From Ignavibacteriota bacterium (lineage in GTDB: Bacteria > Bacteroidota > Ignavibacteria > Ignavibacteriales > Melioribacteraceae), in NCBI GenBank assembly GCA_002698995.1, contig PAAX01000021.1, positions 1 through 32,522 of the forward strand: a stretch of 32,522 bases of DNA. Direction: 5' to 3'. The notes below the pieces were generated by a model, which saw only the letters and a program-made list of their open reading frames with translations, was not told where the DNA came from and searched no databases. Below are positions 1 through 32,522 of the stretch, one piece after another (position 1 is the first letter of the stretch; each line of letters begins with the position of its first letter). A program made the position numbers and the translations under genes.

Positions 1-178
1 TAATCAACTAAACAACTAAACAGATCAACAACTAAATTGAACGCAGTTTGTGAAATCCCGCTTTAGCGGGACAAACCTGTCCGCCGTTATTTTGGCGGAC
101 CTGTCCGCAGTCTGTCTGGCGGACCTGTCCGCCGTCTGTCTGGCGGATAAACATATAAATAAATTATCTGACTTAAAA
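1..178. repeat. Composite repeat block with three tandem TCCGCC hairpins
   Basis: A 41-bp segment at 35-75, ending in the hairpin CCCGCTTTAGCGGG, recurs nearly exactly at 1827-1867. It is followed by three tandem 24-bp copies (76-99, 100-123, 124-147) of a unit starting CCTGTCCGCC and ending GGCGGA, called family A here. Copies of family A occur elsewhere in the window (for example 786-809, 1876-1899, 29787-29810 and 29937-29960). The block can be read as an N-terminal extension of the downstream small gene, but that reading only translates the repeat. Confidence 0.85.
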
Positions 179-349
179 ATGATAACTAAAGTAAAAAAAG
201 GAATGCAGAAAAAAGAGATTGATTCTTTATTGGAAAAACATAAAAATTCTAAAAAAAGAAAAATCGATCTTAAGAAATATTGTGGAACTATTCAACTTAT
301 TGAAGATCCATTAGTTACTCAAAAACAGATGCGTAATGAATGGAAGTAA
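179..349 (+). CDS. VapB-like small antitoxin (putative)
   Basis: A 56-residue, lysine-rich protein begins at ATG 179 and overlaps the start of the PIN-domain gene by 14 bp. Small upstream gene plus overlapping PIN toxin is the standard VapBC arrangement, so the inferred role is to neutralise the toxin and autoregulate the pair. I do not recognise a specific DNA-binding fold such as AbrB, Phd or ribbon-helix-helix from the sequence. An in-frame ATG at 50 would add 43 residues, but these are encoded by the tandem hairpin repeat (DLSAVCLAD repeated), so I prefer 179. The function rests on context more than on motifs. Confidence 0.6.
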   Translation: MITKVKKGMQKKEIDSLLEKHKNSKKRKIDLKKYCGTIQLIEDPLVTQKQMRNEWK

Positions 350-707
350 TATACTAGTTGATACCAATATTATTCTCTATTTGCTGGGTGGTGATAAAAC
401 CATTATACCTCTTTTGCAAAACAAGAAAATATTTATTTCCTTTATAACAGAGTTGGAACTTTTATCATTCAAAAAATTATCTGAAAATGAAGAAAAAATA
501 ATTAAAAGCTTTTTAATGGAATGTACAATTTTTGATATAAATCCCGAGATTAAAAAATCTGCAATTTATTTAAGAAGAAAGTATTCAATTAAACTTCCTG
601 ATGCAATAATTATTGCCACAGCGCTATATATTGATACTTCCCTTATTAGTGCAGATATAGAATTTAATAAAGTTAAAGAAGCTGATTTAATTATTTACAA
701 AAAATAA
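336..707 (+). CDS. vapC: PIN-domain ribonuclease toxin, VapC family
   Basis: This 123-residue protein has the PIN-domain layout: VDTNIIL at the N-terminus (Asp9), an acidic residue in ITELELL (Glu39 or Glu41), LPDAIIIATA (Asp89) and SADIEF (Asp107). These acidic residues normally bind the Mg2+/Mn2+ used for RNA cleavage. Full family length is about 120-140 residues, so it looks intact. It overlaps the small gene upstream by 14 bp, as expected for translationally coupled antitoxin-toxin pairs. VapC toxins usually cut tRNA or rRNA; the target here cannot be told from sequence. Confidence 0.85.
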   Translation: MNGSNILVDTNIILYLLGGDKTIIPLLQNKKIFISFITELELLSFKKLSENEEKIIKSFLMECTIFDINPEIKKSAIYLRRKYSIKLPDAIIIATALYIDTSLISADIEFNKVKEADLIIYKK

Positions 708-890
708 ATTGAGCGTTTTTTTGCGATTTATCCCGTTTACCTCGCCTCGCTGTTTTTTATTCAAAGCGGGCTCTAGCGGGACAAACCTGTAAGCAGTTAT
801 TTTGGCGGATCAACATATAAACGTTTCAACTTCTCAACGATTAAACGCCTAAGCGACCACGTCTATCACAAGTGCAAATAACCAAATAAA
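708..890. repeat. Intergenic repeat stretch
   Basis: The gap contains GCGGGCTCTAGCGGGAC, similar to the hairpin at 35-75, then a degenerate family A hairpin at 786-809, then short word-like runs of the type AACGTTTCAACTTCTCAACG. I see no further gene here. Confidence 0.7.
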
Positions 891-1343
891 ATGCTAGATA
901 AAATTCCCAAAATAATATCTCTACTTAACAAACATAAAGTTGAATATGTTATTATTGGCGGCTATGCAATAATACTTCATGGATTTCTTAGAGCGACTGA
1001 GCATATTGATATAGTCCTTAAAATGACAAATGAAAACGTCTCTAAATTTCAAAAGGCTTTATTGACCATTTATAATGATAATGATATAAATGAAATTAAT
1101 TTTTCGGAACTTTCTAACTACTCGGTTATTCGATATGGTACTCCAGATAATTATTACATTGATGTGATTTCCAAAATTGGCGAATCATTTAATTATGATA
1201 ATATTTCTAAAGAAAATAAAATTATAGACGGTATAGAATTTATTACCGCCACTGCTGAAAGCCTCTATGAAATGAAAAAAAACACCTATCATGAAAAAGA
1301 TAAATTAGATATACTTTTTCTAAAAGAGAAACTTGGAAAATGA
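891..1343 (+). CDS. Nucleotidyltransferase-fold protein (MNT/AbiEii-like)
   Basis: A 150-residue protein opens with a helix and then IIGGYAIILHGFLRATEHID. This matches the GG-x-A-x3-HG-x2-R-x-T-x-D-x-D signature of small nucleotidyltransferase-fold proteins that often form toxin-antitoxin or abortive-infection modules. The first metal-binding Asp of the usual D-x-D pair is replaced by His (HID), so catalysis may be altered or lost. The C-terminal part is helical and charged. The stop overlaps the start of the next small gene (ATGA at 1340-1343), suggesting co-translation. The nucleotidyltransferase fold is fairly sure; the biological role is not. Confidence 0.7.
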   Translation: MLDKIPKIISLLNKHKVEYVIIGGYAIILHGFLRATEHIDIVLKMTNENVSKFQKALLTIYNDNDINEINFSELSNYSVIRYGTPDNYYIDVISKIGESFNYDNISKENKIIDGIEFITATAESLYEMKKNTYHEKDKLDILFLKEKLGK

Positions 1344-1516
1344 TATCTAAATATAAAAATATTGTAGATGCGTCAACTCCAATCTGGAATAAAAAAATTG
1401 ATTCAGATTATCTTAAAAAAGTAAACGAATTCTTCAGACTCATTGAAAGATTAAGTGATTTCAAAGTTCAAAAAGGTATCCAAAAAATTAAAGATTTCCC
1501 AAAAGAAAGTAATTAG
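1340..1516 (+). CDS. Small hypothetical protein coupled to the nucleotidyltransferase
   Basis: A 58-residue frame starts at the ATG of an ATGA overlap with the preceding gene, which is good evidence for translation. It begins MISKYKNIVD, contains a predicted amphipathic helix (YLKKVNEFFRLIERL) and ends in a lysine-rich tail. The stop codon lies at the first unit of a TAATTAGTAATGAG word repeat, so the original C-terminus may have been altered by the repeat. I do not recognise the family; it may be the partner of the upstream protein. Confidence 0.5.
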   Translation: MISKYKNIVDASTPIWNKKIDSDYLKKVNEFFRLIERLSDFKVQKGIQKIKDFPKESN

Positions 1517-1722
1517 TAATTAGTAATGAGTAATGAGTAATCCCACCATAAAACGGTGAGGCAGGCAGTAATGAGATATCTGGAAAGTTGGAATATAGGA
1601 AAGTTGGAATGTGAAAACAGCTTGAAAAATCAATTAGGAATTAAGAATTAGAAATTAATAATGAAACTAATAAATTCACTTATCACTTAAAACTGAACGC
1701 TGAACGCTGAACGCTAATAAAT
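1517..1722. repeat. Word-like direct repeats
   Basis: The stretch contains tandem GTAATGAGTAATGAG words, a unit with GGAAAGTTGGAATATAGG that recurs at about 2533-2575, and a triple GAACGCTGAACGCT run near 1694-1714. No gene is visible. Confidence 0.7.
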
Positions 1723-1791
1723 ATGAATAAAATCAAAACATTCAAAGACCTAATAGTTTGGCAGAAAAGTCTTCAACAGCTGTCAGCTTAA
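1723..1791 (+). pseudogene. N-terminal remnant of an S23 four-helix-bundle gene
   Basis: The frame encodes only 22 residues, starting MNKIKTFKDLIVWQKS. This matches the conserved beginning of S23-type four-helix-bundle proteins (compare HKKLEAWKKSMDL in the intact gene at 6090 and YTKLRVWEKTIEL at 2685). The reading then runs into word-like repeat DNA and stops. Nothing resembling the rest of the protein follows, so this is a truncated remnant. Confidence 0.6.
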
Positions 1792-1994
1792 CAGCGTTCA
1801 GTGTCCAGTAAACAAATAAACGAATAAATTGAACGCAGTTTGTGAAATCCCGCTTTAGCGGGACAAATCAACAAACCTGTCCGCCGTTATTTTGGCGGAT
1901 AAACGCATAAACAAATAAACAGATAAACAAATCAACGAATAAACCCATAAATTGAGTGGAAAGAGTTAGCTAAAATAAAATAAAAAGTATAACC
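1792..1994. repeat. Composite repeat block
   Basis: A CAGCGTTCAGTGT word is followed by the near-exact second copy of the 41-bp segment from the window start (1827-1867), a family A hairpin (1876-1899) and AAACAAATAAACAGATAAAC words. No coding frame of note is present. Confidence 0.8.
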
Positions 1995-2228
1995 TTGATA
2001 AAATACACAAGACATTCAAAAAGACGATTAAAACTTTATAATATCAGCGAATCAGAAGTTGAGTTAATAATTAAATTTGGGACAAAAGTTGAGGTTGAAG
2101 GAAATAAATATGAATCTATCTATCATTTTGATGATAAAATTCTCCCTCTAAAAGTTGTTTATAAAGTAATTGGTAATGATTATATTATTCTTACTAGTTA
2201 TCCCCTAAAAAGAGGAATAGAAAAATGA
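1995..2228 (+). CDS. DUF4258 domain protein
   Basis: A 77-residue basic protein starts at TTG 1995 with IKYTRHSKRRLKLYNISESEVE, the usual DUF4258 opening (a basic helix followed by an 'S..EV...I' helix). It ends with the strand pattern VVYKVIGNDYIILTSYPLKR. DUF4258 proteins resemble small RelE/BrnT-like toxins and are often encoded beside DUF2283 proteins, exactly as here. The stop overlaps the next start by 4 bp (ATGA at 2225-2228). There is no ATG option further upstream and no clear Shine-Dalgarno. Toxin activity is inferred only. Confidence 0.75.
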   Translation: MIKYTRHSKRRLKLYNISESEVELIIKFGTKVEVEGNKYESIYHFDDKILPLKVVYKVIGNDYIILTSYPLKRGIEK

Positions 2229-2443
2229 AAGTAACCTATGACAAAGAAGCTGATGCTGTCTATATCGAAATTTCAACTAAAAAGCCTGAAGGTGTTATTG
2301 AAGTAAAAGAAGGAATTAATTTAGATATAACTTCAGATGGTGAAATTGTTGGTATTGAATTGTTGGATGCTCAAAAAAAACTACCACTTAAATCTTTCTT
2401 ATCATATGAATTTTCACCAGATTTACTCAATAATGCAGTTTAA
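2225..2443 (+). CDS. DUF2283 domain protein
   Basis: A 72-residue protein with the diagnostic start MKVTYDKEADAVYIEI, followed by GVIEVKEGINLDITSDGEIVGIELLDA, a typical DUF2283 all-beta pattern. It is translationally coupled to the DUF4258 gene through an ATGA overlap. The pair is common in bacteria and is suspected to be a toxin-antitoxin module, with DUF2283 the likely antitoxin. It appears full length. Confidence 0.85.
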   Translation: MKVTYDKEADAVYIEISTKKPEGVIEVKEGINLDITSDGEIVGIELLDAQKKLPLKSFLSYEFSPDLLNNAV

Positions 2444-2684
2444 CTTTCATATTCAGTAATTAGTTTACCTACGCAGTAGGCCTGCCTACGAAGTAGGTAA
2501 TTAGTAATGAGATATCAGTAATAAATAATGAAAGATCTGGAAAGTTGGAATATAGGAAAGTTGGAATGTTGGAACAGACTGAAGTAATAAGATTTGGAAC
2601 AATTTCAAGTAATGAGTAATCAGTAATGAGAGACTTTAAATGTTGGAATGATGGAATGTTGGAAACACATTGATGTAATAAGAT
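2444..2684. repeat. Word-like and TACGCAGTAGG repeats
   Basis: The stretch includes the palindromic TTTACCTACGCAGTAGG element (family H, about 2464-2501, twice in opposed form), TAATGAG words, and a second copy of the GGAAAGTTGGAATATAGG unit seen at about 1578-1617. No gene is visible. Confidence 0.75.
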
Positions 2685-2855
2685 TTGGAACTAAAAAGAA
2701 AAAATATCAACAGAGGGTATACAAAATTAAGGGTTTGGGAAAAGACAATAGAACTTTATAAACTTACTTATGATCTTACAAAAGATTTCCCTTACGAATT
2801 GAGCAAATCACGCAATAATATTTTAGACGCAGCACACAGCATTAATAGGAATATT

Positions 2856-3144
2856 CACCCAGTCAAATAGTTTTAGATTTTGGAAGATTTTTATTACACA
2901 TATGTTCTTAAAAGTTTAGCAGACAATAAATTTTATACTGGTTATACAAAAAATCTAAAACTAAGATTTGAGCAACACGAAAAAGGATTAGTGGAGTCAA
3001 CAAAACATCGAAGACCCTTGATTTTAATTTATTTTGAGGCTTGCTTGAGTCAAAAGGATGCACTGCATAGAGAGAAATACCTTAAAACATATTATGGTAA
3101 ACTATTTCTGCATAATCGGCTCAAATCTTATTTGACGGGGTAAA
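2856..3144 (+). mobile_element. GIY-YIG mini-element with terminal inverted repeats
   Basis: This 289-bp insertion lies exactly between codons for NI and AEG of an S23 gene. Its ends are inverted: ACCCAGTCAAAT at the left (2857-2868) and ATTTGACGGGGT at the right (3130-3141), 11 of 12 positions complementary. It contains little beyond one GIY-YIG gene. I see no clear target duplication. Exact ends are uncertain by a few bases because 1-3 extra bases lie outside the inverted repeats. Confidence 0.7.
2880..3143 (+). CDS. GIY-YIG endonuclease-like protein, UPF0213-like size
   Basis: An 87-residue single-domain GIY-YIG protein: YYTYVLKSL and FYTGYTKNL correspond to the two Tyr-containing strands, LRFEQHEKG supplies the conserved Arg, DALHREKYLK supplies the catalytic-type Glu, and GKLFLHNRLK forms the end with Asn. 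The length fits stand-alone GIY-YIG proteins (80-100 residues). The start is TTG at 2880. The stop lies within the right end of the insertion. It may be the enzyme that moves its own element, but stand-alone GIY-YIG proteins are also common housekeeping or repair-like proteins, so this role is inference. Confidence 0.85.
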   Translation: MEDFYYTYVLKSLADNKFYTGYTKNLKLRFEQHEKGLVESTKHRRPLILIYFEACLSQKDALHREKYLKTYYGKLFLHNRLKSYLTG

Positions 3145-3381
3145 GCAGAAGGTTATTGCAGAAAAAACTTAAAAGAATACCTAAACTTCTTAAATATTGC
3201 ATTAGGATCATGCGGCGAATTATTATCTGGAATTATAGCATTCAAAGAAATTAAAATAATTTCTGAAGAAAATTTTGAAAAATTAGATGAATTACATTAC
3301 AAAACAGAAAATGAATTAATAGCTTTAATAAAATCATTACAAAATAAACAAAGGGAAGGGAATTGGGAGACCGAATTCTAA

Positions 3382-3504
3382 CCAAATTCGAATACCTGTC
3401 CGCCATCTTGTTGGGTTTACCTACGCAGTAGGCGGATTCCTTTATTTATTCCAATATTCCAGCTTTTATTCCTACAATTTATTAACTATCTATCTAAGAG
3501 CACT
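3382..3504. repeat. Family A hairpin with a nested TACGCAGTAGG element
   Basis: A family A unit (CCTGTCCGCCA at 3395 to GGCGGAT ending 3437) is split in its loop by GGGTTTACCTACGCAGTAGG, a family H element. TTCCAATATTCCAGC words follow. AAGAG at 3496-3500 is a plausible ribosome binding site for the gene starting at 3505. Confidence 0.7.
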
Positions 3505-4872
3505 ATGAACTATAAAGACCAACTTTTACAAAAAATCACCTCCCGCAACGTTGTTGTCGGCATCATCGGACTCGGCTACGTCGGTCTCCCGCTCGCCGTT
3601 AACTTCGCCGAAGCAGGTGTTAAAGTAATCGGATTTGAAAAAAACCAAGACAAAGTCGATAAAGTCAATAAAGGAAGCAACTATATTGGCGATATCAGAG
3701 ATGCAGTACTTCGCGAAGTAACTGTCGATAAGCTGAAACTTGAAGCTACAACTGATGTATCTAGAATGAAAGAATGCGATGCACTTATCATTGCCGTACC
3801 GACTCCATTAGATAAGTTCCGCAAACCCGATATGTCCTACATCGAATCTGCATGCATCGATATTGGGCAAAACATGAAACCCGGTACATTCATAAGTCTT
3901 GAATCTACCACTTACCCCACAACAACAGAAGATTTCATGCTTCCCCTTATTAAAGAATATTCCAAAAAAAATCCCCAAAACAAATCTTCTGTCACTAGTC
4001 ACTCGTCACTAGTCACTCCCTTCGAAGAAGGGCAAGATTTTTGGCTCGCATATTCCCCTGAACGCGTCGATCCCGGCAATAAGAATTTCCATACTCGCAA
4101 TACTCCCAAAGTACTTGGGGCTACGTCTCAAGACGGACTCGAAATCGGTGAAGCTCTTTACTTAATCGCAATCGACAGTATCCATAAAGTGAGCTCACCA
4201 CGTATTGCTGAAATGGTTAAGATTCTTGAAAATACGTACCGACTCGTAAACATAAGCCTTATTAACGAACTCGCACTCTTAAGCGGTAAAATGGATATCA
4301 ATATTTGGGAAGTGATTGAAGCCGCTAAAACTAAACCATTCGGATTCCAAGCTTTCTATCCCGGACCCGGTATCGGCGGGCATTGCATCCCCCTCGATCC
4401 ATTCTACCTCGAGTACATAGCTAAAAAATATCAGTTTGATCTCAGCATGATTCATGCAGCCGGACATATAAACATGCGTATGCCTCATTATATGTACATA
4501 AAGATTGCCACTGCCCTTAACAGTCAGAAAAAATCTGTTAATGGAAGTAAAATTCTTTTCATCGGTGTAGCATACAAACCCGATATTAACGACGAACGCG
4601 AATCCCCCGCACTCGAAATTATGGATATCACAGCTCATAAGGGTGGGGAAGTAAATTACCACGATCCGTATATACCAAGTGTAAGAACCGGGGAAGGAAG
4701 AGAATTTAGTTCAATAGAATTAACAGAAGAACTCCTAAAATCTTCTGATGTAGTGGTTTTGACAACGAACCACAAAGTCTTAGATATAGATTTCATTCAG
4801 CAGAATTCAAGGTTGGTAGTGGATTTAAGAAATATGATTGCTGATAAGAATGAAAACGTGTTTAAACTATAA
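3505..4872 (+). CDS. wbpA: UDP-GlcNAc 6-dehydrogenase (WbpA-like)
   Basis: This cytosolic enzyme oxidises C6 of UDP-N-acetylglucosamine with two NAD+ to give the uronic acid. GLGYVGLPLA (residues 22-31) is the NAD-binding Rossmann loop; AVPTPLD (97-103) and SLESTTYPTTT follow; GGHCIPLDPFYL holds catalytic Cys294 and has the WbpA/WbpO-type sequence; VAYKPDINDERESPAL opens the C-terminal UDP-binding domain. WbpB, WbpE and WbpD homologues in the locus make UDP-GlcNAc the expected substrate. Residues about 153-177 are longer than usual and include an in-frame tandem 14-bp repeat (3991-4018). Codon use is richer in C than the AT-rich genes downstream. An AT-rich 8-bp stem spans the stop (4861-4880). 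Confidence 0.9.
   Translation: MNYKDQLLQKITSRNVVVGIIGLGYVGLPLAVNFAEAGVKVIGFEKNQDKVDKVNKGSNYIGDIRDAVLREVTVDKLKLEATTDVSRMKECDALIIAVPTPLDKFRKPDMSYIESACIDIGQNMKPGTFISLESTTYPTTTEDFMLPLIKEYSKKNPQNKSSVTSHSSLVTPFEEGQDFWLAYSPERVDPGNKNFHTRNTPKVLGATSQDGLEIGEALYLIAIDSIHKVSSPRIAEMVKILENTYRLVNISLINELALLSGKMDINIWEVIEAAKTKPFGFQAFYPGPGIGGHCIPLDPFYLEYIAKKYQFDLSMIHAAGHINMRMPHYMYIKIATALNSQKKSVNGSKILFIGVAYKPDINDERESPALEIMDITAHKGGEVNYHDPYIPSVRTGEGREFSSIELTEELLKSSDVVVLTTNHKVLDIDFIQQNSRLVVDLRNMIADKNENVFKL
3991..4018 (+). repeat. In-frame tandem 14-bp repeat inside wbpA
   Basis: GTCACTAGTCACTC occurs twice head to tail without mismatch, encoding VTSHSSLVT (residues 163-171). It lies in the loop between LPLIKEYS and GQDFWLAYSPER, where relatives have only a few residues. 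It resembles the word-like repeats of the intergenic regions. Confidence 0.85.
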
Positions 4873-4970
4873 AGTTTAAAGCTGGATTAAGAAAAAAAAT
4901 AGAATAGAAGTCTGAAAAATGTCTTTACAAATAAATAATTTTTTTATTTCATAAATATATTTGAGAAAAA

Positions 4971-5981
4971 ATGCTTAACAACAAATCAATTTTAATAACC
5001 GGTGGAACTGGGTCGTTTGGTAAAAAATTTACTGATATGATTTTAACAAAGTATCCGGAAGTTGAACGCCTCGTCATATATTCTAGAGATGAATTAAAAC
5101 AATTTGAAATGTCACAGGTTTTTTCAAATGAAAAATATCCTCAAATAAGATATTTTCTTGGTGATGTTCGAGATTATCCAAGATTTAAAAGAGCTTGCGA
5201 AGGAATAGATGTAATTATTCATGCAGCAGCGTTAAAACAGGTTCCGGCTGCAGAGTACAATCCTGATGAGTTTATTAAAACTAACATTGGTGGAGCACAA
5301 AATGTTATTGATGCTGCAATGGCAACAGATGTTAAAGTTGTTGTAGCACTTTCTACTGATAAAGCCGCAGCTCCAATAAACCTTTATGGTGCAACAAAAC
5401 TTGTTTCGGATAAACTTTTTATTGCGGCAAATAATATGAAAGGTTGGCGAAAACTAAGATTTTCAGTTGTCCGTTATGGTAATGTCATGGGGTCTCGTGG
5501 TTCTGTTATACCCTTCTTTATGAACAAAGCCAAGGACGGTATTATACCAATTACGCATCCCGAAATGACTCGTTTTAATATTTCCCTTGAAGAAGGTGTT
5601 GAAATGGTGCTTTGGGCAATTGAAAATGCTATCGGCAGTGAGTTGTTTGTTCCCAAAATTCCTTCTTATAAAATTGAAACTGTTGCAAAAGCTATTGCTC
5701 CAAATGCTAAGTTGGATATTGTTGGTATCAGACCAGGTGAAAAACTTCACGAAGAAATGATTACAATTAGTGATTCCTATAATACTATAGATATTGGTAA
5801 ATATTTCGCAATTCTCCCTTCCGGAGACAACACTGATAAATATTTAGATTATTACAAAGCCTCCAAAGTAAAAGAAGGTTTCAGCTACAATTCAGGTGAA
5901 AATACCGATTGGGTTTCAGTTAAGGAAATGAGAGAATTAATCAAGAAATTCGTAAACCCTAATTTCAAACCTTTTGAATAA
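4971..5981 (+). CDS. pseB: UDP-GlcNAc 4,6-dehydratase (inverting), PseB
   Basis: First step of pseudaminic acid synthesis: dehydration of UDP-GlcNAc with C5 inversion to a 4-keto-6-deoxy-L-arabino sugar. The 336 residues match the usual PseB length. GGTGSFG (11-17) is the NADP-binding loop; SRDELKQFEM is typical of PseB/FlaA1; LSTDKAAAPINLYGATK supplies Asp130, Lys131, Tyr139 and Lys143 of the short-chain dehydrogenase/dehydratase active site; RPGEKLHEEMI is near the C-terminus. ATG 4971 follows GAGAAAAA, a plausible weak ribosome site. It heads the pse genes; membrane anchors are absent, so it acts in the cytosol. Confidence 0.95.
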   Translation: MLNNKSILITGGTGSFGKKFTDMILTKYPEVERLVIYSRDELKQFEMSQVFSNEKYPQIRYFLGDVRDYPRFKRACEGIDVIIHAAALKQVPAAEYNPDEFIKTNIGGAQNVIDAAMATDVKVVVALSTDKAAAPINLYGATKLVSDKLFIAANNMKGWRKLRFSVVRYGNVMGSRGSVIPFFMNKAKDGIIPITHPEMTRFNISLEEGVEMVLWAIENAIGSELFVPKIPSYKIETVAKAIAPNAKLDIVGIRPGEKLHEEMITISDSYNTIDIGKYFAILPSGDNTDKYLDYYKASKVKEGFSYNSGENTDWVSVKEMRELIKKFVNPNFKPFE

Positions 5982-5987
5982 TAAATT

Positions 5988-6024
5988 TAGGTTCTGGGTT
6001 ATAGGGATTAGGTTTTGGGGTTTG
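5988..6024. repeat. Word-like repeat related to an insertion in pseC
   Basis: The run GGTTCTGGGTTATAGGGATT continuing into AGGTTTTGGGGTTTG is, when reverse-complemented, similar to the AATCCCTAACACCCAAAACC segment inside pseC (7209-7240). Confidence 0.6.
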
Positions 6025-6089
6025 TTATAGAAATAATGAAATATTGGTGTACTTTTATAGTAAACTGAAAGCGGTTAACGGAAAGCAAA

Positions 6090-6476
6090 TTGATTGAAAG
6101 CCCTCATAAAAAATTAGAAGCCTGGAAAAAATCAATGGATTTAGTAGAAGATATTTACAAAGTAAGTAAATCGATGCCTACTGAAGAAAAATATGGTTTA
6201 ATTTCTCAAATGAGACGAGCTGCAGTATCTGTTCCTTCAAATATTGCTGAAGGAGCTGGCAGACGAACAATTCCAAAATTTATAAATTTTTTATCAATTT
6301 CAATTGGCTCTTTAAGTGAACTAGACACACAAGTTGAATTGAGTTTCCGTTTAAAGTATATTAATGAAGATAGTTATTCCATACTTTTAAATAAAATTGA
6401 TAAATGTAAAGCATTAACTTATGGATTAAGAAAAAAATTGATGAATAACAAAATTAAGATTGAAAATGGAAAATAA
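6090..6476 (+). CDS. S23 four-helix-bundle protein
   Basis: A 128-residue intact member of the S23 family: HKKLEAWKKSMDLVEDIYKV, then SQMRRAAVSVPSNIAEGAGR, then FLSISIGSLSELDTQVELS. The protein is all helical. It starts at TTG 6090. It lies between pseB and pseC and its last 11 bp overlap the pseC start, so it is probably co-transcribed, but it has no known role in sugar synthesis. S23 genes are found scattered in genomes and within 23S rRNA intervening sequences; their function is unclear. It is the intact comparison for the two broken copies at 1723 and 2685. Confidence 0.85.
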   Translation: MIESPHKKLEAWKKSMDLVEDIYKVSKSMPTEEKYGLISQMRRAAVSVPSNIAEGAGRRTIPKFINFLSISIGSLSELDTQVELSFRLKYINEDSYSILLNKIDKCKALTYGLRKKLMNNKIKIENGK

Positions 6477-7728
6477 TAAATCCGAAAAAAGTCAAGAATA
6501 TATTAACGGTTCACAGCTTACTGTTAACAGATTTTACTCTTACGGAAAGCAAACAATTGAACAAGACGATATTGATGCAGTTATTGAAGTCCTAAAAGGG
6601 GATTGGCTCACTCAAGGTCCATTTGTAAGGCAATTTGAAGAGGACCTGGCTTCAAAGTTCAACGCAAAAAATGTTTCAGCAGTTGCAAATGGAACTGCAG
6701 GACTTCATTTAATCGGATTAGCTTTGGGTTGGACAAAGGATGATATTATCTTAACAACACCAATAACTTTTCTAGCGAGTGCAAACTGTATTTTATATAC
6801 TGGTGCAACTCCTGATTTTGTCGATATTGATCCAGCATCTTATACTATTGATATTCATAAACTTGAACAAAAAATATTAGAGTATCAAACTAAAAACCAA
6901 AATGTTAAGGCGGTTGTTTCAGTTGATTTTGCCGGATTGCCTTGTGATTGGAAAGGACTTCGAAATCTTGCTGATAAATATAGTTTTCAATTAGTTAATG
7001 ATAATTGCCATGCTTTAGGTGCTGAAATAGACGGAGATATTGGTTATGCATGTAAATATGCTGATATTGTTAATATGTCTTTCCATCCGGTAAAGCATAT
7101 TACTACTGGTGAGGGGGGCGCAATTTTAACTAATAGTAAAGAACTTGATTCGAGAGTTAAAATTCTTAGAACACACGGAATGGTAAAAGAAAATTTCCAA
7201 AATTTACACCCAATCCCTAACACCCAAAACCCAGAACCCTACACCAAACCTCCAATGTGGTATTATGAAATGCATGAACTCGGCTATAATTATAGAATTA
7301 CAGATTTTCAATCAGCGCTCGGATCTTCTCAATTAAAAAAAATAGATAGATTTGTTGGAAGAAGAAATGAAATAGCTGATTATTATAATAAAGCCTTTAA
7401 AAATGACGCAAGATTTATTATTCCAAAAGTTAATGAAAATGTGAGACACTCATACCATTTATATCCATTGCAGATAAAATTTGATGAACTTAAAATTAAT
7501 AAAATAGAGTTCTTTGAAAAAATGCGTGAAAGTAATATTGGTTTACAAGTTCACTATATTCCTATCCACACCCAGCCATATTATAAAAATAACTTCGGAT
7601 TCAATGAGGGAGATTTCCCTTTAGCTGAGGAATTCTATAAAAATGAAGTCTCAATTCCAATATATCCATTATTGGAAAACGAAGACTTAGAATATATAGT
7701 CAAAACCATAAAACATTTAACAAAATAA
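6466..7728 (+). CDS. pseC: UDP-4-keto sugar aminotransferase, PseC
   Basis: PLP-dependent transaminase that converts the PseB product to UDP-4-amino-4,6-dideoxy-N-acetyl-L-altrosamine, using glutamate. Family marks: SDWLTQGP-like GDWLTQGPFV near the N-terminus, ANGTAGLHL (phosphate site), DNCHALGAE, and SFHPVKHITTGEGG, where the Lys forms the Schiff base. At 420 residues it is longer than the typical 380 or so. Two extras explain this: about 25 residues before the usual start (YSYGKQTIEQDDID), and an Asn/Pro/Thr-rich insertion before MWYYEMHELGYNYR (about 7195-7253). I chose ATG 6466; TTG 6460 is also in frame. Confidence 0.92.
   Translation: MENNKSEKSQEYINGSQLTVNRFYSYGKQTIEQDDIDAVIEVLKGDWLTQGPFVRQFEEDLASKFNAKNVSAVANGTAGLHLIGLALGWTKDDIILTTPITFLASANCILYTGATPDFVDIDPASYTIDIHKLEQKILEYQTKNQNVKAVVSVDFAGLPCDWKGLRNLADKYSFQLVNDNCHALGAEIDGDIGYACKYADIVNMSFHPVKHITTGEGGAILTNSKELDSRVKILRTHGMVKENFQNLHPIPNTQNPEPYTKPPMWYYEMHELGYNYRITDFQSALGSSQLKKIDRFVGRRNEIADYYNKAFKNDARFIIPKVNENVRHSYHLYPLQIKFDELKINKIEFFEKMRESNIGLQVHYIPIHTQPYYKNNFGFNEGDFPLAEEFYKNEVSIPIYPLLENEDLEYIVKTIKHLTK
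7195..7253 (+). repeat. In-frame word-like insertion in pseC
   Basis: This segment encodes about 19 residues of low complexity (NLHPIPNTQNPEPYTKPP) that PseC relatives lack between RTHGM and the MWYYEMHELGYNYR motif. Its DNA consists of CCCTAACACCCAAAACCC-type words related to the reverse complement of the 5988-6024 intergenic repeat. Confidence 0.6.
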
Positions 7729-7737
7729 GGAAATGTC

Positions 7738-7789
7738 ATTCCGGCCGCCCACTTTGACTAGTCGAAGACTAGACTGGAAGTGCCGGAAT
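7738..7789. repeat. Nested palindrome between pseC and pseG
   Basis: Three inverted pairs are nested: ATTCCGGC/GCCGGAAT outermost (7738-7745 and 7782-7789), CACTT/AAGTG in the middle (7750-7754 and 7778-7782), and CTAGTC/GACTAG around GAA in the centre (7758-7772). The outer arms resemble the CCGG-armed family G at 24061 and 28679. The element separates an AAGG ribosome-site-like sequence (7727-7730) from the conventional pseG start. Confidence 0.8.
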
Positions 7790-7804
7790 CTATCTTTTTC
7801 AACC

Positions 7805-8746
7805 ATGAAAGTAGCAATAATAACCGAAGGATACCATGGAACCGGTTACGGACACTTAACCCGCTGTCTTTCGATCTATCAAGCATTTGAAGAGAAAGGT
7901 ATAACACCCCTTTACATTGCGAATTGCGATGAAGTAGGAAAGAAATATATTCATGATGTAAATTTGCTGCAGATGAATTGGCTTGATAAAAGTGATGAAC
8001 TTATAAATACTTTAATAGATTTTGATATTGCTGTCATTGACAGCTACCTCGCTCCAAAAGAATTATATGAAAGAATTTATAAAACCGTAAGAAAGGTTGT
8101 ATATATCGATGATTACATTAGACTCGATTATCCCCCTGGAATTATTGTAAACGGAACTATTGGAGCAGAAAACCTACCATATAAAAAAGATGATGAGCAA
8201 GAATACCTACTAGGTATAGAATATATGCCTCTTCGTAAAGAGTTTTGGGATGTAGATGTTCCAAACAGAAATGGTAAGATTGAAAATATTCTCATAACTT
8301 TTGGTGCGCAGGATTTTCTGAAACTTACACCAAAAATTTTAACTTTTTTACTTAAGCAGTTCACAAATTACGAATATTATGTAGTTGGGGGTAAACTACC
8401 TTCAGATTTAATTAACCAGGTAAATGTTCATTATCATGACTCTGTTAATGCTGATCGGATGCTTGAATTAATGCTGAATTCTGATATTGCTGTTACAGCT
8501 GCAGGTCAAACTACCTATGAACTTGCTAGGGTTTGTTTGCAGACAATTGCAATTGGAGTTGCTGAAAATCAAAAATTTAATTTGAAAGGCTGGAAAGCAA
8601 GTGATTTTATATATGAAGAAATATGGTCAGAAGATTATAACCTATTTGAAAAAGTTGAGCGTAATTTTGTAAAAATGACAAATACTAAGAGAAAAGCTTT
8701 AGTTGATGGACAGGGTGCAAGAAGATTAATTAATTTTTGTTTATAA
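7805..8746 (+). CDS. pseG: UDP-2,4-diacetamido-trideoxy-altropyranose hydrolase, PseG
   Basis: PseG removes UDP from UDP-2,4-diacetamido-2,4,6-trideoxy-L-altrose, giving the free sugar for PseI. From ATG 7805 the protein has 313 residues and starts MKVAIITEGYHGTGYGHLTR, the classic PseG glycine-rich GHLTRC motif with the catalytic-type His17. The C-terminal half has AAGQTTYELARV, the MurG-like nucleotide-binding signature of this GT-B-fold hydrolase. An in-frame ATG at 7733 would add 24 residues, but those are translated from a nested palindrome, so I prefer 7805, although 7805 lacks a visible ribosome site. The next gene starts directly after its stop. Confidence 0.9.
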   Translation: MKVAIITEGYHGTGYGHLTRCLSIYQAFEEKGITPLYIANCDEVGKKYIHDVNLLQMNWLDKSDELINTLIDFDIAVIDSYLAPKELYERIYKTVRKVVYIDDYIRLDYPPGIIVNGTIGAENLPYKKDDEQEYLLGIEYMPLRKEFWDVDVPNRNGKIENILITFGAQDFLKLTPKILTFLLKQFTNYEYYVVGGKLPSDLINQVNVHYHDSVNADRMLELMLNSDIAVTAAGQTTYELARVCLQTIAIGVAENQKFNLKGWKASDFIYEEIWSEDYNLFEKVERNFVKMTNTKRKALVDGQGARRLINFCL

Positions 8747-9241
8747 ATGAGTGAATTAACATTAGAAAATATAATCATTAGAGAAGCATCCTTAAATGAT
8801 GCTAAAATATTATTTGAATTATCAAATGATGATAGAGTTAGAGAAAACTCTATTAATACAGATAAAATAGAATGGGAAAATCATGTAAATTGGCTCAAGG
8901 AAAAAATAATTTCAAGTAATTATTATATTTACTTGTTTTTTTATGATAAAAATTTTATCGGACAAGTTAAATTTGAGATTGAAGATAAAGAAGCAATAAT
9001 TAGTATTAGTATTGTTAATGAATACAGAGGTAAAAAACTTGCTGCTCCAATGCTTCTAAAAGGAATTGAAAGTTTCTTGAAGATTGCTAAAAATGTTGAA
9101 AAAATAGTGGCATATATAAGACCGGAAAATCAATCATCAATAAAGAGTTTTAACAAAGTTGGATTTAATTTCCATGAACAAACCATGATAAAGAAAATAA
9201 AATTTAACAAATATTTTTTAGTGAGCAAAAATAGTGAATGA
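8747..9241 (+). CDS. pseH: GNAT N-acetyltransferase, PseH
   Basis: PseH acetylates the 4-amino group of the PseC product with acetyl-CoA, before PseG acts. The 164-residue GNAT protein opens IIIREASLNDAKILFELSND, has VNEYRGKKLAAPMLLKGIE as the acetyl-CoA pyrophosphate loop, and NQSSIKSFNKVGFNF as the C-terminal GNAT signature. The size and the slot between pseG and pseI fit PseH. It starts at the ATG immediately after the pseG stop and overlaps the pseI start by 8 bp, so translation is likely coupled. Confidence 0.88.
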   Translation: MSELTLENIIIREASLNDAKILFELSNDDRVRENSINTDKIEWENHVNWLKEKIISSNYYIYLFFYDKNFIGQVKFEIEDKEAIISISIVNEYRGKKLAAPMLLKGIESFLKIAKNVEKIVAYIRPENQSSIKSFNKVGFNFHEQTMIKKIKFNKYFLVSKNSE

Positions 9242-10268
9242 ATTGAATATACTTAATTATAATAAAGTATTTATTATCGCGGAACTTTCTGCAAACCATA
9301 ACCAAGATTTTGATATTGCGTTAAAAACAATAAAAGCAGCAAAAGATGCTGGTGCAGATGCTATTAAACTACAGACTTATACTGCTGATACGATAACATT
9401 AGACTGTGATAAAGAATATTTTCAAGTTAAGCAAGATACTATTTGGGATGGAACAACTCTTTATAATCTTTATCAACAGGCTTATACACCATGGGAATGG
9501 CAGCCAAAATTAAAAGAATATGCTGAAAAATTAGGCTTAATCTGTTTTTCATCTCCATTTGACAAATCAGCAGTTGATTATTTAGAAAAATTGAATGTGC
9601 CAGCTTATAAAATCGCATCTTTTGAAATTACAGATATACCATTAATTGAATACACCGCTTCAAAAGGTAAACCTATCATTATTTCAACAGGCATTGCATC
9701 ATTAGCAGATATTGAACTAGCTGTTAATACTTGTAGACGGGTTGGTAATAATAAAATAGCATTATTGAAATGTACATCCTCTTATCCAGCTCCGATTGAA
9801 GAAACAAATCTTCTGACTATTCCCCATTTAAGAGATACATTTAATGTTATACCTGGTTTATCGGATCATACAATGGGGCATTCAGTTGCAGTCGGTGCAG
9901 TTGCACTTGGTGCTAAAATTATTGAAAAACATTTCATACTCGATAGAAATATGGGAGGTCCCGATTCTGCGTTTTCAATGGAACCGTCTGAATTTAAGCA
10001 AATGTTAGATGCAATCAGAGATGTAGAAAAAGCATTAGGCAAAGTAAACTATGAAATTACTCCCAAAGTTGAAAAGAGCAGAGTCTTTGCCCGCTCATTG
10101 TTTATAGTAAAAGATGTAAAAGCAGGAGAAGAGCTGACTAAAGAAAATGTGAGATCAATTAGACCTGGTTACGGACTGCATCCTAAACACTATAAAGAAA
10201 TTTTAGGAAAAATATTTAATAAAGATATTGAAAGAGGAACGCCTCTTGATTGGGGGCAGTTTGAATGA
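9234..10268 (+). CDS. pseI: Pseudaminic acid synthase, PseI
   Basis: PseI condenses 2,4-diacetamido-2,4,6-trideoxy-altrose with phosphoenolpyruvate to make pseudaminic acid. The 344 residues split into a NeuB-type TIM barrel (about 10-275) and a C-terminal SAF/antifreeze-like domain (about 280-344). Visible motifs: FIIAELSANHNQD, AIKLQTYTADTIT, YKIASFEITD, IISTGIAS, LLKCTSSYPAP, GLSDHTMGHS and IIEKHF; the two His residues of the last motifs normally bind the metal. The start is GTG 9234, overlapping pseH. The ELSANHNQD form fits pseudaminic rather than neuraminic acid synthases. Confidence 0.93.
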   Translation: MNELNILNYNKVFIIAELSANHNQDFDIALKTIKAAKDAGADAIKLQTYTADTITLDCDKEYFQVKQDTIWDGTTLYNLYQQAYTPWEWQPKLKEYAEKLGLICFSSPFDKSAVDYLEKLNVPAYKIASFEITDIPLIEYTASKGKPIIISTGIASLADIELAVNTCRRVGNNKIALLKCTSSYPAPIEETNLLTIPHLRDTFNVIPGLSDHTMGHSVAVGAVALGAKIIEKHFILDRNMGGPDSAFSMEPSEFKQMLDAIRDVEKALGKVNYEITPKVEKSRVFARSLFIVKDVKAGEELTKENVRSIRPGYGLHPKHYKEILGKIFNKDIERGTPLDWGQFE

Positions 10269-12073
10269 AAGAAAGGGAAAAGGATAATATGATAGTTTAT
10301 AATATTTTAGAAGTAGCTAACACACATGGCGGTAATGTTGAATATATATATTCACTATTAAGTGAATATGAAAATCTTTATACAAATTTTGGAATTAAAT
10401 TCCAACCTTTTCATTATGACCTCATTGCTACAAAAGATTTTGAATGGTACGAAACTTATAAAAAGTTGTTTTTTAAAAGTGAACAATGGAATTCAATTAT
10501 AACGGAAGCCAAAAAAACTAAAGATATATGGCTTGATATATTTGATGAATATTCTGTGGAAATTTTATCACAGAATATTAATAATATTTACGGGTTTAAG
10601 CTTCAGTCGTCTGTTTTAAAGAATAGAAAGTTATTGCGTGTTTTGAGTAACATTGATCTTGCAGATAAAAAACTAATTTTAAATATAAGTGGTTATGATT
10701 TTGCAAAAATTGAGCAGTTGGTACAAAATATCAAATATTCTGTCAATACTGAACAGATAATTTTACAAGTTGGTTTTCAAGATTATCCAACTAAATTAAG
10801 TGATTCAGGTATAGGTAAAATTAGTACATTAAAAGAATATTTTGATTATAAAATATCATTTACTGATCATTTGGAGGGCAATAACGAAGAGTCCTTGCGC
10901 TTACCAATTGCGGCAGTTCTTAAAGGTGCAACATATATTGAAAAACATATAATGCATAGTAAACTAGAAACAAAATATGATCATTTTTCCTCTGTTACAA
11001 TTTCGAGTTATAAAAAATATTTAGATTTGTTAAGCCAATACACAAACATGCTTGAAGATGATTTTATAAACGAAAGAGAAAAAGAGTACTTGCATAAAAG
11101 TATTCAAATCCCAATTACATCAAAAAAACTTATACCAGGAAATTCTTTAGAATTAGTGAATGAAATTGTATTTAAGAGAAGTAATAAAAAGGGCCTGTCA
11201 ATTGAAGAAATAGAGGATTTGAATTCATCTTTTCATATTCTTCGAAAAGCCAAGAAAGAAAATGAACCTTTTTATTCTGAAGACTTTAAAAAAGCAAATA
11301 TTGCAGCAATTATTGCAGTTAGGTTAAAATCTTCTCGACTTCCTAAAAAAGCAATTCTTAAAATAGGGGATCTAACTTCGATTGAGTTATGCGTTAAAAA
11401 TTGTCTTAAATTCAACAATGTTGATCATACAGTGATCGCCACTTCAAATCTTGAAGAGGATGCGGAACTTGAAAATTATACTTATGATTCTTCAGTGATA
11501 TTCCATAAAGGTCATCCAGATGATGTTATTCAAAGATACTTGGATATCATTAATAAGTTAAAAATTGATGTTATTATAAGATTGACCGGTGATTGTCCAT
11601 ACCCATCAGATGATATTTTACAAATTTTACTTCAATCTCACTTTAAGAATGGAGCAGATTATACACGCCCGCAAAAATCAGCAATTGGAACAGGTCTTGA
11701 AATCATGAATGTGTCTGCTCTTAAAAAAATCAAAGAATTTTTTCCACATGCAGATTACTCTGAATATATGACATATTATTTCACAAACAATCCATCGTAT
11801 TTTAAATTAAACTATGTTAATTTACCAGATAATTTAGTTCGTGATTACAGGCTTACTTTAGATTATCAAGAGGATCTTGATATGTTTAATCAAATCGAAA
11901 AAAATTTTCAAAACAAAAACATTGATTACAATTTAATTGATATTTTTAATTATTTAGATAAAAATGAAATAGTAACAAAAATAAATAGTCACTGTGATAT
12001 AAAATATTTTTCTGATAAATACCTAATAGAAAAGATTAAGCAAAATACCACAATAGATAAAATTCTCAAATAA
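10265..12073 (+). CDS. NeuB-like / SAF / SpsF-type cytidylyltransferase fusion
   Basis: A 602-residue fusion. Residues about 12-265 form a NeuB-family barrel (EVANTHGGN, FGIKFQPF, YGFKLQSS, FTDHLEG, TYIEKHIM); about 278-340 look like a SAF domain (PITSKKLIPGN, ILRKAKKENEPF); 346 to about 565 are an SpsF-type cytidylyltransferase (AVRLKSSRLPKKAIL, IIRLTGDCPYPSDDIL, RDYRLTLDYQEDLDMF). The barrel keeps the DH and EKH metal-ligand motifs and a DHFS match to PseI DSAFS, but the KCTSSYP motif reads LQVGFQDYP and the STG motif is lost. With no pseF in the window, the C-terminal domain probably makes CMP-pseudaminic acid; the barrel may be a second synthase or structural. It overlaps pseI by ATGA; ATG 10289, after an AAGGGAAAAGGA site, is an alternative start. 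Confidence 0.8.
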   Translation: MKEREKDNMIVYNILEVANTHGGNVEYIYSLLSEYENLYTNFGIKFQPFHYDLIATKDFEWYETYKKLFFKSEQWNSIITEAKKTKDIWLDIFDEYSVEILSQNINNIYGFKLQSSVLKNRKLLRVLSNIDLADKKLILNISGYDFAKIEQLVQNIKYSVNTEQIILQVGFQDYPTKLSDSGIGKISTLKEYFDYKISFTDHLEGNNEESLRLPIAAVLKGATYIEKHIMHSKLETKYDHFSSVTISSYKKYLDLLSQYTNMLEDDFINEREKEYLHKSIQIPITSKKLIPGNSLELVNEIVFKRSNKKGLSIEEIEDLNSSFHILRKAKKENEPFYSEDFKKANIAAIIAVRLKSSRLPKKAILKIGDLTSIELCVKNCLKFNNVDHTVIATSNLEEDAELENYTYDSSVIFHKGHPDDVIQRYLDIINKLKIDVIIRLTGDCPYPSDDILQILLQSHFKNGADYTRPQKSAIGTGLEIMNVSALKKIKEFFPHADYSEYMTYYFTNNPSYFKLNYVNLPDNLVRDYRLTLDYQEDLDMFNQIEKNFQNKNIDYNLIDIFNYLDKNEIVTKINSHCDIKYFSDKYLIEKIKQNTTIDKILK

Positions 12074-12100
12074 ACAATAATTGTTCTTTAACAATAACTT

Positions 12101-13552
12101 ATGACCTATTTACATACAAGAATTCTCAAAAGATTTAACTCAATTAATGGATTATTCCTATTCTCTGTATTTAAATATATTAATATGGGTCTTAAGGTTA
12201 TTAAAATGCTGTTAATTGCTAAATATTTAGGACCAGAATTATTGGGACTTTGGGGTATCCTATTTTTAATACAAGAATATCTGCAATATACTCATCTTGG
12301 AACGCCATATTCACTTAATGTAGAATTATCCTTGATTGAGAAAAGGGATAATTTTAATAGATATATTAATGCTTCTTTATCTTTTGTTATTATTTTATCT
12401 TTTTTTCTTGGAATTTTAGCTATTATAATCTCTCTCCTAAATATAAATTTAATTTTAAATTATAGATTAAATGACTTCTTATTTTACGTCTTATTTTGGG
12501 GATTAGTCCAAGTATATTTTGTCTTTTTAAAAACTATTTATAGGGTGCAACAAAGATTATTTTTGATAAACATAAGTGAATCAATAGTTGAAATGTTGCC
12601 ATTGCTCTTACTAGTATTTGGCTCAAAATTTGTTTCAATTTATTCGTTAATTATTTTTACAATAATTGGTTTTGGGTTTGCAGTTATATTACTTCAACTT
12701 AAACTAAATATTAATTTTAAACTTTCATTTGACTCTAAGCTTATCAATGAACTGATTAAATTCGGAGTCCCTTTACTGTTATCGAATATTTTCTTTTATT
12801 TGATTATTCAGATAAGTAAAACCTATGTGAGCATTTTTTATCCTATTAAAGAGATGGGTTACTTCTCCTTTTCTATTAGCTTGATTATGGCTAGTTTATT
12901 AGGTATTAAAGCATTACAATGGGCTATAACACCTAGACTAATTAATAAATTTTATAAAATGCAGTTTAAAAATGAAATATTACGGTACATTCAAACAATT
13001 GAGAATGTAAATTCTATTTTCATTTTTAGTTTTGTATATCTAGTATTTTTATTGTTGCCACTTTTCTGGAAATTATATCCAGAATACATCAATTCTAATA
13101 ATACAATTTTAATACTTATTTTAGGTAATGTATTTGTAATTAAAGGTTTGGGCTACAATTCTTTGATTTTAGCAAAGAAAAAACAAAACAAGCTTATTTT
13201 TGCTGGTGCAAAGTCGTTTATACTTGTTTTATTCTTTGGTATTATGGTAACTAAATATTTAAAAGCAAAAATTGATATTTTAGCTATAATAATTATGATT
13301 AGTTATATTCTATATTATTATAGTTTAGTAGGCATAGTAAATAAAATAATAGAAAAAGATAAAACTACAACATTTCGAAATGCAATGCTAAAGAATCTAA
13401 CTGAGTTTATTCCAATCATTATATTGCTAGCAGCAATTTATTTCATAGAATTTTATTACTATTTAACTGCATTTAGCTTAATCTTTTATATAGTTTTCAA
13501 TTTAAGTGTCCTGAATAATCTTATAAAACATTTCAGGATGAATTATCTTTAA
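12101..13552 (+). CDS. wzx: Wzx-type polysaccharide flippase
   Basis: A 483-residue, strongly hydrophobic inner-membrane protein with about 12-14 predicted membrane segments. The layout is that of MVF/PST transporters: an N-terminal amphipathic stretch, GLKVIKMLLIAKYLGPELLG (the conserved 'A..LGPE..G' start), and LIKFGVPLLLSNIFFYLIIQ at the start of the second half. It would move undecaprenyl-diphosphate-linked repeat units to the periplasm. Sequence is very AT-rich, as is common for wzx genes. It follows the fusion gene after 27 bp. Substrate cannot be read from sequence; the pse and wbp genes suggest a pseudaminic-acid-containing unit. Confidence 0.85.
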   Translation: MTYLHTRILKRFNSINGLFLFSVFKYINMGLKVIKMLLIAKYLGPELLGLWGILFLIQEYLQYTHLGTPYSLNVELSLIEKRDNFNRYINASLSFVIILSFFLGILAIIISLLNINLILNYRLNDFLFYVLFWGLVQVYFVFLKTIYRVQQRLFLINISESIVEMLPLLLLVFGSKFVSIYSLIIFTIIGFGFAVILLQLKLNINFKLSFDSKLINELIKFGVPLLLSNIFFYLIIQISKTYVSIFYPIKEMGYFSFSISLIMASLLGIKALQWAITPRLINKFYKMQFKNEILRYIQTIENVNSIFIFSFVYLVFLLLPLFWKLYPEYINSNNTILILILGNVFVIKGLGYNSLILAKKKQNKLIFAGAKSFILVLFFGIMVTKYLKAKIDILAIIIMISYILYYYSLVGIVNKIIEKDKTTTFRNAMLKNLTEFIPIIILLAAIYFIEFYYYLTAFSLIFYIVFNLSVLNNLIKHFRMNYL

Positions 13553-13554
13553 AC

Positions 13555-14898
13555 ATGTTTTATGAAATAGAAACTAAATATAACACAAGCTCAGTTAAAG
13601 CAAATGGTATCAAGATCTGGCCTTTAATCAGAGAAAGGTACTATTTAGCTAATAATAAGAAAAATTATAATTATAATGAAAAAAAAGTTACTCGTGACCC
13701 ATTCAAACTAATTAAAAATTTTTTTTATGGAATTCAATATTTAAGTAAGATTCGAAATTTTAATTTTATATTCTTTGGTCAGGCTGAAAAAAGGATGAAT
13801 GTTTTTGGAAAAAAGGATTTTGATATATTTTTTGATCAAATTGCTGATAATGTAGGTCAAGATAATTCATTATTTATAGAACTTGCACTTCAAAAACATA
13901 AAAGTAAAAAAGAAGTGTATTCAAAGAATATAATTTCCATCTTACCATTTGAGTTAATCGTTCGTATAATTTCCTTTTTTATTCGTATTAAAATTTGTGA
14001 AGAAAATATTTTGATTGAAATTCAGAAGGATTATCAAATTAAAGTTGATTACATAAGTGTAATTAAATTGCAATTAGCACGTTTTTATATATATAGATAT
14101 ATATTTAAAATAATTAAACCAAAAGCAGTATTTGTTTTATGTAGTTATTGCAAAATGTCTATTGTCCTCGCAGCTAGAGTCAATAGGATTTTAGTAATTG
14201 AAGCTCAGCATGGTTTTATTGGAAACAATCATGATTTTTATAAACTTAAAGGCAAGTTTTCTAAATTATATTTTCCTGACTATTTACTAGCATTTGGTCA
14301 TTATGAATTAAAGCAAAAAGCAAATAATTTTATTATAGAGCATAATAAAATTATTCCTATAGGTAATTTATATTTAGAATATATAAAAAAACATTACAAA
14401 GATTCGAATTTAGAAGGAAGAAAAACAAAATTCGTAAAAATTGTATGTCTGACTTTACAAGGGTTTTATGAAAAAGAAATTTTAGAATATCTACAATTTA
14501 ATGCAAGAGTTTTGAGAAACTGGTTGTTTATTATAAGACCAAAGCAAATTTATATGGATTATGAACAATATACTTGTTCAAATATCGTATTATTGCCCCA
14601 GTATAATATTTATCAGATTTTAAAATATTGTGATTTCAATATTAGTATTAATTCTACAACAGTGTTAGAGGCTGATTATCTAGGTGTGTTTAATGTGCTA
14701 TTAAATTATAACAATATGAGTTCCAAATATTTCAAAGATATAAAAATAAACGGGGTGTTTCTTAACGTAGATAATTTTGTACTTTTAGATAAAATAGAAC
14801 CTACAAATTACAAAAATAACAATTTTATCTCAAATTATATCTTTAATGTTAAAAAATTTATAAATGAAATAATAAAAAAGAATGAAGAAGAATCTTAA
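13555..14898 (+). CDS. Putative glycosyltransferase (candidate pseudaminyltransferase)
   Basis: A 447-residue soluble-looking protein. ANGIKIWPLIRERYYL near the N-terminus is a motif I associate with uncharacterised capsule or O-antigen proteins. The middle holds LVIEAQHGFIGNNHDFYK and LYFPDYLLAFGHYEL, followed by IIPIGNLYLEY and, later, ILKYCDFNISINSTTVLEAD. This order (acceptor/His-rich loop, 'PD.L..FG', 'S.N.STT..EA') resembles GT-B sugar-nucleotide transferases of capsule loci that use CMP-sugars. Placed between wzx and wzy with a 2-bp gap and a 17-bp overlap, it is very likely a transferase of the same pathway. The donor is inferred, not shown. Confidence 0.55.
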   Translation: MFYEIETKYNTSSVKANGIKIWPLIRERYYLANNKKNYNYNEKKVTRDPFKLIKNFFYGIQYLSKIRNFNFIFFGQAEKRMNVFGKKDFDIFFDQIADNVGQDNSLFIELALQKHKSKKEVYSKNIISILPFELIVRIISFFIRIKICEENILIEIQKDYQIKVDYISVIKLQLARFYIYRYIFKIIKPKAVFVLCSYCKMSIVLAARVNRILVIEAQHGFIGNNHDFYKLKGKFSKLYFPDYLLAFGHYELKQKANNFIIEHNKIIPIGNLYLEYIKKHYKDSNLEGRKTKFVKIVCLTLQGFYEKEILEYLQFNARVLRNWLFIIRPKQIYMDYEQYTCSNIVLLPQYNIYQILKYCDFNISINSTTVLEADYLGVFNVLLNYNNMSSKYFKDIKINGVFLNVDNFVLLDKIEPTNYKNNNFISNYIFNVKKFINEIIKKNEEES

Positions 14899-16114
14899 TA
14901 TTATAGTATTTATTTTAACTTATTATCTGCTACTTCCATTTATTCAAAAGATTGATAAAACACATAATCTAGGATTATCATATCTTGATGAATTATTGTA
15001 TTTATATATTATTTGGAAATACATTTCTTTAAGAAAAATAAAACATGATACATCCATTTATTTAATTTTATTCATGCTGTATCTATTTGTATCGATTTAT
15101 ATTAATACTTTACCAATTTCACACATAATTCAAATATTTTTATATCTAAAATTCTGGATATTTTTTCTTTATTTTTATAATCTACAATTTGATGACAAAC
15201 TAATTATATTAAATAAGTTCAATAAAGTTATAAATGTAGTATTTAATTTAGTAGTTATCTTCATTGTATTTGAAATAATGTTTCCAAAAATATTTCCATT
15301 TCTGTTTGGTTTCGATAAGGAAAATAGAGGTTTATTTAATTTCTATTTGACCTCTTTTTTTGGTCACAGAACAAGTTTTGCTCAATTCATAATCTTTTAT
15401 TTTGTATTTAAGTTTTATTATGCTTCGATTATAAACAAAACAAATATTAAATTAAATTTTAACTATATGTTGTCATTTTTGTTGATATTTCTATCATATT
15501 CACGTAAAGAATTTGTTGCATTGCTTTACTTTTTATTTTTTTTCCCATACAGTAATTTTTCAAACAAAATTAAATTTTTATATGCCCTTCCTATTGTGGT
15601 GATTCTATCATATGGTTATCTTTATAATACTATGGACGATTTAATGAAAGATACATTTTCTGAAGATTATAATAGAGTGACGATGATAAAGGTTGCTGAA
15701 GAGATTTTATTGGATAATTTACCATTAGGAACTGGCCCAGGTACTTTTGGTTCACAAATGTCAGAAAAGTTCATGAAAATATATGATGAGTATAATGTTG
15801 GAAAATATATGCTAGGTTATGTGGAAGGTAGATCTTTCATTTATGACATATTTTTAATCTCTTTTTTTGTTGAAGTAGGAATTGGTATTGTATTTTTAAT
15901 TATAATGTTATTAAAAATATATTATTTAAATAAAGGTAATATTAATATTGCTAGTTATATTGTTAATTTTCTGTTAGTATCTACTATTTTAATTGGTTTA
16001 ATATCACCAGTTTTAATGAATAGCTATGGAATACTTGTATTTTCTTTTATTGGCACAATAGTTAATCTAGATGAAAATAAATTAATTATCGGCACTAATA
16101 AAAACAAAAAATAA
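14882..16114 (+). CDS. wzy: O-antigen polymerase/ligase family protein (Wzy-like)
   Basis: A 410-residue integral membrane protein with about 10-11 hydrophobic segments and a large periplasmic-type loop. LPLGTGPGTFGSQ (residues 280-292) is the G-x-G-x-G-x-F pattern seen in Wzy/WaaL proteins, and the loop before it carries charged residues (DLMKDTFSEDYNRVTM). Wzy joins flipped repeat units into polymer on the periplasmic side. It overlaps the upstream transferase gene by 17 bp. WaaL ligase is the alternative, but its place inside the cluster next to wzx favours polymerase. Confidence 0.78.
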   Translation: MKKNLNIIVFILTYYLLLPFIQKIDKTHNLGLSYLDELLYLYIIWKYISLRKIKHDTSIYLILFMLYLFVSIYINTLPISHIIQIFLYLKFWIFFLYFYNLQFDDKLIILNKFNKVINVVFNLVVIFIVFEIMFPKIFPFLFGFDKENRGLFNFYLTSFFGHRTSFAQFIIFYFVFKFYYASIINKTNIKLNFNYMLSFLLIFLSYSRKEFVALLYFLFFFPYSNFSNKIKFLYALPIVVILSYGYLYNTMDDLMKDTFSEDYNRVTMIKVAEEILLDNLPLGTGPGTFGSQMSEKFMKIYDEYNVGKYMLGYVEGRSFIYDIFLISFFVEVGIGIVFLIIMLLKIYYLNKGNINIASYIVNFLLVSTILIGLISPVLMNSYGILVFSFIGTIVNLDENKLIIGTNKNKK

Positions 16115-16126
16115 ATTGTATCAAAG

Positions 16127-16642
16127 ATGATTAAAAAAATTAATTTATTCATTTATTATTTGATTGGTTCAAAAATGCCTTCATCATTTTTCCCAATGGG
16201 GTATTTTTTCAATTATTTAAGAACATTTTTGCTAAAAAGTATTATTAAAATTGGTTCAAATAATAAAATTCAACCTAATGTATACATTGGAAAGGGCAAG
16301 AATATTAAAATTGGTTCTTTTTGCCAAATCAATGAAAGAGTAAGGTTAATAGATGTGGAAATTGGTGATTTTGTTATGATTGCACCAGGTGCACAACTAG
16401 TCGGCGGTAAAACTCATATTTATTCGGATACGAAAATTCCAATGATTTTACAAGGTGAAGAATATAAAGGTAAAATAATTATTGAAGATGATGTATGGAT
16501 CGGGTTGAATGTAATAATTCTACCGGGTATCAGGATTTGCAAAGGTAGCATTATAGGTGCAAATTCAGTTGTTACCAAAAATGTTTCTCCGTATTCCATA
16601 GTTGGTGGTAATCCAGCAAGATTAATAAAGGTTAGAAAATGA
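16127..16642 (+). CDS. Left-handed beta-helix O-acetyltransferase
   Basis: The 171 residues start with a hydrophobic or amphipathic segment, then hexapeptide repeats ([LIV]-G-x4: VYIGKGKNIKIGSFCQI, VEIGDFVMIAPGAQLVGG) and the usual C-terminal block IIIEDDVWIGLNVIILPGIRI, then IIGANSVVTKNVSPYSIVGGNPAR. This is the WbbJ/CysE-type acetyltransferase family, which forms trimers and uses acetyl-CoA. It probably acetylates a hydroxyl on a repeat-unit sugar. The stop overlaps the next start (ATGA at 16639-16642). Confidence 0.85.
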   Translation: MIKKINLFIYYLIGSKMPSSFFPMGYFFNYLRTFLLKSIIKIGSNNKIQPNVYIGKGKNIKIGSFCQINERVRLIDVEIGDFVMIAPGAQLVGGKTHIYSDTKIPMILQGEEYKGKIIIEDDVWIGLNVIILPGIRICKGSIIGANSVVTKNVSPYSIVGGNPARLIKVRK

Positions 16643-17679
16643 TTTGGTTTGATTTAGATAATACTCCACATGTCCCTTTGTTTCGTTATATTTTCAAAGA
16701 ATTTGAGTTAAGAGGAATTGATTATTTTGTCACAGCTAGAGATTTTGCCCAGACAAAAGAGCTTTTACAACTTTTTGAAATAGATAATACTTTAATTGGC
16801 AAACATGCCGGTAAAAACAAAATTAAAAAAATAGTTAATTTATTTTTAAGAGCTCATCAACTTGAAAAAGTGACTAAAGGGAAACATATAAATTTGGCTG
16901 TTTCGCATGGTTCAAGAACTCAACTTTTAACAACCAAGAAAAGAAATATTCCTTCAATATTGATGATGGATTATGAGTACACGGAAAGTAGAATTTTTAA
17001 TACTCTGGCTGATCATATTTTAGTCCCCAAATTTATTCCTGATGAAAGACTAAGTAATGCTGGGTTTAATTTAAATAAAGTAATTAGATATGGTGGCTTT
17101 AAAGAAGAAATTTATCTCAAATATTTTGCACCTGATAATAACTTTAGAAAATCTATAGACATTACAGATGATGAAATATTAATTGTCATTAGACCACCTA
17201 GTATGGTTGGTAATTATCACGATTCTAGAAGTGAGAATTATTTAGTAAATGCAATTAAATATTTGCAAGAGGATGAAAAGAATAAAATATTAATTGTAAA
17301 TAGAACTTCAACTGAAAGGAAGTTCATTGAATCACATGTTAAATTCAAGAATAATGTAAGATTCTTGGAAAAATCAGTAGATGGTTTACAATTGTTGTAT
17401 GCTGCTGATGTATCAATTTCAGGTGGTGGTACAATGAATCGTGAATCTGCCCTTTTAGGTACCAAAACTTACAGCATATTTACTGGTGGACGTCCCTATT
17501 TAGATGAATATTTAGAACAAATAGGTCGGTTAAAGTTTATTAATTCAGTTGAAGATATTTATAAAATTGAACCAAACAGGATACATGAAAAAAAAATCTT
17601 AATAAATACAGAAACAATAATTGAAGAATTAATTTATCTATTTTTAGAAATCTCTAATAAAAGAGGAACAAATTTATGA
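16639..17679 (+). CDS. DUF354 family protein, possible GT-B glycosyltransferase
   Basis: A 346-residue protein beginning MIWFDLDNTPHVPLFRYIFK, the DUF354 hallmark. VSHGSRTQLLTTKKRNIPSI lies in the first domain, and IVIRPPSMVGNYHDS and SISGGGTMNRESALLGTKTY in the second. The last motif resembles the nucleotide-sugar loop of MurG/WecB-type GT-B proteins. DUF354 genes often sit in polysaccharide loci. Its role as a transferase or epimerase-like enzyme is not established; a hexosaminuronate-related step is possible given its neighbour wbpE. ATGA and 4-bp overlaps link it to both neighbours. Confidence 0.75.
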   Translation: MIWFDLDNTPHVPLFRYIFKEFELRGIDYFVTARDFAQTKELLQLFEIDNTLIGKHAGKNKIKKIVNLFLRAHQLEKVTKGKHINLAVSHGSRTQLLTTKKRNIPSILMMDYEYTESRIFNTLADHILVPKFIPDERLSNAGFNLNKVIRYGGFKEEIYLKYFAPDNNFRKSIDITDDEILIVIRPPSMVGNYHDSRSENYLVNAIKYLQEDEKNKILIVNRTSTERKFIESHVKFKNNVRFLEKSVDGLQLLYAADVSISGGGTMNRESALLGTKTYSIFTGGRPYLDEYLEQIGRLKFINSVEDIYKIEPNRIHEKKILINTETIIEELIYLFLEISNKRGTNL

Positions 17680-18839
17680 AAATCCCTTTCCTAGATCTTA
17701 AAGCTCAGTACAATTCAATTAAAGATGAAGTTCTTCCTGCTATTAACGATGTGTTAGAAAATACTGCTTACGTATTAGGCAAGCCTGTTCAACAATTTGA
17801 AGATAATTTCGCAAAAGAACACAATGCGGCCCATTGTATTGGTGTAGGTACCGGTACAGCAGGTAATCACATGGTTTTATGGGCTCTTGGTTTGAAGCGT
17901 GGTGATGAAGTTATTATACCTGCAAATACCTTTATAGCAACTGCTTGGGGTGCTACTCTTTGCGGTGCAACTCCGGTTTTTGTGGATTGTGAACCTGATA
18001 GTTATAATATCGATCCTTCTAAAATTGTCTCTGCTATTACTAAAAAAACAAAAGCTATTGTTGCAGTTCACTTATACGGTCAGCCGGCAGATATTGATGC
18101 AATCATTGAGGCAATGACTAATGATAAATGGAATTATTTAGACAATGGTTGTTTTGAACATAAATTCAATGGTCAAAAAATATATCTTGTTGAAGATGCT
18201 GCGCAAGCTCATTTTGCAGAATACAAAGGTAAAAGAATAGGCTCTTTAAGTAAAGCTTCTTCATTTAGTTTTTATCCTGGCAAGAATCTAGGTGCTTATG
18301 GTGAAGGTGGGGCAGTAATGACTAACGACGAAGATCTTGCAGCCACATTTAAAATGATTCGTGACCATGGAGCTCAGCAGAAATATAATCATCAAATCTA
18401 TGGTCATAATTACAGAATGGAAGGTATTCAAGGAGCTGTGCTTGGTGTTAAATTAAATCATTTAGCTGAATGGACAGAGGGAAGAAGACGAGTTGCAGCC
18501 AAATATAATGAGCTGTTAAATGATGTTGAAGATATTTTACTTCCGAAAGAAATGGATTACGCAAAACATGTTTACCATCTATTTGTTATTCAAGTTAAAA
18601 ACGGTAAAAGGGATGAACTGCAAAAATATCTTGGTGATAATGGTATTGCGACTGGTCTCCATTATCCTATTCCATTGCATTTACAGCCATGCTTTGAACA
18701 CTTAGGGTATAATAAAGGGGATTTCCCTGTTTCCGAAGAACTTGCTGAACAAGGACTTTCTCTCCCAATGTTTGCTGAATTGACAGATGAACAAATTGAA
18801 TATGTAGCTTCTAAAATAAAAGAATTCTTCAAAAAGTAA
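17676..18839 (+). CDS. wbpE: UDP-3-keto-GlcNAc uronate aminotransferase (WbpE-like)
   Basis: DegT/DnrJ/EryC1 PLP transaminase of 387 residues. IPFLDLKAQYNSIKDE is the classic start; GVGTGTAGNHM is the phosphate loop; LVEDAAQAHFAEYKGKRIGS and SFSFYPGKNLGAYGEGGA carry the PLP-binding Asp and the Schiff-base Lys. In the WbpB-E pair the enzyme adds the 3-amino group to the sugar produced by WbpB. An approximately 20-residue extra loop (KWNYLDNGCFEHKFNGQK) precedes the VEDAAQ motif. A FdtB/QdtB-type 3-aminotransferase is the alternative, but WbpA, WbpB and WbpD homologues here favour WbpE. Confidence 0.88.
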   Translation: MKIPFLDLKAQYNSIKDEVLPAINDVLENTAYVLGKPVQQFEDNFAKEHNAAHCIGVGTGTAGNHMVLWALGLKRGDEVIIPANTFIATAWGATLCGATPVFVDCEPDSYNIDPSKIVSAITKKTKAIVAVHLYGQPADIDAIIEAMTNDKWNYLDNGCFEHKFNGQKIYLVEDAAQAHFAEYKGKRIGSLSKASSFSFYPGKNLGAYGEGGAVMTNDEDLAATFKMIRDHGAQQKYNHQIYGHNYRMEGIQGAVLGVKLNHLAEWTEGRRRVAAKYNELLNDVEDILLPKEMDYAKHVYHLFVIQVKNGKRDELQKYLGDNGIATGLHYPIPLHLQPCFEHLGYNKGDFPVSEELAEQGLSLPMFAELTDEQIEYVASKIKEFFKK

Positions 18840-19143
18840 GTAGAAATAGAATAATTAATATCATTTCAACCAAAGGGAGAAATCTAAGAAATTAATAAAA
18901 TTTCTCCCTCTAAATCTAAGATTAATGCAAATATTTTATTTTTTTTATTGAAAATAATTTTTTATAAAGTTATTAATTTGAATATGGCATTTAGTTATTA
19001 AGTCAAATCTAGGTGCTTAAGATTTTTTGTGCCAAAAATAATCTTCTTACAAATTTTTGAACAGGTTATCTTGCAAATTTATAGCTTTAGAAGCTTTGAG
19101 TAAATCAATCGTTTGAAGTGATTTTGGTTATTAGTAATATTTT
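18840..19143. other. 304-bp gene-free gap with a stem-loop
   Basis: The gap separates wbpE from the initiating transferase. AGGGAGAAAT (18874-18883) pairs with ATTTCTCCCT (18900-18909), a perfect 10-bp stem with a 16-nt loop. There is no long T-run after it, so it may be an attenuator or processing site rather than an intrinsic terminator. The rest is AT-rich with no recognised promoter or repeat family; it is long enough to hold a promoter for the last four genes. Confidence 0.6.
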
Positions 19144-20583
19144 ATGATAAAACTCCCCAAATACAAGTATATTTTTGCTTTGCTGGATTTGATCCTGGTA
19201 AATATATCACTTTATTTATCTGTTTATTTTGTTGAATTATATCAGAATAAAATAATTGTTACTCGGCTTTCTATTGAAGAAATTGTTATATTCTCTTTAG
19301 TCAGCCTTACTTTTACATTTATTTTCCAATCAAATAATTTATACAAAATTCATCTAATTTACGGTAAAACATCTCAATTAACTGCTATAATTCGCTCCTT
19401 CTTTTACGGTGATATAATCTTAATTTTGCTCTCATTTTTCTTTAAAGTAAGATTCATCATAGATTCAAGACTTTTTATACTGTTTTTTACTCTTGTTGGA
19501 TTAATGTTGTTTTTAATTTTTAGAATAATGCTAGCAAGAAAAATAATTAGAAAGTATTTTAAAGTTACAACCAACAGAAAAAATATCCTTATAATAGGGG
19601 GTGGGCGTGCTGGAATTTTGATGGCAACTAAAATACTTTTTGAAGATGATCTAAATTATAATTTGATTGGATTTATTGATGATAATATTAAAACAGGTAC
19701 AGAACTTATTGCTCAAAAGAGTATATTAGGCTCTGTTAAAGAACTCGTTAATATTGTAGAAGTTAATAAAATTGATGAAGTAATTATCGCTATTGATAAT
19801 ATTGAATATAACAGATTAATTCAAATTCTTGAAGAATGTAATAAATCCAACGTAAATACAAAAATTATTTCAGAATTGTTTCAAGTGGTTAGTAAAAAAA
19901 TAGATATAGAAAAATATGCTGAAACTCCTTTAGTAGAAGTCAGTCCAAGAATTAATGCTGCATTTAATAGCACTTTAAAGAGAATAGTTGATATTATCCT
20001 TTCAATTATTGGTATTATTTTGCTATCTCCTTTTCTTACTCTAGTAGCAGTATTAATAAAGCTTACTTCAAAAGGTCCAATTTTTTATACTCATACTCGT
20101 ATTGGATTAAATGGCAAACCTTTTGAGTTCTATAAATTCAGATCTATGACTATCAGTAATGATGATGATTCCGATAGAAAAAAGGCAATGGCAGCATTTA
20201 TTAAAGAGGGTAAAACACAAAGTGAAAATGGTACAAAAATAATTAATGAAGCGAGAGTTACTCAAATTGGAAAATTTATTCGAAAAACTTCTATCGATGA
20301 GCTGCCACAGCTTCTTAATGTTATAAAAGGGGATATGAGCCTTGTTGGTCCTCGACCTTGTTTACCATATGAATATGAACTATACGACGAATGGCAGAAA
20401 AAAAGATTTAGTGTTTTACCTGGTTGCACTGGTGTATGGCAGGTTTTTGGTCGGACTCAAGTATCTTTCAAAGATTCTGTTGTTCTTGATTTGTATTATG
20501 TTAGTAATATGACTCCATGGCTGGACTTACAGTTAATTATTAAAACAATACCTGTAATGCTCTTGGCTAAAGGTGGAAAATAA
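19144..20583 (+). CDS. Undecaprenyl-phosphate sugar phosphotransferase
   Basis: A 479-residue polyprenyl glycosylphosphotransferase of the WbaP/WcaJ type. There are four N-terminal membrane helices (about 7-130), a Rossmann-like domain starting ILIIGGGRAGILMATKI, a fifth membrane segment (IVDIILSIIGIILLSPFLTL), and the catalytic C-terminus with GPIFYTHTRIG, FEFYKFRSM, TSIDELPQLLNVIKGDMSLV and GPRP, and GCTGVWQVFGR. It starts each repeat unit by putting a sugar-1-phosphate on undecaprenyl phosphate. The likely donor is a UDP-sugar such as a GlcNAc derivative; sequence does not fix which. Confidence 0.92.
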   Translation: MIKLPKYKYIFALLDLILVNISLYLSVYFVELYQNKIIVTRLSIEEIVIFSLVSLTFTFIFQSNNLYKIHLIYGKTSQLTAIIRSFFYGDIILILLSFFFKVRFIIDSRLFILFFTLVGLMLFLIFRIMLARKIIRKYFKVTTNRKNILIIGGGRAGILMATKILFEDDLNYNLIGFIDDNIKTGTELIAQKSILGSVKELVNIVEVNKIDEVIIAIDNIEYNRLIQILEECNKSNVNTKIISELFQVVSKKIDIEKYAETPLVEVSPRINAAFNSTLKRIVDIILSIIGIILLSPFLTLVAVLIKLTSKGPIFYTHTRIGLNGKPFEFYKFRSMTISNDDDSDRKKAMAAFIKEGKTQSENGTKIINEARVTQIGKFIRKTSIDELPQLLNVIKGDMSLVGPRPCLPYEYELYDEWQKKRFSVLPGCTGVWQVFGRTQVSFKDSVVLDLYYVSNMTPWLDLQLIIKTIPVMLLAKGGK

Positions 20584-20603
20584 AGAAAACTAATGAGGTG
20601 AAA

Positions 20604-21605
20604 ATGAAAGTTGGTATTTTAGGACTCGGTTATTGGGGTCCAAATTTAGTTAGGAATTTTCTTAGTAATAAGCAGATTACTAAAGTCTATGGTTGCGATG
20701 CTAATTCAAAAAGAACTGATTTAATCAGCCAGAAATTTCCGGGTGTTGAAACTTTTAACAATTACGACTCTTTATTAAAGTCTGATGTCGATATTATTGC
20801 TATAGCAACTCCGGTCGATACTCACTTTAAATTCGCAAAAGAAGCTCTTGAATCAGGAAGACATATTTGGGTAGAAAAACCATTTACTTCAACATCAGAG
20901 CAGGCTAAAGAATTGCTCGAAATTGCAGAAGTAAAAAATCTTAAAATATTTGTGGATCATACATTTATTTATACCGGTGCAGTCCAAAAAATTAGAGAAT
21001 TAATTGATCATGGAGAATTAGGAAAAATTAGATATTTTGATTCTGTTAGAATTAACTTGGGTCTTTTTCAGCATGACGTAAATGTTATTTGGGATCTTGC
21101 CCCTCATGATTTGTCAATTATGTTTTATACTATGCCCGGCTTAACTCCAAAAGCTGTGGCAGCTAATGGTATTGCAAATTATTACCAGCATGAAAATGTC
21201 GCCCACTTATCAGTTTACTTTGAAGAAAATTGCTTTGCCCATTTTCATGTAAATTGGACATCACCTGTTAAGATTAGAAGAATGCTTCTTGGTGGTGATA
21301 AAAAAATGTGTGTTTTTGATGATATGGAAAATTTTGAAAAAATAAAAATATACGATAGTGGTGTTGAAATGAATTCTAAAGAAAAAATTCATGAGGCTTT
21401 GGTTCAATATCGTATTGGAGATATGTATTCCCCTAAAGTAAACAGTACTGAAGCTCTTTCACTCGGTGTTTCTGAATTTTTAACCGCAATAAATGAGAAT
21501 AGAAATCCTTTAACTTCTGGATATGATGGACTCAATGTTGTTCGAATTCTTGAAGCAAGTGATTTATCAATTAAAAAACATGGTCAATTAATAGAATTGA
21601 AATAG
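20604..21605 (+). CDS. wbpB: UDP-GlcNAc-uronate 3-dehydrogenase (WbpB-like)
   Basis: Gfo/Idh/MocA-family NAD(H) oxidoreductase of 333 residues. VGILGLGYWGPNLVRNF is the dinucleotide site, IIAIATPVDTHFKFAKEALESG the family signature, and WVEKPFTSTSEQA contains the conserved EKP. WbpB oxidises C3 of UDP-GlcNAc uronic acid, working with WbpE, and regenerates NAD+ with 2-oxoglutarate in known systems. ATG 20604 follows GAGGTG (20595-20600), a good ribosome site; GTG 20598 is part of that site, so I rejected it as the start. Confidence 0.88.
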   Translation: MKVGILGLGYWGPNLVRNFLSNKQITKVYGCDANSKRTDLISQKFPGVETFNNYDSLLKSDVDIIAIATPVDTHFKFAKEALESGRHIWVEKPFTSTSEQAKELLEIAEVKNLKIFVDHTFIYTGAVQKIRELIDHGELGKIRYFDSVRINLGLFQHDVNVIWDLAPHDLSIMFYTMPGLTPKAVAANGIANYYQHENVAHLSVYFEENCFAHFHVNWTSPVKIRRMLLGGDKKMCVFDDMENFEKIKIYDSGVEMNSKEKIHEALVQYRIGDMYSPKVNSTEALSLGVSEFLTAINENRNPLTSGYDGLNVVRILEASDLSIKKHGQLIELK

Positions 21606-21613
21606 GAAAATTT

Positions 21614-22081
21614 ATGGAAAAGAAGAATATAAATAATGTCAAAATGGGTAAAGATGTAAAAATATTTGATTTTGTTAATTTATATGGCTGTGAAATAGGG
21701 GATGGAACAAAAGTTGGAACTTTTGTAGAAATTCAAAAGGGTGCAACCATAGGGAAGAATTGTAAAATATCTTCTCATTCATTCATTTGTGAAGGCGTGC
21801 ATATTGACGATAACTGTTTTATTGGTCATAATGTTACTTTCATCAATGATAAATTTCCTAGAGCTACTAATCCTGATGGTTCTATGCAGACAGAAGCCGA
21901 TTGGAAATTAGAAGAGACCTTTATTAAAAAGGGTGTAAGCGTAGGCTCCTCTTCTACGATTTTATGTGGTATTACTATTGGTGAAAATTCAATCATTGGT
22001 GCTGGAGCTGTTGTGACCAAAGATGTTCCACCCAATTCTATTGTTGCAGGTGTCCCCGCTAAAATAATTAAAAAACTATAA
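21614..22081 (+). CDS. wbpD: UDP-3-amino-GlcNAc-uronate N-acetyltransferase (WbpD-like)
   Basis: A 155-residue left-handed beta-helix acetyltransferase with hexapeptide turns (VNLYGCEIGDGTKVGTFVEI, GATIGKNCKISSHSFI), the loop RATNPDGSMQTEADWKLEET typical of WbpD/WlbB, and the final IIGAGAVVTKDVPPNSIVAG. It acetylates the 3-amino group made by WbpE to give UDP-2,3-diacetamido-2,3-dideoxyglucuronic acid. AGGAAA lies about 5 nt before ATG 21614. It is the last gene before a strong terminator. No WbpI-type 2-epimerase is in the window, so the D-gluco form may be used directly. Confidence 0.9.
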   Translation: MEKKNINNVKMGKDVKIFDFVNLYGCEIGDGTKVGTFVEIQKGATIGKNCKISSHSFICEGVHIDDNCFIGHNVTFINDKFPRATNPDGSMQTEADWKLEETFIKKGVSVGSSSTILCGITIGENSIIGAGAVVTKDVPPNSIVAGVPAKIIKKL

Positions 22082-22088
22082 ATATCTT

Positions 22089-22113
22089 AAGCCGAGTCTG
22101 ACTCGGCTTTTTT
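22089..22113 (+). terminator. Rho-independent terminator of the polysaccharide locus
   Basis: AGCCGAGT (22090-22097) and ACTCGGCT pair as an 8-bp, GC-rich stem around a 3-nt loop, followed by a run of T residues to 22113. It lies 8 bp after the wbpD stop. Confidence 0.93.
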
Positions 22114-22191
22114 GTATCATTAATATTAATTATTATTTCTATTTTCTTTATATTCTACTTAAAAGTTAAAACAAAAAAGAAAGCTAATTTC

Positions 22192-24048
22192 ATGAAAAAT
22201 CCCAAACAAATTTCATCCAACAATAAATTCCAAATTCCAAACCTGTCCGTCCTTTTTCGGACGGAATTACAATTATTCCTTCTACTCCTAACTTCTTACA
22301 TCTTACTTCTAACTTCTAACTTATCTGCCCAAGGCATCCCCGAACCCATGCAAAAAGACATCTACCAATTCCTAAGCCGACTATCCCAAAAAGGAATAAT
22401 AGAACTAAAAGACGAAATCCGCCCGCTATCTCGTCAATATATCTATAATAAATTATTAGAAGTAAATGAAAAAATTCTTGTCCGCCGTGGCGGGACAAAT
22501 GAAAAATTAAAAATTGACCCAAAGTTGAATTTAACCGAAATAGAAAAACAAGAACTAAAATTCTACCTACAAGATTACAATATAGAAAGCAGTACTGAGT
22601 ACCCAGTATTAAGTAATGAGCAAGAAAATGTCATTTCGAATCCGGCTTTAGCCGGTGAGAAATCTAAAGACTCACTTCTAACGTCTTACGTCTCACATCT
22701 TACGTCTCAACCTGAAATCTTCACTCTTAACTGGTCACGCAACTACTTCCGCCTCTTCACCTACTCAAGCGATATATTCCGCATTAACATCGATCCAATA
22801 TTCGGAATTAAAATTGGAAGCCGTGACGGCAGCTCATACAAACATTACTACGGCGGAGCAAGATTCTACGGCTACTTAGGGAGTAACCTGGCACTCAGCT
22901 TTGATTTTAGAGATAACACTGAAAGCGGTGACAAACTAGATAGAACAAAAACCTTTACTCCAGAAACCGGAATTATACGATCACTTGGCAAACCAAACAG
23001 CTTTCAATACTCTGAAATCAGAACCTCTATTTCATATAACTGGAAGTGGGGAAGTATTACTGCTGCAAAAGATTTTCTAAATTGGGGATACGGTAAAAGC
23101 GGTTTAATAGTCAACTCTTCTAAAGCCCCTTCTTTTCCTTTCATCAGACTCGATCTGCAACCTGCCGATTGGGTTAGCTTTAATTATACCCACGCATGGT
23201 TAAGCTCAAATGTTGTCGATAGTAGCGAAGTTTATGCTTCCCTAAGAAATGGTGTTAATCGAATCTCATTCAGAGAAAAATACCTTGCATCACATACAAT
23301 TACTCTTTATCCAATTCAAGGATTATCTGTTTCACTCGGTGAATCTGTAGTTTATTCCGATAAATTGGAAATGGCATATCTTTTCCCACTAATGTTTTTC
23401 CGTGCAGCCGATCATTACCTTAGTAAAAATAATAATAATGCCGGTGCTAATTCGCAATTCTTCTTTGGAATCAGTTCAAGAAACCAAATTTCTAACACAC
23501 ATTTGTACGGTTCAATACTTATTGATGAAATAGCCCTTGCGGATATGTTTAATCCGGAAAGAGAAAGAAACCAGACAGCCTTTACTCTCGGGGCATCTGT
23601 TGTTGATCTTCCAATAGATAATCTCAATCTAACTCTTGAATACACTAAAATTTATCCCTTTGTATATAGACATTATATCCCGACGCAGACATACGAAAGT
23701 GACAACTACACTCTCGGTCACTGGATGGGGCATAACGCAGATTTACTGTACGGCTCATTAGAATACAGAATTTTCAGAGGATTAAAAACAGAACTCTGGG
23801 CAAGATACATAAGAAAAGGGGGAGACGGGGTAGTGGATGATCAATACACAAGACCTTCAAAACCTTTCCTCTTCGGTTTAAGAAACAATTACACCGATTT
23901 CGGCTTTGAAGTAAGTTACCAGTTCTTAAACGACTTATACTTCAAACTAATTTACCAAAACAACACAACCTCAACGGAACAAAACGACGGTACATTCATA
24001 GACAAAAAAATGAACGAATTCTACTTCTCCCTGAACTACGGCTTCTAA
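22192..24048 (+). CDS. Wzi-like outer-membrane beta-barrel, capsule assembly family
   Basis: A 618-residue exported protein. The signal peptide has a hydrophobic core at about 29-41 and a likely cut near LSA/QGIP (about 46). SRLSQKGIIELKDEIRPLSR starts the mature domain; AKDFLNWGYGKSG and SSKAPSFPFIRLDLQPADW are typical of Wzi-family proteins in Bacteroidota, and the C-terminus ends in alternating strands with a final aromatic residue (YFSLNYGF), as outer-membrane barrels do. Wzi binds capsule or exported polysaccharide at the outer membrane. It lies just after the terminator with its own AT-rich leader. Odd: four repeat-derived stretches are in frame, including the signal-peptide core and residues about 134-173. 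Confidence 0.8.
   Translation: MKNPKQISSNNKFQIPNLSVLFRTELQLFLLLLTSYILLLTSNLSAQGIPEPMQKDIYQFLSRLSQKGIIELKDEIRPLSRQYIYNKLLEVNEKILVRRGGTNEKLKIDPKLNLTEIEKQELKFYLQDYNIESSTEYPVLSNEQENVISNPALAGEKSKDSLLTSYVSHLTSQPEIFTLNWSRNYFRLFTYSSDIFRINIDPIFGIKIGSRDGSSYKHYYGGARFYGYLGSNLALSFDFRDNTESGDKLDRTKTFTPETGIIRSLGKPNSFQYSEIRTSISYNWKWGSITAAKDFLNWGYGKSGLIVNSSKAPSFPFIRLDLQPADWVSFNYTHAWLSSNVVDSSEVYASLRNGVNRISFREKYLASHTITLYPIQGLSVSLGESVVYSDKLEMAYLFPLMFFRAADHYLSKNNNNAGANSQFFFGISSRNQISNTHLYGSILIDEIALADMFNPERERNQTAFTLGASVVDLPIDNLNLTLEYTKIYPFVYRHYIPTQTYESDNYTLGHWMGHNADLLYGSLEYRIFRGLKTELWARYIRKGGDGVVDDQYTRPSKPFLFGLRNNYTDFGFEVSYQFLNDLYFKLIYQNNTTSTEQNDGTFIDKKMNEFYFSLNYGF
22242..22326 (+). repeat. Repeats forming the signal-peptide coding region
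   Basis: A family A hairpin (CCTGTCCGTCC to GGACGGA, 22242-22265) is followed by CTTCTAACT/CTTACATCTTACTTCTAAC words (22279-22326). The same words occur in intergenic DNA at about 27531-27600 and 31369-31425. Here they encode LLLLTSYILLLTSN, the hydrophobic core of the Wzi-like signal peptide. Confidence 0.8.
22478..22498 (+). repeat. TCCGCC hairpin inside the wzi-like gene
   Basis: TTGTCCGCCGTGGCGGGACA forms a short family A-like palindrome in frame, encoding LVRRGGT of the mature N-terminal domain. Confidence 0.65.
22590..22709 (+). repeat. 120-bp in-frame repeat cluster in the wzi-like gene
   Basis: It comprises GTACTGAGTACCCAGTATTA and TAAGTAATGAG words, then a GTCATTTCGAATCCGGC...GAGAAATCT unit related to the tandem units at 30890-31045, then ACGTCTTACGTCTCACATCT words like those at about 27553. 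Together they encode about 40 residues (134-173) between the N-terminal and barrel domains. Confidence 0.8.
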
Positions 24049-25563
24049 TAGAAATGTGTCATGCCGGTTTGTTCAAAGAACAATACCGGCATCTCATATA
24101 AAGTTAAACTCTCATTCAAAAGATATAATTGACATCGTCACATCGAGTGAATTCCGGCTTGACGGAATGAATTGAGATGCAAACAAGCCAAAATTCCCGC
24201 AATCTCAAATTCCTTTGACCAAGCCCAGATTGCGGGAATTTCCATAAACCAACACTACTTGTCATTTTTACCAACCTATGGTTGGCTACGTCTCTACTTC
24301 TTGCAATTTTAATTGTTTGTTAAGTTTCTTACAAGCGTAAATTCTCCCATGTCATCCCCGAAAGCTGTTATCGGGAATCCATAAAAACGTCTTCATTCCG
24401 GCATACCATGCTAGGTAAAATGGGCGCAAATTTGCGCCCCCTACAAATCCAGCTTTTTTTTTGCCTTTTAACTTTTCCCTTTTGCAAACATGTCATTTTA
24501 AACCAAAATCTTGTCAGTTCGAGTAGCGAACTTGTGAGCGTATCGAGAACCAGTAATTTTGCTCCTACCTGTCTTACATCTAACCATCTTGATTCTTAAT
24601 TCTGATTTAAAAAAAAGTCCTCCCATTTCCAAGGGGAGGATTTAGGTGGGGTTAAAAAACACGCCTATAAAAAAACTATAAAAATTCCCGCAATCTCAAA
24701 TTCCTTTGACCAAACCCAAATTGCGGGAATTTCCATTAACCAACACTTTCAAGTGTTGCACACAGATTGTAGAGACGTAGCATGCTACGTCTCTACTTTT
24801 AGTTACTAACGCTAACCGGTATTCCAAGACTTTGTCGCCAAGAGAGGCATCTCAAACATTATATCATTCACGAAAAGGGGCGCAAATTTGCGCCCCCTAC
24901 AAACCCAGCTTTTTTCTGCTTTTTCACTTTTGCCATTTGCAACGTATTCATTCAGACAATCTAATTTTCCACTTTCCCAAAATTCCAACATTCATAATAT
25001 CCTGCTAATCCCTTCACAGACTAATAGTCTGTGCTACAACTTCAATTTCTGAGGTGGGACCACTGATTTTCCAAAACCCGTCAGTTCGAGTAGCGAACTT
25101 GTGAGCGTATCGAGAACCAAAATTCACAAAATTCCCGCAATCTTAAAATCCATTGACCAAGCCCAGATTGCGGGAATTTCAATTCTCCACTGTCCGCGGA
25201 ACGCTGAAACTGACCGCTGCCAAATCAATCCAATGCCAAATGCCCCAACGACAAATTTCACTTTTGCCTTTTGCAATCTGATGTCTAGTTTCTAGGTCGC
25301 AACAAAAAGGGGCGCAAATTTGCGCCCCCTACAAGCAAAATTCCCGCAATCTCAAACATAATTTGTCATACCGGTTTCCGTTTTCTGGAATACCGGTATC
25401 TCAAGCACATTCAAATTGCGGGAATTTCCCAAAATGACAAATGACCAATGACAAACACTCATTCTCACTTCTTCCTTTTTCAGTCTAACCTCTAACAGTC
25501 TACTAAATACTAACTACTCAATACTAATTACTCAGCTTGTCAACCTATGGTTGGTATTCAGTA
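24049..25563. repeat. 1.5-kb convergent intergenic repeat block
   Basis: No gene is supported here. Copies seen: family G (CCGG-armed) 24061-24096; family B (ATTCCCGCAATCT arms) 24191-24243, 24682-24733, 25129-25180 and 25338-25429, the last with a family G element in its loop; family C (GGGCGCAAATTTGCGCCC) 24421-24445, 24877-24901 and 25309-25333; family D (GTCAGTTCGAG to TCGAGAACCA) 24513-24552 and 25080-25119; family E (GTCCTCCC/GGGGAGGA) 24611-24656; family F palindrome 24769-24796. From 25487 there are CTACTAAATACTAACTACT words up to the end of the ImmA-type gene. Confidence 0.88.
24769..24796. repeat. Perfect 28-bp palindrome (family F)
   Basis: GTAGAGACGTAGCA is followed directly by its exact reverse complement. 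A shorter copy is at 29272-29300, a copy with its loop filled by another element is at 28749-28795, and a half copy is near 24284-24298. Confidence 0.9.
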
Positions 25564-26337
25564 CTATGTTGTTAACATCACCAAAACCCCGCCGTATCTA
25601 GGCATGTAAAAAATCTCCTCATAAATTGTAGCACCATCGCGTCTGTTTCTATCATTCCTAAACCAAGCATCAATATCAATCTCACGTTTACCCTCATAAC
25701 GTGTTCTGTTTCTGAAATAATCCTTACTATAACTCAACTCATTCAGCTTGCTGTTTAAACTCCAAAAAGGGAAGTCGGAACTGAATGCTTTCCACCTTAT
25801 CTTTTCATTATGCACGTATATAAATCCCACCGGTTTATCCCCAATATGAGCATATCTTATGCACGCAGACATTATAGAAGTATTAAAAACTTCTGCTGTA
25901 TCTTTGATTAATTCAAAACTTAAATCCCTGTTATTAGTAAAATCCAAAAACCATTCCCGCTTCATCATTAATTCCGCTGCAAATTGATTAGGGAGCGCCT
26001 CCTTAAAAATTTTATTTTCTCTTAAATCGCTCTCTTTACAGACTGAATATGTTGAAATAGTCTCTTTAAATATTCTATGCCCCAATTCATGCACAGTTAC
26101 AAAATTACGCTGCCCTTTTTCTAATCCTTCTTTTATGGAAATAATAAAATGATCACCACTCTTTATTATTCTGCCAGCTTCTCCGGTTAATTCAGTCTCT
26201 TTTATTATACATTTTTCCATTAATGCAATTCCCGCTATATCCAATTCGGTAGGGGAATCAATCATATACTTATTTAATAATAGATTTGCTTGAACAATTG
26301 CCCTTATTTCTAAATCACTTTTTTCTCTTTTCTTCAT
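25564..26337 (-). CDS. ImmA/IrrE-family metallo-endopeptidase (M78)
   Basis: A 257-residue protein from ATG 26337. FVTVHELGHRIFKE has the zinc HExxH motif (His83 and His87 from this start), and PNQFAAELMMKREWF supplies the third ligand Glu122, the normal ImmA/IrrE pattern. The C-terminal part, with GDKPVGFIYVHNEKIRWKAF, may be a sensor or substrate domain. Such enzymes cut repressors (ImmR, DdrO) to switch genes on. A 54-bp longer frame is open, but it lies inside the upstream gene; the 26337 start overlaps it by 23 bp. No repressor gene lies next to it, so the substrate may be the 127-residue protein upstream. Confidence 0.85.
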   Translation of the reverse strand: MKKREKSDLEIRAIVQANLLLNKYMIDSPTELDIAGIALMEKCIIKETELTGEAGRIIKSGDHFIISIKEGLEKGQRNFVTVHELGHRIFKETISTYSVCKESDLRENKIFKEALPNQFAAELMMKREWFLDFTNNRDLSFELIKDTAEVFNTSIMSACIRYAHIGDKPVGFIYVHNEKIRWKAFSSDFPFWSLNSKLNELSYSKDYFRNRTRYEGKREIDIDAWFRNDRNRRDGATIYEEIFYMPRYGGVLVMLTT

Positions 26338-26698
26338 TATCCGTCTCATTCTTGAATACTTCAAATAACTTTCCAATCCTATGGTCTGCAATCAATTCAT
26401 TGAAATCAATCTCCTTACTGGTATCTAATCTGTTGTGAGCTAATTGCAACGATTCTTCAATTTCACCCCCGTCAATATGTAATTTTGATATATTTTCATT
26501 TAACCAGCTCCAAAACTTTTCATGTAGTTCCTTCTTTTTTGAAATTTCTAATTTGATTTTCTCCTTTTCTAATAATCTTCCTAAGTTGGCTCTAACTTCT
26601 TGAGAATTATGACCACTCTCTTGTATTATTTCGTCATAATCTTCAGATTTAAATCCTAAAATATCCCAGATATCTAAAATCATGGTTTTTTTTTTCAT
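26315..26698 (-). CDS. Hypothetical helical protein in the sigma/ImmA operon
   Basis: A 127-residue, charged, probably all-helical protein. It starts MKKKTMILDIWDILGFKSED; a heptad-like Lys/Glu segment (about 38-60) could form a coiled coil; then FWSWLNENISKLHIDGGEIE. No HTH, signal peptide or membrane segment is visible, and I do not recognise a family. It starts 2 bp after the sigma-factor stop and overlaps the peptidase gene, so the three are surely one transcript. By position it could be an anti-sigma factor or the target of the peptidase; this is inference only. Confidence 0.7.
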   Translation of the reverse strand: MKKKTMILDIWDILGFKSEDYDEIIQESGHNSQEVRANLGRLLEKEKIKLEISKKKELHEKFWSWLNENISKLHIDGGEIEESLQLAHNRLDTSKEIDFNELIADHRIGKLFEVFKNETDNEEKRKK

Positions 26699-26700
26699 AT

Positions 26701-27282
26701 CTAATTGTAGCTCCTAAATTTTTTACCCGCTGTTTTTAATCTGTTTAATGCCTTTTCCACCTCTTTTACATCAATATTCCATTTTTCAGCTATTTCTTTG
26801 TTACTATATCCTTCGCATCTCTCTTCAAAAACAATTAAAGCGGTTGTATCTTTATCCATTGTTTCGTAAATGTAATTTTTCATTTCCTCCTTTTCTAAAT
26901 TTATCATTTGAGTTGGATCAACAACTAAATCTTCTCTAAAATTTTCTATTTCCTCATCATCAGCATCTTCTCTCAATACATTGTTTATCGGTACTTCATG
27001 TTTCCTCCATTTCTTCTTTAAATCATCTAATATCTCGTTTTTGATTACAAAAATAAATGATTGCTCAAAATCATAATTCTTTGAAATTTTTCTTTGCATC
27101 CCTAATATTAATTTAGCTGCATTACTAATTGCATCCTTTACATCAATCGTTTTAATATCCCTATTCTTCATGAATGAACTTACTATACCTTCAATCTTTT
27201 TAAATCTCTTTTCATCATTATAGATTATTGTAAATTCTTCTATTCTTTCTTCTTTCGAGAAAATTTGTTCATCCTGTTCCAA
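26701..27282 (-). CDS. Sigma-70 family (ECF-like) RNA polymerase sigma factor
   Basis: A 193-residue protein with a region-2-like helical block (DAISNAAKLILGMQRKISKN, FEQSFIFVIKNEILDDLKKK) and a C-terminal region 4 HTH (EGYSNKEIAEKWNIDVKEVE). The length and two-domain form are those of ECF-like factors. The start is TTG 27282, preceded by GGAGAT at a suitable distance on this strand. It heads an operon with the unknown protein and the M78 peptidase. It likely directs a regulon that responds to whatever activates the peptidase. The sigma call rests mainly on the HTH and architecture. Confidence 0.78.
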   Translation of the reverse strand: MEQDEQIFSKEERIEEFTIIYNDEKRFKKIEGIVSSFMKNRDIKTIDVKDAISNAAKLILGMQRKISKNYDFEQSFIFVIKNEILDDLKKKWRKHEVPINNVLREDADDEEIENFREDLVVDPTQMINLEKEEMKNYIYETMDKDTTALIVFEERCEGYSNKEIAEKWNIDVKEVEKALNRLKTAGKKFRSYN

Positions 27283-27902
27283 TTAATATCTCCAATACTT
27301 ATTCAATATTACTATTTAAACGATAGAAATACACAATTTTGCTATTTACTTTAAAATAAATTGAAAAAATAAAAATATCCCCAAAATTCGTTTAAACTGA
27401 AGAAATAATTATGTCACTATTAATCAAAATGGATGAGAAAATGAAAAATAATTTGAATAATGAGTTTATAATAGTTAAGAACAGTATTATTGATATATCA
27501 ATAAATCAGTTAATATCTTATCTATCCTTCTCTAACATCTTATTTCTTACATCTTACGTCTCACATCTGACTTCTAACATCTTACCTCTTACATACAACA
27601 TTTCTAATTCCAAATTCTTAATTCATAATTCTTAATTATTAATTGAAAAATGTTTCCCCAACGATTAAATATCGCTTTTAACAGTCCTTATAACAAATTG
27701 CTTAGCCAATCACATGAACCTATGGATAATAATAAAGTAAATCTGAATCTATACTTAATCTATAGTGAAGATATACTGAATCCATACTTAATAAATATTC
27801 ATAAATCCATTACCCCAAACCGCGCACCCCCACAACCACTTCATTATCTTTATAAACTTGATAAACTTTACAAACTTGATAAACTAATTTAAGAGGAAAA
27901 AA
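27283..27902. other. Divergent 620-bp intergenic region
   Basis: It lies between the leftward sigma operon and the rightward hypothetical gene. TTTAAACG (27315-27322) and CGTTTAAA (27389-27396) are an inverted pair that could be an operator or promoter element. Word-like repeats of the CTTACATCTTACGTCTCACATC type span about 27520-27600, and an 18-bp unit (CTTTATAAACTTGATAAA) is repeated nearly exactly at about 27849-27885. Short open frames at 27411-27635 and 27650-27892 exist, but the first is largely repeat and neither resembles a known protein. AAGAGGAAA just before 27903 is a ribosome site. Confidence 0.55.
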
Positions 27903-28598
27903 ATGGCAGAGCTAAAAGGAAACGTAATGGGTATTTTCAAAGGGAAGATCGGTAAAATATCGGGCAGAGTAAAAAACGGAAAAAATTACTTTGTCTCTTT
28001 ACCGGCTGAATTTAATCCTTCTATGACCCCCGAAGCAGTTGCAAGAAGAGAAAAATTTAAAGTGACTGCAAAACTAGCAAAAGCAATTCAGAAAGATGAA
28101 ATACTTAAATCAATCTGGATTAACGAAGAAAATATTAATTCTTCTGTATATACCCATGTATTAAAGTTGAATTATAATTTTCTTATTAATAATTCTCCAT
28201 CTATTGATAATTTAATTACCCCGGATAACGGATTTAATCCAAATGTAACAGCTCTAAGTTATGCTGATGGCACTATTTCAGTTTCAGTTGGAGCACTAGA
28301 AAATATTTTGGAAATAAATCCGGAAACAGAACAATTCATTCAAGTGCATGGAATTATATTCGCTGATGAACCAGTTAGTACATCCGCAAATGAACTATTC
28401 ATGTATGAGAACTTTGTATCTGAAAAATTGCCGATTGATCTTCAAAATCCTACCGAATTTTCTATTAACCTTGGATATAAAAAGAAAAGATCAATTGCAA
28501 AATATGGATCGTTAAAAATACTGTTAGCAGTAATCACAACAAATAACGAACAACAGTATGTCCAATATTCCCATACCCACTTTGCAGATAACCTCTAA
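27903..28598 (+). CDS. Hypothetical protein, possible DUF6266-like
   Basis: A 231-residue protein, well started (AAGAGGAAA, then ATG). The N-terminus NVMGIFKGKIGKISGRVKNG followed by LPAEFNPSMTPEAVARREKF resembles the glycine/lysine start and 'T..A...R.KF' helix of DUF6266 proteins, which are common in Bacteroidota and of unknown function. The C-terminal two-thirds looks like beta-rich domains (VTALSYADGTISVSVGALEN; FSINLGYKKKRS). No signal peptide is visible. The family match is by eye and moderate. Confidence 0.6.
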   Translation: MAELKGNVMGIFKGKIGKISGRVKNGKNYFVSLPAEFNPSMTPEAVARREKFKVTAKLAKAIQKDEILKSIWINEENINSSVYTHVLKLNYNFLINNSPSIDNLITPDNGFNPNVTALSYADGTISVSVGALENILEINPETEQFIQVHGIIFADEPVSTSANELFMYENFVSEKLPIDLQNPTEFSINLGYKKKRSIAKYGSLKILLAVITTNNEQQYVQYSHTHFADNL

Positions 28599-30177
28599 AT
28601 ACCTATAAAAAAAGTCCTCCCCTTAAAAGGGGAGGATTTAGGTGGGGTTAACCAAAAACGCTGTTATGAAAAGTATGTCATGCCGGTTCACGCCTTTTGA
28701 GATACCGGCCTGCCTTGTCGGCAATACTGGAACTCAAATACATTTTTCGTAGAGACGTAGTGTGTTTACCAACCATTGGTTGGCTACGTCTCTACTATTA
28801 AGAATAAACACAATCCTGTATGCAAAGACTTTGTCTCCAAGACAGGCATCTCATACAATACATCATTCACGAGATGGGGCGCAAATTTGCGCCCCCTACA
28901 AATACAATTCTCAATTCAACTAGTGTCAGTTTGAGTTTACCTACGCAGTAGGCTTGCCAAAGTATTTTGGTAGCGAACCTGTGAGCGTATCGAGAACCAA
29001 AATATTGGTGACATCGTAGAGACGTCGTCACATCGAGTTTACCTACGGATGTAGGCCCGCCTACGGCAGTAGGTGAATTCCAGCTTGACGGAATGAATCG
29101 AGATGTGTCACGTTATTAGTTTTCGTTTCACGTCCTACCTCGCATTATTCAGCAAGGCGGGGGCAGCGAATCGAGATGCCAAAACCAAAATTCCCGCAAT
29201 CTCAAAGTTCATTCAAAACCCAGATTGCGGGAATTCCCATTAACCAACACTTTCAAGTGTTGGTCCCAGATAGTAAAGACGTAGCATGCTACGTCTCTAC
29301 TTTAAAGTACTAACGCAAACCGGCGTGGCAAGTCCCGTCAGTTCGAGCTTGCCAAATTACTTTGGTAGCGAACCTGTGAGCGTATCGAGAACCAAACCCA
29401 TCGTCACATCGCGCTTGTCTCCGCTTGGAGATGACGAACTCCCGTTGCTTTAAGCCTTGCAGTGAGGAATCGAGATGCCAAAACGAAAATTCCCGCAATC
29501 TCAAAATTCATTCAAAAACCAGATTGCGGGAATTTCCATGCCTTCCAACAATAAAACAATCCAACAATAAATCAATCCAACAATTAGACAATATAGCAAT
29601 GAAACAATCCCTCAATCACTCAACCAATCAATCCACCCCAAAAATGCCCAATGACAGAATCTCACATCCCACCTGACCAATCAATCAACAAATCAACGCA
29701 TCAACAAACCTATCCGCCGTTATTTTGGCGAATCAACAAATAAACTGATTCTTGTAGTTCAACAATCCTTTTCCACCATTCCACCACCTGTCCGCCGTAA
29801 TTATGGCGGATTCCAATATTCCAACGCGCTCACTGCTCACTGATTACTGATCACCGAACGCTGAAAGCTGATAACTGACCGCTCCTCAATCAACAACTTC
29901 CTACTATCTACTAACTACTAAATTCTACATTCGATACCTGTCCGCCGTTTTTGTGGCGGATTCGATCTTCAACATTTCCACCATTCCAATATTCCAACAT
30001 TATTTTAACGATTCGAGAACCAGAACTTCCTACTGACTACTTTCTACTAGCTACTAAATTCTAAACTCGTTCTTCCACCATTCACATCCCTAAACCTCTC
30101 AACGTCTCAACGTCTCAACCTCTCAACATATTGATCTTTCCACACACTCTGTTTCTGCAATTTTTGTATATTAAAAC
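28599..30177. repeat. 1.6-kb intergenic repeat block
   Basis: No gene is supported here. Copies seen: family E 28606-28651; family G 28679-28730; family F with loop insert 28749-28795; family C 28876-28900; family D 28924-28999 (with a TACGCAGTAGG and a CCAAAGTATTTTGG insert) and 29337-29395; family H 29037-29073; family B 29187-29236 and 29486-29537; family F 29272-29300; family A 29709-29732, 29787-29810 and 29937-29960. Word-like runs (CAACGTCTCAACGTCTCAAC, CTACTATCTACTAACTACTA) reach to about 30130. Confidence 0.88.
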
Positions 30178-30570
30178 ATGAAAACAGATGAATTAATAAA
30201 ATATTGGATAGATGCATCAGAAGTTGATTTTGTTGCTATGAATAATTTGTTTAATTCTAAAGACTATGTCTGGGCTCTCTTTTTGGGGCATTTGGTTATA
30301 GAAAAGCTAATCAAAGCATTAGCTGCAAAGAATAAGATTAAAACAATTCCTAAATTACATGATCTTAATAAACTTGCAAGACTCGTTTCTCTTCAATTAA
30401 ATGATGATCAAAAGAATCTTTTTGATATTATAACCTCATTTAATATTGAAGCTCGATATCCTGATTATAAAAAAGAATTCTATAAAAAATGTGATTTAAG
30501 TTTTACATCAAAATATATTGATGAAATTAAAGGAATTAGAAATTGGCTGCTAGAACATATAAACAAGTAG
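30178..30570 (+). CDS. HEPN-domain toxin of a HEPN/MNT pair
   Basis: A 130-residue helical protein with FLGHLVIEKLIKALAAK (the core HEPN helix) and a C-terminal RNWLLEH (Arg121 to His127), fitting the R-x4-6-H ribonuclease motif. In HEPN/MNT systems the HEPN partner is an RNase toxin. It overlaps the MNT gene by 28 bp. No ribosome site is clear before the ATG. Confidence 0.85.
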   Translation: MKTDELIKYWIDASEVDFVAMNNLFNSKDYVWALFLGHLVIEKLIKALAAKNKIKTIPKLHDLNKLARLVSLQLNDDQKNLFDIITSFNIEARYPDYKKEFYKKCDLSFTSKYIDEIKGIRNWLLEHINK

Positions 30571-30863
30571 AGGATATAGTAAAAAAATATTATCTGCTTT
30601 TGAAATCTGAAGGTTATCCAATTGAAAAAATTATTCTGTTTGGATCGTACGCAAAAAATAAACAGAATATAGATAGTGATATAGATTTAGCAGTTGTATT
30701 AAAAGAATATCTAGGCGATAAGTTTGAAACACGCTTGAAATTAATGAAGTGTGCAAGAGATTTTGATGCCGTAATTGAACCACATCCTTTTTTATTATCG
30801 GAATTAAACGAAGCCGATCCTTTCCTAAATGAAATATTAGAGTCAGGAAAAAATATTATATAA
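30543..30863 (+). CDS. MNT nucleotidyltransferase antitoxin
   Basis: A 106-residue minimal nucleotidyltransferase: IEKIILFGSYAKNKQNIDSD followed by ID has the G-S-x10-D-x-D signature (Ser35, Asp46, Asp48) intact. MNT antitoxins silence HEPN toxins, in known cases by AMP transfer to a Tyr near the RNase site. The start is TTG 30543, inside the HEPN gene, which indicates coupling. Unlike the protein at 891, both catalytic Asp residues are present. Confidence 0.85.
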   Translation: MAARTYKQVEDIVKKYYLLLKSEGYPIEKIILFGSYAKNKQNIDSDIDLAVVLKEYLGDKFETRLKLMKCARDFDAVIEPHPFLLSELNEADPFLNEILESGKNII

Positions 30864-31484
30864 CTTTACTATCTTATTCCTAAGTTCTAGTCATTTCAAG
30901 CAGCCTGAGACAAGAAATCCAACCTCCAAAACTAATTTCTTGTCATTTAGAGTACCTTACGACGAGAAATCTTAACCTCATCTCTAGGTTTATGTCATTT
31001 CGAGGAGCCTGCGACGAGAAATCTAAACTCATCTATTACTATTCAAAACCCGTCAGTTCCAGCTTGCCAAATTACTTTGGTAGCGAACCTGTGAGTGTAT
31101 CGAGAACCAACAATTTTGCTCCTACCTGTCTTATATCTAACCGTCTTGATTCTATATATCTGATTTAAAAAAAGTCCTCCCATTTTCAAGGGGAGGATTT
31201 AGGTGGGGTTAAAAAACACGCCTATAAAAAAACTATAAAAATTCCCACAATCTAAAGTTCATTCAAAAACCAGATTGCAGGAATTTCCATGCCTTCCAAC
31301 AATTAGACAATTCAACAATAAAACAATGAAACAATCACTCAACCACTCAGTCAATCATTCCACCCCCAACTTCTAACTTCTTACATCTTACCTCTTACTT
31401 CCAACCTCTTACTCCTAACTTTAATTCCATTTGAATCTTACTCAAACAATAGATATTTTTGTTCCTTTAAGATAAAAGGTTGAT
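30864..31484. repeat. Intergenic repeat block with a 52-bp tandem array
   Basis: Three diverged units starting GTCATTT and containing GAGAAATC-type ends begin at 30890, 30942 and 30994, exactly 52 bp apart. They are followed by family D (31052-31110), a stretch shared with 24553-24735 that includes family E (31168-31212) and family B (31237-31290), and CTTACATCTTACCTCTTAC words. AAAGG before 31485 may be a ribosome site. No gene is visible. Confidence 0.8.
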
Positions 31485-32384
31485 ATGCTTTTAGAAACTC
31501 CCGACATTCGCACAAACGATATACTAATCTTTTCAGAAAACGTTTTTGATTTTTATCGAAATTTCAAAATTGTATTCAAAAGGGAAGCAAGCAAAAAACC
31601 TCACAGCATTTCTTATTTTGATGTGTGCGAAATTATCAGCGACCCTAATCCTAAAAATATTATTGTGTACCGACTCTTAACCAACGTCAACGATCTCGAT
31701 GCTTATTCTACTAAATACGGCTACTTCCTCAGAATTAATGGGCATCTCGAGTTGATCTATTTCGATCCAGTCTTTGCTATTCATGATCTAAAACATCTCC
31801 GCTTCGATTTTAATCCCGATTCCTTCAGATTCAAAATTCAGCAGATAGGTCTTTCCAATTATCCAGGTTTGCCTAAACAGATTGGTTTTGAAGAGGTGTA
31901 CGGATTCGACCTTAATTCAGTTGAAGCTGAACATCAGAATGATAAAGTTTATGCGGATGCAATATTCGCATTTGCCCCCGGTTATGATGACGATGAAGAA
32001 GAATATCCTCAAATAGAAAAATCTGTGATTAATAATGGAATGAAGTTCAAAATAGCTGAAGAAGTTGAAGAAGAACATGAAAGAATTACAAAACTTGAAC
32101 TTACCGACGAGAAAAAATCTCTAGAATCTAAAGAGGAAAGAATCAGCTATCTGAAAAATATTCTTGGCATTGATACCGGGAATGATATTAAATATAACGA
32201 AGACCAGAATAAGTATGAAACAGTTAACAGCAGTAAACAGAAATTGACTGAATACCTAAATAACCAAAAAACATATGATGGAATGAATAAATCCAGCACA
32301 CTGATTGATCTCTTCAAAGATCCCTCAAAGGTTGATGGTATAAAAGGAAGAAAAGCATCACACATCCTCCGCTTCGAAAAATAA
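31485..32384 (+). CDS. Hypothetical protein with acidic central region
   Basis: A 299-residue protein I do not recognise. The first 165 residues look like a compact alpha/beta domain (NDILIFSENVFDFYRNFKIV, NIIVYRLLTNVND, GHLELIYFDPVFAIHDLKHL). An acidic stretch (YDDDEEEYPQIEKS) follows, then Glu/Lys-rich helices and a basic C-terminus. There is no signal peptide or membrane segment. It starts 13-14 nt after AAAGG. It stands alone between repeat blocks, and the codon mix is like that of the ordinary genes here, supporting a real gene. Confidence 0.65.
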   Translation: MLLETPDIRTNDILIFSENVFDFYRNFKIVFKREASKKPHSISYFDVCEIISDPNPKNIIVYRLLTNVNDLDAYSTKYGYFLRINGHLELIYFDPVFAIHDLKHLRFDFNPDSFRFKIQQIGLSNYPGLPKQIGFEEVYGFDLNSVEAEHQNDKVYADAIFAFAPGYDDDEEEYPQIEKSVINNGMKFKIAEEVEEEHERITKLELTDEKKSLESKEERISYLKNILGIDTGNDIKYNEDQNKYETVNSSKQKLTEYLNNQKTYDGMNKSSTLIDLFKDPSKVDGIKGRKASHILRFEK

Positions 32385-32522
32385 TCTTTCACAATTCTCA
32401 ATTCAACTCGTGTCAGTTCGAGTAGCGAACCTGTGAGCGTATCGAGAACCAAACCCATCGTCACATCGAGTGAACCACCGAAGGTGGTGAATCGAGAAGC
32501 CAACAACCCCAATTAAACAGTA
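32385..32522. repeat. Family D repeat and related words
   Basis: A family D copy (32412-32450) is followed by CATCGTCACATCGAGTGAAC, a word shared with 24131-24155 and 29399-29410. The window ends in the repeat. Confidence 0.8.

Follow-up and report, generated by a model that had tools for sequence, protein, structure and literature searches.

An S23 gene in the window (the whole 32,522-nucleotide stretch analysed, from a contig of an Ignavibacteriota bacterium) is split by a 289-bp insert that carries one gene, for a bare GIY-YIG nuclease domain, and whose two ends are predicted to pair as the outer stem of a three-way junction reaching into that gene. We read the insert as a mobile element of minimal size (about 280 bp), a single GIY-YIG gene whose DNA also encodes a fold, with its own nuclease probably acting on the folded strand; we put the probability of this explanation at roughly one half.

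The insert and the interrupted S23 gene

The two half-frames on either side of the insert match adjoining stretches of PF05635 (2685–2867 against profile positions 2–46, E = 3.9e-6, below the curated family cut-off; 3145–3378 against positions 47–102, E = 3e-10) and are therefore one S23 gene (Table 1). The insert is flanked by AATATT and GCAGAAGG and parts N-I from A-E-G in the S23 motif, the junctions reading AATATT (to 2855) / CACCCAGTCAAAT...ATTTGACGGGGTAAA (2856–3144) / GCAGAAGGT. Deleting the 289 bp restores N-I-A-E-G, and the uninterrupted site of an S23 paralogue in the window reads AATATT/GCTGAAGG. The frame inside the insert matches PF01541 (2880–3140, E = 6.4e-15), and since the right end of the insert covers the last GIY-YIG codons, ends and gene share bases.

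An initial annotation, made from the letters alone, had described a 289-bp insert with a single GIY-YIG gene splitting NI from AEG and a downstream S23 half that is still open to its stop, and the profile matches and reading frames bear this description out. It had also placed the insert in no known type of insertion sequence. We agree: by open reading frames and Pfam, the insert carries a single GIY-YIG gene but no transposase of a known type, and insertion is seen without target duplication (below).

Table 1 Features of the interrupted S23 locus and of the predicted fold, in window coordinates
Feature	Position	Strand	Evidence or remark
Interrupted S23 (23S_rRNA_IVP) gene, 5' half, ends ...N-R-N-I	2685..2855	+	PF05635 profile 2-46
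Putative mobile element, 289 bp (CACCC...GGGTAAA)	2856..3144	+	Outermost bases uncertain by a few nt
Element core ACCC...GGGT	2857-3141	+	
P1 left strand (outer stem)	2857..2868	+	Covarying pairs with 3130-3141
P2 left strand (left inner end, into GIY-YIG start codon)	2869..2881	+	Single-strand fold, covariation
GIY-YIG endonuclease gene, 87 aa, TTG start	2880..3143	+	Pfam match, invariant residues, UPF0213/SLX1 similarity, dN/dS
P2 right strand, within GIY-YIG gene	2950..2962	+	Single-strand fold, covariation
P3 left strand, within GIY-YIG gene (L-R-F-E codons), adjoins P2	2963..2973	+	Fold, covariation, synonymous constraint
P3 right strand (right inner end)	3119..3129	+	Covariation; kept outside the protein frame in L153, L160, L162, L167, L169
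P1 right strand, overlaps last GIY-YIG codons	3130..3141	+	Covarying pairs with 2857-2868
Interrupted S23 gene, 3' half, A-E-G..., open to stop	3145..3381	+	PF05635 profile 47-102
Uninterrupted S23 paralogue, empty-site counterpart	6090..6476	+	N-I/A-E-G at 6245/6246

When up to one mismatch is allowed, the end pattern has 40 matches in the genome of the window element and the reversed control pattern has 22; both exact matches are those of the window element itself, so a single copy is seen. Twelve GIY-YIG matches were obtained in this genome at an E value of 1 or better, and the 11 besides that of the window element are at most 48% identical to it. For the recent insertion that the initial annotation had proposed, the comparison set of 57 other genomes contained no member of the same genus. 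Short palindromic intergenic repeats (cctgtccgcc...ggcgga, cctacgcagtagg) lie near the element at window positions 1855–1900, 2470–2500 and 3395–3435.

The GIY-YIG protein and its relatives

The encoded protein is a bare GIY-YIG domain of 87 amino acids, in which Y8, R29 and E65, invariant across a 15-sequence alignment, are presumably the catalytic residues. Its nearest solved relatives by sequence are UPF0213 (1zg2, 1ywl) and SLX1 (7cq2), the SLX1 chains being named structure-specific endonuclease subunits. The gene is under purifying selection: dN/dS was below 1 in 168 of 168 pairs, with a median of 0.23 (90 of 96 loci, stop-free stretches; pairs with dS 0.05–1.2, last 9 codons excluded; the pairs are not independent of one another).

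Using the 15-sequence alignment as query, we found 456 relatives in named genomes and took 80 of them, together with one viral locus, 14 loci from the order of the window genome and the window element, into a set of 96 loci. Of these, 81 were found by protein alone; five of the 14 order loci (L092, L097, L099, L103a and L103b) are biased because they were found by their ends. Among the matches listed, relatives come mostly from Bacteroidota, with many from CPR/Patescibacteria; other record labels include Ignavibacteriales, Cloacimonadota, Omnitrophota, Deltaproteobacteria and Scalindua, with the reservation that metagenome bins can be mislabelled. The nearest named relative of the window element (L141) is labelled ignavibacterial, and viral contigs gave one relative (L221) among 14 pattern matches.

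A second group of GIY-YIG genes shows a different arrangement, in tandem beside a tRNA gene on the same strand (for example, L077 1485–3127), after the tRNA in L077, L078, L079 and L082 and before it in L080, L081, L083 and L085. A tRNA gene lies within 400 bp in 24 of 32 second-group loci. Arrays that we measured comprise 5.0 units of 315 bp at 99% identity and 5.3 units of 450 bp at 98%, and in L077 each unit ends in a 3' fragment of tRNA-Asp in which a small palindrome stands in place of the T arm. These tRNA-linked tandem arrays may reflect an alternative way of life of the protein family to which the element's nuclease belongs.

Paired ends that covary

The element ends were located with a script anchored on CC..GTnnnAT at the left and ATnnnAC..GG at the right, which found them in 91 of the 96 loci; the five without anchored ends (L176, L190, L204, L216 and L076) were dropped. 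Loci found by protein alone had anchored ends in 77 of 81 cases, 72 of those 77 being exact complements. Over all 91 elements, the three variable arm bases (GAA, CAA, TAA, GAG, TAG and GGA types) are exact complements in 85. Run 200 times on mispaired left and right regions, the same script gave 25.8 exact complements on average and never more than 38; the pairing thus persists through changes of sequence. One arm comparison used 82 of 86 loci with arms, leaving out L157, L204, L213 and L076, for which wrong arms had been picked. The 11/12 inverted match that the initial annotation saw between 2857–2868 and 3130–3141 is real and is neither unique to the window element nor due to chance.

The initial annotation had further tied its reading to homologues of the gene carrying the ends, which holds for near homologues (the 77 of 81 above) and fails for more remote GIY-YIG genes in these genomes, which are at most 48–53% identical, lie in many cases beside tRNA genes and are without such ends according to our script. 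The motif it had proposed for finding further copies, ACCC[AC]GTCAAAT, fits the left end in only 8 of 91 elements, and no fixed motif describes the ends. Because the ends covary, a motif is a poor probe for them. A fixed end pattern gave elements of GIY size at 12 places in 11 of 146 order genomes, among them L094, L098 and L102 without complementary arms, and matched 7 of 395 phylum genomes, in which only G000, G039 and G048 look real.

At the outermost bases, one TTCACCC and one TTTACCC end is usual among the 91 elements regardless of gene direction. Left/right combinations were TCA/TAAA in 21, TTA/TGAA in 16, TTA/TAAA in 4 and TCA/TGAA in 1, and a fixed polarity of the ends was rejected, the first two combinations both being common.

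A three-way junction reaching into the gene

Folded as a single strand, the window element gives a three-way junction of stems P1, P2 and P3 with zero unpaired bases between the stems, and RNA parameters return the identical stems (z = −3.19 for DNA and −3.48 for RNA; 0 of 200 shuffles were equally good in each case). In this predicted fold, which to us is the new result, the paired ends are the outer stem P1, while P2 and P3 pair the inner ends with stretches inside the gene.

The structure taken from the window element's own fold was then evaluated on an alignment of 85 elements against slid and shuffled controls. Beyond the five loci without ends, L180, L199, L201, L072, L206 and L221 were left out for script-misplaced ends, a nested insert, a contig edge or unusual arms. 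Across 34 pairs, 89.4% of 2710 cells were paired (shuffles, 78.0), 288 cells were doubly changed (shuffles, 79.0) and the covariation score was 0.269 (shuffles, 0.100), each of the three values being reached by 0 of 500 shuffles. Sliding one strand by 1–3 columns gave at most 47.3% paired cells, 57 doubly changed cells and a covariation score of 0.065. Changes on both sides occur in 21 of the 34 pairs (6 in P1, 9 in P2 and 6 in P3), and 30 rows that are all less than 72% identical still hold 95 doubly changed cells, compared with at most 25 when slid. For example, left GGCAAAT pairs with internal ATTTGCC (L155, L175) and GACAAAT with ATTTGTC (L196); other left ends and internal strands pair as GCTTCAAA with TTTGAAGC (L154) and GCATCAAAT with ATTTGATGC (L179).

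With cut-offs of our own choosing (9 of 12 pairs for P1, 8 of 11 for P2 and P3), 80 of the 85 elements keep P1, 65 keep P2 and 68 keep P3; all three stems are present in 61, so that 24 miss at least one. Both P2 and P3 are missing in 14 elements, 11 of them from the order of the window genome; the window element keeps all three. With DNA parameters, the minimum-energy folds of 55 of the 85 elements contained all three stems, and with RNA parameters those of 47; given the gapped 85-row alignment alone, RNAalifold returned no pairs.

The fold imposes a synonymous cost on the gene. The glutamate codon within P3 is GAG in 55 elements and GAA in 8 (55/63 GAG), compared with 40 GAG and 129 GAA (40/169) for two other conserved glutamate codons summed (P = 5e-19). 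In the group of proteins ending N-R-L-K-x-W (L153, L160, L162, L167, L169), the right inner end TTCAAATCTTATTTGACAGGG is kept despite falling beyond, or out of, the usual frame.

Host sites and orientation

Clustering of the flanks by tblastx, with rough labels, gave S23 (14 + 7 loci), epimerase (11), transposase-like (8 + 6), integrase (3) and four pairs. Some labels had to be corrected: the epimerase label of L208, which follows an APS kinase gene, is wrong, and the transposase-like label is wrong or unsure for L092, which precedes a tRNA_SAD domain, and for L193, in whose flanking frames, as in those of L149, no Pfam family was matched. The RHS label (L146, L159) was given by eye with one weak match (L159, E = 0.0028, below cut-off), and the Y1-transposase label mostly by eye, Y1_Tnp matching only L214 (E = 0.0011) and L162 (E = 0.18) of 10 frames. 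Among the sense frames, Pfam identifies S23 in 17 of the 57 upstream of an element and in 16 of the 60 downstream. Families in the sense frames (37 upstream, 38 downstream) also include integrase, ORF6N, epimerase, many single families and Y1_Tnp, the last in 3 of 57 upstream frames; L194 and L214 are among the Y1-like hosts. Antisense frames gave a Pfam match in 2 of 56 cases, both at L221 (2458–2768), the sole viral locus, which lies antisense in an IS91-type Y2 transposase gene whose profile is split at about 114/117. The elements therefore lie nearly always in host sense, in or beside many genes, with L221 the one clear exception.

Fifteen S23 copies sit at the place N-x/x-E-[GA] (by eye), a conserved insertion site of the kind associated with homing endonuclease elements, while others (L145, L178, L143, L148, L164) lie elsewhere in S23; one S23 copy, L168, is from the cultured species Psychroflexus halocasei. 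In records labelled CPR, several elements lie at start codons and not in coding motifs, L210 before formamidopyrimidine-DNA glycosylase, L219 before hypC and L157 before ftsZ. In Flavobacteriia and some relatives the element lies within the start of an epimerase gene, with another, intact epimerase start behind it (L220 by Pfam). The same order of epimerase-like 5' fragment, element and second start copy was seen in L199 (~2230–2900), L176, L180, L182, L185, L196, L200, L203, L209, L215, L218 and L220; L199 has two epimerase-start/element units in a row.

The nearly constant host-sense orientation and the pairing ends would also suit an intron-like or intervening element that acts in RNA, its paired ends closing the transcript and its excision, by splicing or in the manner of 23S rRNA intervening sequences, sparing the host gene. 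Omission of the insert does restore N-I-A-E-G in both the window gene and L141, and the RNA fold is well below its shuffles (z = −3.48). We nevertheless regard this explanation as unlikely. Known ribozyme cores contain unpaired junction bases, unlike the junction of the window element, and Rfam returned no match at gathering score anywhere in the window, a group I or II intron core included. In L141 the host gene runs into a stop 8 codons past the insert and in L189 after 28 codons, and L221 is antisense. The spacing from end core to host codon varies by site from ~0 to 4 nt (by eye), so a single splice rule cannot serve all sites; splicing by one fixed rule was rejected on these differing junction offsets. 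In its favour, the accessible part of a survey of rRNA insertions in CPR bacteria describes insertions with GIY-YIG genes that fit neither group I nor group II (PMC11270868).

Empty sites, movement and gene-less copies

The initial annotation, which had proposed a very small self-moving element carrying a GIY-YIG gene, had looked to empty sites as a check. Three filled/empty pairs were found, and all three, read by eye, lack the target site duplication typical of DDE-type elements. The second element of L103, compared with empty L236, keeps AAATATAT/TGAACA with a 1-nt ambiguity; L095, compared with empty L248, reads AATTAT, then GAA or AAA, then GAAGC. For the first element of L103, comparison with empty L241 would mean ~4 nt replaced, but the related gene in L236 reads GATTATTTAAATCC at this place, relative to which the junction would be exact. 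L197 and L219 carry elements that are 95.9% identical between flanks only 58 and 57% alike (random mean, 58.7%), and near-identical elements in flanks at random level show movement to an unrelated place. Taken with the end-bearing homologues, these alignments speak for the proposal, and mobility of the element is well supported.

Gene-less copies with the same ends were also found, running from CCC to GGGT over 57–127 bp, some nested in a GIY-YIG gene; they resemble MITEs and, consisting of P1 only, look like derivatives of the element. In two genomes, a copy of 97–98 bp (L112, L114) lies within the GIY-YIG gene at one shared position, the E-K-Y codons, and others of 65–67 bp occur in G001 (L111–L133), G014 (L117) and G145 (L110). 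A pattern search returned 18 gene-less copies in G001, where no GIY-YIG match was obtained at E = 1e-8. Many of them lie in a larger intergenic repeat, where they occupy two separate points and face either way, and may have spread along with it.

Alternatively, the element may be an ordinary free-standing homing endonuclease gene that cuts conserved motifs and is copied by recombination, with a fold that only restrains its translation or ends transcripts. Many targets are conserved motifs, the GIY-YIG domain is present with its conserved residues, and such enzymes are known as homing endonucleases. Protein lineages also tend to keep their host class: the protein tree implies 10 to 12 changes (12 with all labels, 11 without L208 and L193, 10 without L092 too), compared with a least possible 5 and a shuffled mean of ~33, so lineages hold their target class and seem to jump occasionally; the tree itself is poorly resolved, with 5 starred among 93 inner branches forcing at most one origin per host class. 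Even so, we doubt this explanation. Copying by recombination needs matching flanks, and L197 and L219, 96% alike, stand in unrelated ones; a fold that served regulation would not have to place P1 at the very edges of the insert, and would not call for gene-less copies that share these ends. A precedent for homing comes from phage T6, where, in the accessible part of the source, a tRNA-linked segment is amplified by the GIY-YIG enzyme SegB (PMC13096335).

It is more doubtful still that the element is a passenger moved in trans by a host Y1 transposase of IS200/IS605 or RAYT type: the lack of target duplication, the T-rich left flank, the paired ends, the gene-less copies and the Y1-transposase-like genes among the hosts all fit, Y1 transposases acting on folded single strands without target duplication, but a passenger would have no need of a nuclease gene under purifying selection. 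The presence of that gene in all loci does not itself count against a trans-acting Y1 enzyme, because the loci were mostly found by it.

Proposed mechanism and significance

In the mechanism that we favour, an element with its own nuclease, one strand of the element, probably DNA that replication or repair leaves single-stranded, would fold so that its ends meet. The GIY-YIG nuclease would act on the folded structure, and the element would be released or copied; the same nuclease would cut the target sites where the element is inserted. Insertion in a coding gene would break the host gene, and a host promoter would transcribe the element, hence the sense bias. We infer action of the nuclease on the element and recognition of the fold from two features, a bare GIY-YIG domain akin to SLX1 and ends that meet in P1 at the mouth of the junction, which together point to a nuclease acting on its own fold.

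Slightly short of an even chance, in our estimate, is the broader proposition that this is a new class of mobile element, found in Bacteroidota, CPR and other phyla, in which an 87-codon gene and a few dozen bases make up a perfect three-way junction recognised by its own branch-cutting nuclease, so that gene, substrate and ends would be one object. If the mechanism holds, autonomous DNA mobility needs fewer than 300 bases and one 87-residue protein, which to our knowledge is below known insertion sequences and introns with endonuclease genes; we know of no insertion sequence as small, and it would be the smallest autonomous mobile element known to us. The common group of small GIY-YIG genes to which the 456 relatives belong would also gain a function, and a covarying fold inside a protein gene is directly testable.

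Comparison with known systems

We found no description of such an element in the open literature, preprints and most subscription papers being outside the scope of the search. In the portions available, two papers mention GIY-YIG genes in passing only (PMC12455944, PMC8565304), and the CPR survey places all its GIY-YIG genes in insertions of neither intron type, regards GIY-YIG as outside homing spread and, in that portion, describes no paired ends or fold (PMC11270868). Some of the CPR insertions in that survey may be copies of the element described here.

Several systems share single features with the element. Its nearest solved relatives, UPF0213 and SLX1, are cellular proteins, and we do not know of either as a mobile element. 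The 23S rRNA intervening sequences likewise have complementary ends, whereas the element lies in protein-coding genes. Rickettsia palindromic elements are small palindromic inserts in protein genes that stay in frame and carry no enzyme gene, whereas the element carries one. In integron attC sites, as here, structure is conserved over sequence and a folded single strand is used, but it is recombined by a tyrosine integrase and attC has no nuclease of its own.

Members of IS200/IS605 and REP/RAYT systems have a Y1 transposase and separate hairpins at their ends. The element shares with them folded ends, lack of target duplication, a T-rich left flank and gene-less copies; it differs in holding no Y1 transposase, in ends that pair with each other and in being much smaller. 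With I-TevI and the Seg proteins of phages T4 and T6, it has in common a GIY-YIG domain, conserved gene sites and selfish spread. In contrast to these, it has no surrounding intron, its 87-residue protein comes without a separate DNA-binding domain, no need for flank homology is seen, and it is bounded by paired ends belonging to a covarying fold that spans the gene.
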